A stretch of DNA of 54,928 nucleotides from Lentilactobacillus kefiri (GTDB lineage: Bacteria > Bacillota > Bacilli > Lactobacillales > Lactobacillaceae): contig NZ_BJVK01000014.1 of the NCBI RefSeq assembly GCF_007989105.1, forward strand, positions 1 to 54,928, given 5' to 3'. Position 1 is the stretch's first letter. Every line of letters starts with the position of its first letter. The notes under the pieces were generated by a model. It was not told where the DNA came from and searched no databases. It saw nothing but the letters and a program-made list of their open reading frames with translations. Shown in pieces: positions 1-54,928 of the stretch. A program made the translations under genes and the position numbers.

Positions 1-10
1 ATAAATAATA

Positions 11-1303
11 TTAAGCTTGGTGACCGCCAAGCAGACCGGCTCTTTCAATGGCGGTCCCACCTTTAGTCTTGGATGACGCCCGGACTAAAGCTTTGTAACC
101 ATATTTTTTTCGAATAATATCAATGGTGTGTTCCAACTTTTCTCTATCAATGGTGGTTTCGGGATCTTCAAATAAGCTGAAGTGAGTTGTCCGTTTTTGG
201 GAAATTCGATTGCACCTGACGCCAACATTACGGATTGCACTGCCATCCCATTTTGTTTCCAGCAGATAATTGACGGCGTTGGTAATGCTTTGGGTCGAAT
301 CGGTGGGCTCAATATGCATTTGGGCAGAGAAATGGGTTCGACCCTGTTTGTCGATATTGGCCATTCCGATATAAATACTGACGACTTCTGCGACGACATT
401 GTTTTTACGTAGTCGGGTCGCAACTTGATCGGCAATCTCGTCAAGAACGGTTTTGAGATCTACCAATTCGGTATAATCACGCATTAAGACCTGTGAGTTG
501 CCGTAACCTTTATTATCAGACCGGGGAAGATACTTTTTTTCCAGGGTGGAATAGTCGATTCCCCAGGCATGGTAATAAAGCTGTTCACCCATAACGCCAA
601 ACTTTTGCTTTAATTTTTTGATATCGGCGTGGGCCAGTTCTTTGATCGAATAGATGCCCATATAGTTTAGTTTTGCTGCGGTGTGGCCGCCGATCCCCCA
701 CATATCGGCAAGACTTGGAATCTTCCAAATGGTTTCCGGAACGTCTTCGTAATGCCATTCCGCAATCCAAGGAGCTTTTTTCTTGGCAGCATTGTCCAGA
801 GCCAATTTAGCCAAAAGTGGATTTTGACCGATGCCGACAGTAGTGACAATTCCGGTCTCTTTAAACACTTTTGCCTGAATCATTTTGGCAATTTGGACGT
901 TGGAGCCGAATAGCTTGTGACTGTGACTGACGTCGATAAAACTTTCATCGATTGAGTAGGGGAACCAATGCTTATCATCGGTAAACTGTCGATAAATAAG
1001 ATTGATTTTGTAATTAAGCTGAACGTAATCGGCCATGTGGGGCTCGACCATCTCGATGTCCATGTCGTCATTAATTTCAAAGCGCCGAGTGCCGAGCTTG
1101 ACGCCGTAGTTCTGTTTGGTAAAGGGACTGGCAGCCAAAATAAGCCCACCGGCAGATTCTTCACGACTCATAACGGCGATTTTGGCGGAAAGGGGATGCT
1201 CACCGCGTTTAATTGCTTCGGTGGAAGCATAAAAAGACTTGCAGTCAATGCACATCACGTCGTGAACGGGTAAGATTTGTGGATTATCAAGAGGTGTTTT
1301 CAT
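11..1303 (-). CDS. umuC: Y-family translesion DNA polymerase (UmuC/UvrX-like)
   Basis: 430-residue Y-family polymerase that copies past DNA lesions during the SOS response. The catalytic acidic motifs are visible: IDCKSFYAS (D20) near the N-terminus and SIDESFID at residues 117-124 (D119, E120). A helix-hairpin-helix-like stretch follows (MWGIGGHTAAKL), then the little-finger region with the QVLMRDYT block typical of the Gram-positive UvrX/YqjW branch rather than DinB. The length fits that branch. The ATG follows AGGTGATCCTTC. The promoter carries a perfect LexA box inside its spacer, so the gene is almost certainly SOS-induced. It stands alone; the YolD-like gene that often sits beside such polymerases is 29.6 kb away. 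The C-terminus ends 10 bases inside the window. Confidence 0.95.
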   Translation of the reverse strand: MKTPLDNPQILPVHDVMCIDCKSFYASTEAIKRGEHPLSAKIAVMSREESAGGLILAASPFTKQNYGVKLGTRRFEINDDMDIEMVEPHMADYVQLNYKINLIYRQFTDDKHWFPYSIDESFIDVSHSHKLFGSNVQIAKMIQAKVFKETGIVTTVGIGQNPLLAKLALDNAAKKKAPWIAEWHYEDVPETIWKIPSLADMWGIGGHTAAKLNYMGIYSIKELAHADIKKLKQKFGVMGEQLYYHAWGIDYSTLEKKYLPRSDNKGYGNSQVLMRDYTELVDLKTVLDEIADQVATRLRKNNVVAEVVSIYIGMANIDKQGRTHFSAQMHIEPTDSTQSITNAVNYLLETKWDGSAIRNVGVRCNRISQKRTTHFSLFEDPETTIDREKLEHTIDIIRKKYGYKALVRASSKTKGGTAIERAGLLGGHQA

Positions 1304-1337
1304 GAAGGATCACCTGCGATATTTATGGAGTAACTAT

Positions 1338-1366
1338 ATAATACGAACATTTGTTCGGAGTGTCAA
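1338..1366 (-). promoter_or_regulatory. SOS promoter of umuC with perfect LexA (DinR) box
   Basis: Read on the minus strand: -35 TTGACA (1361-1366), a 17-base spacer, -10 TATTAT (1338-1343). The spacer contains CGAACATTTGTTCG or its complement at 1344-1357, a perfect CGAAC-N4-GTTCG LexA/DinR operator. LexA bound here would cover the space between the two promoter elements. Confidence 0.95.
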
Positions 1367-1374
1367 GAAGAAAT

Positions 1375-1567
1375 AGAGTGTGACAAGCAACGGGTGGTGC
1401 GGTGTGTAAGGGAAAGAAAATAGAAATCCCGATTCTGGATTTAAATTTTCTTTTCCTTACACGTTAGCACCAGTTGTGTCAGAGCACGTTTGGAAATAGA
1501 GTGTGACGAGCGCCAGTTGTGTCAGAGCACGTTTGAGAATAGAGTGTGACAAGCAACGGGGGTTGCC
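1375..1567. repeat. Intergenic repeat cluster (AGAGTGTGA...GCACGTTT family, element 1)
   Basis: The left end AGAGTGTGAC occurs three times (about 1375, 1498 and 1541) and the right end GAGCACGTTT twice (ending near 1491 and 1533). The first unit is full length and contains a long stem, GTGTAAGG-AAAGAAAA pairing with TTTTCTTTTCCTTACAC. The second unit is short, only about 37 bases with no central stem. The third is a left end only. The same ends occur at 25391, 27102 and 33752. No coding content is seen. This cluster plus the umuC promoter and the next terminator account for the gene-free stretch 1304-1707. Confidence 0.8.
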
Positions 1568-1584
1568 AACAAATCTTTGACCAC

Positions 1585-1630
1585 AAAAAAAGCACCACCC
1601 CAGAGTTTTCCGCCTCCAGGAGTGGCACTT
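1585..1630 (-). terminator. Rho-independent terminator of the hydratase gene
   Basis: Arms near 1591-1601 (AGCACCACCCC) and 1619-1630 (GGAGTGGCACTT) pair with two G-U type mismatches. A run of seven T follows on the minus strand. Confidence 0.8.
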
Positions 1631-1707
1631 CAATTTCATTTTTATCAATTATCATTCATCTGATCAATGTTTCCGAAAATAATGGGTTTCCAATTTAAAT
1701 GGGTAAA

Positions 1708-2520
1708 TTAATCACCTGCAACTTTCAGGAATACGGCGCCGAGGCCTTTATCAAAAGTGGCTTTCCAGTTACCGTTGCTGAGAGATTCCGGCAGTAGGAA
1801 AGTGCCGCTTGAAACGCGTTGGCCTGCTTGAAGCGGCATGCCTTGTGATTCAAGCCTTTCGACCAGCCAGTGAAGTGATTTTAAGGGGTTACCCAACACT
1901 TCTGATGAAGCGCCATCTTTTAGTTTCTTACCATCACGGAATAGTTCACATTTAACTTTTGATAAATCATCAACGTTGTCAAACAGCAGGTCGGCGTCTT
2001 TTTCATCACCGTACACGACATAGCCACCAACAGCGGCATCCGACATGACCATATATTTTGACAGGCTTGGGAACCAATCGCTGAAACGTGAATCGGGAAC
2101 CTCAACTGCTGGGGCAACTTTTGTCTTATGCATCAGATCTTCCAGGGAGTCTTTACTGCTTAAATCTTCCTTGGCCGTGAAAAGCATTTCGACTTCTGCC
2201 AGGGGTTCCATTAATTCACCACGATGAAGGGTCACCGGTGATTGGAGAAAATGACTCTTTACCTGAGCGCCATATAGTGGCGAATCAGAATCAAACATAT
2301 CTTGAGTCTGCTTGCTGGTAAGAGAAACTTTATATCCACCAACATCTTCCTGTTTAAGATCGGTTAACCGCCGTTGAACCCGGTAAGCAGACTGCTCATC
2401 TTTGACGACACCATCAAAATCGGATTCCTTTAGTGGTTTATGAGTTTCGTATGCGTTAAATAATTTACTTGCCAATTCATTTTCTTTAGTTGTTAAATCC
2501 ATCGTTACTTGTTCATCCAT
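1708..2520 (-). CDS. 2-keto-4-pentenoate hydratase / fumarylacetoacetate hydrolase-family protein
   Basis: 270 residues resembling the MhpD-type hydratase/decarboxylase branch of the FAH superfamily: an N-terminal helical part (YRVQRRLTDLK, GGYKVSLTS), the acidic metal-site region EPLAEVEMLF, then VAPAVEVPDSRF and a C-terminal LHWLVERL...GQRVSSGTFLLP block. Such enzymes hydrate or cleave 2-oxo acids; the substrate here is unknown. I chose ATG 2520 because GGAGG lies eight bases upstream; a TTG at 2535 has no such site. The start overlaps the stop of the small ORF upstream by eight bases, suggesting coupling. The unit lies behind a T-box leader, so expression should respond to an uncharged tRNA, which is unusual for this family. 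Confidence 0.8.
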   Translation of the reverse strand: MDEQVTMDLTTKENELASKLFNAYETHKPLKESDFDGVVKDEQSAYRVQRRLTDLKQEDVGGYKVSLTSKQTQDMFDSDSPLYGAQVKSHFLQSPVTLHRGELMEPLAEVEMLFTAKEDLSSKDSLEDLMHKTKVAPAVEVPDSRFSDWFPSLSKYMVMSDAAVGGYVVYGDEKDADLLFDNVDDLSKVKCELFRDGKKLKDGASSEVLGNPLKSLHWLVERLESQGMPLQAGQRVSSGTFLLPESLSNGNWKATFDKGLGAVFLKVAGD

Positions 2521-2707
2521 AAGCGATTCCTCCAAATATTTTATTTAGGATCCCCGCCGTTATGTACGGTGAGGACCAATCTGTGACGTGAAATAAACTA
2601 TGTGTTGTTATGCCGATAGTACCGAGTTGATTAAAACTATGTGTTGAATCATGCAAAATCTGAATCTGACCAGGATTGTCATTGGAGCTGCTAATCACCG
2701 ATTCCAT
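2513..2707 (-). CDS. Small ORF (64 codons) between T-box and hydratase, doubtful
   Basis: First ATG after the T-box terminator, preceded by GGTGGTGAGGAC at good distance. Its TGA lies inside the start of the next gene. The protein is rich in Ser, Thr and His and resembles nothing I recognise; it has no signal peptide or clear membrane helix. The DNA contains AACACATAGTTT twice in direct orientation, and GGTGAGGAC over the ribosome site has its exact complement GTCCTCACC about 120 bases downstream. It may be a leader or coupling ORF, or the decayed remnant of the gene originally controlled by the T-box. Real translation is uncertain. Confidence 0.3.
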   Translation of the reverse strand: MESVISSSNDNPGQIQILHDSTHSFNQLGTIGITTHSLFHVTDWSSPYITAGILNKIFGGIAYG

Positions 2708-2744
2708 AAGTCCTCACCACCTTAAAATGTTAATTAAATTCAAA

Positions 2745-3015
2745 TAAAAAAGCGCCCTTCCAACTACCCACAAATGGATAGTTAAAAGGACGCTCATGCG
2801 CGGTACCACCTTAATTTGTAATTCTATTACTAGAATTACCTCACACGTACAGCTTTCGCGATACGCTGACACAATAATGGGTGCACCCAATGTAATCTAC
2901 TCAATCTTTGATCACATAGCTCGGAGATGATAATCGTCTAATGTTGCAAATTGCTTCACACCAACCAGCAACTCTCTTATTGCAAGCACAAGATGACTTT
3001 TCTCTTCATCGCATT
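2745..3015 (-). promoter_or_regulatory. T-box riboswitch leader
   Basis: On the minus strand the order is Stem I (GCGATGAAGAG, AGAGAG bulge, distal loop GGTTGGTGTGA, then TCATCTCCGAGC), the conserved T-box AAGGTGGTACCGCG at 2799-2812, and a terminator stem (AGCGTCC / GGGCGCT, 2751-2794) with a T run. This is a complete transcription-attenuation T-box that senses an uncharged tRNA. I could not fix the specifier codon with confidence; triplets in the expected stretch ATTAGACGATT include GAC (Asp) and ATT (Ile). The controlled genes are the small ORF and the hydratase, not a synthetase or transporter. Confidence 0.92.
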
Positions 3016-3041
3016 TTAATTTGAATTTAATGATTGTCATT

Positions 3042-3070
3042 AAATTACACCCTGTTGTTTAAATTGTCAA
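3042..3070 (-). promoter_or_regulatory. Promoter of the T-box transcript
   Basis: Minus strand: -35 TTGACA (3065-3070), 17-base spacer, -10 TAATTT (3042-3047) preceded by TG. Confidence 0.65.
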
Positions 3071-3086
3071 CAGAAATTTTAAAATA

Positions 3087-3653
3087 TTATTCTTTGTATG
3101 GATTTTCTCGAATGACTCTTGCTGGACTACCGGCAATAATCAGGTTGTCTCCAAATGATTTGGTGACTGTTGAATTGGCACCGACAATCACGTTGTTGCC
3201 AAGGGTTACGCCGGGAAGAATCACCGATCCCCCGCCAACCCAGACATCATTACCCAACGTTACCGGCTTGCCCATTCCGACAAAGTTTGCCCGCTTCTTG
3301 GGATCAAGGGGATGATAGGCGGCGTAAATTTGAACGTGGGGCGCCAACATGCAGTGATTACCGATCGTTACCGGTGCAATATCCAAGATGACGTTATCAT
3401 AGTTGCAGATAAAATTGTCACCAACGTGAATATTGTAGCCAAAGTCACAGCGAAAGTTGGGCTGAACCCATGGATCTTTACCCACGGAGCCAAATAATTT
3501 ACGGACCAGGGCATCCTTTTCCGCACTGGCAGTATCATCAAGCTCGTTCATCATTTTGCATAAACGACGGGCCTTGGTTTCGTCACTTGTTAATTCGGGG
3601 TCCATTACCAAATATGGATCACCGGCTAAAAATTTTTCTTTTTCAGTTGCCAT
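3087..3653 (-). CDS. maa: Maltose/galactoside O-acetyltransferase-type acyltransferase
   Basis: 188 residues. An N-terminal Mac domain (ATEKEKFLAGDPY) is followed by a left-handed beta-helix of hexapeptide repeats, with YNIHVGDNFICNYDN, IGNHCMLAPHVQIYAAYHPLD (the catalytic-His region) and GNDVWVGGGSVILPGV. The family transfers acetyl from acetyl-CoA to sugars in the cytoplasm. ATG 3653 is preferred over the upstream ATG 3665 because AAGGATGG then sits at proper distance and the N-terminus matches family members. It is monocistronic between the T-box unit and a divergent ACT-PFL operon. Confidence 0.9.
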   Translation of the reverse strand: MATEKEKFLAGDPYLVMDPELTSDETKARRLCKMMNELDDTASAEKDALVRKLFGSVGKDPWVQPNFRCDFGYNIHVGDNFICNYDNVILDIAPVTIGNHCMLAPHVQIYAAYHPLDPKKRANFVGMGKPVTLGNDVWVGGGSVILPGVTLGNNVIVGANSTVTKSFGDNLIIAGSPARVIRENPYKE

Positions 3654-3837
3654 ATGAATATCCATCCTTTATTGTAAATTAACTCATATTATATCATTAT
3701 TGGTCATTGCAAATGATTGAATCCGGCTACTTGTTGAGATAAAGAATAATTGAAATTGCTGATACCGGCAATTTCGGGTATGATAAGTGAAATATAGTTA
3801 AAGAAAATGACTCTCAGAACGTGAAAGGACGCAAACA

Positions 3838-4107
3838 ATGAAAGCAGTTATTACAGTTATCGGACACGATCAAATCGGAATTGTCGCCAAGGTTTCACAA
3901 CGGCTGGCAACTTTGAAAGTAAACATCACGGACATTTCGCAAACACTGATGCACGGCGACTTTACGATGATGCTGATGGGCGAATGGGATACTGACGATG
4001 TGAAGTTTGACGTCGTTAAACAGGGATTGTTGGATCTGGCCAAAGAAACCGGTCTGTCAATCAATATTCAACGTCAGGAATTATTTGATGCGATTCAAAA
4101 GCTGTAG
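3838..4107 (+). CDS. ACT domain protein (UPF0237 family)
   Basis: 89 residues forming a single ACT domain (MKAVITVIGHDQIGIVAKVSQ at the start, then LKVNITDISQTLMHGDFTMML). This fold binds small ligands such as amino acids and usually regulates. GGACGCAAACA precedes the ATG. Twelve bases separate it from the next gene, which has its own AGGAGG. The pairing of this ACT protein with a PFL/UPF0210 protein is conserved in many Firmicutes, but the shared function is not known to me. Confidence 0.93.
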   Translation: MKAVITVIGHDQIGIVAKVSQRLATLKVNITDISQTLMHGDFTMMLMGEWDTDDVKFDVVKQGLLDLAKETGLSINIQRQELFDAIQKL

Positions 4108-4119
4108 GAGGTCGTCAAA

Positions 4120-5463
4120 ATGGAAACCAAACAAATTTTAGATACCATTCAGATGATTTCTGAAGAAAAGCTGGATATTCGAACAATTACCATGGGAATT
4201 TCACTTTTCGACTGTATTGATAGTGATGGGGAAAAGGCTCGTCAAAAAATTTATGATAAATTGACAACCAGTGCCAAAGATCTGGTTCGGGTAGCCGACC
4301 AAATTGAATCCGAGTATGGCATTCCAATTGTCAATAAGCGAATCTCTGTTACCCCAATTTCAATGATTGCCGCAGCCTGTCATGATGACAATTACGTTGC
4401 CTATGCTCAGACCATGGAAAAAGCTGCTGAAGTCCTTGGAGTTGACCTCATTGGTGGCTTTTCCGCGTTGGTCCAAAAGGGCTACCAATCCGGTGACCAC
4501 AAGTTGATTGAATCATTACCCGAAGCGCTTAGTGAAACCAAACGGGTTTGCGGGTCGGTCAACGTTGGCTCAACTTGTGCCGGGATTAACATGGATGCCG
4601 TCAAACAGATGGGTCAAGTTGTCAAAGAACTGTCTGAGATTGATCCGGTCAGTTGTATGAGCTTAGTGGTTTTTGCCAATGCGGTGGAAGATAATCCATT
4701 TATGGCTGGTGCGTTTCATGGCGTGGGCGAAGCTGACAAAGTTATTAACGTTGGAATTAGTGGCCCCGGAGTTGTTAAGCGGGCACTTGAGCAGGTCAAG
4801 GGTCAACCGATTGACACAGTTTCCGAAACAATTAAAAAGACGGCGTTTAAAGTGACCAGAATGGGCCAGTTCGTTGGCAACGTCGCCGCTAAAGCTTTGA
4901 ATGTGCCCTTTGGAATTGTTGATCTTTCGTTGGCACCAACACCAAGTCAAGGTGATTCGGTAGCGGAAATTCTGGAAGAAATTGGTCTGCAAAGTGTTGG
5001 TGCTCCCGGTACGACTGCAGCTCTGGCACTTTTGAATGATGCCGTTAAAAAGGGTGGAGTTATGGCTTGCGAACACGTTGGTGGATTGTCCGGCGCATTT
5101 ATCCCGGTTTCTGAAGACAGTGGGATGATTAAGGCTGTTGAACACGGCAATTTGAACTTGGAAAAGTTGGAAGCCATGACAGCAGTTTGCTCCGTTGGCT
5201 TGGATATGGTTGCCGTTCGAGGTGACACACCAGCAGAAACCATCAGTGGAATGATTGCCGATGAAGCAGCCATTGGTGTGATTAACAACAAGACAACGGC
5301 GGTCCGGGTTATTCCGGCTAAAGGTAAAAAAGTTGGCGAACAAATCGACTTTGGCGGTATCTTTGGGTCTGCTCCGGTGATGCCGGTCAATACAAACAGT
5401 CCTGCCAAATTCGTTTCTCGAGGTGGAAGGATTCCAGCGCCAATCCATTCATTTAAAAATTAA
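4120..5463 (+). CDS. PFL family protein (UPF0210 / DUF711)
   Basis: 447 residues, matching the usual length of the UPF0210 family, which is structurally related to glycyl-radical (pyruvate formate-lyase-like) barrels but lacks proven activity. Recognisable stretches are [52 protein letters not shown] and [22 protein letters not shown]. It is cytoplasmic. It is translated from AGGAGG twelve bases behind the ACT gene, so the two form one operon that ends in a strong terminator. A long open frame on the opposite strand is a shadow produced by codon bias. Confidence 0.93.
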
Positions 5464-5494
5464 ATTGACGATTAACACTTGTTAAGACGATACT

Positions 5495-5548
5495 AAAAAA
5501 AGGCGGTGATCCAAATCCTGATTGTGGATTTGAATAACTGTCCTTTTT
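5495..5548. terminator. Bidirectional terminator between PFL and GNAT genes
   Basis: Stem arms AAAAAGG...CCAAATCC and GGATTTG...CCTTTTT, with A/T runs on both sides, between convergent genes. Confidence 0.8.
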
Positions 5549-5611
5549 CGTTGGGAATCGTTAGATGACAAGCAGAAACGATACTGCGCAATCCAACTTT
5601 GTTAAATCATT

Positions 5612-6040
5612 CTATAAATCTTTTTCAACCACCACACAAGGCACTCCGTCTTCATAAAACACGTCGGATGTGATCTGATATCCCAGGCGCTTATAAAAGT
5701 TAACGGCAGTCATTTCACTGTGAATTAAGGAGTGGGTAAAGCCCATCTTCTTCGCTTTATCCTCCAACGCACTGACGACCTTGCGGCCATACCCGTGTCC
5801 TCGAAATTGTTTTAAAGTTGCGACTCGGCCCACTTTTAAGGTGTGGTCATCATAGGTTTCAAAACGACAAGTTGCAGCCGGCACTTTGCCGTCAAAAAGA
5901 ACTGCATAAACCATGTTATCTGAATCTTTGTCGTCAAATTCATCCGTAAAAGCAATTCCTCGTTCCAATACAAAGACTGACATTCGGATGTAAGCGGCGG
6001 CTGCCCGAGCGGGTTTGGAACTTTCCACAATTAATTTCAT
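5612..6040 (-). CDS. GNAT family N-acetyltransferase
   Basis: 142 residues. The acetyl-CoA site is visible as VGRVATLKQFRGHGYGRKVVSALED (Q/RxxGxG/A), followed by the C-terminal INFYKRLGY-like block (TAVNFYKRLGYQITSDVF) and EDGVPCVVVEKDL, close to the ElaA/YjcF-type small acetyltransferases. Substrate unknown. AGGAGAAGATA precedes ATG 6040. It is monocistronic and convergent with the PFL operon. Confidence 0.9.
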   Translation of the reverse strand: MKLIVESSKPARAAAAYIRMSVFVLERGIAFTDEFDDKDSDNMVYAVLFDGKVPAATCRFETYDDHTLKVGRVATLKQFRGHGYGRKVVSALEDKAKKMGFTHSLIHSEMTAVNFYKRLGYQITSDVFYEDGVPCVVVEKDL

Positions 6041-6253
6041 TATCTTCTCCTGTTAAAATAATCACTAAATTCGCTTAATAACTCTTAATTAATTATCAAA
6101 TTAATGGTACCATAAAAGCCTATGATTCTTAATTATGAGAAAAAGCTGAAGATTTAGTTAAGTCTCTGTAAGTTGAACGCTTTTGCTAGATTGAATGGTG
6201 AAAAGTTCGTAAAATATGGATGTAGAAAGTTATAAAGGGGGTTGGCATTACCG

Positions 6254-7642
6254 ATGTCACGTAAAGAGAAGTACGCTAAGAAGTCAAAAAAGAGGTTATT
6301 ACCACGGATCTTAATTGGAATCGTGTTAATCTTTTTTGGCGGATTCATTGGCTCACACTTCTATTTTCAAAATCATTTTAAATTTACAAGAATTAATGAC
6401 GTTGATGTTTCCGGCCTGACGGTTGCTCAAGCAACTAAGAAATTAAACACATCGCACATTGATGAAGATGGCAATTATTTAGTCGTTCGGGATTCCAAGA
6501 TTAACGTGAATTCCAAGGATGTTCAGAAATTATTTAAGCACCGTAGTTCAATGAGTGCCATGACTTCCGCAAAATTGAGCGCCAAATCAGATGTTTCAAC
6601 TAAACAGTTGAATTATCGTTTGAAGACTTTGTTACCAAAGTTTGAAAATCGGATTGATCAAATCAATACCGGTCGAAAGCAGACTGTTGATTCAAAGGTC
6701 ATTTTGAAGGATGGTAAGATTGTTGTTAAGCCTGGCCAAAAGGGGAGCACCCTGGATAAAGCCAAAATGGTTCAATCATTTAAGAAACAGGCTCATTCCA
6801 GCTTATTGATTTCCGTTAAGATGAGTAAGGATGCTTACGTCAAGCCAAACAGTTCACAAATTGCCAAGCAAAAGAAACAGTTGGCAAAAGTTTTGGACAA
6901 TACAGTTACACTGAATACGTATAACAAGACTTATAAATTTGTTGCCAAACGTTGGGTTGCCAATGGTTATCCAACTGCCAGCGGTCATTACAAATTTGAT
7001 TCAGCTAAAGTTAAGAAGTGGGTTGCCAACTTCTCCAAGAAAGTGGATACCCTCGGAAAATCAGTTTGGATTACAACTCACCAAGGCAAGAAGGTTCGGG
7101 TCCATGCCGGTGGAACCTATGGATGGAAGGTTAACCAAAAGGCTTTGACTCGAAACATTGTTAAGTATCTTGGCCATTCCAGCTCGGTTACAATGAATTT
7201 GCGTCACTATGCAGTTGGTACCGGTTATGGTATTAAAGGATCCGGTAAGACTTATGTGGCTGTCGATTTACAACGGCTTCATGAGTATGTTTACAAGAAT
7301 GGTAAGCTGATGGCTAATATTCCGATTATGTCCGGAACTATAACCGGCGGCAATCGAACTCCTCAAGGCGCCTTTTACATTATGTATAAGCAGCGTCATG
7401 CAACATTGAGAGGTAAGAACAGCGATGGTTCGAAGTATGCATCTCCAGTTAGCTACTGGGAGCCTTTGACGAATTCAGGGGTTGGGATGCATGATTCTCC
7501 ATGGCAGCCTGCTTCGGTTTATGGAAACCCTAGCGCTCGGTCACAGTACCATTCACATGGATGCTTAAATAACCCACCTTCAAGAATGGATGAGGTTTGG
7601 AAGAACACTCATACATTGGAACCAGTATTTATTTATTACTAA
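6254..7642 (+). CDS. L,D-transpeptidase (YkuD) with peptidoglycan-binding domain
   Basis: 462 residues. A basic N-terminus (RKEKYAKKSKKR) is followed by one membrane segment (residues about 18-38), then two PG_binding_4-like extracellular repeats and a C-terminal YkuD domain with the motif HSHGCLNNP; the catalytic Cys is about residue 437 and the conserved His lies in GVGMHDSPW. It should cross-link peptidoglycan or attach proteins at the cell wall. I start at ATG 6254; a TTG at 6242 abuts the AAAGGGGG ribosome site and is unusable. Single gene with its own terminator. Confidence 0.93.
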   Translation: MSRKEKYAKKSKKRLLPRILIGIVLIFFGGFIGSHFYFQNHFKFTRINDVDVSGLTVAQATKKLNTSHIDEDGNYLVVRDSKINVNSKDVQKLFKHRSSMSAMTSAKLSAKSDVSTKQLNYRLKTLLPKFENRIDQINTGRKQTVDSKVILKDGKIVVKPGQKGSTLDKAKMVQSFKKQAHSSLLISVKMSKDAYVKPNSSQIAKQKKQLAKVLDNTVTLNTYNKTYKFVAKRWVANGYPTASGHYKFDSAKVKKWVANFSKKVDTLGKSVWITTHQGKKVRVHAGGTYGWKVNQKALTRNIVKYLGHSSSVTMNLRHYAVGTGYGIKGSGKTYVAVDLQRLHEYVYKNGKLMANIPIMSGTITGGNRTPQGAFYIMYKQRHATLRGKNSDGSKYASPVSYWEPLTNSGVGMHDSPWQPASVYGNPSARSQYHSHGCLNNPPSRMDEVWKNTHTLEPVFIYY

Positions 7643-7662
7643 AATTAAAGACGTTTGAATAT

Positions 7663-7705
7663 AAAGCCGACTGTTTGCGATTTCCAGTAAACGGCCGGCT
7701 TTTTT
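7663..7705 (+). terminator. Terminator of the L,D-transpeptidase gene
   Basis: Stem AAAGCCG-CTGTTTG / AAACGGCCGGCTTT followed by a T run. Confidence 0.85.
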
Positions 7706-7754
7706 GACGGTTATGGTAAGATAAAGGCACTTATCCAAAATGAGGTGAATCGTT

Positions 7755-8285
7755 GTGCATATCTATAAACAAATTGATTTTATGAATAATCGGAATTTGG
7801 TTTACGCTTTAAATGTAGCTGCCGTTATTGCCTTCATAATCTTTCTGTGGCTGTTTGGAGCAATTGCCGGGTCAGTTACCTTCAACTTTGATAAGACCTA
7901 CTTTATTTGGCTTATCGTGGCCTTATTAGTGGTCTTCACTGTCCATGAGGTGATTCATGGATTCTTATATAAGTTGTTCGACCATCATGCGAAGATTAAG
8001 ATTGGCTTCAAAAACGGGATTGTGTATGTTAATAGTCCAAAATCGTTGTATACCAAACGACAATTTGCCTGGATTGCTGCGACCCCATTTGTGGCGCTTT
8101 CATTAATTCTGATTGCAATGTACCTGATAAATTGGCTTCCGGGAGACCTCTTTTTGGGGATTGCTGCCTTGCAGGGTGCCGGAAGTGTTGCTGATTTTTA
8201 TGTGTTGTATCGCGTCATTACCGCGCCGAAGTACTATTACGTTAGCGATACTGAAAATGGTATTAATATTTATTCTCAAAACTGA
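7755..8285 (+). CDS. DUF3267 membrane protein with HExxH motif (putative metalloprotease)
   Basis: 176 residues with four likely membrane helices (residues about 15-35, 50-70, 95-120, 130-150). Between helices 2 and 3 lies VHEVIHGFLY, an HExxH zinc-protease motif, as in the DUF3267/YhfT-like and site-2-protease-like membrane families. A catalytic role is inferred. The start is GTG 7755, seven bases after GAGGTG. The gene stands alone between two terminators. Confidence 0.85.
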   Translation: MHIYKQIDFMNNRNLVYALNVAAVIAFIIFLWLFGAIAGSVTFNFDKTYFIWLIVALLVVFTVHEVIHGFLYKLFDHHAKIKIGFKNGIVYVNSPKSLYTKRQFAWIAATPFVALSLILIAMYLINWLPGDLFLGIAALQGAGSVADFYVLYRVITAPKYYYVSDTENGINIYSQN

Positions 8286-8295
8286 GTATAGTGGA

Positions 8296-8345
8296 CAAAA
8301 ATAAGGATGAAGGCATTGATCATTGCCCTCATCCTTTATTTTATT
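8296..8345. terminator. Bidirectional terminator
   Basis: AAAATAAGGATGA...GGCA / TTGCC-TCATCCTT with A and T runs on either side, between convergent genes. Confidence 0.85.
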
Positions 8346-8350
8346 TTGAA

Positions 8351-8677
8351 TTAGTCACTCACTAATATTTTGATTCCCAGGTACAGATTATAAATAAATA
8401 TCCCTAAATCGACCAAAGCAACCAGGCCGATTAGTGCAATAAACAAGAATCCGGTATATTCGGCCTGTTTTGAGACCATTCCCATGACACCAACAACTAA
8501 TAGTGTCAAAAGTGTCAGAACAACCGGAATCAGGTGCAGGACGAAGGCCTGTCGGGCAGTATCATGCATATCATCGTCATTATGATCGGTAACCAGCCAA
8601 ACAATGAACGGGAAGATGAATGGTGCAAACATGATTGAGAGATATGAGAGTGCGTTAACAATTTTATTTTTTGACAT
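8351..8677 (-). CDS. DUF4870 (Tic20-like) small membrane protein
   Basis: 108 residues with three to four helices (residues about 8-30, 45-70, 78-104). The sequence LSYLSIMFAPFIFPFIVWL followed by HDTARQAFVLHL is the typical DUF4870 layout (helix, charged loop with a conserved HxxQA-like stretch, helix pair). Function unknown. It lies 14 bases downstream of the secreted-protein gene at 8692-9159 in the same direction and is probably cotranscribed. Confidence 0.88.
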   Translation of the reverse strand: MSKNKIVNALSYLSIMFAPFIFPFIVWLVTDHNDDDMHDTARQAFVLHLIPVVLTLLTLLVVGVMGMVSKQAEYTGFLFIALIGLVALVDLGIFIYNLYLGIKILVSD

Positions 8678-8691
8678 AAGTGCCCCTTGAA

Positions 8692-9159
8692 CTATTTCGA
8701 GTATGATTTGTAAACCGGAGAGCGAAAGAGGTCAACGTAAGCTTTTCCACCGGAGTAGTCTCGAAGAACTTTGATTCGTTGCTTTTCAACTGTCCGGTGG
8801 GTAATCCGCCAACCTTTGTCACTTTGGTATGCTTTCTTAGCATAAGCATTAAAGGTATATCGGCTGGTGCCTTTAATTTTAGCGACAGCTAATTTTCGAT
8901 AGCCTTTCCAGCTTGATTTAAACAGGGTGTGCTTTTTGCCTTTATATTTTTGAGTAACCGAATACTTATTGACTTGTGTCAGGCAAAATTTCCCATTAAC
9001 GTAGGAATACCAGTTGCCCCGCCAGCTGGTGGGGGTGGTGGTTCGGATCTTGCCAACTTTATAGTAAGTATCAGCGGCATGAACAGGTTGCGTATTTGAA
9101 ACAATGGTGATGGTCAAACTCGCTGCAGCGGCTGCAGCAATTTTAAGTAAGGTATTCAT
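8692..9159 (-). CDS. Small secreted protein of unknown function
   Basis: 155 residues. Cleavable signal peptide (MNTLLKIAAAAAASLTITI, cleavage after VHAA, about residue 29). The mature part is basic, rich in Lys, Tyr and Trp, begins TTTPTSWRGNWYSY and is probably all-beta. It distantly resembles the secreted proteins at 29775-30221 and 48469-48882 (GTP...LRG after the signal peptide), as if one family of short exported proteins has spread through the chromosome. AGGAGATTTTAA precedes the ATG. No enzymatic motif is recognised. Confidence 0.85.
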   Translation of the reverse strand: MNTLLKIAAAAAASLTITIVSNTQPVHAADTYYKVGKIRTTTPTSWRGNWYSYVNGKFCLTQVNKYSVTQKYKGKKHTLFKSSWKGYRKLAVAKIKGTSRYTFNAYAKKAYQSDKGWRITHRTVEKQRIKVLRDYSGGKAYVDLFRSPVYKSYSK

Positions 9160-9347
9160 TTAAAATCTCCTAAAAGGATACTAGCCAAACATGGGTTGTT
9201 TGACGACTACGTAACTAAGATTTCCAGGTTATATTCATGAACTATAACTTATGGCACATGGGGTTGTCAAATATTCAGCTGTCATGGAACTGCTCAAAAT
9301 AGCGGTGGATAGGTGATCGCATGCGTTTATTCAAGTTGAAGAGAAAC

Positions 9348-9383
9348 AAAAAAGGACCACAAACATTTTGTTTGTGGTCCTTT
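9348..9383 (-). terminator. Terminator of the MMPL transporter gene
   Basis: Perfect stem AAAGGACCACAAAC / GTTTGTGGTCCTTT with a T run on the minus strand. Confidence 0.9.
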
Positions 9384-9398
9384 GACATCTGGATATGA

Positions 9399-12350
9399 TT
9401 AATCTTTATTTTTAGTTCGACGAATTGGATGATCTTTTTCCTGTTGTTCAACAGATTTATCATACATCTTGTCTTTGACGTAAGGGTAAGTCCATTTAAC
9501 CATTGCTGACATGATAATTGGTAATGTCAGAACAAGAATAATCAAACCAACGATTACCGTCATGGCAACCTGAATCAGTGTCAAAACATTTGATGGAATC
9601 AATGCGGCAAATGTTCCACCAAGGATGATGGCAGCTGAGATAACCACGGTTCCAATGATTGTGGCCGAATTCAAAATTCGACGACGGACATCTGGAATTG
9701 CGGCCGCGTCACCACGATACCTCATCATTAGGAAGATACTGTAATCGACTCCCAATGCGACCAGCATGATAAAGCTGAAGAATGGGGTGTTCCAAGTAAG
9801 CATGTCCTGGAACAGCAGATATCCTGACAACCACTTGGTGATTTGAAGAGCACCAAGGTAGGTGACAATCAAAGTACCGATAATGGTAATTGCCTGAACA
9901 AGGGATCGGGTTACGATCATTAAGGCTAAGCCAATTCCGACCAGCATAATGACAACGGTTCTGAAGAAGTCACCGTTAGCAATCTTTTGCAGGTCAGACG
10001 TTTGTGAACTTTGACCGCCAATTGCAACCTTGGCATTCTTTAAGCTCGTTCCCTTCATCTTGGCATTTACATCACGCGTAATGGTTCGAATGCGTTTTGC
10101 AGATTTTGTACTACTTGGATCTGAATTTAAGATGACAGTGATTTTGGTAACCTTACGATTCTTTGACATGAACGCATCAAGTGATGGGGTAAATGACGAA
10201 CTCTTGATACTTGCTGCAGGCATGTAGAAGGTGTTGCCCATGTAAGATTTTTGCATTTCCTTGAGATATTGGTTAACAGTGTTTGTTCCGTTGGCAACTT
10301 GATCCAAACCGGAATTAGCAGATGTTAAGCCGGTTTGTAATTCCTGCATTTGGCTCTGCAGTTCCTTCATTTTAGAACTCAAAGTCTGAACGCCGGAATT
10401 AACTTGAGAACTGCCACTAGCAACGGTTTGAGCACCTGAAACCAATGAAGCGCTGTTGGAATTCAAACGGCTTGCACCACTGCTGATGCGGTTAAGACCG
10501 CTGGAGAATGGTGAGACCTGTGAATTCAAGCGACCAAGTCCGGAAGACAATTGGCTTGAACCTGATTGCAAAGCACGCATCCGAGCTCGGAGGGCTTTAA
10601 GCTTGGCGGTTTGACTCCTGACTTGGGAAATTCCCGTGTTAAGTCGTTGACTGCCGGAAGCTAGCCGACCGACACCGGATTGAAGTTGAGAGGTGCTGGA
10701 ACTTAATTGTTGTGAACCACTTGCCAGGCTGCTGACACCAGCGGTGTAGGAAGTGACTCCCTGACTCAGCTGTTGGGCACCTGACTCAAGTTTACTTGCA
10801 CCATCGGCAAGCTTTTCAACTTGAGCGATACTATCTGAAGTATTTGAACTGGCCAGCTTTTCGTTGGCACTCTTTAATCCTTTTTGAACTTTCTTGATTC
10901 CTTGGTTGGCTTCATTCAAGCCGGTTGTTAAACTTTCCAGTTGACTGCGTAAGTACAAGGAATCAATCTTGGTTCCACCCGGACGGGTAACTGAGGCAAC
11001 GCTCTTAACGCCGGGTTCTGAATTCAAATAACCGGTTAATTGATCAATCTCAGCTAAATGTTCCTGAGTGTTCATTGGTTTTTTGTTTTGAATGTAAACC
11101 GTTGTTGGACCGGACATTCCGGCAGGGTAGTGATCTTGAATCACGTTATACCCGGCTTTTGATTGAACAGAGTTTGGTAATTCATCAGCGTTATTGAAGT
11201 TCAGCTTTTGAGTGCCGACAAGTAAAAGTGGTAATGCGGCAATAATCAAAATACCAACCATAATAAAACTGTGTGAGAGAGTGAATTTTGAAAGGAAGTT
11301 CCACAAGAAGCTGCGGTCATGAGCATCGAGATTCTTGCTTGGCCAAAATAGACGTTTACCAAGGGTGGACATGAAGAACATATTTAATGTCAATAAGACC
11401 ATCAATAAGATGGCAACACCAACGGCAACGGCGACTCCTGAACGATAGAAGGAGAATTTAGCCAGAGACAGTGCAGCAAATCCGATTAAGACGGATGAAC
11501 CACTGTATAAGATCGTTCTGCCGGCATGCCGTTGAGCAGTCCTGGCAGCCGTCGTGGCAGCTTCACCCTTTTTAATTTCTTCCTTAAATCTGTCATAAAG
11601 CAATATATTGTAATCGGTCCCGATTCCAAACAGAACCACCACAAGAAAGACTTGGGTAAAGTTGGAAATTGGGAAATTCCAACGTTCAGCCAAATTCATG
11701 ACTAAATCAAGCGATAATAGATAGGAAACACCAACCGTTAATAATGAAATGACTGGAATTAAGAAGGATCGGAAAACGATAATCAGGACAATGAAAATAA
11801 AGATTGCCGCAATAATTTCAGTCTTTTGAAGTCCTTGTTCAGTGACAGTTGAGAAGTCTTCGTTCAAAATGTCACTACCAGTGACATAGGTTCTCAACCC
11901 GGGAGTTTTGATCTTATTTAAGATCTTGTCCGTTTGGCCCCGAACCTTATCCTTCTTTGGCACTGTAATCATCACCATCTGAGTGGTGTTATCTTTGGAT
12001 TGCAGTTGCTGCTTGGCTGCTTCATTATCACTTGGAGCAGTTACAGAAGTGATATGTAATTCCGGATCATTTTTGATGGAATTAGTTGCATCTTGGATCT
12101 GAAGGGTTTGCTCGTCACTGAGTTTGCCGTGTTTGTTGTTAAACACCGCAATCAATGTCCGGACATTCTTGCCCCCCTCATATTTCTTTTCGATTGTATT
12201 CGCTACTTCACTTTGAACCGAAGAGGGAAGCTGGACAGCCCCCTTTTCGTGGACTAATTGGGAAATATTTGGAAGTGTAAACAGTGCAACCAATATTAAT
12301 CCAATCCAAATGATCAGCGATAACATATGTTTTTCTTTGAACTTCTGCAT
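9399..12350 (-). CDS. MMPL/RND-superfamily exporter
   Basis: 983 residues with classical duplicated RND topology. TM1 (about 9-28) and an extracellular domain are followed by TM2-6 (about 180-375, with FGIGTDYNILLYDRFKEE). A second large extracellular domain (about 400-755) holds a long coiled run of SG-LSSG/QSG repeats such as LASGSQQLSSSTSQLQSG, and TM7-12 follow (LVALGVDYSIFLMMRYRG). The two GTDYNILL/GVDYSIFL motifs carry the proton-relay Asp residues. MMPL proteins export lipids, drugs or peptides. ATG 12350 has AAAGGAAG at proper distance. The gene diverges from a TetR regulator, which probably controls it. Confidence 0.95.
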   Translation of the reverse strand: MQKFKEKHMLSLIIWIGLILVALFTLPNISQLVHEKGAVQLPSSVQSEVANTIEKKYEGGKNVRTLIAVFNNKHGKLSDEQTLQIQDATNSIKNDPELHITSVTAPSDNEAAKQQLQSKDNTTQMVMITVPKKDKVRGQTDKILNKIKTPGLRTYVTGSDILNEDFSTVTEQGLQKTEIIAAIFIFIVLIIVFRSFLIPVISLLTVGVSYLLSLDLVMNLAERWNFPISNFTQVFLVVVLFGIGTDYNILLYDRFKEEIKKGEAATTAARTAQRHAGRTILYSGSSVLIGFAALSLAKFSFYRSGVAVAVGVAILLMVLLTLNMFFMSTLGKRLFWPSKNLDAHDRSFLWNFLSKFTLSHSFIMVGILIIAALPLLLVGTQKLNFNNADELPNSVQSKAGYNVIQDHYPAGMSGPTTVYIQNKKPMNTQEHLAEIDQLTGYLNSEPGVKSVASVTRPGGTKIDSLYLRSQLESLTTGLNEANQGIKKVQKGLKSANEKLASSNTSDSIAQVEKLADGASKLESGAQQLSQGVTSYTAGVSSLASGSQQLSSSTSQLQSGVGRLASGSQRLNTGISQVRSQTAKLKALRARMRALQSGSSQLSSGLGRLNSQVSPFSSGLNRISSGASRLNSNSASLVSGAQTVASGSSQVNSGVQTLSSKMKELQSQMQELQTGLTSANSGLDQVANGTNTVNQYLKEMQKSYMGNTFYMPAASIKSSSFTPSLDAFMSKNRKVTKITVILNSDPSSTKSAKRIRTITRDVNAKMKGTSLKNAKVAIGGQSSQTSDLQKIANGDFFRTVVIMLVGIGLALMIVTRSLVQAITIIGTLIVTYLGALQITKWLSGYLLFQDMLTWNTPFFSFIMLVALGVDYSIFLMMRYRGDAAAIPDVRRRILNSATIIGTVVISAAIILGGTFAALIPSNVLTLIQVAMTVIVGLIILVLTLPIIMSAMVKWTYPYVKDKMYDKSVEQQEKDHPIRRTKNKD

Positions 12351-12450
12351 TAAATTTCTTCCTTTCATTATCTAGTGATTGATATTATTCTCTTGTTTAA
12401 ATTTAGACACTTGTATAAGCAACAATAAGATGATAAACTCAGCGTGGATA

Positions 12451-12477
12451 TGACGCAAGGGACAGTTTGTTGCGTTA
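12451..12477. promoter_or_regulatory. Probable TetR operator in the MMPL-TetR divergent region
   Basis: Inverted half-sites TGACGCAA (12451-12458) and TTGCGTTA (12470-12477) around an 11-base centre. It lies 49 bases before the TetR start and about 100 bases before the MMPL start. Assignment as operator is inference from symmetry and position. Confidence 0.6.
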
Positions 12478-12525
12478 GTTCAAAATTAGACAAAATTCAA
12501 TAATTGCAAAATCTGAGGCCTAAAA

Positions 12526-13104
12526 ATGAAATATGATTTAACTAAAAAACCAACGCGTGGGGCACAACGAACCTTGGGATTATTTTCCAATACAATGTTC
12601 GAACTTCTTTCGGAAGAACCTTTCGAAAAAATCAGTGTCAATAAAATTTGTGATATCAGTAATTTTCCAAGAGCCACTTTTTATAATTATTTTGATGATA
12701 AGTTCGACCTGGTTGATTATTGCTGGTATGTAATTGCACAAGACATTGAAGTTGATAAAGTCACTAAGGTAAAATCCAATCAATCTCTGATTGTATACTT
12801 CGATCGCTTATACGACGTTTTTAAAAGCAATCAGCACTTATTGGATAACATTCTTCAGTACAATGATTTTTCCGGTCAATTGGTTAACAGCTTTATTAAT
12901 TACTTTAAAGACAAGATGCAGGAAATATTGTCCAAGACCATTGATTATTCGAAAACCGGCCTGCCAGTTGAACTGATTGCCGATCATTGTAGTGAGACAG
13001 TCATTCTGGTGCTGAAATGGATCTTTTTAAAACATCATGATGCAAATAAACAGCTTGCCCATGAATATTTACAGAAACTGCTAAACCTCGATCAATTCAT
13101 TTAG
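12526..13104 (+). CDS. TetR/AcrR family transcriptional regulator
   Basis: 192 residues. N-terminal helix-turn-helix: FEKISVNKICDISNFPRATF followed by YNYFDDKFDLVDY, the TetR signature (residues about 27-62). The C-terminal two thirds are helical and ligand-binding. It is divergent from the MMPL exporter and most likely represses it and itself through the inverted repeat at 12451-12477. The family of the effector domain resembles the short regulators paired with lactobacillus MMPL pumps (inference). AGGCCTAAAA precedes the ATG. Confidence 0.93.
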   Translation: MKYDLTKKPTRGAQRTLGLFSNTMFELLSEEPFEKISVNKICDISNFPRATFYNYFDDKFDLVDYCWYVIAQDIEVDKVTKVKSNQSLIVYFDRLYDVFKSNQHLLDNILQYNDFSGQLVNSFINYFKDKMQEILSKTIDYSKTGLPVELIADHCSETVILVLKWIFLKHHDANKQLAHEYLQKLLNLDQFI

Positions 13105-13259
13105 TAAACTTCGAGGCCAACAGTTCAATGTCTATATATTAACATGATCTCAGATCGGATGAACCGACCTTTCATGAAAAAACTGGGCGAAGCAACATCT
13201 ATTATATCAAATTTACTGTTCATTTGTGAGTCAACTTGGAATGTGTTACCATGCTATTT

Positions 13260-13279
13260 AAACATCTAAATAGATGTTT
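13260..13279. promoter_or_regulatory. Perfect palindrome upstream of the DUF2316 gene
   Basis: AAACATCTA-AA-TAGATGTTT, nine-base arms, 32 bases before the start of the next gene. GGAATGT and ACATTCC half-sites flank it (about 13238 and 13281). Probably a dimeric regulator site; the regulator is unknown. Confidence 0.6.
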
Positions 13280-13310
13280 GAAACATTCCATTTGATAAGG
13301 AAGTGACAGA

Positions 13311-13610
13311 ATGGTACTAACTGGAGATGAAGCAGCTGCAACAAAGCAGGAGCTGCAGGGTAACTTCGATTTATCAGGAATTACTTTGCAAATGGCAGCA
13401 GTTGATTTAAAATCCACACCGGAACATATTCAAGATGTAATGAATTTAAAAAATTGTAGAATTGAAGAGCCTTGGGTGCTTCGAAACTACTTAATTAAAA
13501 TAATTTTGTTTCAAGGAAAAGAACCTTACTCATTCTCTAAATTGATGGGCGATCCAAAACGATTCAGCTTCTTGAACGATCAGTTTATTGATCGTGGCAA
13601 GTTGGCTTAA
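13311..13610 (+). CDS. DUF2316 family protein
   Basis: 99 residues matching my memory of DUF2316: ATKQELQGNFDLSGITLQ, then LKSTPEHIQDVMNLK, RIEEPWVLRNYLI and a C-terminal FIDRGKL. The first half looks like a helix-turn-helix (residues about 22-55), so a DNA-binding role is possible but unproven. AAGGAAGTGACAGA precedes ATG 13311. It is monocistronic with its own strong terminator and a palindromic operator upstream. Confidence 0.88.
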   Translation: MVLTGDEAAATKQELQGNFDLSGITLQMAAVDLKSTPEHIQDVMNLKNCRIEEPWVLRNYLIKIILFQGKEPYSFSKLMGDPKRFSFLNDQFIDRGKLA

Positions 13611-13665
13611 TTGACGGATCTTCAATTTCAAGAAAATAATCAAGAATATCAAATAGGTTAGGTTA

Positions 13666-13707
13666 GGGGGCAAAATGCAAAATAATTGCATTTTACCCCC
13701 TATTTTT
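13666..13707 (+). terminator. Terminator of the DUF2316 gene
   Basis: Arms GGGGG-AAAATGCAA / TTGCATTTT-CCCCC, then TATTTTT. It ends just before the amidase ribosome site. Confidence 0.9.
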
Positions 13708-13720
13708 GAAGGTGAATATT

Positions 13721-14956
13721 TTGAATGTTGAGCATTTTCGTCCAAACCCGGATGGCCCAGATGGGTTGCCCATCCAAGTCCAGCCGGCTTTATATAAAGC
13801 GTTCGATAAGGGGCAGTATGGTAACTATGATCTTGCCAATCGGCCAACCGATATGAAAATCAATTACATTGTCATTCATAATACTGAAACCAGCTATGAA
13901 GAGGCAATTCGGTTGTTTTCAACGCCGACGGCCACATCTGCAAACTACGTTGTCAGGTCCGTGGATGGGGCCGTCTCTGAAATGGTCCGGCCGCAAAATG
14001 TCGCTTGGCATGCCGGCAACTGGTACATAAATGCCCATTCAATCGGCATTGAGCATGAGGGTTATGCCAAGGATGGCCGAACTTGGTTTACTGAAAATAT
14101 GTATCAAACGTCTGCCAACTTGGTCAAATATCTGGCGGCCAAGTACGATATTCCTTTGGATCGTCAGCATATCATCGGCCATGATAATGTGCCGGGGTTA
14201 ACGCCAGCGGCACAAAAGGGGATGCACTGGGATCCGGGAACCTATTGGGACTGGCAGCATTATTTTGACCTGTTGGGAGCGGATTTAAAGCAAAATACCG
14301 GTGACGGCAGTTCAAGAATCATCACCATTACTCCCGACCCGAAAGCCAACCTCTTGCCGCAATGTGGCGAAAAAGTGACCGATAACGGCACTGAGTTACC
14401 CATCACCGGTTCCAACTTTGTTTACCTATATAAAGGACCTGCTTTTTCCGCCGGTCTTATCTCGGACAAAGACTTTTCTTCGAGACAAACCGGAACCTTT
14501 GAAGCTGATGACTGGAGTGATAAGGCAACCTATGGCCAACAGTTTTGTAAGCTTGGCGAAGAGGGCGACTGGACTGAAATTGACTATGGCGGTCAAAGTG
14601 CCTGGTTTTATAATCCTGGAGGAGCTAATTCAACCGATTCGAAAGGTCAACTTGTAAAATCTGTTGGATCAAAGGACGTCCCCATATATGGCTGTGCCTA
14701 TCCGGACAATCAAATTCTGGAGAAAAACCAAGTATCAGGTGTCACGCCAACCACAATCTATCAAATTAAACCTGGACGGAAATATGTATATGGCGGAACC
14801 GTCAGGGGAGATTATTTCAACTCACACTTTGATTCGGCTGGAGATGGGAATGTTATTCAAGGGACAGAGGAATACTATCAGATTCAGTTTAATCACCGAA
14901 TTGCTTTCATAAAAGCCGCAGATGCAGAGCTAAATTCAAGAACATCAATATCGTGA
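13721..14956 (+). CDS. N-acetylmuramoyl-L-alanine amidase (Amidase_2) with C-terminal SH3-like part
   Basis: 411 residues. Residues about 40-185 form an Amidase_2/PGRP domain: INYIVIHNTE (first zinc His), GNWYINAHSIGIEHEGY, then HIIGHDNVPG and MHWDPGTYWDW (second His and Asp region). It cuts the muramoyl-alanine bond in peptidoglycan. The C-terminal half holds SH3-like repeats (LYKGPAFSAGLISD, KYVYGGTVRGDYF). No signal peptide is present with any available start, so export would need a holin, lysis or another route. I chose TTG 13721, seven bases behind GAAGGTG. Monocistronic. Confidence 0.88.
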   Translation: MNVEHFRPNPDGPDGLPIQVQPALYKAFDKGQYGNYDLANRPTDMKINYIVIHNTETSYEEAIRLFSTPTATSANYVVRSVDGAVSEMVRPQNVAWHAGNWYINAHSIGIEHEGYAKDGRTWFTENMYQTSANLVKYLAAKYDIPLDRQHIIGHDNVPGLTPAAQKGMHWDPGTYWDWQHYFDLLGADLKQNTGDGSSRIITITPDPKANLLPQCGEKVTDNGTELPITGSNFVYLYKGPAFSAGLISDKDFSSRQTGTFEADDWSDKATYGQQFCKLGEEGDWTEIDYGGQSAWFYNPGGANSTDSKGQLVKSVGSKDVPIYGCAYPDNQILEKNQVSGVTPTTIYQIKPGRKYVYGGTVRGDYFNSHFDSAGDGNVIQGTEEYYQIQFNHRIAFIKAADAELNSRTSIS

Positions 14957-15121
14957 GTCCACCGTAAATTAGCGATGAACTCATTTTTGCTGCTCAAGTG
15001 TCATGAAATATGACATAGATAACTAGCCTAATTGCTTGTCCGAGCTTTAATTAGAGAAACGTATCATCTGCATGTCAGGTATTGGTATATGTCTAAGTAT
15101 CCCGTTATTTTCAATTAACCA

Positions 15122-15149
15122 TTGACATTTATAAAAATGGGTATATATT
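15122..15149 (+). promoter_or_regulatory. Promoter of aspA
   Basis: TTGACA (15122-15127), 16-base spacer, TATATT (15144-15149), about 50 bases before the start codon. Confidence 0.7.
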
Positions 15150-15200
15150 AATAAACGTAAACCGATGTTATAAAACATTACATGAAATGAGGGATTGAGA

Positions 15201-16622
15201 ATGAGAATTGAAAAAGATTGTATCGGAGAAATGTTTGTACCGGATAATGTGTTGTACGGAATCCATTCACTACGGGCAAAGCACAACTTTCCGATCACTG
15301 ATGAACGGGTAGATCACGCCATTATTCAAAGCTACTTACAAATTAAGAAGGCTGCCGCCCTTGCAAACGAAAAAGCAGGGACGCTGGACAAACAAAAAAG
15401 CGCCTTAATCATCTCTGCCTGCAATCAATTGTTATTCTCAAATGACTACAGTGCCTTTATCGTTCCTGCAATTCAGGGCGGGGCTGGGACTTCAACCAAC
15501 ATGAACGTGAATGAGGTGGTTGCCCAGTTGGCTATGCGGATAAGTGCCCAAGGCGGCAAGTCGGCCACAGAAATTAAGCCAAATGATGATGTGAACCAGT
15601 CACAGTCAACTAATGATACATATCCAACTGCTGGGAAAATGGCAATGCTAAAACGTTTGTCACCATTACTGACATCAATTCAAAAACTAGTTGACACTTT
15701 GTCTGATAAGGCCGAAGAATATCAATCTGCTATTAAAGTTGGTCGAACCCAGCTTCAAGATGCTGTTCCAACAACATTTGGCAAAACATTTTCAGCATAT
15801 GCTTCCATGTTCAAACGAGATTTGGCTAGATTGAAGCATGCCGAAAAAGTCTTGTCACAAGTCAACCTTGGCGGGACTGCCATTGGAACCGGCATTAATG
15901 CAACCGAAGAATACGAAGCGGTCGTTGTTCCGGCGCTTAATCAATATTCCCATCTTTCATTACATCAGGCTGGTAACTTGATCGATGCCACTCAAAATAG
16001 TGATGCATTCGTGACAATTTCCGGTGCGATGAAGTCTTTGGCAGCTGATTTATCCAAATTCAGTAATGACCTTCGTCTTTTATCCAGCGGTCCTCAAGCC
16101 GGCCTCAACGAAATTGAATTGCCAAAGAAAGCCGCCGGTTCATCCATTATGCCTGGGAAGGTTAACCCGATTATTCCCGAGGTTGTTAACCAGGTTGCCT
16201 TTGAGACAATTGGCAACGATGTGACAGTTACCATGGCAGCTGAAAGCGGTCAGCTTGAATTGAACGCCTTTGAGCCGATCATGTTCAAAAGTATTTTAAC
16301 CAGTGAGCAGCATTTGGCTCGGGCCATTGATACATTGGTTGACAATTGTGTCAGCGGAATTACCGTTAACACGGATTACTGCCGTGATGAGGTTGAACAT
16401 TCTTCAATCGCCGCCACTGTTCTTTCACCACTGTTGGGTTATGAAAAGACAACCGCCCTTATTAAAGAGGCCCTTGCCACTAAGCAATCGGCTAAAGAAA
16501 TTGTTAAACAAAAGGAACTCCTTCCCGATGCTTTGGTTGATAATCTATTTTCACCGGAAGTTTTAACCAATGTCAGCAAGGTTAAGGATGAACAATCCGT
16601 TGCCGGTTCAACTTTAAATTAA
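15201..16622 (+). CDS. aspA: Aspartate ammonia-lyase (fumarase/aspartase superfamily)
   Basis: 473 residues. Superfamily signature GSSIMPGKVNP is present, with the substrate-site stretches GGAGTSTNMNVNEV, NQSQSTNDTYPT and VGRTQLQDAVPTTFG. The N-terminus (RIEKDCIGEM-VPDNVLYGIHSLRA) fits aspartase better than fumarase C. The reaction is aspartate to fumarate plus ammonia, in the cytoplasm; in lactic acid bacteria the fumarate can be used as electron acceptor or for malate. ATG 15201 follows AGGG at seven bases. It is monocistronic with a good promoter and terminator. With ppcA in this window it suggests an anaplerotic C4 branch (inference). Confidence 0.95.
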   Translation: MRIEKDCIGEMFVPDNVLYGIHSLRAKHNFPITDERVDHAIIQSYLQIKKAAALANEKAGTLDKQKSALIISACNQLLFSNDYSAFIVPAIQGGAGTSTNMNVNEVVAQLAMRISAQGGKSATEIKPNDDVNQSQSTNDTYPTAGKMAMLKRLSPLLTSIQKLVDTLSDKAEEYQSAIKVGRTQLQDAVPTTFGKTFSAYASMFKRDLARLKHAEKVLSQVNLGGTAIGTGINATEEYEAVVVPALNQYSHLSLHQAGNLIDATQNSDAFVTISGAMKSLAADLSKFSNDLRLLSSGPQAGLNEIELPKKAAGSSIMPGKVNPIIPEVVNQVAFETIGNDVTVTMAAESGQLELNAFEPIMFKSILTSEQHLARAIDTLVDNCVSGITVNTDYCRDEVEHSSIAATVLSPLLGYEKTTALIKEALATKQSAKEIVKQKELLPDALVDNLFSPEVLTNVSKVKDEQSVAGSTLN

Positions 16623-16635
16623 TGATTTGTCATGG

Positions 16636-16664
16636 AAGTCAGCCCACAAAAGGCTGGCTTTTTT
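16636..16664 (+). terminator. Terminator of aspA
   Basis: AGTCAGCC / GGCTGGCT stem followed by T6. Confidence 0.85.
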
Positions 16665-16709
16665 GCTTTCATGCATTTTCGGGAAAAGCCCCACTATTTT
16701 AAATAGCGA

Positions 16710-16732
16710 TATAATTGAGTTGTCTAGACAAC
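16710..16732 (+). promoter_or_regulatory. -10 element and 14-base palindrome before the P-type ATPase
   Basis: TATAAT (16710-16715) is followed four bases later by the perfect palindrome GTTGTCTAGACAAC (16719-16732), which would sit over the transcription start. This is a classical operator position; the regulator is unknown. Confidence 0.6.
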
Positions 16733-16751
16733 AGTTTGGGGTGATGCTTGT

Positions 16752-19541
16752 ATGCAAAAAAATAAGTCAACGCTGATTGACGACTATGCCAAAGCGGATC
16801 CGACTCAGTTAATGGATCAATTTCACACTGGCAATGAAGGACTCTCGCAGGCAGAGGCTCAAAAGCGCTTGGAAAAGTATGGGGAGAACACGATTCGGCA
16901 AGCCAAACGGCAATCTGAGTTACTTGTATTTCTGGAAAATTTTACCTCACTCATGGCCATCTTACTTTGGGTGTCAGGTGTGATTGCAATATTTGCCGGG
17001 ATGCTTGAACTTGGAATTGCCATTTGGGCAGTTAACGTGATTAACGGCTGTTTCTCATATTGGCAACAGCACGCTGCTCAAAAAGCGACCGATTCATTAA
17101 AAAAGATGCTGCCATCTTATGTTAAAGTTCATCGTGACGGTAAATCCCAGCAGATTAAAGTTGAACAGCTGGTACCGGGCGATGTGTTTGATATTCAGGC
17201 AGGTGATTCAGTTCCTGCCGATGCGCGGGTGTTTAACACTTCCAACCTGCAAGTTGATGAATCTTCTTTAACGGGTGAATCGGTGCCGGTTGAAAAAGTT
17301 GATGCCTATAAACATGGTGATGGTGAATTTGCCCAACAAAATATTATTTTTGCCGGGACCATTTGTACCAGTGGAACGGCATCAGCGATTGCACTGGCAA
17401 CCGGGATGGATACCGAGTTCGGCCGGATTGCAAAGTTGACTGAATCTCAGAAGAAGACCATGTATCCGTTGGAGCGCGAGTTAAATCATTTGACCCGTCA
17501 ATTAACGATCATTGCGCTTTTGATCGGAATTGCATTTTTCGTGTTGGCCATATTCTTTGTGAAGTATCCGGTAACCAAGTCATTTATCTTTGCGTTGGGG
17601 ATGATTGTGGCCTTTATTCCTGAAGGCCTTTTACCAACGGTCACGCTGTCATTAGCCCAGGGAACGCAGCGGATGGCTAAGAAGCATGCTTTATTGAAGA
17701 ATTTAAGCAGTGTTGAAACGCTTGGTCAAACAACGGTCATTTGTTCAGATAAGACCGGTACTTTGACTCAGAATCAAATGACAATCAATCATTTGTGGCT
17801 CTTGGGAAAACAATACGATGTGACTGGAACCGGTTATGTAACCAATGGCAAAATTCAGGTAAATGGGCAGGATGTTGATGTCGCCAATGAGCCTGATCTC
17901 AATAAATTACTGATAAATGCCACCATTAATAATGATACCGAAGTAAAAGAAGGCAAAGCAGGCGAGAAGTCCAAGATTTTGGGCACGCCTACTGAAGCTG
18001 GATTGGTGATTCTTTCTCGAAAAGCCGGGATCGATGCCAAAGCAGAACAAAAGCAGTTTCCACGTCTGAAAGAATTGCCGTTTGATTCCGGCCGAAAGCT
18101 CATGTCAGTCGTCACCAAAGATTCGGATGGCCAATTTGTCATTGATACCAAAGGTGCGTTGGGCAGTGAGTTGACTATTTGTGACCGAATTCTTGAAAAT
18201 GGTCAAATCCGTTCGATCACTGATGACGACCGCGCAAAGATTGTACAAGCTAACGAGGATTATTCAAAGCAGGGGTTAAGAACCCTGGCCTTTTCGTATC
18301 GAATTGTGGATGATACTGATCCGCTGGCCCATCAATCAGTTGGCAACTTTACCACTGAGAATGCCGAAAAGCATATGGTCTTTGTCGGCCTTGCGATGAT
18401 GTCTGATCCGCCACGTCCGGAAATCTTTGATGCGGTTAAGAACTGCAAACGGGCCAATATCCGGATCATTATGGTCACCGGCGACAGTCCGGTAACTGCT
18501 AAGAGTGTTGCCACCAAAATTGGCATTACATCTGATAAAGTCAGGGTGATTTCCGGTGATGAGTTGGATAAAATGTCTGATGCCGAACTTCAAGAAGCAG
18601 TGAAGCATGAAGTGATTTTTGCCCGGGTTGCTCCTGAGCATAAGTTCAGAATTGTTTCAATGTGCCAGAAGAATGGTGAAGTCGTCGCTTCAACCGGTGA
18701 CGGCGTTAACGATGCCCCTGCGCTCAAACGGGCCGATATTGGTATTGCCATGGGTGTTACTGGAACCGACGTTGCCAAGGACGCAGCTGATATGATTTTG
18801 ACCGATGACAACTTTGCTTCTATTGTGAGTGCAATTGAAGAGGGGCGGACCGTTTACAGTAATTTACAAAAGTTCTTACTATATATTTTGACGAGTAACG
18901 TTCCTGAAGCTGCACCATCAGTGATCTTTCTGCTGACCCGTGGATTGGTCCCATTGCCATTAACTGTTATGCAAATTTTGACGGTTGATTTGGGAACTGA
19001 TTTGCTGCCTGCTTTGGGCCTTGGAACTGAAAAAACCGAACCAGGGATTATGGATCAGCCACCACGTCCCTTGAACAGTCACTTGCTGAATAAGTCGATT
19101 ATTTGGAAAGCCTTTGGTTGGTATGGCTTAATTGCTTCCGTTATTTCAACATGTGCCTACTTCTTCGTCAACCACGTTAACGGCTGGCCAAACATTCCAT
19201 TGGCACCGTCAGGACAGGTTTACGCTGAAGCCACTACGATCACTTTGGGAGCAATTGTCTTTTCACAAATTGCCGCAGCAATGAACTGTCGAACCCAAAT
19301 TTCTTCAGTATTTTCGATCGGTTTGTTTAGCAACCATCGAATCCTATTGGGAATTGGTGTTGAAATCGTCTTAATTGCCTTGCTGATGTATGTGCCATTT
19401 CTTCAAGGCGTCTTTAATACAGGACCGTTGAATGTTTCAGAATGGATCTTTCTCTTCTGTATTCCAGTGCCGCTGTTCTTGATTGAAGAATTCCGAAAGC
19501 TGATTGTTCGAAAAATCAAAGCTCATCGGCAACACGCCTAA
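16752..19541 (+). CDS. P2-type cation-transporting ATPase
   Basis: 929 residues. N-terminal cation-ATPase domain (GLSQAEAQKRLEKYGEN), actuator loop with SSLTGESVPVEK, the M4 ion-site motif IPEGLLPTVTLSLAQG, phosphorylation motif SDKTGTLTQNQM (D333), VTGDSPVTAKSVA and hinge TGDGVNDAPALKRADIGIAMG. About ten membrane helices. PEGLL-TVTLSLA with VETLGQTTVICSDKTGTLT is closest to the Na+/K+-like P2C and related bacterial enzymes, so sodium or calcium extrusion is likely; the ion cannot be fixed from sequence alone. GGGGTG precedes the ATG. A palindrome at the promoter suggests regulated expression. Confidence 0.93.
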   Translation: MQKNKSTLIDDYAKADPTQLMDQFHTGNEGLSQAEAQKRLEKYGENTIRQAKRQSELLVFLENFTSLMAILLWVSGVIAIFAGMLELGIAIWAVNVINGCFSYWQQHAAQKATDSLKKMLPSYVKVHRDGKSQQIKVEQLVPGDVFDIQAGDSVPADARVFNTSNLQVDESSLTGESVPVEKVDAYKHGDGEFAQQNIIFAGTICTSGTASAIALATGMDTEFGRIAKLTESQKKTMYPLERELNHLTRQLTIIALLIGIAFFVLAIFFVKYPVTKSFIFALGMIVAFIPEGLLPTVTLSLAQGTQRMAKKHALLKNLSSVETLGQTTVICSDKTGTLTQNQMTINHLWLLGKQYDVTGTGYVTNGKIQVNGQDVDVANEPDLNKLLINATINNDTEVKEGKAGEKSKILGTPTEAGLVILSRKAGIDAKAEQKQFPRLKELPFDSGRKLMSVVTKDSDGQFVIDTKGALGSELTICDRILENGQIRSITDDDRAKIVQANEDYSKQGLRTLAFSYRIVDDTDPLAHQSVGNFTTENAEKHMVFVGLAMMSDPPRPEIFDAVKNCKRANIRIIMVTGDSPVTAKSVATKIGITSDKVRVISGDELDKMSDAELQEAVKHEVIFARVAPEHKFRIVSMCQKNGEVVASTGDGVNDAPALKRADIGIAMGVTGTDVAKDAADMILTDDNFASIVSAIEEGRTVYSNLQKFLLYILTSNVPEAAPSVIFLLTRGLVPLPLTVMQILTVDLGTDLLPALGLGTEKTEPGIMDQPPRPLNSHLLNKSIIWKAFGWYGLIASVISTCAYFFVNHVNGWPNIPLAPSGQVYAEATTITLGAIVFSQIAAAMNCRTQISSVFSIGLFSNHRILLGIGVEIVLIALLMYVPFLQGVFNTGPLNVSEWIFLFCIPVPLFLIEEFRKLIVRKIKAHRQHA

Positions 19542-19556
19542 AAAAGATCAATATAG

Positions 19557-19588
19557 TCATCCAGCTCATTATGAACTGGATGGCTTTT
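19557..19588 (+). terminator. Terminator of the P-type ATPase gene
   Basis: CATCCAG / CTGGATGG stem followed by CTTTTTATT. Confidence 0.8.
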
Positions 19589-19656
19589 TATTGTTGCAAA
19601 TGCAACAAAAACATTGTAAGATATTTGTAAATATGAACAATGAGGAGGTCAAATGG

Positions 19657-20109
19657 GTGACAGAAATTTTAAAACCAATTGGGGTCATCGCTCGTGCGCT
19701 GGACTCGATTGCCAACGTTGAATTTAAAAAGTTCGATTTAACAAAAGGCCAATACCTCTATTTGGTGAGGGTGGGTGAAAACCCCGGGATCATCCAGGAA
19801 CATGTGGCTGAAATGATAAAAGTTGACCGAACGACGGCAGCCCGATCAGTTCAAAAATTGGAAACAAAAGGGCTGATTACCCGGCTGCCGGATGAAAAGA
19901 ACAAGAAAATCAAACGATTGTACTTGAGTGACCAAGGCAAAAAAGTGTTTCCCATTATTGAACGAGAAAATGTTTATTCAAATCAAATTGCGTTGGAATC
20001 TTTATCCGAGGACCAGGCGACTGAGTTGGAACGATTGCTGAAGATTGTGAGTCAAAATATTGATAAGAATTGGCATTACGTGAAGAAAGGCAATCAGCGA
20101 CATTATTAG
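19657..20109 (+). CDS. MarR family transcriptional regulator
   Basis: 150 residues with the winged helix of MarR: FDLTKGQYLYLVRVGENPG, then the recognition region VDRTTAARSVQKLETKGLI and the wing RLPDEKNKKIKRLYLSDQG. The start is GTG 19657, eight bases behind GAGGAGG; the upstream open frame crosses the preceding terminator and is not coding. It is the first gene of a three-gene unit (MarR, GNAT, B3/4) with gaps of 9 and 14 bases, ending at a strong terminator. Probably autoregulated, ligand unknown. Confidence 0.93.
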   Translation: MTEILKPIGVIARALDSIANVEFKKFDLTKGQYLYLVRVGENPGIIQEHVAEMIKVDRTTAARSVQKLETKGLITRLPDEKNKKIKRLYLSDQGKKVFPIIERENVYSNQIALESLSEDQATELERLLKIVSQNIDKNWHYVKKGNQRHY

Positions 20110-20118
20110 GAGGAGATT

Positions 20119-20637
20119 GTGACAACGATTATTACTAAATGTACAATTTCAGATTTGCCGGAACTGCAGAAGATCAGCGGGGAAACATTTGCTGACACGT
20201 TTGGACCATTCAATTCTCCAGAGAATGTGAAAAAGTATATTCAAAAGTCATACAGCGAAGAACAGTTAATCAACGAATTGACAGACCCCCAATCCCAATT
20301 TTTCTTCATCAAAGTTAATAATCGGTCTGCCGGCTATCTCAAAGTCAACGTGGGGGATGTCCAGACTGAGAACATGGGATCGGATGGTTTGGAAATTCAG
20401 CGGATTTATATTCGCTCACAATACAAGCATCAAGGCTTGGGTAGTCAATTGCTGAGAAAAGGAATTGGAATTGCCAGAGAACTACATAAGTCCTTTGTGT
20501 GGCTTGGTGTCTGGGAAAATAATCACGATGCACTAAAGTTCTATCAAAAGTTTGGCTTTAATCAGTATTCTGATCACATATTTACGCTCGGTGGTAGTGA
20601 GCAGCGAGATTTAATTATGAAAAAAATGATTAACTAA
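20119..20637 (+). CDS. GNAT family N-acetyltransferase
   Basis: 172 residues. Motif A is seen as EIQRIYIRSQYKHQGLGSQLLRKG (Q/RxxGxG) and motif B as WLGVWENNHDALKFYQKFGF, typical of the spermidine/PaiA-like branch. GTG 20119 follows AGGAGGAGATT. It is the second gene of the MarR operon, so its product is probably part of a small-molecule response controlled by that regulator. Confidence 0.9.
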   Translation: MTTIITKCTISDLPELQKISGETFADTFGPFNSPENVKKYIQKSYSEEQLINELTDPQSQFFFIKVNNRSAGYLKVNVGDVQTENMGSDGLEIQRIYIRSQYKHQGLGSQLLRKGIGIARELHKSFVWLGVWENNHDALKFYQKFGFNQYSDHIFTLGGSEQRDLIMKKMIN

Positions 20638-20651
20638 AGGAGTTATCAACG

Positions 20652-21368
20652 ATGAAAAAGTTTATTTTAGATCCTAAGACCATAGAATTATTTCCCGATA
20701 TTCAAATTGATGTTTTGCTCTTGGAGGGAATTGACAATCATGTCAACGAGAAGGACGACCCATACTTCCAAAAGCTTTTGGATGAAGGAACAGGCGCTGC
20801 CGAACAATTTATTACTGTCGAACCTTTCCGGGATAATCCGGTGGTTGCAGAGTGGCGTGAAGCGTTTCGTAAATTTAAGACTAAGAAGGGTGCCCGTTCA
20901 ACGGTTGAAGCACTGCTCAAACGGGTGAGCCATGGTAAAACATTCTCACCAATCAGCCCGTTAGTTGATATTTATAATAGTCAGTCATTAAAGTATGGCG
21001 TTTCAGTTGGTGGTGAAAATGTCGACGCCATCGCTGGTGACATGCATTTGGGAGAAGCGAAAGGCGGTGAGTCGTTTCTTCCGTATGGTGAAGATGAAGA
21101 TATGCCGGCTCTTCCAGGTGAAATCTGTTACATGGATGATAAAGGCGCAATATGCCGTTGCTTTAATTGGCGTGAAAGCCAACGAACAGAGCTCACTGAA
21201 GATACGACCCACGCAATTATTGATATTGAGTCCATTAACAAAGCCCAAGCAGAAAGATCAGAAATTGCCATTAAAGAAATTCAGCGGCTGTGCAAAGACT
21301 ATTTCAAAGTAGACGGTAAGCTGCTTCAATTAACGGCTGACAATCCAGAAATTGTCATGGCAAATTAA
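20652..21368 (+). CDS. B3/B4 tRNA-binding domain protein (PheT-like editing domain)
   Basis: 238 residues with a stand-alone B3/4 domain as found in phenylalanyl-tRNA synthetase beta chains: NPVVAEWREAFRKFKTKKGARSTVEALLKRV, SPLVDIYNSQSLKYGVSVGGENVDAI and FNWRESQRTELTEDT. Such free-standing proteins may edit mischarged tRNA or hydrolyse related compounds; the role is not proven. AAAGGAG precedes the ATG. Last gene of the MarR-GNAT operon. Confidence 0.9.
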   Translation: MKKFILDPKTIELFPDIQIDVLLLEGIDNHVNEKDDPYFQKLLDEGTGAAEQFITVEPFRDNPVVAEWREAFRKFKTKKGARSTVEALLKRVSHGKTFSPISPLVDIYNSQSLKYGVSVGGENVDAIAGDMHLGEAKGGESFLPYGEDEDMPALPGEICYMDDKGAICRCFNWRESQRTELTEDTTHAIIDIESINKAQAERSEIAIKEIQRLCKDYFKVDGKLLQLTADNPEIVMAN

Positions 21369-21378
21369 TTTGGCAGTC

Positions 21379-21413
21379 AAAAAAAGCGATTGGAAAAAAT
21401 TCCAATCGCTTTT
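21379..21413. terminator. Bidirectional terminator
   Basis: AAAAGCGATTGGAA / TTCCAATCGCTTTT perfect stem between convergent genes. Confidence 0.9.
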
Positions 21414-21414
21414 A

Positions 21415-21999
21415 CTATTTACTGTATTTATCTGCAATGTTATAAGTAACTTTGCCTTGATTGACTTTTAGAAGGACCTTTTTGGGATTGTGCTTATCAA
21501 CGACTTTAAACTTGGCGTTAATTTGATCGGCATAAATTCCACTAAAAGCTTTTGAACGATTTTGGGCCCGCTTAACCAAATAATTCCATTGAGCTGGTTT
21601 GCCGGCTTTCAAATTCTTCATTGCTTTGCTGGATTGATCAATCTTAACGATGACGCCTTTTTTCTTATCGGCTTTAACCGATGGCTTGTCACCGTATGGG
21701 GTATGATCTTGAGCATTAAAAAAGTACTGGGTTAGCTCGCGGGCCACTTTGTTATGACCGGGTCCATCTTGCAGGGAAAATAGGCTGCCGAACCAAAGAA
21801 TGACGATTGCAGAAACGACTAAGGTCACAAATTTGCCAACCGGCTTTTGGTACCATTTTAGTAGTTTTCTTGCATCTTTATTTTGAACCTCATCATCCTC
21901 AAGCCAAGGCTGCTTTGCCCCACAATACGGGCAAAAGTTTGAGTAAGCCGGGATTGTCTTCCCGCACATTACACATTTTTTGGTTGTCTCTTGTGCCAT
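21415..21999 (-). CDS. Zinc-ribbon membrane protein
   Basis: 194 residues. N-terminal zinc ribbon CVMCGKTIPAYSNFCPYCG (two CxxC knuckles), an acidic linker, one membrane segment (residues about 55-75) and a basic extracellular part of about 115 residues. The ribbon is nearly the same as that of the protein at 44286-45191 (CxxCGKxIPAxxxFCPYCGxKQ), though the outer domains differ. GGAGGAGCAGTTAGA supports ATG 21999 over the upstream starts. Function unknown; such proteins may sense or organise envelope processes. Confidence 0.85.
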   Translation of the reverse strand: MAQETTKKCVMCGKTIPAYSNFCPYCGAKQPWLEDDEVQNKDARKLLKWYQKPVGKFVTLVVSAIVILWFGSLFSLQDGPGHNKVARELTQYFFNAQDHTPYGDKPSVKADKKKGVIVKIDQSSKAMKNLKAGKPAQWNYLVKRAQNRSKAFSGIYADQINAKFKVVDKHNPKKVLLKVNQGKVTYNIADKYSK

Positions 22000-22090
22000 T
22001 CTAACTGCTCCTCCAATATGAACCGTGTTTAGCATACCTACCAATTATAGCAAAAAAACACTGGTGCGGAACAGTTATTCTAATGATTTA

Positions 22091-22720
22091 TCATGAACGG
22101 GGTAAATGTTTGTCGACAAATTCTTTGATGGGCAATCTAAAGTCAAGATAATACTTCTCGAGGTCGGCTCTGGACCAGTTCCACCAGGCAATTTTTTCCA
22201 TATCGGCTTTAATTTCGTCAGGGAAGCGGTCCTTAATTGGTTTTGCCGGAATTCCACCAACAATGGTGTATGGGGCAACGTCTTTGGTTACCACAGCACC
22301 AGAGCCAATCACGGCTCCATCACCAACGGTCACACCGGCTTGAATGATGACACCGTGACCAATCCAAACATCATTTCCAATGGTGGTGCGCAGGTGGGTC
22401 CGATTTTCCAAAAAGTCTTTATCCGGGTGATCGAAGCCGTATGCGCCACCGTTATAAGCAAAAATATGTTGGGCTGGGCGATCATAAGGATGATTGGTGG
22501 GCCCAATTCGGATCATCGCTGCCATGCTGATAAATTTTTTCAGGTCACTATTTTGAATGAAGCAGTATTGACCAGTATAGGTATAATCACCAATCGAACT
22601 ATTATCGATTAAATTACTGCTTCCTATTTCCACCCATTCCCCGAATGTAGTATTCTTGGTTTGAGTCATTTTTCCAATTGTTGGTTTATCTTTTGACAAC
22701 TTTACAAAATCAATATGCAT
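22091..22720 (-). CDS. Hexapeptide-repeat acyltransferase (xenobiotic/phosphonate-type)
   Basis: 209 residues of left-handed beta-helix. Characteristic stretches are [39 protein letters not shown] (with the catalytic-type His), [31 protein letters not shown] and the C-terminal [20 protein letters not shown]. The last block recalls the transferase family first named in phosphonate clusters (TIGR03308-like), but no phosphonate genes are nearby, so CatB/Vat-like acetylation of an unknown acceptor is equally possible. ATG 22720 is chosen; the ribosome site AGGGAAAGAAG is only moderate. Confidence 0.88.
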
Positions 22721-22802
22721 ACGACCAACTTCTTTCCCTAAGTTAATTTTCAAAGACTATTATAATATGTTTTCAGAACATTTAGTTAAAAGGAGCTTAC
22801 AA

Positions 22803-23981
22803 ATGTATGAAGTAAAGACGATTGATCGGTTTGACCTGACCGATTTTGCCGGGGATGTATTTCGAACCTCCAATACCGATACCCCGGATGCAATTCTAGT
22901 AAGAAGTTCTAAGGTTGATGACAGTCTGATTTCCAAACGGCTGCTCTTAATTGCCCGTTCCGGGACCGGAACCAATACGATTAACGTTGACGCCGCCACC
23001 GCAAATGGAACAGCGGTCTTTAACACGCCTGGTGTTAATGCCAATGCGGTTAAGGAATTGATCATTCAAAATTTGTTTCGCTGTTTGCGGCCTTTAAATG
23101 GTGCTGTTGAGATGATGAAGCAACTCAAAGTTGCCCCGGGTGAAGACCTGCAGGAAGCGGCTGAAGCCAAACGTGGCGACTTTATTGGTGAGGAACTTTA
23201 TGGTCGAACGCTGGGAATCCTGGGATTAGGCACCATTGGCCAGCGACTGGCGGATGCCTGTTATCATATGGGGATGCAGATTGTCGGCTATAATCGAAGC
23301 TTTAAGAATTTACGGCACGTCCAACAGCTGGAGACCATTGACGAAGTATTGGAACAAGCTGATTTTGTGGTGGTCCTGCTGCCTCTAACCGATGCTACCA
23401 GGCATTTATTGACCACAAAGCACTTTGAACTAATGAAAGATACAGCTTACCTGCTGAACTTTGGGCGCGGGGAGATTGTTGACAATCAAGCAGTGGTATC
23501 TGCACTTAATCATAATGAGCTGGCTGGCTATGTCTGTGACTTTCCTAAGACTGAGCTTCAAGATCACCCCAAAATTACCCTACTGCCTCATTTAGGTGGC
23601 AACACAATTGAGGCATTGACTCATTCTGCCAATCTGATCTTACAAAACTTACTGGACTTTTTGGAATATGGCACGGTGAGAGCTTCAGTCAACTTTCCAC
23701 GAGTTGATTTGCCATTCATGAGTAATCAACGGTTAACCTTCTTTTTCCATGCCCGGGATAATTTCTGGGTGGATATTGCCAACGTTATGAGTCAGTATGA
23801 CTTACCCGTCCAGGAAATGATGGGGAATACCATGAACGGTTATGGATATACAATTGTGAATACGGATTTGGCAAAAATTTCCAAAGAGAAGACCGCCAAT
23901 ATTCTTAGTGAACTCAATCAGGTTGAGGGAATGATCCGAGTTCGGCTGCTAAACAACCCAACTCAGGGTGAATGGCTATAA
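22803..23981 (+). CDS. serA: D-3-phosphoglycerate dehydrogenase-like protein
   Basis: 392 residues. The 2-hydroxyacid dehydrogenase fold is clear: substrate half (LIARSGTGTNTINVD), NAD site GRTLGILGLGTIGQRLADA, LLNFGRGEIVD with the Arg-Glu region and the catalytic-His region LLPHLGGNTIEA. A C-terminal ACT-like domain (residues about 315-392) could bind serine. The enzyme makes 3-phosphohydroxypyruvate, the first step of serine synthesis. AAAAGGAG supports ATG 22803. No serC or serB neighbours are present in the window, so the pathway context is missing. Confidence 0.9.
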   Translation: MYEVKTIDRFDLTDFAGDVFRTSNTDTPDAILVRSSKVDDSLISKRLLLIARSGTGTNTINVDAATANGTAVFNTPGVNANAVKELIIQNLFRCLRPLNGAVEMMKQLKVAPGEDLQEAAEAKRGDFIGEELYGRTLGILGLGTIGQRLADACYHMGMQIVGYNRSFKNLRHVQQLETIDEVLEQADFVVVLLPLTDATRHLLTTKHFELMKDTAYLLNFGRGEIVDNQAVVSALNHNELAGYVCDFPKTELQDHPKITLLPHLGGNTIEALTHSANLILQNLLDFLEYGTVRASVNFPRVDLPFMSNQRLTFFFHARDNFWVDIANVMSQYDLPVQEMMGNTMNGYGYTIVNTDLAKISKEKTANILSELNQVEGMIRVRLLNNPTQGEWL

Positions 23982-24097
23982 ACTTTTAGTAAGTGATTCA
24001 CAATCTTCAATATTTTTTTGAAATTGCGAGAGTGAAAGCCAGAGTATGGGTCTCGTGATTTTTATCGTTTATTTCAGAAAAAAATAAAATGCAAACA

Positions 24098-24216
24098 TTG
24101 AAATTTATTTACACTCGCCTATAATAAGCATTGTAAGCGGTTGTTATTTGAAAAGGGCAAATGATTAATTCACATATTAGTACTTCTGTAAGCGCTGAAT
24201 AATCATTTGCTTTTCT
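24098..24216 (+). promoter_or_regulatory. Promoter, two cre-like sites and leader hairpin before the alcohol dehydrogenase
   Basis: TTGAAA (24098-24103), 16-base spacer, TATAAT (24120-24125). The cre-like TGTAAGCGGTTGTT (24132-24145) overlaps the start site and TGTAAGCGCTGAAT (24187-24200) lies downstream; they match the TGWAANCGNTNWCA consensus at 11 and 12 of 14 positions. An 11-base perfect inverted repeat (GCAAATGATTA at 24157-24167, TAATCATTTGC at 24200-24210) is followed by TTTTCT, an attenuator-like hairpin that holds the second site in its loop. Confidence 0.6.
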
Positions 24217-24268
24217 GTTGTTTGCAATTGCTCATTAATTAACAAATAAATAATTTGGAGATGTGATT

Positions 24269-25390
24269 ATGCGAATTAAAGCAGCTGTTGTTAACAAAAA
24301 AGGCGGAGACTTTGAAATCAAAGATGACGTCGAATTAGCAGATATGCAGGCAGACGATTTACAAGTTCATATGGTTGCCACCGGTATTTGCCATTCTGAT
24401 GAAGCTTTGCGTAAAGGTACCGCTGAAATTGGTTACCCAATCGTTCTTGGTCACGAAGGATCAGGAATTGTTGAAAAGGTTGGTCCTGAAGTTAAGGACT
24501 TCAACCCCGGTGATCATGTTGTCCTTTCATTCTATGGATGTGGCAACTGTATCAACTGTTTAAAGGGTATTCCTACCCAATGCTTAAATTACGCAGCAAA
24601 CAACTTGTCAGGTGTTCGTCCTGACGGCAGTGCCCACTTTACAGAAAATGGTCACAAGGTTGCTGATATGTTTGACCAATCATCATTCACCACGACAACC
24701 GTTGTCCGCGAACGTAACGCCGTTAAAGTTCCAAAGGATTTGGACTTACGTCAACTTGGACCTCTTGGCTGTGGATATGTAACCGGTAGTGGAACAGTCT
24801 TCAACACATTGAAGCCTGAACCAGGTTCAACCATTGCCGTATTCGGTACTGGTGCTGTTGGTTTGGCTGCTATGATGGCCGGCCGAATTTCCGGATGCAC
24901 CAAAGTCATTGCCGTTGATATCGTTCCTGACCGTTTGAAGTTGGCCAAGGAATTAGGTGCAACGGATGCTATTAATAGTAAAGATGAAGATCCTGTTAAA
25001 GCAATTCAAGACTTAACTGATGGTCATGGTGTTGATTACTCTGTTGATACAACTGGTGTTAAAGCTGTTATGGAAGATTCCATCAAAGCTTTGGCACAAG
25101 GCGGAACAACCGCAACCATTGCCGTTACTGACCAACATGTTGACTTGGATACTTGGAACGACCTATGTGTCAGCGATCGTAAAGTCGTTGGTGTTAACAT
25201 GGGTGACTCAATTCCTCAAGTTGACATTCCTCGTTTGATCAGATTCTACAAGCTCGGCATGTTTGATTTTGATAAGACTGAAAAGTTCTACAAATTTGAT
25301 CAAATTAACCAAGCAAATGCAGATTCTGTCAGTGGTAAGACAATCAAGCCTGTATTGATCATTGATGAGGATTATAAGCCGGGCAAGTAA
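24269..25390 (+). CDS. Zinc-dependent NAD(P) alcohol dehydrogenase (medium-chain)
   Basis: 373 residues. The catalytic zinc ligands are in GICHSDEALR and GHEGSGIVEKVG. The structural zinc cysteines are in FYGCGNCINCLKGIPTQC. The Rossmann motif is VFGTGAVGLAAM, followed by KVIAVDIVPDRL whose Asp favours NAD. It is closest to aryl/benzyl-type class III-like ADHs. Codon use is strongly biased, which suggests high expression. GGAG lies eight bases before ATG 24269. The repeat element begins right after the stop codon, and an aldehyde dehydrogenase follows, so the two probably act on one aldehyde (lactaldehyde is a plausible candidate; inference). Confidence 0.92.
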   Translation: MRIKAAVVNKKGGDFEIKDDVELADMQADDLQVHMVATGICHSDEALRKGTAEIGYPIVLGHEGSGIVEKVGPEVKDFNPGDHVVLSFYGCGNCINCLKGIPTQCLNYAANNLSGVRPDGSAHFTENGHKVADMFDQSSFTTTTVVRERNAVKVPKDLDLRQLGPLGCGYVTGSGTVFNTLKPEPGSTIAVFGTGAVGLAAMMAGRISGCTKVIAVDIVPDRLKLAKELGATDAINSKDEDPVKAIQDLTDGHGVDYSVDTTGVKAVMEDSIKALAQGGTTATIAVTDQHVDLDTWNDLCVSDRKVVGVNMGDSIPQVDIPRLIRFYKLGMFDFDKTEKFYKFDQINQANADSVSGKTIKPVLIIDEDYKPGK

Positions 25391-25504
25391 GAGAGTGTGA
25401 GTTGGGGCGTTTAATGACTGGATGCTAAGTCTCCTCAATTCAAAATCGAGTTTGATTTTGAATTGAGGTGCTTAGCAGGAAGTCATTGCCCAAGGAACAC
25501 GTTT
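25391..25504 (+). repeat. Intergenic repeat element 2 (AGAGTGTGA...ACACGTTT)
   Basis: Begins with GAGAGTGTGA immediately after the adh stop codon and ends AACACGTTT. Nested inverted repeats fill it: GGGC/GCCC, ATGACT/AGTCAT, TGCTAAG/CTTAGCA and CCTCAATTCAAAATC/GATTTTGAATTGAGG around a six-base loop. The transcript would fold into one long hairpin between the adh and aldA genes. Confidence 0.85.
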
Positions 25505-25622
25505 CGGCAAAGTAAAAGCGAAACATTCAAAAATTAACACAAAAAATTAAAATATTTGTTCCTGCCACATGGCGTTCAATTACACTGTTGCCGACAGGTA
25601 TCTTGAAAGGGAGCAAAATATT

Positions 25623-27098
25623 ATGGCACAAAATGCTGTTGCATTAAAGCACTACCAAATGTATATCAATGGAAAGTTTATGGATTCAAAATCAGGTAAT
25701 GAAATTACGGTTCTCAATCCATCAACTGGTGAAAAGATTTCAACAGTTCCAGCTGCAACTCGTGAGGAAGCCAGAGAAGCAATCGACGCCGCATATGAAG
25801 CTGAAAAATCATGGAAGAAAGTTCCAGCCGCAACTCGTGGTCAATATCTTCACGATGTTGCTACTGAAGTTCGTAACGAAAAAGATCACTTGGTTGAAAT
25901 GCTTCAAGAGGAGCAAGGTAAGATCAAGTCATTAGCTACCACTGAAATTATGTTCTCAGCTGACTACTTTGACTACATGGCAAGTGCTGCTCGAACATAT
26001 GAAGGTGAAATTCTTCAATCAGACAACAAGAACGAAAACATCATGATTGCCAAGCAACCAATTGGTGTTGCTGCCGGAATCTTACCATGGAACTTCCCAT
26101 TCTTCTTAATTGCCCGTAAAATGGGTCCAGCTTTGGTAACTGGCAACACCATCGTTATGAAGCCATCATCAGACACCCCTAACTTGGGTCTTGAGTTTGC
26201 TAAGATCTGTGAAAAAGTTGGTATTCCAAAGGGTGTTGTTAACATTATCTCAGGCCGTGGCTCAGTTGTTGGTGATGAACTTACCAAGAACAAGAAGGTC
26301 GGCATTATCAGTTTGACCGGTTCTGTTGATTCTGGTAAGCGAGTAATGGCAGGAGCTGCTACTCATATGGCTAAGGTATCACTTGAATTAGGTGGTAAAG
26401 CACCAGCTATTGTATGCAAGGATGCTGATATCGATTTGGCCGTTCAATCAATCATTGACTCACGTGTTGATAACAATGGTCAACTTTGCAACAACTGTGA
26501 ACGGGTATACGTTCAAGAAGATGTCGCAGATGAATTCATCAAGAAGTTATCTGACAAGATGTCAAAGATCACTGTCGGCAACGTTATGAAAGATGAAAAC
26601 GTCGGCATGGGTCCATTGATCAACCAAGCAGCTTTGGATAAGGTTGCCGGAATGGTTGACCGGGCAGTTGAAGCTGGCGGCAAGATCACAGCCGGTGGTC
26701 ACAAGTTGAACATCGAAAACGGATTCTACTACGAACCAACTGTTATCACTAATGTCAAACAAGATTCAGAAATCGTTCAAGACGAAATCTTTGGCCCAGT
26801 ACTTCCAGTATTGACCTTCAAGACTTTGGACGATGCCATTGAAATGGCAAATGATTCAGACTTCGGTTTGACTTCATCAATCTTCACCGAGAACTTGGAC
26901 AACGCAATGCGTGCTGCCAACGAACTTGAAGATGGTGAAACTTACATCAACCGATTCAACTTTGAAGCTATGAATGGTTCACACTCAGGCTGGAAAGAAT
27001 CAGGTATCGGTGGCGATGATGGTCGTCACGGTATTGAAGAATTCTTGAATACCCACGTAATCTACCTGCAAGGACATCCAGAAAAGGCCCAAGGATAG
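25623..27098 (+). CDS. aldA: Aldehyde dehydrogenase, lactaldehyde/glycolaldehyde dehydrogenase-like
   Basis: 491 residues. NAD site and catalytic residues are visible: AAGILPWNFPFFLIARKMGPALV, ISLTGSVDSGKRV, the general-base region SLELGGKAPAIV and the nucleophile Cys in NNGQLCNNCERVYV. The stretch DSRV-N-GQ-CN-ERVYVQ is the pattern of E. coli AldA. The enzyme oxidises a short aldehyde to the acid with NAD. GAAAGGGAG supports ATG 25623 over an upstream start. Like the preceding adh it has strong codon bias. The pair fits lactate/lactaldehyde/1,2-propanediol conversion known from the L. buchneri group, but that role is inferred. Confidence 0.9.
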   Translation: MAQNAVALKHYQMYINGKFMDSKSGNEITVLNPSTGEKISTVPAATREEAREAIDAAYEAEKSWKKVPAATRGQYLHDVATEVRNEKDHLVEMLQEEQGKIKSLATTEIMFSADYFDYMASAARTYEGEILQSDNKNENIMIAKQPIGVAAGILPWNFPFFLIARKMGPALVTGNTIVMKPSSDTPNLGLEFAKICEKVGIPKGVVNIISGRGSVVGDELTKNKKVGIISLTGSVDSGKRVMAGAATHMAKVSLELGGKAPAIVCKDADIDLAVQSIIDSRVDNNGQLCNNCERVYVQEDVADEFIKKLSDKMSKITVGNVMKDENVGMGPLINQAALDKVAGMVDRAVEAGGKITAGGHKLNIENGFYYEPTVITNVKQDSEIVQDEIFGPVLPVLTFKTLDDAIEMANDSDFGLTSSIFTENLDNAMRAANELEDGETYINRFNFEAMNGSHSGWKESGIGGDDGRHGIEEFLNTHVIYLQGHPEKAQG

Positions 27099-27101
27099 AA
27101 T

Positions 27102-27262
27102 AGAGTGCGACTAGGCACGGGTGATCCCGTAGCCTAACTGAAAAAATTCCTTAAGGAACGGTCCTTGTTCCTTGAGGAATTTTTTTGGTTAGGTGCAGGG
27201 ATCAGTGCCGCCGAAGCACGTTTAGGATAGGTGCAGGGAACAAGTGCCACCGAAGCACGTTT
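27102..27262 (+). repeat. Intergenic repeat element 3 with terminator and partial second copy
   Basis: Starts AGAGTGCGA three bases after the aldA stop codon and ends GAAGCACGTTT at 27223. A 39-base partial copy with the same right end (GCCACCGAAGCACGTTT-like) follows to 27262. The centre is a hairpin AAAAAATTCCT-AAGGAAC / GTTCCTT-AGGAATTTTTTT (27141-27187) that also serves as rho-independent terminator of aldA. Confidence 0.85.
27141..27187 (+). terminator. Terminator of aldA inside repeat element 3
   Basis: A-run, near-perfect stem AATTCCT-AAGGAAC with its complement, then seven T. Confidence 0.8.
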
Positions 27263-27304
27263 AGCAGAATATGCCGGACACGAGTAACCCACAGCATAAA
27301 TTAA

Positions 27305-27342
27305 TAAGCCAACAATGAACAGATTTTGTTCATCGTTGGCTT
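27305..27342. terminator. Hairpin between aldA and the TauE gene
   Basis: AAGCCAACAATGAACA / TGTTCATCGTTGGCTT stem with one mismatch. T-tracts are weak on both sides; probably the terminator of the minus-strand TauE gene. Confidence 0.6.
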
Positions 27343-27379
27343 CTTTGTGTGTTGGGTATTTTGATCAAAAATTGTTCCT

Positions 27380-28099
27380 TCATTGAAACAAATAAAACAG
27401 TCCACTAACGCCAATCAATACGAAGACGCAGGTTTGAATCATTTTGATATTCATGTGAACGGTGATTCGATTAGCAATCATTGTCCCAATAACGCCGCCG
27501 ACAACCCCAAATAAAATCAATGGGATATCGTTGACACCCAAAATACCATTATAGAAACGGACACTGGTGATATATAACTGATCCATTAAAAAGAAGGTCT
27601 GGATGCAGGCTAAATATTCTTCCTTGGTTTTTGCCAATGAGAGAAAGTACAGTGCCATTAGTGGGCCGCCAATTCCAAAGAGGCCATTGAAAAAGCCGGA
27701 AACAACCATAAAAATAATTGCTATGTAAATTGGGTAATGCTTTTTTGAGTCGGATTTAACAAATAAAAAATAGAGTGACAAAGCAACCAGTAAACCGCCT
27801 AACATGGCTTTTAACAGGTGGACGTCAATTAGATTAACCAGCTTGAGTGCCATGAAGGCTACGCTGGCATAGACCAGAAACGGCCATATAATTCGCTTGA
27901 ATTTAACACTGTGACGATATCGCCAAGCAAGCATAATATTAGCGACTGACATAATTAAGGATGCAACTCCCGCACTTTGGGGAATTGGCAAAATGGTTGG
28001 CAGAAACACCATCAAGACGATGGCGGAACCAAATCCGGTAACCCCTTGGACAATTCCGGCAAGAATTGCAGGAAGTAAGACAAAGACAAAGTTTGTCAT
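27380..28099 (-). CDS. TauE/SafE family membrane permease
   Basis: 239 residues with seven to eight helices. The family hallmarks are two inverted blocks: GIVQGVTGFGSAIVLMVFLP near the N-terminus and FFNGLFGIGGPLMALYFL in the middle (G-x-FGIGGP). The family exports sulfite, sulfoacetate or related anions. AAAGGAGCCTTGGC precedes ATG 28099. It lies 26 bases behind the MFS gene and is probably cotranscribed with it. Confidence 0.9.
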   Translation of the reverse strand: MTNFVFVLLPAILAGIVQGVTGFGSAIVLMVFLPTILPIPQSAGVASLIMSVANIMLAWRYRHSVKFKRIIWPFLVYASVAFMALKLVNLIDVHLLKAMLGGLLVALSLYFLFVKSDSKKHYPIYIAIIFMVVSGFFNGLFGIGGPLMALYFLSLAKTKEEYLACIQTFFLMDQLYITSVRFYNGILGVNDIPLILFGVVGGVIGTMIANRITVHMNIKMIQTCVFVLIGVSGLFYLFQ

Positions 28100-28125
28100 G
28101 CCAAGGCTCCTTTCTCATAACTGAA

Positions 28126-29541
28126 TTAAATATTGGATAAACGTTTGTGTGCCTGTTTGTGAATCTTTGGCGTTGAAGAGTGCTTTGTGTACAGTCTTCG
28201 GGACATAAACAGGGCGATGATCAGAAATACCAGACACATGGTAAAGCCTGCCTGGATACCCATTTGCTGATTGTGGGTGTGACCAATAAACAGGTGGCTG
28301 GTAATGTTAATGGTTGCGACAATGATGGCTGTCCCAAACGAAGCGGCAATTTGGCGCAGGGTGTTAAAAGCAGCCACTCCGTCAGCGATCATATCATTGG
28401 GTAAAAACGACAGTGCCTGAGTTTGAATTGGGATCAGAATTAATACCAAACCTAATTGACGAATTGTCTGACCAACCGTCAGCATTCCCACTGAAGCATT
28501 GACGTCAATGAACGCCTGCATCATAGTACCAAAGCAGTCAATCAAGATTCCGGTTGTGACAATAATTCGAACCGGATAACGATCAAACAGCCGACCGCTG
28601 ACTGGGGACATGAACCCGGTTAACATGGCTCCTAGAAGTAAAGCCAGACCGGAAATGATGGGACTTTGACCCATAATGGTTTGAATCAACAGGGGCAACA
28701 AAATGGTATTTCCATACATTGTGGAAACAATGAGTGAATTAACGATCGTCGCGGTTGTAAACTGAGAGTTTTTAAAAACTGCCAGGTTGACGAAGGGATG
28801 ATCGGAATCCTTTTGAGTGAAGACAAAGATTCCAATCAGTATGACACCAATGATAAATGGCAGCCAGACGGTCATTGATTCAATGGAGTACTGACTGACA
28901 TTTGAAAAGCTCCAGAGCAATCCCAATAGTCCCAAGCTGATGGTGATCAGCCCTTCAACGTTAAACGCTGGTTCCTGATTGGTTGGAACTTTTGGCAACA
29001 GGCTCATCGCCAAGATTAAGTCAACGACGATAAATGGAATGACTAGAATAAACAGGTAGCGCCATGAAAAGAAGTCCAAAATAACCCCAGACAAAGTCGG
29101 TCCAATGATTGGCGAGAAGTTAAATGCCAAGCCGACAATTCCCATCACCGCACCTTTTTTTCCTGGTTCGGCATATCGAATTGCAAGGGTATTTACCAAC
29201 GGCATCATCATGCCAGAACCAATGGCTTGGATCATTCGGGCAATAATCAAAATAAAGAAGTTTGGCGCAATGGCACCGACCACCGTTCCCAGCAGGAAGA
29301 CGCCGGTAAATGCAATAAAGAGTGAGCGAAAAGTAAACTTTTTGGTAAAGTAGGCACTTACTGGAATCATGATGGCATTCACCAACATATAGCCGTTACT
29401 GATCCATTGAACGGTAGCCGAAGGGACGTTGAACACTTTCATAAAAGTTGGCAGTGCAACGTTCATGAGAGTTGAGCAGAGGATCCCGAAGAAAGCTCCG
29501 AACACCATGATAAATAAGGCATATTTAATTTTTTTAGACAT
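28126..29541 (-). CDS. MFS multidrug transporter, DHA2 (14-helix) family
   Basis: 471 residues with about 14 helices. MFS signatures: helix 2-3 region WISNGYMLVNAIMIPVSAYFTKKF, motif A-like stretch, RMIQAIGSGMMMPLVN and antiporter motif C-like GLAFNFSPIIGPTLSGVI. It is a proton-driven exporter like LmrB/EmrB. ATG 29541 is chosen (GGAAG eight bases upstream) over a GTG at 29550. An imperfect palindrome sits just upstream. First gene of a two-gene unit with the TauE permease. Confidence 0.92.
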   Translation of the reverse strand: MSKKIKYALFIMVFGAFFGILCSTLMNVALPTFMKVFNVPSATVQWISNGYMLVNAIMIPVSAYFTKKFTFRSLFIAFTGVFLLGTVVGAIAPNFFILIIARMIQAIGSGMMMPLVNTLAIRYAEPGKKGAVMGIVGLAFNFSPIIGPTLSGVILDFFSWRYLFILVIPFIVVDLILAMSLLPKVPTNQEPAFNVEGLITISLGLLGLLWSFSNVSQYSIESMTVWLPFIIGVILIGIFVFTQKDSDHPFVNLAVFKNSQFTTATIVNSLIVSTMYGNTILLPLLIQTIMGQSPIISGLALLLGAMLTGFMSPVSGRLFDRYPVRIIVTTGILIDCFGTMMQAFIDVNASVGMLTVGQTIRQLGLVLILIPIQTQALSFLPNDMIADGVAAFNTLRQIAASFGTAIIVATINITSHLFIGHTHNQQMGIQAGFTMCLVFLIIALFMSRRLYTKHSSTPKIHKQAHKRLSNI

Positions 29542-29567
29542 GAACAGCACTTCCGATTATGTATTTT

Positions 29568-29600
29568 TTAAAATTAGCACTCTAAATAGTGTAATTTTAA
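29568..29600. promoter_or_regulatory. Imperfect palindrome upstream of the MFS gene
   Basis: TTAAAATTA-G-CACT and AGTG-T-AATTTTAA, 12-base arms with one mismatch around a six-base centre, starting 26 bases before the start codon. The left half contains TTAGCACTC but spacing and right half do not fit a CIRCE element. Probable operator for an unknown repressor. Confidence 0.5.
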
Positions 29601-29729
29601 AAAGGGTGAATTGCAATAGGTTTATAGCTGACTGGTAATCATTCATTAAGAAATAAAATGGGGATGGCCTTTCCAGAGGACGAGGAGATTATTGGCGTAA
29701 TCTTATCAGATAATTTTTGGGTACAAAAT

Positions 29730-29757
29730 GAGGCTGGAACAAAAATGTTCCAGCCTC
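29730..29757 (-). terminator. Terminator-like hairpin of the second SOS operon
   Basis: Perfect GAGGCTGGAAC / GTTCCAGCCTC with a six-base loop, followed on the minus strand by ATTTTG. Downstream of the secreted-protein gene. Confidence 0.75.
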
Positions 29758-29774
29758 TGTTCTTAATAATCTTT

Positions 29775-30221
29775 TTATGCTCGTTTAGAAACCCGATAAA
29801 AGTAGGGTGAAAATGGCGTGTCCTTGGCAATATTCCGGCCATTATAATAGATGTGTACATAACTGTGACCGACACGCTTAAATGTAAAACGGGCTACTTC
29901 TGGCAATTCGCTTATTTCATTTGTTCCAACAATCATGTAAGCATTTGAACCAACGTATTTCCATTTGGTATTCGTAATGTACCATCCGGTTGATTGAGTC
30001 AAATGAGCCCTAACGCTGGTTTTCTTTACTTGTGCAGATTCATAACTGTACCATTTCTTTATCCCAAAACGTTTACCGATATTAATTGTTTTATCTTTCC
30101 AATCACCGCGAAGTGCCGCTGGGGTTCCATGATGCCAAGTTGCAGCTTGAGTTGTTGTGGCAGCTCCCAGAAATCCCAGTGAGACAATTGTGGCTGCCAA
30201 CAGTTGGGTTCCTTTATTCAT
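29775..30221 (-). CDS. Small secreted protein in a LexA-controlled operon
   Basis: 148 residues. Signal peptide (MNKGTQLLAATIVSLGFLGA, cleavage about residue 27 after TQA). The mature protein opens with TWHHGTPAALRGDW, shared in pattern (A-WH-GTP-LRG) with the secreted protein at 48469-48882, then basic and aromatic beta-rich sequence. GGAG nine bases upstream of ATG 30221 lies next to the stop codon of the preceding gene (15-base gap), so it appears to be the third gene of the YolD-like SOS operon. Function unknown. Confidence 0.85.
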   Translation of the reverse strand: MNKGTQLLAATIVSLGFLGAATTTQAATWHHGTPAALRGDWKDKTINIGKRFGIKKWYSYESAQVKKTSVRAHLTQSTGWYITNTKWKYVGSNAYMIVGTNEISELPEVARFTFKRVGHSYVHIYYNGRNIAKDTPFSPYFYRVSKRA

Positions 30222-30236
30222 GATTGTCATCTCCAA

Positions 30237-30551
30237 TTAACTTGCCTGTTCAAATTTATGAACTAATTGAATGACCATGCTTGGCTCGCTGCCGGGAAGC
30301 GCACGATAAACCACATAATCTCCCGGAATTAAATCAACGGATTCCAGTTGGGCTGACTTGGCGACACTAAAACCGGCAACTTCATAGTAGGCGTGGCCGT
30401 CGACCTTTTCATCAGTCAAAGTGACATTTACCGAGTTGAATGGGGCCACGTCCAATGATGCTCGGCGAAGTGCCAGATACTGGTAGTTGATCAGGTCAAC
30501 CATAATTGTAATTTCGTTGTTGGTGCAGGGGACACTAATGGTTTGTTTCAA
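30237..30551 (-). CDS. Protein of unknown function, middle gene of SOS operon
   Basis: 104 residues, no signal peptide or membrane helix, mixed alpha/beta (MVDLINYQYLALRRASLDV, then YEVAGFSVA and GDYVVYRA). I do not recognise the family. It overlaps the YolD-like gene by four bases (stop and start share ATGA), so the two are translationally coupled. By position and the LexA promoter it is expected to be induced by DNA damage and to work with the YolD-like protein and the distant UmuC. Confidence 0.85.
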   Translation of the reverse strand: MKQTISVPCTNNEITIMVDLINYQYLALRRASLDVAPFNSVNVTLTDEKVDGHAYYEVAGFSVAKSAQLESVDLIPGDYVVYRALPGSEPSMVIQLVHKFEQAS

Positions 30552-30913
30552 ATTAGCTTACTTCCTTCTTTGAGTTTCGCATGGCGAATATCGTTTACAT
30601 TGATTGTAACCATCTGATCGGTTTGAAGATAGATAAAATTATCATTCGCACCAATTACAATACCACTTATATTATAAACGTTTAAGTAGCCATCATCATT
30701 TAATTGAAGCGTAATTTGTTTGGAATTTTGCCAACTGTCCTGTAAGATACGGTCGATAACTTCCGGTTCCTGTTCCGGCAGCCGATGAGTCGGGACCTCC
30801 TCGACTTTTTTGTCAGCCATATCCTGGTTGTGGTCACTTAAAAAGTAACCCAGCCACTTCATCATACCGCGGTCGTTATAAAGCCATTGATCTCGTGGAA
30901 CGTCTCGAATCAT
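30548..30913 (-). CDS. YolD-like protein
   Basis: 121 residues. N-terminal DRGMMKWLGYFLSDH corresponds to the YolD signature (DRG-KW-xxFLPEH). The C-terminal half is the expected small beta domain (QITLQLNDDGYLNVYNISG...FIYLQTDQMVTINVNDI). YolD-like proteins usually neighbour Y-family polymerases and are thought to be UmuD-like partners, but this is not proven. GGGGGTG precedes ATG 30913. The promoter has a LexA box in the same place as umuC, 29.6 kb away. Confidence 0.88.
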   Translation of the reverse strand: MIRDVPRDQWLYNDRGMMKWLGYFLSDHNQDMADKKVEEVPTHRLPEQEPEVIDRILQDSWQNSKQITLQLNDDGYLNVYNISGIVIGANDNFIYLQTDQMVTINVNDIRHAKLKEGSKLI

Positions 30914-30934
30914 GTTAAACACCCCCATACGTTT

Positions 30935-30963
30935 AATATACGAACATATGTTCTAATCGTCAA
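30935..30963 (-). promoter_or_regulatory. SOS promoter of the YolD-like operon with LexA box
   Basis: Minus strand: -35 TTGACG (30958-30963), 17-base spacer, -10 TATATT (30935-30940). The spacer contains the LexA box (CGAACATATGTTCT on the plus strand, 30941-30954; one mismatch to CGAAC-N4-GTTCG). Same architecture as the umuC promoter. Confidence 0.92.
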
Positions 30964-30978
30964 GGGGAACACGCTTGA

Positions 30979-31020
30979 AAAATAAATCCCAAAGCTGAAA
31001 TGACTGTCAGCTTTGGGATT
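30979..31020 (-). terminator. Terminator of the OYE gene
   Basis: AATCCCAAAGCTGA / TCAGCTTTGGGATT perfect stem, then TTATTTTTC on the minus strand. Confidence 0.88.
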
Positions 31021-31036
31021 AACGAATGTTACAATT

Positions 31037-32179
31037 TTAAATTCGAATTTGCTTCTCATCTGTCGAAATCGGGAAGCCCTTCTTAAACGCGGTTCGTAAG
31101 AAGTTCAGTAATGGTGGGGTGACTTTTAATTCATCGACGTCACGTAATGAGAAGGTATAACGGATGGCTTTCTCATCACCAGCCGCAACTTTTTGAACCC
31201 ACTTTGGTTCACGGATTAACTCCCGACCAATAGCAGCGAACTGAACCCCGGCGTCGATTAATTTCTCGACTTGGGCAGGGGATGCCAAGTGACCGACGAC
31301 CATTAATGGCAAATCATCAGCCAGGACTTCTTGAATCTTTTGGAAGAGCGGTTGCTTGTCGTCATGGTCAACGATTGATCCTTGCCAAGCGTCGGCTAAA
31401 GAAATGTGCAGGTAATCAATTGGCTTTTTGTTTAATTCTTTAACTAAGGCCGACGTGTCGCTCATCCTGATACCGGGTTCTTCGATTTCTTCCGGTGAAA
31501 TTCGATACCCCAAAATGAATGAAGGGTTATCAGAGTGCTTAATAACGTCTGCACAGGCATCAACGACGGCCAAGGGGAAATGCATCCGCTTCTCCAGGGA
31601 ACCGCCCCAGTCGTCAGTTCTGCGGTTGGAGTGGGGACTGAAGAATTGTTGGATCAAGTAGGTGTTGGCACCATGAAGCTCCACGCCGTCAAAGCCGGCA
31701 CTAATTGCTAATTGGGTGGCGTTGGCAAAATCTTTAATGGTTTGCTCAACTTCTTCACCAGAAAGGGCACGGGGTGTTTCGGCTCCCCAACGTTCGGGAG
31801 CAACTGCACTTGCGGACACTGTTTGGTGGCCACGAAGAACACGTGAATTGCTCATGCGACCGGCACTAAAGATCTGAAGAATTGCTTTAGTGTGGTTGAT
31901 TTTGATGGCATTGGCCAAGCGTGATAAGCCCGGCAGCATTTTTTCGTGGGCAACGCTGAGTTCACCTTCAAAGCCTTTGCCTAAATCATTCACATTGGCA
32001 CAGCCGGTGATGATCATACCGGGACCGCCAGCCCGCATGCGGAAGTAGTCGATTTCGTCATTGGTAATTGAGCCGTCTTCAAAGCTGGACATCTCGGTCA
32101 TAGGGGACATGGCAATCCGATTTTTAATTGTGACACCATTTCGTAATTTTGCTGGTTGTAAGAAATTATAGTTAGTCAT
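31037..32179 (-). CDS. NADH-dependent flavin oxidoreductase (Old Yellow Enzyme family)
   Basis: 380 residues, TIM barrel with FMN. Visible motifs: NRIAMSPMTEMSS (FMN site), GFDGVELHGANTYLIQQFFSPHSNRRTDDWGGS (substrate-site region with HGAN) and the C-terminal phosphate site VQFAAIGRELIREPKW. It reduces activated C=C bonds or related substrates, in the cytoplasm. GGAGGTTTCCC precedes ATG 32179. Single gene. The substrate is not predictable. Confidence 0.93.
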   Translation of the reverse strand: MTNYNFLQPAKLRNGVTIKNRIAMSPMTEMSSFEDGSITNDEIDYFRMRAGGPGMIITGCANVNDLGKGFEGELSVAHEKMLPGLSRLANAIKINHTKAILQIFSAGRMSNSRVLRGHQTVSASAVAPERWGAETPRALSGEEVEQTIKDFANATQLAISAGFDGVELHGANTYLIQQFFSPHSNRRTDDWGGSLEKRMHFPLAVVDACADVIKHSDNPSFILGYRISPEEIEEPGIRMSDTSALVKELNKKPIDYLHISLADAWQGSIVDHDDKQPLFQKIQEVLADDLPLMVVGHLASPAQVEKLIDAGVQFAAIGRELIREPKWVQKVAAGDEKAIRYTFSLRDVDELKVTPPLLNFLRTAFKKGFPISTDEKQIRI

Positions 32180-32414
32180 GGGAAACCTCCAATGAGTTTA
32201 ATTTTAACAATGTATTACCTTTATTATAAAAGAAAATTTGGATTGTGTTTGGAAATGGTCATTTATATTATTCCGTAATCGTGTTAATGAACATTGCATT
32301 TAATTATCAAGGCATGATAAGGTAATAAAAAATTCAGTCATTTAACAAGTGAATCTTTAAAGGCTTGGCAATATAATTTGCACCTTTTTATTTGGAATTA
32401 AAGGAGGATATTAA

Positions 32415-33104
32415 ATGCCATACAGCAGGCTGGATATTGAACTAAGCGATAAAAAGTCTGAGGTCAGTTTACAAGCAGCGCTTTATCAAATAAATGTCGT
32501 TTTGGACAATATTGTTGATGAAATGAAAGCCATTAATCCCCAATACAATCGGCCCTCGCTGTTTATTGAATGCCTCGGATTAACTAAGGACGAACATGAA
32601 CAGATTTGTGACTATTTTAAAAATCATCGTGATGGCTTTGATGCAAGTAAAAGCTGGCTTACTAATTGGATACAGCAGAATGTGTACGAGATGCCAGAAG
32701 AATATGTGAAAAGAATGGTCGATTCTTATCAAGATTGGTACGAAATTAACGATGAGGAGGTTTGTTATATGCCCAATAATTGGCAGGATATTCATTTAAC
32801 GGATAAAAAAAGTGAAGCTGCTTTACATGCGGTGTTATTCCAAATGAACAGCGTTATGGTTGATATTATTGCTGAAATTCAGTCTAAAAATCCGACTTTT
32901 AAATTGCCGTTTCAATGGGAAATCGGATTGACTCAAGATCAAAGCAGTTTGATTCTGCAGCATTTCGTATTTAATAGGGATGAAAAACTCACTGATAGTA
33001 TAAATTGGCTGACAAATTGGTTGGCCGACAATGGTTTTTCGGTTTCACAAGAACAAGTTAATAAAATAGTGAATAATATCCGAAGATCTGTAAAGTTAAT
33101 GTGA
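32415..33104 (+). CDS. Unknown protein made of two tandem repeats (fused gene duplication)
   Basis: 229 residues forming two copies of one domain. Copy 1 starts MPYSRLDIELSDKKSE and copy 2, at codon 119, MPNNWQDIHLTDKKSE. Both then have L-A-L-QxN, NP, LGLT/IGLT, a spaced DYF/HF block and SWLTNW/NWLTNW near the end. Copy 2 begins with an ATG (32769) preceded by AGGAGG at eight bases, so it looks like a former separate gene whose upstream stop was lost; reinitiation could still make the half protein. The protein is acidic, helical, soluble, of unknown function. AAAGGAGG precedes the first ATG. Confidence 0.85.
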   Translation: MPYSRLDIELSDKKSEVSLQAALYQINVVLDNIVDEMKAINPQYNRPSLFIECLGLTKDEHEQICDYFKNHRDGFDASKSWLTNWIQQNVYEMPEEYVKRMVDSYQDWYEINDEEVCYMPNNWQDIHLTDKKSEAALHAVLFQMNSVMVDIIAEIQSKNPTFKLPFQWEIGLTQDQSSLILQHFVFNRDEKLTDSINWLTNWLADNGFSVSQEQVNKIVNNIRRSVKLM

Positions 33105-33135
33105 TTGATACTTTTTCTATAAAAGCGGTTACAAT
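33105..33135 (+). promoter_or_regulatory. Promoter and cre site of the nitroreductase-like gene
   Basis: TTGATA (33105-33110) and TACAAT (33130-33135) with a 19-base spacer. TAAAAGCGGTTACA (33120-33133) matches the cre consensus TGWAANCGNTNWCA at 13 of 14 positions and overlaps the -10, a repressing position for CcpA. Confidence 0.65.
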
Positions 33136-33166
33136 AGAGATGGAGTCAAAATTGGAGGAATATTAA

Positions 33167-33625
33167 ATGGAAACATTAAAAATGATTCAATCTCGTAAAG
33201 CCATTCGGAAATATTCAGGTCAAATTAGCGATGATCAGCTACACGAAATTTTGGTAGCCGCAAATGCTGGTCCAGTTGGCATGGGACGTTATGACGATTA
33301 TCGTCTGACGGTGATTCAAGATCCACAAGTTTTATCCAAGTTGAACGGTATTTATGAAGCCCCAACGGTGATCGTTGTTTCAATTAAAGAAGACAGCGCA
33401 TCGGATGAAGTTTCAACAGGTGCCATCGTCCACAACATGGAACTGGCTGCAGAAGATCAGGGACTAGGAGCTAATTACAATATGGCCAGCTTGGAATCAA
33501 TTCCAAGTGATGTGATTCCTGATGGATTCAAGCCTGCGTTTGCATTAACCCTTGGCCAGACGGATGAAAAATTTACACCACGAGAGATTCCGTTAGACCG
33601 GATTAAGACAAATATGGTTAAGTGA
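33167..33625 (+). CDS. Small nitroreductase-family protein
   Basis: 152 residues, shorter than the usual 180-220. It has the N-terminal FMN motif IQSRKAIRKYSGQISDDQLHEIL, the middle APTVIVVS strand, and VHNMELAAEDQGLGANYN with the usual LAA-GLG pattern near the flavin phosphate site. It probably binds FMN and reduces nitro or quinone compounds with NAD(P)H. GGAGGAATATTAA precedes the ATG. It is monocistronic with a cre site at the promoter, so catabolite repression is likely. Confidence 0.88.
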   Translation: METLKMIQSRKAIRKYSGQISDDQLHEILVAANAGPVGMGRYDDYRLTVIQDPQVLSKLNGIYEAPTVIVVSIKEDSASDEVSTGAIVHNMELAAEDQGLGANYNMASLESIPSDVIPDGFKPAFALTLGQTDEKFTPREIPLDRIKTNMVK

Positions 33626-33635
33626 TTTAGATAAT

Positions 33636-33683
33636 AAAATGGATTAACTTCTCAACTTGGGTTGGGAGGTTAATCCATTTTTT
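33636..33683 (+). terminator. Terminator of the nitroreductase gene
   Basis: AAAATGGATTAAC-TCTCAAC / GTTGGGAGGTTAATCCATTTTTT hairpin with a T run. Confidence 0.88.
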
Positions 33684-33751
33684 GTGTTCAATATGTTATT
33701 TAGTTTGTTAGGAAGTGAAGAGACTTTCTTTACTGCTCCCTTCGGCTTCCA

Positions 33752-33872
33752 AAACGTGTTCACCAAGCCAGCCTTCTCCGCTTAGTCCAATAACAAACTT
33801 CAACGCAGAACCAGCGTTAAAGCTTGTTATTACACTAATGCTCGAAAGCTAACCGGCTTGCTTCACACTCTC
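33752..33872 (-). repeat. Intergenic repeat element 4 (behind the C69 dipeptidase gene)
   Basis: On the minus strand it begins GAGAGTGTGA directly after the dipeptidase stop codon and ends GAACACGTTTT. The centre is an inverted repeat (AATAACAA-CTT-ACGC and its complement GCGTT-AAG-TTGTTATT). Same ends and same position relative to a stop codon as elements 2 and 3. No other terminator is seen for the dipeptidase gene. Confidence 0.85.
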
Positions 33873-35312
33873 CTACAATTCTCCGCCCTTTTCAAACGTT
33901 GGTACCATCTTTTCAGCTCTCATCAATACCAGCTGATGAAGAAGGTCCTTGACGTTTTCGGTAATCGTATTGGCAATCTTTTCATTAACTTGATTATGCC
34001 AGTCGGTGACTTTATCTGCGGAAATATTCTTAAATTCGGCATCGGCTGTTGCGACCGCTGCTCTGCCATTGGCAAAGCCAAACTTGCGGCTTTCTGATAC
34101 AGCAAACATTGCTTCCAGGTCATGTTCTGCAAAGAACGGATCGGCCAACATTGCGACCAACTTGTTTAACCAGTAGAAACTTTCAGTGGTTGTTCGAAGT
34201 GGGGTGTTCTTGAAGTTGTCCGGTGTGTCTGTGCAGTTGGCAAAGAATGGCACTGGAGCGTTGAACTCGTTAACACCTTCTGCCAACCAGTGGATTGCGG
34301 CGTGTTCAGCAGGGAAGCCGGGACGAATTTGGAGAATGTGCATTTCCTGGTTCCGGTTCATGCCGATTGGACGGTAACGAAGACGGGATTCCTCAGTACC
34401 GGTTTTACCATAAGGATCAAAATCAGTTCCCTGGTAATGGCTGCTTAAGAAGAAAGCAATGTCTTCAACAGAAATTAAATGATCGGCAACCCGAGTGAAT
34501 GGCATTGTGCGACTTTCTGGATCCTGTTCAATTTCTGGGTTGAACATCTTTTGGCCATACCAAACACGAGGAGTGTTGTAATAGTGATCGGCTTGGGTGT
34601 CTTCACCGAAGATATCTCTGAAGTTAAAGCCTTTGCGACCTTTATTTAAATGGTTTTTCTCGGCAAATTCTTTCAAGTCATCTGAATACATGTAGTGTTC
34701 AGGATCATTAAAATCAATTTCTTGAATACCGGTTTGGTTAGGGGCAACCGCATACGAATCATCAGGAATTCGTTCAGCAGCCCAGTGGTGGCCACCAACT
34801 GTTTCAAAGTACCAAACTTCGTCGGAATCTGAAAAGGCAATTCCGTTACTTTCGCATGTCCCATATTTGGTAACGAACGCACCAAGGCGCTTAACACCTT
34901 CACGAGCGCTGTGAATATAGGGAAGGGTGACTGTCAACATTGCTTCCTCACCAATTCCATCGGGAACTAAAGGATCGAGTCCCAACATGGTTGTATTGGT
35001 AAATTCGGTTTCAGTTGAACTCATGGCAACATTATCAGTGTTGATTCCTGATTCACCCCAGACACCATCGCTGACATCTGCATTGGGTGTTGCGCTGTAT
35101 CGTAAAGGATTATCGGGTAGTTTTACTTGAAATTTGTTAAAAGTCGATATGTACTCCCGAGGTTGATCCTCGGGCATAACAGCTACAAATCGTTTAGCAT
35201 TAATTCCGCCCCCGGCGTCTTCGTTTCGAGCGATCATGGTCGAACCATCAACAGTTGCGTCTTTTCCAGCTAAAAATGCTGTACAGCTGGATACATTATG
35301 AAAATTATTCAA
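33873..35312 (-). CDS. pepD: C69 family dipeptidase
   Basis: 479 residues. N-terminal nucleophile hydrolase pattern: SSCTAFLAGKDATVDGSTMIARNEDA, with the nucleophile Cys at residue 10 close behind the start, so only a short propeptide is removed. Further family blocks are GVWGESGINTDNVAMSSTET and VTLPYIHSAREGVKRLG. The enzyme splits dipeptides in the cytoplasm and helps nitrogen supply from peptides. The start is TTG 35312 behind AAAGGA; no in-frame ATG fits. It is followed directly by repeat element 4. Confidence 0.93.
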   Translation of the reverse strand: MNNFHNVSSCTAFLAGKDATVDGSTMIARNEDAGGGINAKRFVAVMPEDQPREYISTFNKFQVKLPDNPLRYSATPNADVSDGVWGESGINTDNVAMSSTETEFTNTTMLGLDPLVPDGIGEEAMLTVTLPYIHSAREGVKRLGAFVTKYGTCESNGIAFSDSDEVWYFETVGGHHWAAERIPDDSYAVAPNQTGIQEIDFNDPEHYMYSDDLKEFAEKNHLNKGRKGFNFRDIFGEDTQADHYYNTPRVWYGQKMFNPEIEQDPESRTMPFTRVADHLISVEDIAFFLSSHYQGTDFDPYGKTGTEESRLRYRPIGMNRNQEMHILQIRPGFPAEHAAIHWLAEGVNEFNAPVPFFANCTDTPDNFKNTPLRTTTESFYWLNKLVAMLADPFFAEHDLEAMFAVSESRKFGFANGRAAVATADAEFKNISADKVTDWHNQVNEKIANTITENVKDLLHQLVLMRAEKMVPTFEKGGEL

Positions 35313-35380
35313 ATAAATTCATTCCTTTAATTTTTGTAGGCCGTACCACTTTGAGGGACGGGATTAAAACTGAATTGCAA

Positions 35381-35806
35381 TTAGTAAGCTAAGCTAACAA
35401 TCTTACTGCTGCTCTTTGTGAAGTCCAAAGCTTGACCATATACCCAGTACTTTTGAACCTTGGCTTTTTTAGCAGTCTTCTTGCTGGTGTACTTGGAAAT
35501 TCGGTACCAGTTGAATTGAGTTCCTTGGATACCGTATAAATCAATCTTTACAACTGAGCCTTTCTTCAATCCGGCTTTCTTCCAAGAAGTGGTCTTAATG
35601 TGCTTGAAGTTACTGTTTTGAGCGTGATTGGTTAATTTGAAGTTTTTGTAGTTGCTACCAATCTTGGCAGTAGCATTAATCTTGTGATAAGTCATTTTAC
35701 CAACCATTGGTTTTGAAGCGGCGCTAGCAGTTGGGGTTTGTGATGCGGCAACAAATCCACCAAAGCTAAGTGCTGCAACAGCGAGCATAAATGTCTTCTT
35801 AATCAT
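35381..35806 (-). CDS. Small secreted basic protein (SH3-like)
   Basis: 141 residues. Signal peptide (MIKKTFMLAVAALSFGGFVAA, cleavage near TASAAS, about residue 31). The mature part is rich in Lys and Tyr with KIGSNYKNFKLTNH and GTQFNWYRISKYTSK, similar to the SH3-like surface domains of lactobacilli that bind wall polymers. GGGAGATAATTTTC precedes ATG 35806. No enzymatic motif is seen; a cell-wall-associated role is likely but unproven. Confidence 0.83.
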   Translation of the reverse strand: MIKKTFMLAVAALSFGGFVAASQTPTASAASKPMVGKMTYHKINATAKIGSNYKNFKLTNHAQNSNFKHIKTTSWKKAGLKKGSVVKIDLYGIQGTQFNWYRISKYTSKKTAKKAKVQKYWVYGQALDFTKSSSKIVSLAY

Positions 35807-35912
35807 GAAAATTATCTCCCTTGATATTTTATAATAATGTAAGTGATATAACCTACGTGTTAAGTATAAAACGAAATACATAAAAATCACAGAATATCTA
35901 TCTCAGAACTTA

Positions 35913-36887
35913 TCAATTCTTGTGATCATCAGACTGGTCACGTGGATGACGTTCAGTGTGGTGTGAAGTATTATTGGCCAACTGTCCGGCATTATTTTGT
36001 GCATGATTCTTAAAATCATACTGGGTCTTGGTATCTTTTAAGAATTGCTGCCATTGCTTGCGGCGCAACTGACGGATTTCATCAATATCCAAGTGGCTGG
36101 TGCCGGCTGATTCGTTTTCCGGATTGATGGCCCTGTCCAACCATGAATGGTGGCCGGCTTGTTCCGAAGCTTCCTGACTAGGTGTGGATGAATCCGGGCT
36201 GGTAGATGACAGACCATTTTCAACCAACTTTTGGAATTTCCGCAATTCTCCGGTCGGCAGCTGTAAATACTGTTCCCGTTGATTTGCTGTCAGCTGAGCG
36301 GCATCGTACATTTGTTGGCGGTCGTTACTGCTGAATACCATGTAGACAAGTGGGTATGGCAGGAAAAACCACAGAACAATTTGTGGGAAGAAGTAACCGA
36401 GGACGATCAATACCACGTTAAACAGGGAAAAGTAGATATTGTGTTTACCGTAGATTTTGGTGTAAATTTCCCGCATTTGAGACTTGTTGGTGTATTGAAA
36501 ATTAGTGACTGCTCGCGCCAAAATCCGAAAGCACAGGCTCACAATTGCCACTAAAATTCCATATGCCACGACTGTAATGCTGGTGGTGTTACTGGCCATC
36601 ATGTTAGTTGCCAACGGGGTGAGGGATAACGGAATCAGATATAAAAAGTCGTATAACATAATTCTGTAGCTCATATCGTCAATTTCATTAAATAAAGTTG
36701 CGTGTTGATACCAATTATTAGCAACGAACGCAAAACTGATAATATAAACACCAATTTCTTTTGCTAATGTCAAATAATCACTGATATTATCCTTTAAAAC
36801 TGGTGTCAAATCCAAAACCATGATCGTCAGTATAATTGCGATGACAGCGTCGCTGAAGGCATCTAACCGCGCTTTCAATTTTTTCAT
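35913..36887 (-). CDS. TMEM175-like (DUF1211) potassium channel protein with long C-terminal tail
   Basis: 324 residues. N-terminal RLDAFSDAVIAIILTIMVLDL holds the FSD motif of TMEM175 channels at the start of helix 1. Five to six helices follow to about residue 200. Unusually, about 120 polar residues follow: TANQREQYLQLPTGELRKF, a Ser/Pro/Gln-rich linker and a charged end with LRRKQWQQFLKD and a His-rich terminus. The core would conduct K+ down its gradient. GGGAGAATTTAAC precedes the ATG. Confidence 0.9.
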   Translation of the reverse strand: MKKLKARLDAFSDAVIAIILTIMVLDLTPVLKDNISDYLTLAKEIGVYIISFAFVANNWYQHATLFNEIDDMSYRIMLYDFLYLIPLSLTPLATNMMASNTTSITVVAYGILVAIVSLCFRILARAVTNFQYTNKSQMREIYTKIYGKHNIYFSLFNVVLIVLGYFFPQIVLWFFLPYPLVYMVFSSNDRQQMYDAAQLTANQREQYLQLPTGELRKFQKLVENGLSSTSPDSSTPSQEASEQAGHHSWLDRAINPENESAGTSHLDIDEIRQLRRKQWQQFLKDTKTQYDFKNHAQNNAGQLANNTSHHTERHPRDQSDDHKN

Positions 36888-36942
36888 GTTAAATTCTCCC
36901 GATAAATTGATTGATTAGAAATAATGATCTTTCTTCAGCCAA

Positions 36943-36981
36943 CAAAAAAGGTGAGAAAGTCAAAATCGGTTTTCTCACCTT
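36943..36981 (-). terminator. Terminator of ppcA
   Basis: AAGGTGAGAAAA / TTTCTCACCTTTTTT around an 11-base loop on the minus strand. Confidence 0.88.
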
Positions 36982-37000
36982 GCTTGCAATTAATTTGTAA

Positions 37001-38509
37001 TTATCCCAGGAACTTTCTTAAAATAGCTTGACGGCTGATTAAGGTCGTCTTGGTTTCCTTGTCAGAAATCTTAACTAAATCAGAAGCTAATTGGGCATGC
37101 TTTTCCTGCTCTGGTGTTTGAGGACCGGCTTTGATATCAAATAATTTTTCAATTGCTTCAATATCTTCGTCGACTGCCTTCCAAGCTGGATTCTTTGCTT
37201 GGAGTGCTTCCAAAGCATCTTTACTGAAGTATTGCGCAACGTGAGCATAATCATGCTTGATGTTTGGATAATACTTCAACAGGGTGTTTAATTCTTTTTC
37301 GCTTAATTTATTTAAGATGCGGCCGGTTCCAAGAAATTCTGGCGGAACTCCGACTGAGTAGAGCGCACCGGTAAATGTGATGGCACGTGGCATCTTGTAA
37401 CCATCGACGTCTCTTGAGTAACCGATGATTCCAACGTGTTGGTGACGATCTCGGCGCTTAGGGAATGCATCGAAGACTGGTTGTAAGTCGTTGATAAGTG
37501 GATCCAATGTTTCGTGGTATTCTGCAGCGGCTTTCTTGGCGATATCCAAAAGCATCTCCTGATCATCATGGTTGATGATTTCGAATTTGCTCTTTTGAAG
37601 GCCTTCGCGAAGTTTGATGATGGCTGGTTCAACAACATCCAATGGGTAATCGTAACGGAATGCTGATTGGATGGTGGCAGTCTTCAAACCAGGGAACTCT
37701 TCAAGATAACGGTCAATCATCATTGGTGACAACCCGCCACGGAAGATGGTGCTTCCAGTTCCGGCGATTGGGTAGATTGGCATGCCGGTTTCCTGTTCGA
37801 ATTCAGCCAAGCCGGTCAATGCCAACTTGTTTCCGATGATACTGTTCAAGAAACCATTTGAAAGGGCGGAATCTGATCCGGCAAGGAACACACGCATGTA
37901 GTGTAATTCGCGGCCAAAGTGGTCTTTGTACATTTCAAGATACTTTTTCAAAATTTGTGGGGCATGTAATTGTGATTCAAAACCTTCAAACAATGGAATC
38001 ATTTGAAGGGTGTCTGAATCTTTATGCCCAGTGTTAAATTCAGTTGACTTGTAGTGAGAGAGGCTGGCAAATTTGTCTTCCATTGAAATCAGCTGGTCGG
38101 CTGATTGGGTCATTGGCAAAATTGCTTCAAATAATGGACGTTCCTTGAAGCCGAGATCATAAGCAAAATCCTCAGCGGACAAGATAGTGGTCATTGCCTG
38201 CATCAAGCTGTAACCTTTTTCTTCCCAAATATTGGGGAGACGGAAAGTCAGAAACTTGTCTTTGCCAAGGGGATGCTTTTGGAAATATTCGTAGTGCTCG
38301 GAATATAAACGGTCGATAACTGAAGCATCGGCGTGTTTACCTTCCCAGTCCCACATGTATTCGTCGGCACCAAGCTTGGAAAAGTTTTGGTAGGCTTCAT
38401 CAATTTCACGAAATGCGGAAACAGATGGGCTATCGTTGTGCTTAAAGAACGGAACTCCTGCGTTATCTGGATGTTGGGTACCCATAATACTAGGGATTTT
38501 TCTATCCAT
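37001..38509 (-). CDS. ppcA: Phosphoenolpyruvate carboxylase, archaeal type
   Basis: 502 residues, about half the length of bacterial PEPC, and typical of the archaeal-type enzyme found in some lactic acid bacteria. It starts MDRKIPSIMGTQHPDN and contains EYMWDWEGKHAD, FRLPNIWEEKGY, HYMRVFLAGSDSALSNG, FRGGLSPMMIDRYL and FRYDYPLDVV. It adds bicarbonate to PEP to give oxaloacetate, feeding aspartate synthesis. GGAGGCATTCTTTT precedes the ATG. Monocistronic. Confidence 0.95.
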   Translation of the reverse strand: MDRKIPSIMGTQHPDNAGVPFFKHNDSPSVSAFREIDEAYQNFSKLGADEYMWDWEGKHADASVIDRLYSEHYEYFQKHPLGKDKFLTFRLPNIWEEKGYSLMQAMTTILSAEDFAYDLGFKERPLFEAILPMTQSADQLISMEDKFASLSHYKSTEFNTGHKDSDTLQMIPLFEGFESQLHAPQILKKYLEMYKDHFGRELHYMRVFLAGSDSALSNGFLNSIIGNKLALTGLAEFEQETGMPIYPIAGTGSTIFRGGLSPMMIDRYLEEFPGLKTATIQSAFRYDYPLDVVEPAIIKLREGLQKSKFEIINHDDQEMLLDIAKKAAAEYHETLDPLINDLQPVFDAFPKRRDRHQHVGIIGYSRDVDGYKMPRAITFTGALYSVGVPPEFLGTGRILNKLSEKELNTLLKYYPNIKHDYAHVAQYFSKDALEALQAKNPAWKAVDEDIEAIEKLFDIKAGPQTPEQEKHAQLASDLVKISDKETKTTLISRQAILRKFLG

Positions 38510-38733
38510 AAAAGAATGCCTCCTGAGATTTAGTAAATTTCATTTAGAATGATTATACATTAAAACGAGTAAAACTGAAAATAATATTAACAAATTGGTC
38601 AAATTCATAAAACAGTTAAATATCCGAATATTCATGAATAATTTAATCAGTTAATTAGTTATTTCAACTAAATATTACAGCTTATTGTGAAATTTTACCA
38701 GTTATTTCAGTGAGATGTAGAACATTCGCCAAA

Positions 38734-38768
38734 TAAAAAACGCCATTATTCGTTGTGAACTGGCGTTT
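38734..38768 (-). terminator. Terminator of the OsmC-family gene
   Basis: AACGCCA / TGGCGTTT stem with a T run on the minus strand. Confidence 0.8.
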
Positions 38769-38773
38769 AAAAC

Positions 38774-39202
38774 TTAGTCAAAACTTGTGGCTGTTTCTGC
38801 TGTGTAGTTACCACTACTCTTTAATAATTTGGAAACTGGGCAGCGATTTTCAGCTTCCTGGGCAAGCTTGTCAGCTGTTTCAAAATCAACGCCCTTAATC
38901 AGGATCTTCGCGTGAACCAAGAATTGATATTCGGCACGGTCACCGATGAAGGCGACATCAACGTGGACTTCGGCAGTATGAGGAAGGCCATTTTCCCGTT
39001 CAATGGCCTGCAGGGTTGCCTCTAAACACGTTGCCAAAGACATCCCCAGCAGTTGTTCCGGGTTGGTACCTGGTCTTGAATTAAGTGGATTACTGGTTTC
39101 AACTTTTATTCCGTCGGGAACATAAGCGTGACCATTCAGGCCTTCATCATTAACGGCTTCGGTTTGGTACAGCGGTTTTTCCCATCTTTCATCTTTTGGC
39201 AT
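38774..39202 (-). CDS. OsmC/Ohr-family peroxide-related protein
   Basis: 142 residues. OsmC fold with the two thiol-peroxidase cysteines in context: LLGMSLATCLEATLQAIE and AQEAENRCPVSKLLKSS. The N-terminus LYQTEAVNDEGLNGHAYVPDGIKVE is the Ohr/OsmC beta entry. It likely reduces organic hydroperoxides. GGGAGGTTTTAAA supports ATG 39202. A near-perfect cre site lies 32 bases upstream. Confidence 0.92.
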   Translation of the reverse strand: MPKDERWEKPLYQTEAVNDEGLNGHAYVPDGIKVETSNPLNSRPGTNPEQLLGMSLATCLEATLQAIERENGLPHTAEVHVDVAFIGDRAEYQFLVHAKILIKGVDFETADKLAQEAENRCPVSKLLKSSGNYTAETATSFD

Positions 39203-39233
39203 TTTAAAACCTCCCAAGTTTTCTTACCAATAT

Positions 39234-39247
39234 TATAAGCGCTTACA
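39234..39247. promoter_or_regulatory. cre-like (CcpA) site before the OsmC-family gene
   Basis: TATAAGCGCTTACA differs from the symmetric cre TGTAAGCGCTTACA at one position. 32 bases upstream of the start codon. Confidence 0.6.
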
Positions 39248-39300
39248 ACAAAATCTCAATCAAGTTTGTTTATAAAAATGAAAGTGGGGATGAACTGATT

Positions 39301-39344
39301 CAAAAAAAGAAGACCAGACACAGTTTTGATGTGTCAGATCTTCA
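39301..39344 (-). terminator. Terminator of the monooxygenase-like gene
   Basis: GAAGACC-AGACACA / TGTGTC-GATCTTC with A run upstream, i.e. T run on the minus strand. Confidence 0.82.
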
Positions 39345-39370
39345 ATTATTGGCATTCTTGTGATAATCAA

Positions 39371-39658
39371 TTATTCGTTATAGTCCATTCTGATAATGAC
39401 CGGATCCTTGGTTAGAAAATCGCCGACTCCGGCAAGAAACTTCTTGAAATGAGGGGTTTCATTGTGAAATTCAACTGCATCGGCATCTTTCCAATGTTCA
39501 ATGATTTCATAGTCGGTATCGCTGTGCAATTTTTTGAAATGATTGTAACTGACGTTACCGGCTTCGCCTCGTGAACCGTTCACGAGCTCATCGATAAAGG
39601 CTTCATAATCCTTTTGCATTCCTGGTTTAACTGATAATTCAACGTTAATAACTTTCAT
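39371..39658 (-). CDS. Antibiotic biosynthesis monooxygenase (ABM/YgiN-like) domain protein
   Basis: 95 residues, a single ferredoxin-like dimeric alpha/beta barrel: INVELSVKPGMQKDYEAFIDELVNGSRGEAGNVSYNHFK, then YEIIEHWKDADAVEFHNETPHFKKF. The EHWxD...H-xTxHFKxF pattern is typical of the family. They are quinone or small-aromatic monooxygenases or stress proteins. GGAGGCTGGAAAA precedes the ATG. It forms a small unit with the lipoprotein gene upstream at 39698-40330 or stands alone. Confidence 0.9.
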   Translation of the reverse strand: MKVINVELSVKPGMQKDYEAFIDELVNGSRGEAGNVSYNHFKKLHSDTDYEIIEHWKDADAVEFHNETPHFKKFLAGVGDFLTKDPVIIRMDYNE

Positions 39659-39697
39659 TTTTCCAGCCTCCTCTAAAATAGTCGGTCATGTACACCC

Positions 39698-40330
39698 CTA
39701 GTATATCGAAGTTTTGAACTTATTGTTTAATTTATCATCTGTGAATGTCAGATCATAGGCTGAACCTTTTCGACCAACAGCGTAAAGCAGATATTTCCCT
39801 GATAGGGGGCCCTGACCAACGATTGTTTGGCCATTTGGGGTCCCGAGGGCGTCAATGACTGATTGGTAAGTAGTTCCGAGGTGGAGGCCCTTAATCTTGG
39901 CTTTTGGAATGGTTTTGATATTTCCTTTAGAAGTCGGAAAGTAGGACTTTCCAACTGCTAAATGATTGAGAAATTGGACTTTGACTTTTGAAACGGGGAA
40001 GGACGACGAAACGTCTTTCCATATGTACTGAGTGGTTTTCTTGCTGACGCCCTTCACGAAAACCCGACTGACATGCTCCGGATTGCCGAACAGCTTGATG
40101 ACCTGTTGTTGTGAAGAGCCGTCGGTACCATCGTTGATATTACCGATGTTGATTCGATTAAAATTGGCCAGGTTGATTCCTTCAACGGCTCGGTCATGTT
40201 TGAATTGAGCGGGGGTTTGCTGAATGGCGTAATGGTCTTTGGCTGATTTCTTGGTGGTGTTGGAATGGGTACAGCCTGCCAGTAGAAGTGTCCCGATGCA
40301 TGCAACTGTGAATGTAGCGGCTTTTTTCAT
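39698..40330 (-). CDS. Lipoprotein with repeated BLIP/SmpA-like domain
   Basis: 210 residues. Signal peptide with lipobox LLAG-C (Cys20). The mature part contains two similar units: DGSSQQQVIKLFGNPEHVSRVF and LGTTYQSVIDALGTPNGQTIV, both of the form xxxxVIxxxGxPxx, as in DUF3862/BLIP-like and SmpA/OmlA domains. It is anchored on the outer face of the membrane; probably a wall or protein-interaction role. GGAGGGATTCT precedes the ATG. Confidence 0.85.
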   Translation of the reverse strand: MKKAATFTVACIGTLLLAGCTHSNTTKKSAKDHYAIQQTPAQFKHDRAVEGINLANFNRINIGNINDGTDGSSQQQVIKLFGNPEHVSRVFVKGVSKKTTQYIWKDVSSSFPVSKVKVQFLNHLAVGKSYFPTSKGNIKTIPKAKIKGLHLGTTYQSVIDALGTPNGQTIVGQGPLSGKYLLYAVGRKGSAYDLTFTDDKLNNKFKTSIY

Positions 40331-40512
40331 AGAATCCCTCCTTTTAGCTGAGCTAAATTCGGTTAAATAGGTGTTTATGAATTTTAGACTTAAATATATA
40401 CTTATTTACTATATTAGGATTTTAATAAATAGCAACACTTTTATCAAATTGATTGGCAATAAATTGTGGCAATTACTGGTTTGAGGTCATCCGGTCAGAT
40501 AAAAGTTGGCAT

Positions 40513-40559
40513 AAAAAAAGCCTGGACCATCAATATTTCTACTGGTGGTCCAGGCTTTT
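40513..40559 (-). terminator. Terminator of the 398-residue secreted protein gene
   Basis: AAAGCCTGGACCA-CA / TGGTGGTCCAGGCTTT stem with a T run on the minus strand. Confidence 0.88.
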
Positions 40560-40567
40560 GGTAATCT

Positions 40568-41764
40568 TTAATTCGTTGATGATGCATCTTTCTTGCCCAG
40601 AATTAAGGCGAACACACTTGCATGCCCGTACCCGCCATCTTGAATAACGGCACCATATTTGTCAGGAATATTATTGACGATATAAATGCCTAGTTTATAT
40701 CCTGATAACGATGCCCGCTTGGATGCTGGATAGCCAGCCTTCACAAGTTCTTTTTTCAAGCCGGCAAGTTTTGTCGCATTGCTAGCGGTTTTGTGTTTAT
40801 ACAGATAATTGTTGACTGATTTGAGTGAAATAATATCGCTATAACCCTTTGTTGAAACAGGCTCCTTATCTTCATACCATAGGACCCCTTCATCATCAGC
40901 AGCGTAGTTATACGCAGCAATCTTTGATAAGCCAAGATCAACAGGCGTGTTGGGGAACAATTTTACGATCTGTCTGGCGAGTTTTTGATAATGACCGGTT
41001 TGGATATAGTGCAGATAGTTGGAACTGTTTGAGAATTCGTTGGGATAAACAATACTTTGACCAGCATAGTCATGATTTGTGCCTTCGGTTACGTTGCCTG
41101 AATAAACATAGCCGCTGACATATTTTCCATTGCCTCTCAAATAGCCGCCAAGATAATAATATTGAGTGTCGACACCATGATGACGAACAGTTGCGACGTG
41201 AGAGCAACCCCAGGTCATTCCAGGGTAGTCTTTAAGATTTAATCGCTTTTTAGTGTGAGTCCAGTCCCACATATAAACATTCTGGGATTTGTTTTTGATG
41301 TAAAAATCACCGCGATTTTTGACACCATATTTTTTAGAAATAATTTGGTATCCATAAGGGCTAAAACCTTTTTGAAGGGCGCTTGTTTTGACATAGCCTT
41401 GTTTACCCGCGGTGAGGTTGCGAACCCAGTAATACGTTCCTTGCTTCAATTTGTGATAAACTCGGACTTTTTGCTGAACGAACCAGGTTGTTGAACGATA
41501 CTTGGATAATTTGTAGAGTTTCTTTTGAAAATTTTTGAGGTTGAATACCTTGTCTTCAGATCCACCAAAGTATTTGCTATATACATATGCTTTAGTATTG
41601 GGCTTTGCATGATAGGCATTGGCAGCACCATCATCGGTCTGGTAGGTTTTTAACACTTTAATTCGGTAACCGTTATGAGCGGCTTGAACCGGGCTGATTT
41701 GCGTGATCAGTCCTATTAATACGGCAGCCATCAGCATACCGAAAATTTGAATTAATTTTTTCAT
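40568..41764 (-). CDS. Secreted surface protein with MW-HTK domain (large paralog)
   Basis: 398 residues. Signal peptide (MKKLIQIFGMLMAAVLIGLI, cleavage after VQAA, about residue 29). Residues about 30-130 form a repeat with YRSTTWFVQQKVRVYHKLKQGTYYWVRN, a wall-type SH3-like part. Around residue 165 comes VYMWDWTHTKKRLNLKDYPG, then a C-terminal part with KLARQIVKLFPNTPVDLGL and SLKSVNNYLY. The last two blocks are shared with the protein at 46863-47693 (VYMWNSKHTKRILQLNNYPN, KKVLKLFPNTKLSW). Such proteins are sometimes annotated as D-Ala-D-Ala carboxypeptidase-like, but I see no serine-protease motif. Confidence 0.85.
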   Translation of the reverse strand: MKKLIQIFGMLMAAVLIGLITQISPVQAAHNGYRIKVLKTYQTDDGAANAYHAKPNTKAYVYSKYFGGSEDKVFNLKNFQKKLYKLSKYRSTTWFVQQKVRVYHKLKQGTYYWVRNLTAGKQGYVKTSALQKGFSPYGYQIISKKYGVKNRGDFYIKNKSQNVYMWDWTHTKKRLNLKDYPGMTWGCSHVATVRHHGVDTQYYYLGGYLRGNGKYVSGYVYSGNVTEGTNHDYAGQSIVYPNEFSNSSNYLHYIQTGHYQKLARQIVKLFPNTPVDLGLSKIAAYNYAADDEGVLWYEDKEPVSTKGYSDIISLKSVNNYLYKHKTASNATKLAGLKKELVKAGYPASKRASLSGYKLGIYIVNNIPDKYGAVIQDGGYGHASVFALILGKKDASSTN

Positions 41765-41932
41765 TTAGCGATTTCCCCCAATGTGGTTATGATTTAAATA
41801 TTCACTCAACAGTCTATCTTTAATTCCAATTGAGAGTCAAATATTCTTCATTCAAGGAAGATTATTCACCAATTGTTTCACATTTTCGAATATAATGAAC
41901 CCATAAAGCTGAAAAGAAAGAAGGGGAAAAGA

Positions 41933-42697
41933 TTGGCAAATCAACCGCTTGTTTTTGATTATCAAGCTGCCAAAGGTAAACCTGAAAATATCCGCCATCC
42001 CGAAGGATACTGTCCATTTTGCGATGTTGCCCACCTGACCAATATTCTTGCTCAAGATGATGATCGAATTTGGCTGGTGAACAAATTTAGAACACTGGAA
42101 GATACATTTCAAACTGTTGTGATCGAATCCAGCGACCATTTAGGCGGACCCTCCACTTATTCAGTCGAGCAGAATCGAAAAGTGTTTGAGTTTGCGTTTA
42201 AATGTTGGCATCAGATGATTGTTTCCAATAAATATCAAAGTACCATTATGTACAAAAGCTTTGGCCCGTTGTCCGGTGGCAGTTTACGGCATCCGCATTT
42301 TCAAATCGTTGGGCTTAACAATTACGACGTGTATGAGAATATCAAGCCAAGTAATTTTGTTGGTGTGGAGATTGTGAAAGATGATGATGTCGCAATCACA
42401 ATTTCAACTCATCCGATTATTGGATTTGTTGAAATTAACATCGCCATCGATGGGGTTGCCCAAATTGGTCGTTTGGCAGACGCAGTTCAAGTGATTGTGA
42501 AGTATCTGTTGAATGATTATATGGGTGGCAGGTTGACGTCTTACAACCTGTTCTTTTATCAAATGGCAGGGAAGTTTTATTGTAAAGTTGTTCCCCGATA
42601 TGCGACCTCACCGTATTTTGTCGGCTATAAGATTTCACAGGTTCAAAATGCAGCCCGACTGGATAAGATTGCCACTGATATTCGGGAACGGTTATAA
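41933..42697 (+). CDS. DUF4931 protein, HIT/galactose-1-phosphate uridylyltransferase-like
   Basis: 254 residues. The N-terminus (NQPLVFDYQAAKGKPENIRHPEG) leads to CPFCDVAHL, a metal-binding CxxC. The histidine-triad-like motif GSLRHPHFQIVGL lies near residue 120. The fold relates to HIT/GalT nucleotidyltransferases, so nucleotide transfer or hydrolysis is likely, with unknown substrate. The start is TTG 41933 behind AAGGGG; a longer open frame from 41873 has no ribosome site and the family begins here. Single gene with a terminator. Confidence 0.87.
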   Translation: MANQPLVFDYQAAKGKPENIRHPEGYCPFCDVAHLTNILAQDDDRIWLVNKFRTLEDTFQTVVIESSDHLGGPSTYSVEQNRKVFEFAFKCWHQMIVSNKYQSTIMYKSFGPLSGGSLRHPHFQIVGLNNYDVYENIKPSNFVGVEIVKDDDVAITISTHPIIGFVEINIAIDGVAQIGRLADAVQVIVKYLLNDYMGGRLTSYNLFFYQMAGKFYCKVVPRYATSPYFVGYKISQVQNAARLDKIATDIRERL

Positions 42698-42705
42698 ATC
42701 AGACG

Positions 42706-42735
42706 AAAAAGGAACGGCATGTGCCGTTCCTTTTT
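42706..42735 (+). terminator. Terminator of the DUF4931 gene
   Basis: AAAAAGGAACGGCA / TGCCGTTCCTTTTT perfect stem. Confidence 0.92.
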
Positions 42736-42800
42736 ATGTCAAAATCGTTGGTTGTTCAACTTCATCAAATTGCCTGAGTAAAAAAGCACACCTTATATCA

Positions 42801-43019
42801 TTAAGGCGTACCATACGAGAGATTGCTGATGATCGACAATAAGCCGCCAAACAGCGTGAAAATCAAACTGAGAATTGCCAAGGCAATGAAAAGGTGGCGC
42901 CATTTGAACGGGGCGGTTTCGCCACGGGCGTTTTTATAGATGAGATAAAATGCGCCAATCACGATCACAAAAATGGCCGCGGTTAAAATGATCCAGATAA
43001 TAGCTAGAGTGATGTCCAT
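42801..43019 (-). CDS. Small membrane protein (two helices)
   Basis: 72 residues with two strong membrane segments (about 4-26 and 42-65) joined by KNARGETAPFKWRH. No known motif. GGAGG six bases upstream of ATG 43019 decides the start. It diverges from the VanZ gene; a perfect inverted repeat lies between them. Confidence 0.75.
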   Translation of the reverse strand: MDITLAIIWIILTAAIFVIVIGAFYLIYKNARGETAPFKWRHLFIALAILSLIFTLFGGLLSIISNLSYGTP

Positions 43020-43099
43020 GTTATGCCTCCAAAAATGATGTACTTGTAAAGATAGCATTAGTATCCGCCGATGGCAACTATGCAATTAATATTATGTTT

Positions 43100-43128
43100 A
43101 TCTTAAGGCGATTACAATCCCTTAAGAT
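43100..43128. promoter_or_regulatory. Inverted repeat between the small membrane protein and VanZ genes
   Basis: ATCTTAAGG (43100-43108) and CCTTAAGAT (43120-43128) are perfect nine-base arms around 11 bases, followed by more TTAAG-like units (ATTTAAG, ACTTAAC). The position in a divergent region suggests an operator. Confidence 0.5.
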
Positions 43129-43214
43129 TTAAGTTTCACTTAACCGATCCTTTCTAGAATGAAGTTAGTTGTTGGAAAAGCACGTCAGCTCTTTAGAAAG
43201 AAAGGTGGGAAATA

Positions 43215-43772
43215 ATGGTTAAATGGCTTCCGTATTTATTAAATATTACAGGTGTGTTGGTTTGGCTGAAAATGCAATCGGGGAATTTGCGACGGTTAAC
43301 GTGGTGTCAGCTGCTTACAATTGCATCGGCAATTATCTATGTGTTGGTCGTCAGCTATCTCACGTTGGCGCCAACGTCATACGCGTTTGTTGGCCCTCAG
43401 CACGTATCACCAATGATGATTGGTACGGCGCCAATTAACCTGATCCCGTTTTGGAGTACCACGGCGGATTTTTATCAAAATGTGGTTATGATGCTGCCGA
43501 TGGGTATCTATTTGGGGCTGTTGCTGCCTAAATTTTCGTTTCGCAAGGTGCTGGTAACCGGAGTTGGTGTCAGTGTCACAATTGAATTTCTCCAATTGAT
43601 TCTTGATTTAAGCGTCGGCTTGTCGAGATGGGTGGATATCAATGATGTCTTGACGAATACCTTCGGCGTATTAGTGGGTTGGCTGGTGTTAAAGATTTTA
43701 TCCCATACCATCCTCAAAAATCTTCTTAAACGTTTTTCCGTTCTAACCTATCCAGGACAAAAGGGTAAATGA
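43215..43772 (+). CDS. VanZ family membrane protein
   Basis: 185 residues with four to five helices. Family marks: the first helix pair with VVSYLTLAPTSYAF, INLIPFWSTTADFYQNVVMMLPMGIYLGLLLP and RWVDINDVLTNTFGVLVGWLVLK (the D-NDVL-NT-G-G block of VanZ). The founding VanZ gives low teicoplanin resistance; the general role is unknown. AAAGGTGGGAAATA precedes the ATG. Confidence 0.9.
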   Translation: MVKWLPYLLNITGVLVWLKMQSGNLRRLTWCQLLTIASAIIYVLVVSYLTLAPTSYAFVGPQHVSPMMIGTAPINLIPFWSTTADFYQNVVMMLPMGIYLGLLLPKFSFRKVLVTGVGVSVTIEFLQLILDLSVGLSRWVDINDVLTNTFGVLVGWLVLKILSHTILKNLLKRFSVLTYPGQKGK

Positions 43773-43830
43773 TTGCCCTTTCACTCAGCAGGCCCTAAAA
43801 TATACTTACTAAAAGTTAATAGGGGATGTT

Positions 43831-44232
43831 ATGATGGCAAAGTTAAATCAGGCAATGAAAGATATGATTGCCGGAGAATTATCGTATATTTCAACCGTTG
43901 ATGCAGATGGTAATCCGGATGTTGGCCCAAAGATTTCAATGCGGGTTTTGGATGATGAACATTTAATCTATAATGAAATGACCGGCGGGCAGACCCAAGC
44001 CAACATTAACAATAACGGAAAAGCAATTGTTGCCGTTTCTAATGCCAAGGCACTGAAAGGCTTCCGTTTTGGCGGGACTGCCAAGATTTACACCGATGGT
44101 GATTTCTATGATCAAGCCGCAAAATGGGCAGCTGGAAAGTTTCCAGTTCCTAAGGGTGCTGGCGTAATCACGATCGACAAGATTTGGACATTGGATCCAG
44201 GCCCTAAAGCAGGAAAGTTATTTGAAGAATAA
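43831..44232 (+). CDS. Pyridoxamine 5'-phosphate oxidase-fold flavoprotein
   Basis: 133 residues, split-barrel fold: LSYISTVDADGNPDVGPKISMRVLDDEHLIYNEM then TQANINNNGKAIVAVSNAKALKGFRFGGTAKIY. The (T/S)xxxxGxPxxxPxxxxxxxxxxxxxY pattern of the family is clear. It likely binds FMN or F420-like/heme cofactors; function unknown. GGGGATGTT precedes two adjacent ATG codons (43831, 43834), and the second may be used. Confidence 0.9.
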   Translation: MMAKLNQAMKDMIAGELSYISTVDADGNPDVGPKISMRVLDDEHLIYNEMTGGQTQANINNNGKAIVAVSNAKALKGFRFGGTAKIYTDGDFYDQAAKWAAGKFPVPKGAGVITIDKIWTLDPGPKAGKLFEE

Positions 44233-44244
44233 ACTTTTGAGTAA

Positions 44245-44280
44245 AGCACCGTCCATCATATTTTGGTGGCGGTGTTTTTT
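44245..44280 (+). terminator. Terminator of the PPOX-fold gene
   Basis: CACCG-CCA / GTGGCGGTG stem followed by T6. Confidence 0.8.
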
Positions 44281-44285
44281 GTGTT

Positions 44286-45191
44286 TTATGCTTGGTAGCT
44301 AATGTCTTCTGAAAAAGTGATTCCATTAGAAACGGCGTCATATGATTTTGCATCGTCTGACTCGTCTGTCAAGATTTTGATTGAGGTTGGTTTTAGGGTG
44401 GTTGTTGATTTTCCCAACAAGATCAACGCATATTCAACTCTTTTAGCGTTTGGGGAGATCTCATCGGTGGAACCAGTGTCACTCATTGAATCATCGTCAT
44501 AATTTGTCTGATATCCATTTGCATAAACAACTTGTTTAATTCCCCCAAACTCGATTGCGCGATTCGAATTATTCTTTACAACATATTCAATTTTAATTCG
44601 ACTATAGTCATTAGGAATGTTGTCTTTATTAAATGTATCATTGGCTTCTTGAAGCTGATCTTGTGTATTTGCATGTATTTTATCAACCTCAGCATGTTTG
44701 AATTTGATCGATAATGGTCCATCCTTTAAAGTTTCGTTTGGTTTGACTCCCAGTCCAATCAATGTTGCTTTTCCAATAATCGGACTATTTTTCCATTGAC
44801 CAACTTTTGATGGGTGGATTAATGAATCTGACGGGATTTCATTTGGATCCTTTTTCTTTGCAGCAGTTTTTTTCTTATTTACTTTCGAACTCGTAGCGGG
44901 TCGCATGACAACTGTTGTTCGAGCGCTGTTTAATAAGGCAATACAGGTAACCAGGCCAACTCCTAAAACAATAATTGCCCAAACCATCCAATTCTTGTAC
45001 CAAAGTTGCTTCGAATTTTCACGAGCAAGGGAATGTGGGGCTGCTTCTGCGTTATTTGAATCAGCTTTCGGTGGTTGAGTATTTGCATTACCGCTGAGAG
45101 CAGACTGTTTGCTACCGCAATAAGGGCAGAACTGCGCAGCAGCAGGAATCTCCTTGCCACAGCCTATACAAAATTTTGTGTCTTCGTTCAT
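44286..45191 (-). CDS. Zinc-ribbon membrane protein with C-terminal extracellular domain
   Basis: 301 residues. N-terminal zinc ribbon CIGCGKEIPAAAQFCPYCGSKQ-like (two CxxC), then an Asn/Ala-rich linker, a membrane segment (about residues 70-92) and a basic KKKTAAKKK linker. The external domain of about 170 residues contains IKIEYVVKNNSNRAIEFGG, a Telomeric-repeat-like/DUF5067-type beta domain also seen in the lipoprotein at 46194-46688. GGAGGATCATT supports ATG 45191. The ribbon closely matches 21415-21999. Confidence 0.85.
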   Translation of the reverse strand: MNEDTKFCIGCGKEIPAAAQFCPYCGSKQSALSGNANTQPPKADSNNAEAAPHSLARENSKQLWYKNWMVWAIIVLGVGLVTCIALLNSARTTVVMRPATSSKVNKKKTAAKKKDPNEIPSDSLIHPSKVGQWKNSPIIGKATLIGLGVKPNETLKDGPLSIKFKHAEVDKIHANTQDQLQEANDTFNKDNIPNDYSRIKIEYVVKNNSNRAIEFGGIKQVVYANGYQTNYDDDSMSDTGSTDEISPNAKRVEYALILLGKSTTTLKPTSIKILTDESDDAKSYDAVSNGITFSEDISYQA

Positions 45192-45366
45192 AATGATCCT
45201 CCAAGAAATATTTACGGCTTTTATTGTCATCGGTTGTGGACAAAAAATGACCCAGGAACATGGCGAAGATGCTCCTGAGTACTAAAAATGCTGGATTGTA
45301 TTTTGACGAGCTTTTTAACTATACATAAACAATGGGGACCACGTCAATCATTTTTTTGGACACCGT

Positions 45367-45472
45367 ATGATGGCAAAGGCCTATCGTTGTATCCCAGTAA
45401 GGAAATCCTTCAAGGAAGGGGTTTAAAACGATAGGAAAGGAGGACTTGAGATGTTTCCAAGTCCTCTTTTTA
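45367..45472 (+). other. Structured, possibly transcribed element with terminator-like hairpin
   Basis: In the 339-base gap 45192-45530 two hairpins follow each other on the plus strand. CCTATCGTT (45380-45388) pairs perfectly with AACGATAGG (45427-45435), enclosing ATCCC/GGGGT and AAGG/CCTT stems. GAGGACTTG (45440-45448) pairs perfectly with CAAGTCCTC (45458-45466), followed by TTTTTAT. The second stem includes an AAAGGAGG seven bases before an ATG (45451) opening a 24-codon ORF. Candidate small RNA or sequestered leader; the upstream promoter (TTGACG at 45303) is weak. Confidence 0.4.
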
Positions 45473-45530
45473 TAGGTCATGATCAACTCGGTGGTGAGAG
45501 CGAAAAAATATATTTAAAGTTATGAGTTGA

Positions 45531-46067
45531 CTATTTTTGTTGAATTGATTTTGTTGAAAATTTAAAGCTGCTGGGCACTGCTTTGTCGGAATGACCGATC
45601 TTGCTGCCATCTAATTTGAAGACCAGATATGGGACCGGTCCCGTCGCTTTAACATGCTTACCAATCATCATTAACTGAGATTGGGCAAAGCTTTGAACAT
45701 GATTGCCCACGGCCGTCTTTTGAGCAGTTGTTAAACTTTGAAAATGATTGTTGACCTTAACAAGATATCCATTGTCGATATCGTATGATATTGCCTTAAT
45801 GTACAACGACCATTTATACGACTTTTTACCTTGACGAGCATCCTGTTGATCCTGGATCAGGGCATGGGACATTGTGTCGTTGTAAGCAGTCTGTTGTTTG
45901 GTAGATAGCTTTGGATTTTCGGCGGTTTGCTTTGCTGAAGATGTTGAAACGGCACTCGCTGTTACCTTAGCGATGGTTTTATGGGAGTGGCTTGTTGAAT
46001 CATTCATGCAGCCGCTAAGAAGTAATCCGGATAATATTGTCATGATTAAAGCACTTGATTTATGCAT
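45531..46067 (-). CDS. Lipoprotein of unknown function
   Basis: 178 residues. Signal peptide with lipobox LLSG-C (Cys20), a Ser/Thr-rich linker and a mature domain with KLSTKQQTAYNDTMSHALIQDQQDARQGKKSYKWSLYIKAI and LTTAQKTAVGNHVQSFAQSQLMMIGKHV. It is anchored on the outside of the membrane. No known family recognised. GGAGGAATTTT precedes the ATG. Confidence 0.83.
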   Translation of the reverse strand: MHKSSALIMTILSGLLLSGCMNDSTSHSHKTIAKVTASAVSTSSAKQTAENPKLSTKQQTAYNDTMSHALIQDQQDARQGKKSYKWSLYIKAISYDIDNGYLVKVNNHFQSLTTAQKTAVGNHVQSFAQSQLMMIGKHVKATGPVPYLVFKLDGSKIGHSDKAVPSSFKFSTKSIQQK

Positions 46068-46142
46068 AAAATTCCTCCAACGTGAAAAATTGAATACAGT
46101 TGAATTTTAGCACAAGTGTGGTTCCATGAAAGAGCCGAGAAA

Positions 46143-46180
46143 TAAAAGAATCCAGCCATTAGTTGGTGGCCGGATTCCTT
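46143..46180 (-). terminator. Terminator of the DUF5067 lipoprotein gene
   Basis: AAAAGAATCC-GCCA / GTGGC-GGATTCCTT stem with T run on the minus strand. Confidence 0.82.
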
Positions 46181-46193
46181 GAGTTGTTCTCAT

Positions 46194-46688
46194 TTATTTG
46201 ATGCTGTATGTTTGAACACCGATTTTTTGATTGGTGCCATACTTGACAGCATGAATTTTAATTGGTGATTTTGTATCATATAAGTTCCATGCCAACGAGC
46301 CCTTTACCGATTGATTTTTCTTGATAACAGCTTTGTTGCTGGCAGCCAGCTTTTCATCGGGAAGGGGAGCAGCGGTTAACTTTTCCTTTGACTTCGCTGG
46401 TTGATATGCATGAAGCACCGAGGAAGCAGCCACTGGGGTGATCTTTTTGCCACTGGTATTTTTGATGGGATACCAAACGGCAAATATTGGCTTTTTACCA
46501 AACTCATTACCGGTTTCACCAGCTGGAATAACAGTGGTTTTGGTAATTTTTAGTTGGAAGTTTTTAACCTTAAGGGAATTTTTGCTGAAGCTTTGATTGT
46601 TGGAAGAATTCTTATGGCCCAGCGCACCACAACCCGCAAGCGAAATAGCCGCGATGAATGTCATAACAAACATAATTGCTTTTTTCAT
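46194..46688 (-). CDS. DUF5067 lipoprotein
   Basis: 164 residues. Lipobox SLAG-C (Cys20), then a Ser/Asn linker and an Ig-like DUF5067 domain: LKVKNFQLKITKTTVIPAGE, then IFAVWYPIKNTSGKKITPVAASSVLHAYQ. The domain occurs in lipoproteins of lactobacilli; binding partners are unknown. GGAG eight bases before ATG 46688 decides the start over an upstream ATG 46727. Confidence 0.85.
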   Translation of the reverse strand: MKKAIMFVMTFIAAISLAGCGALGHKNSSNNQSFSKNSLKVKNFQLKITKTTVIPAGETGNEFGKKPIFAVWYPIKNTSGKKITPVAASSVLHAYQPAKSKEKLTAAPLPDEKLAASNKAVIKKNQSVKGSLAWNLYDTKSPIKIHAVKYGTNQKIGVQTYSIK

Positions 46689-46815
46689 TTTCCAGTCTCC
46701 AATACTTTTACATTTATAAAATCTCATATTATTAATATTTTACGTGATTATGGTTAAAAAGTAACTCAAAAATTGTTGAGTCGGTTGATTAATTGTTGCC
46801 AACACCGTTCCATAG

Positions 46816-46845
46816 AAAAAGCAGAGCTAACGCGTAGCTCTGCTT
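46816..46845 (-). terminator. Terminator of the 276-residue secreted protein gene
   Basis: AAGCAGAGCTA / TAGCTCTGCTT stem with T run on the minus strand. Confidence 0.88.
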
Positions 46846-46862
46846 ATATCTAAAAAATTCGA

Positions 46863-47693
46863 TTATTTTTGAATAGGTTTAGCTAAAACAATTCCAGGAT
46901 ACTCATCAACTTTTTCTTGATGGTGTTTATCATAATAGAATATTCCAATTTGATAATCACTCAATGATTCACGCTTCGTCTGGCCATAGCCAGCTTTATC
47001 CAAGGCTGTTTTGACCAATTTTAATCGTTGGCTATCAGACACATTATTTTTATAAAATGCGCGATCAAAATATTTATTTACCGAGTTTAACACAATTACG
47101 TCAGTGAATGATGGAAGTGATTTAATACCCGTGGTGGAGTCAGTTTGAACAGGGAATGAAGCCCATTCATAACTTAGTTTCCAAGACAATTTTGTGTTTG
47201 GAAATAGTTTTAAGACTTTTTTAGAAAATTTCTGGGATGGGGACTCATTAATATATTCAACATATTCCTGGTTATTGGAAAAGTTTCCCAGTGGCAGATT
47301 GTTCCAGGCTTTATAATTCGTATTATAACCTGGACGAAGATATCCGCGCCAAACAATGCCCTTTCGAGTGTAATCGTTCTTCGGCGTCCAGCCACTGATA
47401 CCATAGTATATCGAGAGCTTACCATTATGTTTGTAAGTGTAAGTATGATTGCGATGCCAATTAGTGTTTGGATAGTTGTTTAACTGAAGAATTCGCTTAG
47501 TATGCTTACTGTTCCACATATAGACTTTTTTATGTTTGTATTGAGACTTAACTTGGAAATAGGCTGGTGAAGATTGCCATTGCGTTTTGACACGCTGATA
47601 GCCGGCAGCGTGAGTCGTGGGCATTGACATTGTCATACCAATTCCCAAAGTTGTGCCTGCGGTGATCATTAACAAAAGTGATTTGAATTTCAT
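46863..47693 (-). CDS. Secreted surface protein with MW-HTK domain (small paralog)
   Basis: 276 residues. Signal peptide (MKFKSLLLMITAGTTLGIGM, cleavage after THAA, about residue 30). Then VYMWNSKHTKRILQLNNYPNTNWHRNHTY and C-terminal KKVLKLFPNTKLSWKLS followed by LNSVNKYF and LSDYQIGIFYYDKHH. These blocks are shared with the protein at 40568-41764; the paralog here lacks the N-terminal SH3-like part. Function unknown. GGGGAAAATATTAA precedes the ATG. Confidence 0.85.
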   Translation of the reverse strand: MKFKSLLLMITAGTTLGIGMTMSMPTTHAAGYQRVKTQWQSSPAYFQVKSQYKHKKVYMWNSKHTKRILQLNNYPNTNWHRNHTYTYKHNGKLSIYYGISGWTPKNDYTRKGIVWRGYLRPGYNTNYKAWNNLPLGNFSNNQEYVEYINESPSQKFSKKVLKLFPNTKLSWKLSYEWASFPVQTDSTTGIKSLPSFTDVIVLNSVNKYFDRAFYKNNVSDSQRLKLVKTALDKAGYGQTKRESLSDYQIGIFYYDKHHQEKVDEYPGIVLAKPIQK

Positions 47694-47713
47694 TTAATAT
47701 TTTCCCCTAATAA

Positions 47714-48196
47714 TCATGAATTAGAATTATTTAATGCTTGAAGTTCCGATATGATTTGCATGAGTTTGGCATGATAGATGTCCGAACGTAATGCAGTATT
47801 TTGCTGGCTGAACCAATATTGCTTGGCAGGTGCAACATAATTTTCGGGTACTTGATATTTGTCGGCAATTTGCTGGAATAGAGCCGGATTATCAGCGGCC
47901 TGCTGGATTCGGTAGAGGGGTTCTTCCTGGATAATTTTGACAACTTGTGGTCGAATCTCTTCCGGTAGCTTTGGCTGAACAATTTTAACAACCGTATTTT
48001 TGATTGGTTTGTCCAAAATCGTGTTGGTTTGCCGTTGGGCATCAGTCAGTTCATGTACTTGGTGGCCAACGTATAAAAAGCCGAACAAAAGAATCACTAG
48101 AATACTCAAAAAGACAATTAATTTAGTGTGTTTTGATTTTTTCTGTTCTTTCTTGGTTTGCTTCCGCTCTAGCCGTGATGGTGTCTGATTACTCAT
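47714..48196 (-). CDS. Membrane-anchored protein of unknown function
   Basis: 160 residues. A strongly basic N-terminus (LERKQTKKEQKKSKHTK) is followed by a single membrane segment (about 25-45), then a helical outer part with ILDKPIKNTVVKIVQPKLPEEIRPQVVKIIQEEPLYRIQQA. It is 20 bases upstream of the secreted-protein gene at 46863-47693 and probably forms an operon with it. GGGGGCACTATC precedes the ATG. Confidence 0.8.
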   Translation of the reverse strand: MSNQTPSRLERKQTKKEQKKSKHTKLIVFLSILVILLFGFLYVGHQVHELTDAQRQTNTILDKPIKNTVVKIVQPKLPEEIRPQVVKIIQEEPLYRIQQAADNPALFQQIADKYQVPENYVAPAKQYWFSQQNTALRSDIYHAKLMQIISELQALNNSNS

Positions 48197-48300
48197 GATA
48201 GTGCCCCCTCGAACTTATTTACGTGTCGAGTATAACATTTATGATTTTAAGTCTAGGGATGAATGATTTCCGATCAGGAATTTTAAATATTTCTTTAGAT

Positions 48301-48376
48301 AAAAAAATGGCAAGCAGCTTCGACCTTCTGAACGCTTGCGCGCCGATCATTACTTACTCACCTTGGTTTGGCACCG
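48301..48376 (-). ncRNA. Putative small RNA of about 75 nucleotides
   Basis: On the minus strand a complete transcription unit stands without a clear gene: -35 TTGGAC (48407-48412), 18-base spacer, -10 TATAAT (48383-48388), predicted start near 48376, and an intrinsic terminator (GCAAGC at 48334-48339 pairing with GCTTGC at 48310-48315, then T7). The RNA carries AAGGTGAG before an ATG that would open a 44-codon frame reading through the terminator, so that frame is doubtful. It does not contain the SRP RNA or 6S hallmarks. A type I antitoxin-like RNA is one possibility. Confidence 0.6.
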
Positions 48377-48382
48377 AGAAGT

Positions 48383-48412
48383 ATTATAGCATGGAGACAT
48401 TTAAAAGTCCAA
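48383..48412 (-). promoter_or_regulatory. Promoter of the putative small RNA
   Basis: TTGGAC and TATAAT with an 18-base spacer on the minus strand, in the 272-base gap 48197-48468. Confidence 0.65.
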
Positions 48413-48468
48413 GTTAAAATCAACTCGGCTGAATTCCCTTTAAGTAGGGGGGTCAGTGCTTTGAAATT

Positions 48469-48882
48469 CTAACGATAATAAACTTTGGAGAAATGTTTTT
48501 CAGCATAATGTGGGGTAATAATGCGTTCTTTTAATTTATAATGTGTTGCTCTTAATTTAACGTAATTCCATTTGTGCGAGTACACATATTCCACACCGCG
48601 TAATAAGTAGGTATAACGTCCATAACGTTTATAACTGACTCGATTCATTGAAAATGGATCGCCCAAGCCGAAAGCTGTATACGTTCTTCGGGTCATCTGA
48701 ACGCCTTGCTTGAATTTAAAACGATATTTTCCTGATCCGGCATGCATGGTCCGATTGTAAGTTCCTCTGAGAATCTTCGGTGTGCCATAGTGCCATGAGG
48801 CTGCTTTGCTTTGTGTTTGCGAAACCGCCATGATACTAAAGGCAGAAACAAAGGTAAGTGCATATTTGGTTATTTTTTCCAT
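48469..48882 (-). CDS. Small secreted protein (WH-GTP-LRG paralog)
   Basis: 137 residues. Signal peptide (MEKITKYALTFVSAFSIMAV, cleavage after SKAA, about residue 28). The mature part opens SWHYGTPKILRGTY, the same pattern as the protein at 29775-30221, then basic Tyr/Arg-rich beta-type sequence (YKRYGRYTYLLRGVEYVY). GAAGGGACAATTACTC precedes ATG 48882. The longer open frame runs into the tmRNA gene and is not coding. Function unknown. Confidence 0.83.
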   Translation of the reverse strand: MEKITKYALTFVSAFSIMAVSQTQSKAASWHYGTPKILRGTYNRTMHAGSGKYRFKFKQGVQMTRRTYTAFGLGDPFSMNRVSYKRYGRYTYLLRGVEYVYSHKWNYVKLRATHYKLKERIITPHYAEKHFSKVYYR

Positions 48883-48966
48883 GAGTAATTGTCCCTTCAA
48901 ATATGAATAATTTTTGACCATTTCAATTCTACTCCAACTGTGTTTATTAAGAAATTGATTCTGGAC

Positions 48967-49015
48967 AAAAAAGTCGGTCACAACAATGTGTTCAAACATT
49001 GTCATGACCGACTTT
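48967..49015 (-). terminator. Terminator of ssrA
   Basis: AAGTCGGTCATGACAATGT / ACATTGTTGTGACCGACTT hairpin with one or two mismatches and a T run on the minus strand. Confidence 0.9.
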
Positions 49016-49025
49016 GAATATTCAA

Positions 49026-49389
49026 TGGAGTCGGCGGGAGTTGAACCCGCGTCCGAGCATATCGCCACCCAGATATCTACGTTCATAGATCTATTATTTA
49101 AATTTCACTTGCTGAAACGCCATAAATCAAGGCACCCACAGCAGGCTAACCTGATTAGTCTCTTCAGTCCGCTTCAGGTGGGAGCAAACTGCGTGAGCCC
49201 ATTAAATTTAAGACCCAGATCTAACCCATGGGCGAAGTTAGGAGGATCTACGTTAAGCGCTTATTAGGCAGCTAAAGCGTAAGAATTGTTATTATTTTTT
49301 GCAGTTATAATAAACTGGGCGGTTTTACGTGGCGCTGCACGAAACGCAATCCGGACTCAACCTATACCCGTCGAATCCATAACGACCCC
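49026..49389 (-). ncRNA. ssrA: tmRNA (ssrA)
   Basis: 364 bases. The 5' end GGGGTCGTTATGGATTCGAC and the 3' T-arm with GGGTTCAACTCCCGCCGACTCCA close a tRNA-like part; the 3' CCA does not seem to be encoded. The tag frame reads AKNNNNSYALAA and stops with TAA. It rescues stalled ribosomes with SmpB and adds the degradation tag. Followed by a strong terminator. The tag matches what I know from lactobacilli. Confidence 0.97.
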
Positions 49390-49440
49390 GATACAACTAA
49401 TATCTTATCATAAACAGACAAAACTTAGAAGTAATCCAAC

Positions 49441-50214
49441 TTAAAGCAGGCCAAAATGTTTTAAGCCATTCACGATGCCGTGTTCAGTGTTCTTAGTTGT
49501 GATGTATTCTGCGTATTTCTTAACGTTTGGCAAACCATTTTCCATGACAACGGGATGATCCACAAAGTCCAGCATAGGGATGTCGTTATTGCCGTCACCG
49601 AATGCATAGGTTGGGATGCCTTGTAATTTGGCATTGGCAATCAATTGTTGGATACCCGTTTTCTTTGAACTGCCTTTGTGGACAACGTCCATGCTAAATG
49701 GCGTATTTCTAAAGAAGGTCAGGGTATCTGCAAAACGATCAATATAGCGGTCATCCGGGCCCTTGGTATTAATGAGCATCATGACGACTTCCTGTTTTTC
49801 AATGAAGTCATCAACCCCCAGGTTGGGCATTCGTGAGTTGATAAAGTTGTAGTTCCCGCGGACAATGTCATTAATGAAATTAATCCTGGCACCGGTGCTG
49901 TTCATGACAGTGGTGGCTTCATTGTTCGATTTGGCGAAGGCCACGAAGTCTTTAACGACTTTTTTGTCAATTAATGCCTTGTAAACTGGTTTGCCTTCAA
50001 AGATGACATAGCTGCCGTTTGCGGAAACCACAGTATCAATCCCTGTTTTGCGCATTGTATTGGGAATTTCAAAAAGGTTTCGGCCAGTTGAAATAACTGG
50101 CAGGACGCTATTTTCTTTCAATTGATGCATTGCGTCAGCCACATCCTGGTCAACGCGGGTTTGTTCGTTATATAAAGTATGGTCAAGGTCAAAAAATGCA
50201 ATTCCTTTATACAT
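49441..50214 (-). CDS. HAD-superfamily Cof-type phosphatase
   Basis: 257 residues. Motif I FFDLDHTLYNEQ holds the nucleophile Asp, motif II VISTGR, motif III with Lys (GSSKKTGIQQLI) and motif IV YAFGDGNNDIPMLDFVDHPVVMENG. It is a Cof/YidA-type sugar-phosphate or FMN phosphatase. AAAGGATGGC supports ATG 50214 over the upstream start. Single gene next to ssrA. Confidence 0.93.
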   Translation of the reverse strand: MYKGIAFFDLDHTLYNEQTRVDQDVADAMHQLKENSVLPVISTGRNLFEIPNTMRKTGIDTVVSANGSYVIFEGKPVYKALIDKKVVKDFVAFAKSNNEATTVMNSTGARINFINDIVRGNYNFINSRMPNLGVDDFIEKQEVVMMLINTKGPDDRYIDRFADTLTFFRNTPFSMDVVHKGSSKKTGIQQLIANAKLQGIPTYAFGDGNNDIPMLDFVDHPVVMENGLPNVKKYAEYITTKNTEHGIVNGLKHFGLL

Positions 50215-50338
50215 AAGTGAGCCATCCTTTTCATGATTGAATTTATAAACATATACACCACCATCATAACAATATTGCGACTTTTCAAGCAAGTTTCTTC
50301 AATTATTGTTAAAATAGATTACATATGGGGTGATTTGA

Positions 50339-51037
50339 TTGGAAAAAACAACCATTGCGAATGAAAAAACCAGCCGATTTTTCGTCAGGTTGAGAAGAAT
50401 TCCCGGCGAACATTGGTATTTGGCTGATGGCAGTGAAAAAAATGTCAATCCAAAAAGTAAACTCAAGGTTCCTGATAGCATCAAAGCTCAGGACTTCTTA
50501 ATTGATGAAATTAGTTTTTTTAATAAATTAGTCTGGTATCACTTCACTTGTGGAGATTTACAAGGCTGGCTGCCGAAACGCAACATTCGTAAAACTTTTA
50601 GAAGATTGGATGTTGATCCAATTAAGCAGGCCACTCAGTCCGACATTGATAATCAATGCACGGCTATTTTAATGTTGCTTGAAAGCTCCGGCATTCAGCT
50701 GAGTGTCGATGATCTGAAGGCAGATGTTGAAAAGTGGAACGCGGGATCCGGATCGCTGATGGAATTAAGTGACTTAATCATTTCAAAGACGCATTCAATT
50801 CGTGATTTGAACGGCGCTAATTTCAGAAAACTGGATAAGCAATTATTACGCCGACGACCAATTTTGGTAAAGGTTGCGGGAATGGATAATTTAAAATCAA
50901 GCTTAATTTTACTGACTGGTTTCAACCGAAAAACATACTATTATAATGATCCATGGACTGGTAAATTAGAATCGATTTCACAACAGCACTTAAGGAAACA
51001 TTGGAAACGCGGAAATTTAGAAGCAATCAGTTATTGA
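50339..51037 (+). CDS. C39-like protease-fold protein, probably inactive
   Basis: 232 residues. N-terminal SH3-like part (about 1-90, EHWYLADGSEKNVNPKSK), then a papain-like C39 part (about 90-232) with Q-x-x-DIDNQCTAILMLLES (Cys107 in the nucleophile position) and YYYNDPWTGK (the Asn/Asp region). At the place where the family has its active His before LLTGFN the sequence reads NLKSSLI, so His is missing. It lacks a signal peptide. TTG 50339 follows GGGGTGATTTGA. It is 14 bases upstream of the response regulator and probably part of that operon. Confidence 0.75.
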   Translation: MEKTTIANEKTSRFFVRLRRIPGEHWYLADGSEKNVNPKSKLKVPDSIKAQDFLIDEISFFNKLVWYHFTCGDLQGWLPKRNIRKTFRRLDVDPIKQATQSDIDNQCTAILMLLESSGIQLSVDDLKADVEKWNAGSGSLMELSDLIISKTHSIRDLNGANFRKLDKQLLRRRPILVKVAGMDNLKSSLILLTGFNRKTYYYNDPWTGKLESISQQHLRKHWKRGNLEAISY

Positions 51038-51051
51038 AGGCGGGTTAAAAA

Positions 51052-51786
51052 ATGAAATTGCTAATGATTGAAGACAATAAATCTGTATCTGAAATGATGC
51101 AAATGTTTTTCCAGAAGGAAGGGTGGGATGTCACCTTTGCTTATGACGGAATTGAAGCTGTGGATAAGTTTAATGAAAGCCCTGATAGCTGGGATATGAT
51201 TACTCTCGACTTGAACCTGCCCAAGAAAGATGGAATGGAAGTGGCCAAAGAAATTCGGGCCAAGTCACAAACCGTCCCCATTATTATGTTAACTGCCCGT
51301 GATTCAGACAGTGATCAGGTTTTGGGATTTGAAATGGGTGCCGACGATTACGTTACCAAGCCGTTTTCACCAATTACTTTGGTTGCCCGGATTAAGGCGC
51401 TTCAACGGCGGGCTCATACTGAAAGCGAAGGCGATGAGAAGCCTACTGATGAGGAAACCAAGGGGACGTTTGATATTGAAACGGATCACTTCAAGTTAAA
51501 CACCAGCACCCGCGAGGCTTACTTGGATGACAAGCGGATTTCTGATCTGACACCCAAAGAGTTTGATTTATTGAAGACCTTGGCCCAAAAGCCACGTCAG
51601 GTATTTTCTCGTGAACAGCTGTTGGAAACGGTTTGGAACTATGAATATTATGGTGATGAACGAACCGTTGACGCTCACGTTAAAAAGCTCCGTCAAAAAA
51701 TTGAAAGAGTTGGCCCTCAAGTGATTCAGACTGTTTGGGGTGTTGGATACAAATTCGATGATAGTGAAGTGGATAATAAAAAATGA
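51052..51786 (+). CDS. OmpR/PhoB family response regulator
   Basis: 244 residues. Receiver domain with acidic pocket (IEDN at residues 6-9), phospho-acceptor D53 in TLDLNLPKKDG, then TARD and the KPF switch Lys. The C-terminal winged helix has LTPKEFDLLKTLAQ and RTVDAHVKKLRQKIE. AAGGCGGG precedes the ATG. The four-base overlap with the kinase gene shows coupling. Target genes are not known; the C39-like protein upstream may be part of the signal path. Confidence 0.95.
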   Translation: MKLLMIEDNKSVSEMMQMFFQKEGWDVTFAYDGIEAVDKFNESPDSWDMITLDLNLPKKDGMEVAKEIRAKSQTVPIIMLTARDSDSDQVLGFEMGADDYVTKPFSPITLVARIKALQRRAHTESEGDEKPTDEETKGTFDIETDHFKLNTSTREAYLDDKRISDLTPKEFDLLKTLAQKPRQVFSREQLLETVWNYEYYGDERTVDAHVKKLRQKIERVGPQVIQTVWGVGYKFDDSEVDNKK

Positions 51787-53246
51787 AAATGATTTATCAG
51801 CAATTATTGGCATTCTTTTTAGTGATTGCTTGTACAATTTTGTTACTTGGTTTTTCATTTGGGCGAATGTCGAAAACATTCGTTTATGACACCACTTGGC
51901 ATAATTTAGAAAAGTATTCCGATAGTCTTATTCAACAATCATTGACCATTAGCTCAAAGAACAAGGCGAAAGTCACCTTTGATGAAGAAAAGCTGAAAAA
52001 TTCTGAAGCCTTATTGGAAAACCAGGCTGTTCATTTCACGGTGTTTAGTCCAAAAGACCAAGTCATTTATCCAAACAACGGCGTTGCGCCAAGAATTACC
52101 AAGAATGATTGGCAGCATCTTCGAAGAAATCAAATTGTTCGAAAAGTGAATAACAAAAATTTCAAACTTCGTAACGGGAAGACCCGTCCTGCGATGATTG
52201 AAGTACTGAAACCTTATTATTATAAGAAAAAGTTAGTGGCGGCCGTCACGGTTGGAGCGTTCATTTCGGATGTGAATTCCAATGTTAAGCGAATCAACCG
52301 CGACCTGCTGAAGGCACTTTTTGTTGCATTGTTCATTTCAATGTTTGTCAGTTTCTTCATTGCCAGACGACTTAATCGCCGGATCAGCAAGCTTCGAAGT
52401 GCTGCCAACCAGGTTTCAAATGGGAACTATAAAATTCGTTTGAAACCAGGTGCCAAAGACGAGATTGGGGAACTGATTATTGACTTTAACCATATGACGC
52501 GGTCGCTCCAGCAGGCAAACAATGAGATTCAGCGCCAAGAGGAACGACGTCAAGAGTTTCTGGCCAATGCTGCTCATGAAATGCGGACGCCATTAACGAC
52601 AATTTCCGGAATTCTTGAGGGGATCAAGTACGACGTCATTCCGCAGGAGTCCAGGGCAAAAAGTATTGATCTGATGAGCAGTGAAACCCAAAGATTGATT
52701 CGATTGGTCAACGAGAATTTGGATTACGAAAAGATTCGTTCGAACTCCATTCAGTTGGATAAGCGTCATTTCAATGCTGCCAAGGTTCTTGAAAACGTGA
52801 TTGATCAACTTAACAGTAAGGCGGAGGAATCCGGCGACACACTGGTCTTGAATGCACCTAAGGACCTGTCAATCTTTGCTGACTATGACCGTTTCGTCCA
52901 GATTGTCTTTAATATTGTGACCAATGCGATCCAATTTACAAACAAAGGAACCATTACTGTGACTGGTGAACGTGGTTATAACGAAACTATTGTTAAAGTA
53001 GCCGACACAGGTATTGGGATGTCCGAGGATCAGCAGAAAAACATTTTTGAACGTTATTATAAGGCCGATGCGTCTCGGCGTGCCGGTAAGTATGGCGAAT
53101 CTGGATTAGGACTTGCCATTGTCCATCAATTAATTAAAGCCCATGGTGGGAAAATTTCAGTATCTTCCAAGTTGGGAAAGGGGACCACGTTTACGGTTAT
53201 CATTCCCGATGCGACAGCTGCTGAAAAGGCTCAACAAAAAAACTAA
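51783..53246 (+). CDS. Sensor histidine kinase
   Basis: 487 residues. Two membrane segments (about 8-28 and 175-195) frame an extracellular sensor of about 145 residues. Then come a HAMP domain (RRISKLRSAANQVSNGNY), an H-box with His265 in NAAHEMRTPLTTISG, an N-box (FNIVTNAIQFTNKG) and G-boxes (VADTGIGMSEDQ, SGLGLAIVHQLIKAHGG). It phosphorylates the regulator encoded just upstream. The signal is likely at the envelope. A large bidirectional terminator follows. Confidence 0.95.
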   Translation: MKMIYQQLLAFFLVIACTILLLGFSFGRMSKTFVYDTTWHNLEKYSDSLIQQSLTISSKNKAKVTFDEEKLKNSEALLENQAVHFTVFSPKDQVIYPNNGVAPRITKNDWQHLRRNQIVRKVNNKNFKLRNGKTRPAMIEVLKPYYYKKKLVAAVTVGAFISDVNSNVKRINRDLLKALFVALFISMFVSFFIARRLNRRISKLRSAANQVSNGNYKIRLKPGAKDEIGELIIDFNHMTRSLQQANNEIQRQEERRQEFLANAAHEMRTPLTTISGILEGIKYDVIPQESRAKSIDLMSSETQRLIRLVNENLDYEKIRSNSIQLDKRHFNAAKVLENVIDQLNSKAEESGDTLVLNAPKDLSIFADYDRFVQIVFNIVTNAIQFTNKGTITVTGERGYNETIVKVADTGIGMSEDQQKNIFERYYKADASRRAGKYGESGLGLAIVHQLIKAHGGKISVSSKLGKGTTFTVIIPDATAAEKAQQKN

Positions 53247-53253
53247 ACTAAAC

Positions 53254-53317
53254 AAAAAAAGTCATCATCTTCTCCAACTTGAGTTATCTCAAAGTTGAGG
53301 AAGATGATGACTTTTTT
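53254..53317. terminator. Bidirectional terminator after the two-component genes
   Basis: AAAAGTCATCATCTTC-CCAACTT / AAGTTG-GAAGATGATGACTTTT stem with A and T runs between convergent genes. Confidence 0.9.
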
Positions 53318-53322
53318 CATTA

Positions 53323-53556
53323 TTAGTCTTTTGATTCTTGCTTGGCGTGGTCTTCGTAGGCTTTTTTACCTTTTTCAGTGAGTCCGTTAATTTCGTTTCT
53401 TTCTGTTTCAATATAACCGGCATCAACCAATGGTTTGGGGTTTCCACCAATGACGTTGTCACAATAATCAACAAAGTGGGTAACTGGTGTGCCTGATGAT
53501 ACTCGACCGGTTGCAATTGCTTTTAAAATTTCATAATCCGTTGCTGTTAATTCCAT
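53323..53556 (-). CDS. Small winged-helix-like protein
   Basis: 77 residues: ELTATDYEILKAIATGRVSSGTPVTHFVDYC, then GGNPKPLVDAGYIETERNEINGLTEKGKKAYEDH. The sequence reads like a helix-turn-helix with a wing (LVDAGYIE...GLTEKGK), common in small regulators. GGAGGCTTC precedes two adjacent ATG codons; the second (53556) has the better distance. Function unknown. The 290-base gap upstream (53557-53846) holds only its promoter area and the tRNA-Glu terminator. Confidence 0.8.
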   Translation of the reverse strand: MELTATDYEILKAIATGRVSSGTPVTHFVDYCDNVIGGNPKPLVDAGYIETERNEINGLTEKGKKAYEDHAKQESKD

Positions 53557-53791
53557 CATGAAGCCTCCTAGATTTTCTGAATTAATAATACCACCATGTT
53601 GACTAATCGCCTTTGATTTTGTTTGAAAAACGAAATGTCAGGTGATTATATCGTTTACGGTTCAATGAGAAAAATATTTTTTTGACTATTTATGGGACAG
53701 AAACTGATAGATTTACGAAATTTAGACTTGATCTGAACATCCTTGAGCAGAAAAGGGGGATTTTTAATTTTGAAAATGTTGAGGGTATAAC

Positions 53792-53832
53792 AAAAGCCGC
53801 TAAACACTGATGTATCAATGCTTAGCGGCTCT
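53792..53832 (-). terminator. Terminator of tRNA-Glu
   Basis: AGCCGCTAA / TTAGCGGCT perfect stem with TTTTG on the minus strand. Confidence 0.88.
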
Positions 53833-53846
53833 TGATTGTTCAATTA

Positions 53847-53920
53847 TCACCCGCACGGGGCTCGAACCCGTAACTCCGCCTTGAGAGGGCGACGTCTTAA
53901 ACCAGTTTGACCAGCGGGCA
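53847..53920 (-). tRNA. tRNA-Glu (anticodon CTC)
   Basis: 74 bases. The acceptor arm TGCCCGC pairs with GCGGGTG using G-U pairs at the end. D-arm GGTCAAACTGGTTTAAGAC, anticodon stem TCGCC/GGCGG with loop CTCTCAA (anticodon CTC, reads GAG), T-arm ACGGG-TTCGAGC-CCCGT. The CCA end is not encoded. Confidence 0.9.
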
Positions 53921-53942
53921 ATGCTATCAAACTCACTAGACT

Positions 53943-54022
53943 AGTTTATCTAAATCAGACCTGTTTGTCAACAAGGGAAATTTAAATATAAAGTTGACAA
54001 AAGCAATAAAAATCTTTAATAT
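53943..54022. promoter_or_regulatory. Divergent promoters for tRNA-Glu and tRNA-Gln
   Basis: Minus strand: TTGACA (53966-53971), 17 bases, TAAACT (53943-53948) for tRNA-Glu. Plus strand: TTGACA (53994-53999), 17 bases, TAATAT (54017-54022) for tRNA-Gln. The two -35 boxes are 22 bases apart. Confidence 0.75.
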
Positions 54023-54041
54023 ATTTAGTTGTGATATTCAT

Positions 54042-54113
54042 TGGGTATTCGCCAAATGGTAAGGCAACGGACTCTGAATCCGTAATTTACTGGTTCGACC
54101 CCAGTATACCCAA
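54042..54113 (+). tRNA. tRNA-Gln (anticodon CTG)
   Basis: 72 bases. Acceptor TGGGTAT/ATACCCA plus discriminator A, D-arm GCCAAATGGTAAGGC, anticodon stem ACGGA/TCCGT with loop CTCTGAA (anticodon CTG, reads CAG), T-arm ACTGG-TTCGACC-CCAGT. CCA not encoded. An integrase remnant lies 190 bases downstream. Confidence 0.93.
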
Positions 54114-54141
54114 TTATTCTTTTTAAAGTCGATTTTGTAGG

Positions 54142-54173
54142 TAGCCCAAGTCTGATGAGACTGGGCTTTTTTG
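54142..54173 (+). terminator. Terminator of tRNA-Gln
   Basis: AGCCCAAGTC / GACTGGGCT stem (one mismatch) followed by T6. Confidence 0.88.
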
Positions 54174-54302
54174 TTTTTGGATTATCTGTCAGTGTCCCCA
54201 ATTTAGCAAAAAAGTAAGCTAAAATTTTATGTGTTGAGTTCAATTCGCGTTGCTGTTAAATAAAAAAAATCACCCGAAACTATTAAAAATTCAAATATTC
54301 AG

Positions 54303-54625
54303 CTAATTCCTTGGCTGAATCATGTTGTTCCCTTGGCCTGTAGGTGTGTAAATATCCGTAGTGGTTATAATTGAAGCGTGGCCGAGTTGTCCTCGAACTT
54401 CTTTAGGAGTTGATCCAGAGGGTTGCATAGGTGTAGGGGAAAGCATGGACGGTAACTTTTTTGGATCGTAGTTATCGATAAAATTTTCGACGCATAACTG
54501 TGGCTTGACTTTGGTTGGTACGTTTCGTTATTTTTACTGGAGAAAACTAAATTGTCACCAATGTGGTAGTTCGTAGCATAGAAGCAAAATTGGCCGCCAT
54601 GAGTTCGATTGAATACCGAATTCAC
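54303..54625 (-). pseudogene. Degenerate C-terminal remnant of a tyrosine recombinase (phage-type integrase)
   Basis: Read on the minus strand in two frames, the C-terminal catalytic boxes remain: DNLVFSSKNNETYQPKS, then HAFPYTYATLWINS (box II, with Arg replaced: HxLRHTxATL is expected), a stop/frameshift near 54401, and EVRGQLGHASIITTTDIYTP (LGH box and the region of the active Tyr). The N-terminal two thirds are missing. It lies next to the 3' side of tRNA-Gln, a typical attachment site, so it is probably the scar of an old prophage or integrative element. Confidence 0.8.
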
Positions 54626-54690
54626 AACGACCAGTTGTGGGCTTAAAAGTTTTTAACTATCTCCAATTATCGGGGTTAACTTCAAAATGA

Positions 54691-54928
54691 TTATTGAAGC
54701 ATCCCTTTTGCAAGTGGATGGGCTGAATAAGCTTTTTGGGTTAGATGGTGAAACCCAACATTTACTTTTGTCCTTTTAGGAAGCTTGCCAAAGAAGTTCC
54801 AATCAATATTGTAGAATGCAGCATATTTTTTACCGTTGATTCGATATGTACTGCGTTTCATATTCATTGTTCCATTCGCACCGGTCCAAGATGCCCCGTA
54901 CCATCCGTGAGTTCCTTTTTTTAACTGG
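54691..54928 (-). CDS. Unknown, probably secreted protein (C-terminal part, cut by window end)
   Basis: The stop codon TAA is at 54691-54693 and the frame is open to the window end, giving 78 residues: THGWYGASWTGANG, MNMKRSTYRINGKKYAAFYN, IDWNFFGKLPKRTKVNVGFH and a final AHPLAKGML. The basic, Tyr/Trp-rich composition resembles the secreted proteins elsewhere in the window. I do not recognise the family. The start lies outside, so no signal peptide can be seen. Confidence 0.7.
   Translation of the reverse strand, partial: QLKKGTHGWYGASWTGANGTMNMKRSTYRINGKKYAAFYNIDWNFFGKLPKRTKVNVGFHHLTQKAYSAHPLAKGMLQ

Follow-up and report, generated by a model that had tools for sequence, protein, structure and literature searches.

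Analysis of a 54,928-nucleotide stretch of Lentilactobacillus kefiri DNA (the window), one entire contig of a 118-contig draft genome (2.49 Mb), revealed a unit of three genes on the minus strand that is probably controlled as a whole by LexA and ends in a gene for a secreted protein. We put at roughly 0.7 the probability that these genes form a LexA-repressed operon split from an ancestral LexA–yolD–umuC operon, in which gene 1 encodes a partner of UmuC and gene 3 an exported protein.

Results

Architecture of the three-gene unit

The layout read from the letters in the original prediction was recovered throughout (Table 1): a LexA-type box, AGAACATATGTTCG, lies in the spacer of a TTGACG-17-TATATT promoter that heads a YolD-like gene, the 104-residue second gene overlaps its stop by four bases, a gene with a signal peptide follows 15 bases further on, and a 12-pair hairpin closes the unit. 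The stop codon of gene 1 (TGA at 30548) and the start codon of gene 2 (TTG at 30551) share the bases TTGA. Between the last base of the gene 2 stop codon (30237) and the gene 3 ATG at 30221 is a 15-base gap that contains GGAG; an in-frame ATG nine bases upstream is a possible alternative start of gene 3, but is placed on this GGAG. The N-terminus of gene 3, MNKGTQLLAATIVSLGFLGAATTTQA, was judged by eye to be a signal peptide and is followed by ATWHHGTPAALRG; the WHxGTP and LRG motifs come after the peptide.

Table 1 Features of the three-gene unit, the separate umuC gene and a parallel insertion in another genus (window coordinates unless a locus is named).
Feature	Position	Strand	Basis or remark
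Sigma-70 type promoter at operon start, TTGACG-17-TATATT	30935..30963	-	10 of 12 matches
LexA-type operator in promoter spacer, AGAACATATGTTCG	30941..30954	-	One mismatch to CGAACNNNNGTTCG; 17-nt spacer
Gene 1, YolD-like, 121 aa, predicted UmuD-like partner of UmuC-type polymerase	30548..30913	-	Relatives, gene context
Gene 2, 104 aa, TTG start, four-base overlap with gene 1	30237..30551	-	Open reading frame, relatives
Gene 3, 148-aa preprotein of WHxGTPxxLRG kind: signal peptide (by eye) and basic 122-residue mature protein	29775..30221	-	
Terminator-like hairpin 3' of gene 3	29730..29757	-	12 pairs, 17 bases past the stop, then ATTTTG
UmuC-type Y-family DNA polymerase, gene 1's predicted partner, at a separate locus	11..1303	-	PF00817, E 4.3e-29
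LexA-type operator in promoter spacer of umuC, CGAACAAATGTTCG	1344..1357	-	Half-sites without mismatch
DUF915 lipoprotein-like gene	L103:575-1426; L109:1928-2779	-; +	Between boxed yolD and umuC

Conservation of the promoter and the LexA-type box

By counts alone, neither the promoter nor the box is above chance. The region 29400–31200 contained 3 promoter-like sites versus 4.4 expected, and the window contained 6 sites with up to three mismatches to the box versus 2.6 expected. Across the 2.49-Mb genome, CGAACNNNNGTTCG was found with at most one mismatch at 32 places, versus about 74 expected under equal base frequencies, and its reversed form, used as a control, at 120 places; the genome-wide count was rejected as stand-alone evidence. 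What is above chance is the placement of the box in the promoter spacer together with its conservation: all 12 loci with this type of yolD carried a box that departs from CGAACNNNNGTTCG at one base at most and is located in the spacer of a similar promoter, 40–44 bases 5' of the start codon used, and several flanking positions vary. With such a box overlapping its promoter at a single mismatch, the operon would be repressed by LexA.

Box neighbourhoods were inspected in this genome for the two sites of the window and for seven other regions. Three of the latter precede genes that we take to be recA-, lexA- and rarA-like, one precedes a presumably uvrB-like gene, another lies within what we take to be a uvrC-like gene, and two further regions precede unknown genes, one of them carrying two boxes. 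At locus L078 (contig C17 of the same genome), a gene of about 100 residues (1252-1575), which faces a presumably guanylate-kinase-like gene, has two LexA-type boxes 27 bases apart upstream. At locus L072 (near 1793; C26:18792), a box with letters identical to those of the operon lies upstream of a 79-residue gene.

The YolD-like gene and its probable polymerase partner

The YolD label of gene 1 derives from its relatives and gene context, since its own score against the Pfam profile PF08863 (15.2 bits, E 0.023) fell below the cut-off of 27.5 bits and does not place it in that family. A profile of gene 1 relatives matched 162 of the 201 genomes of the bacterial family, and comparison of gene 1 with PHROGs yielded unnamed families, the best of them at E 3.4e-11, and a single weak match to a tail protein.

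Thirty-nine yolD loci were examined. At eight of the nine closest loci from other genera (L091–L099), a UmuC-like frame overlapping yolD was listed, with an overlap of 13–16 bases when counted from the first possible start and of 4 when counted from the next ATG; L095 lists no such frame. A box with one mismatch was present upstream of yolD at six of these nine loci, and no LexA-type box with up to two mismatches preceded yolD in L091–L093. On a plasmid of Lacticaseibacillus paracasei, yolD and a UmuC frame also overlap by 4 bases, and this frame is 61.5% identical to the UmuC of the window over 382 residues. Many of the remaining loci of the 39 contained a second YolD group, located behind a polymerase.

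In Lentilactobacillus the two genes are apart. The umuC gene of this type had its own box, with at most one mismatch, at all 12 loci, and no YolD motif was found in the 500 bases before umuC at any of them. Hits of E 2.5e-68 or better marked YolD of this type (the next best reached 2.3e-17), and hits of at least 77% identity marked the corresponding UmuC (the next had 45%). Both were present in the identical 12 of the 24 genomes and absent from the identical other 12, a co-occurrence whose probability by chance, ignoring kinship, is about 1 in 2.7 million. Through adjacency elsewhere and co-occurrence here, gene 1 is thus associated with a UmuC-like polymerase under a LexA-type box, and it is likely to be the UmuD-like partner of the UmuC-type polymerase. 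The original prediction overlooked this probable purpose, the polymerase gene lying about 29 kb away. We infer both the partnership and the direction of the yolD/umuC split from these comparisons. That the YolD-like gene is instead a free SOS gene and no polymerase partner appears improbable: the overlapping yolD–umuC pairs of other genera and the matching presence and absence of the two genes across the 24 genomes argue against it, although the missing linkage in Lentilactobacillus and the low Pfam score would fit such a gene.

Gene 2 in the place of umuC

Gene 2 was present in 15 of the 24 Lentilactobacillus genomes. Its profile matched 5 of 201 genomes drawn from the bacterial family, every one Lentilactobacillus, and the named loci likewise belong only to this genus (Lentilactobacillus otakiensis, sunkii, parabuchneri, parakefiri, fungorum, farraginis, kisonensis, parafarraginis and hilgardii). 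Three of the 15 genomes (G005, G007 and G016; loci L012, L013 and L018) contained gene 2 without yolD and without a LexA-type box; elsewhere it occupies the usual slot of umuC behind yolD, with the same four-base overlap. The predicted fold of gene 2 (mean pLDDT 60.9, from 10 sequences) was too weak for use, and a Foldseek comparison of the model with the PDB gave zero matches at E 0.001 or better. A scan of viral contigs returned 58 pattern matches for gene 2 and 23 for gene 3, none of which was confirmed as a relative.

Probable linkage of gene 3 to the LexA-type promoter

A search for the same gene order in relatives, proposed in the original prediction, recovered it in 8 of the 24 Lentilactobacillus genomes. 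Of the 15 genomes that contain gene 2, these 8 have a close orthologue of gene 3, with identity down to 55%, directly behind it, and the first possible start codon of gene 3 is located 6–22 bases past gene 2. A terminator separating gene 3 from the rest, which had been named as a refutation, was detected at none of the eight gene 2/gene 3 junctions by a strict scan, and the window has no promoter-like site with at least 9 of 12 matches between the two genes. In the eight genomes, the best promoter matches within 220 bases upstream of gene 3 reached 6–8 of 12 (for example GATAAT in G003 and G017), and such weak matches make SOS-independent transcription possible. The strict scan revealed a hairpin with a T run just past gene 3 in five of the eight carriers but in none of the other three, and a terminator behind gene 2 in only one of the seven genomes that have gene 2 without gene 3; these counts indicate that the scan is insensitive. 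The junction scans support read-through from the LexA promoter into gene 3, with a weak second start conceivable, so that the three genes would be co-transcribed.

Among the seven gene 2 genomes that lack gene 3, four have LexA–yolD–gene 2 (G004, G006, G008 and G014). Since gene 3 is thereby missing in 4 of the 12 genomes with this arrangement, the polymerase system has no need of it. A remnant of gene 3 behind gene 2 in the seven genomes was unsupported by tblastn. In a midpoint-rooted tree of gene 1, gene 2 and UmuC, the carriers of gene 3 did not form one clade; the carriers G003 and G017 grouped with the non-carriers G008 (support 80) and G006 (support 100). The simplest reading of this pattern would be one gain and two losses, and transfer of gene 3 between genomes is possible.

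Properties and family of gene 3

The mature proteins of all eight carriers have 121–123 residues, a pI of 9.9–10.4 and zero cysteine, and none exhibited a further strongly hydrophobic stretch beyond the signal peptide; the product would be exported. Median dN/dS values were low for genes 1, 2 and 3 (0.062, 0.058 and 0.074, respectively; 15 pairs from six genomes), with synonymous sites of gene 3 near saturation in this comparison.

No curated Pfam or NCBIfam family matched gene 3 at its cut-off, and WHxGTPxxLRG is a label coined here. At least one match to this family occurred in 22 of the 24 Lentilactobacillus genomes, and at E 1e-4 its profile matched 22 of the 201 genomes of the bacterial family, in 5 of 40 genera; many of the family matches span just the first 40–100 residues. 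Gene 3 shares the signal peptide, the WHxGTP and LRG motifs and a similar length with the WHxGTPxxLRG proteins of Lactobacillaceae. Among the members examined, however, a LexA-type promoter precedes only the group of gene 3 orthologues. The other family hits numbered 77, with some counted twice, and not one had a box of up to one mismatch near its start (about 1500 bases inspected on each side); the one box about 1 kb upstream of a single other hit is probably within another gene. The window itself contains a distant paralogue of gene 3 at 48469-48882 (minus strand), next to the tmRNA gene; no LexA-type box was detected in front of it.

The predicted fold of gene 3 was too weak for use (mean pLDDT 51.0, from 6 sequences, with residues 104–148 below 50). 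In a Foldseek comparison with the PDB, PH-like structures came first (E 0.21) and lipocalins lower down (E 0.75 or worse); none reached 0.001 and they were left unused. PADLOC returned no match.

Possible roles of gene 3

We rank the possible roles of gene 3 in falling order as passenger, wall or division factor, and antagonist. It is possible, but in our judgment well short of even odds, that gene 3 is a passenger from a plastic secreted-protein family, expressed partly or wholly from elsewhere and without a role in the damage response. The identical tight placement in eight genomes at identities down to 55%, the low dN/dS and the lack of a detectable terminator at all eight junctions argue against a passenger, whereas the four operon genomes without gene 3, the absence of SOS-type promoters from other family members and the weak promoter-like matches upstream of gene 3 are what it would predict.

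It is unlikely that gene 3 substitutes for YneA, seemingly missing from the genus, as an exported protein that is induced by SOS and blocks division or wall synthesis. Known Gram-positive SOS division inhibitors are small and act at the membrane or outside; YneA and SosA are small, exported and act at the membrane or outside. The YneA profile (NF010723) was above its curated cut-off in none of the 24 genomes, and at L075 875-1922 (contig C1 of the same genome) what we take to be a lexA-like gene stands opposite a presumably DUF896-like gene, with no yneA in between. Matches below the cut-off, however, occurred in all 24 genomes; most lay in frames at least about 200 residues long, and two in frames of 76 residues (G018 and G019), so a diverged YneA is possible and the absence of YneA is uncertain. 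Gene 3 itself had no match listed for this profile, has no LysM match and, apart from the signal peptide, no membrane anchor. An essential checkpoint would fit poorly with its patchy presence, in just 8 of the 24 genomes, and no SOS link was seen for the family members examined besides gene 3.

Least probable is that damaged cells release gene 3 as a bacteriocin or another antagonist. Although bacteriocins are commonly under SOS control and residues 1–131 matched the NCBIfam bacteriocin family BLB8/JUQZ-1 (NF053514) weakly (E 0.028), the score of 14.7 bits lies far from the cut-off of 40 and outside membership, no immunity or lysis gene was seen by eye alongside gene 3, phage and plasmid records gave zero matches, and dN/dS is low.

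A parallel case in another genus

In two genomes of another genus (G167 and G189), a gene whose lipoprotein-like product contains a DUF915 hydrolase domain (E 4.2e-78 and 4.5e-77, respectively) lies 28–29 bases behind a yolD that bears a LexA-type box. A second LexA-type box follows past this gene, and then umuC, with a short frame in between in G189. A further genome of the same genus (G144) has yolD and then polymerase sequence, with the insert missing. Together with gene 3, this case suggests that an exported protein probably joined a LexA–yolD unit more than once.

Discussion

The arrangement described here is best read as a LexA-repressed operon with an exported last product. Upon DNA damage, loss of LexA would free the operon promoter and yield one transcript of the three genes. 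The YolD-like, UmuD-like subunit would then work with the UmuC-type polymerase, made simultaneously under a separate LexA promoter at a distance of about 29 kb, and the product of gene 3, small, basic and cysteine-free, would be exported and most likely retained on or near the cell wall. Action at the wall during recovery is our guess. As to origin, an ancestral LexA–yolD–umuC operon may have been split in Lentilactobacillus, with the LexA promoter kept by both halves; gene 2, found in three other species with neither yolD nor a LexA box, would have replaced umuC with the same four-base overlap, and gene 3, from a family of small secreted proteins, would then have been placed behind gene 2.

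Earlier work describes a Gram-positive counterpart of Pol V that consists of a YolD homologue, a YqjW/UvrX-type polymerase and RecA, with YolD proposed as the UmuD counterpart; in Staphylococcus aureus, yolD and the polymerase gene are reported to be apart, to have one LexA site each and to be SOS-responsive (PMC6511836). The present case is alike in combining YolD with a UmuC-like polymerase, both with LexA sites, but differs by the two extra genes, one of them for a secreted protein, behind the split yolD.

The original prediction regarded an exported SOS output as unexpected outside bacteriocins and prophages. In this form the view is unsupported, because YneA and SosA are already known as SOS-induced membrane or exported proteins; SOS induction is described for Bacillus subtilis YneA and Staphylococcus aureus SosA (PMC13396833, PMC6851548). 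The operon of gene 3 is likewise of SOS type, but gene 3 differs from these two in having no YneA match, LysM match or membrane anchor. Each element exists singly, whether an SOS-induced protein that works outside the cytoplasm, a split yolD/umuC pair or a secreted protein of this kind. The combination of the three was not found in a limited search of titles and abstract openings, and the same search retrieved no published description of a split yolD/umuC pair with an SOS-linked secreted gene in Lentilactobacillus.

A broader proposal, which we hold to be speculative and rather unlikely, is that lactobacilli couple export at the wall with DNA damage and to this end load exported proteins into LexA–yolD translesion operons (gene 3 and, independently, the DUF915 lipoprotein hydrolase) as an SOS checkpoint or wall-repair factor replacing a missing YneA.

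Since, in several species of this genus of food lactobacilli, a gene for a secreted protein closes a probable damage-controlled operon headed by a likely accessory gene of an error-prone DNA polymerase, damaged cells may export its product. The split yolD/umuC pair is documented here in Lentilactobacillus with a LexA-type promoter at each half. The operon represents a concrete, conserved case among food bacteria in which a damage promoter should drive protein export, and it indicates where an SOS checkpoint of lactobacilli might be sought.
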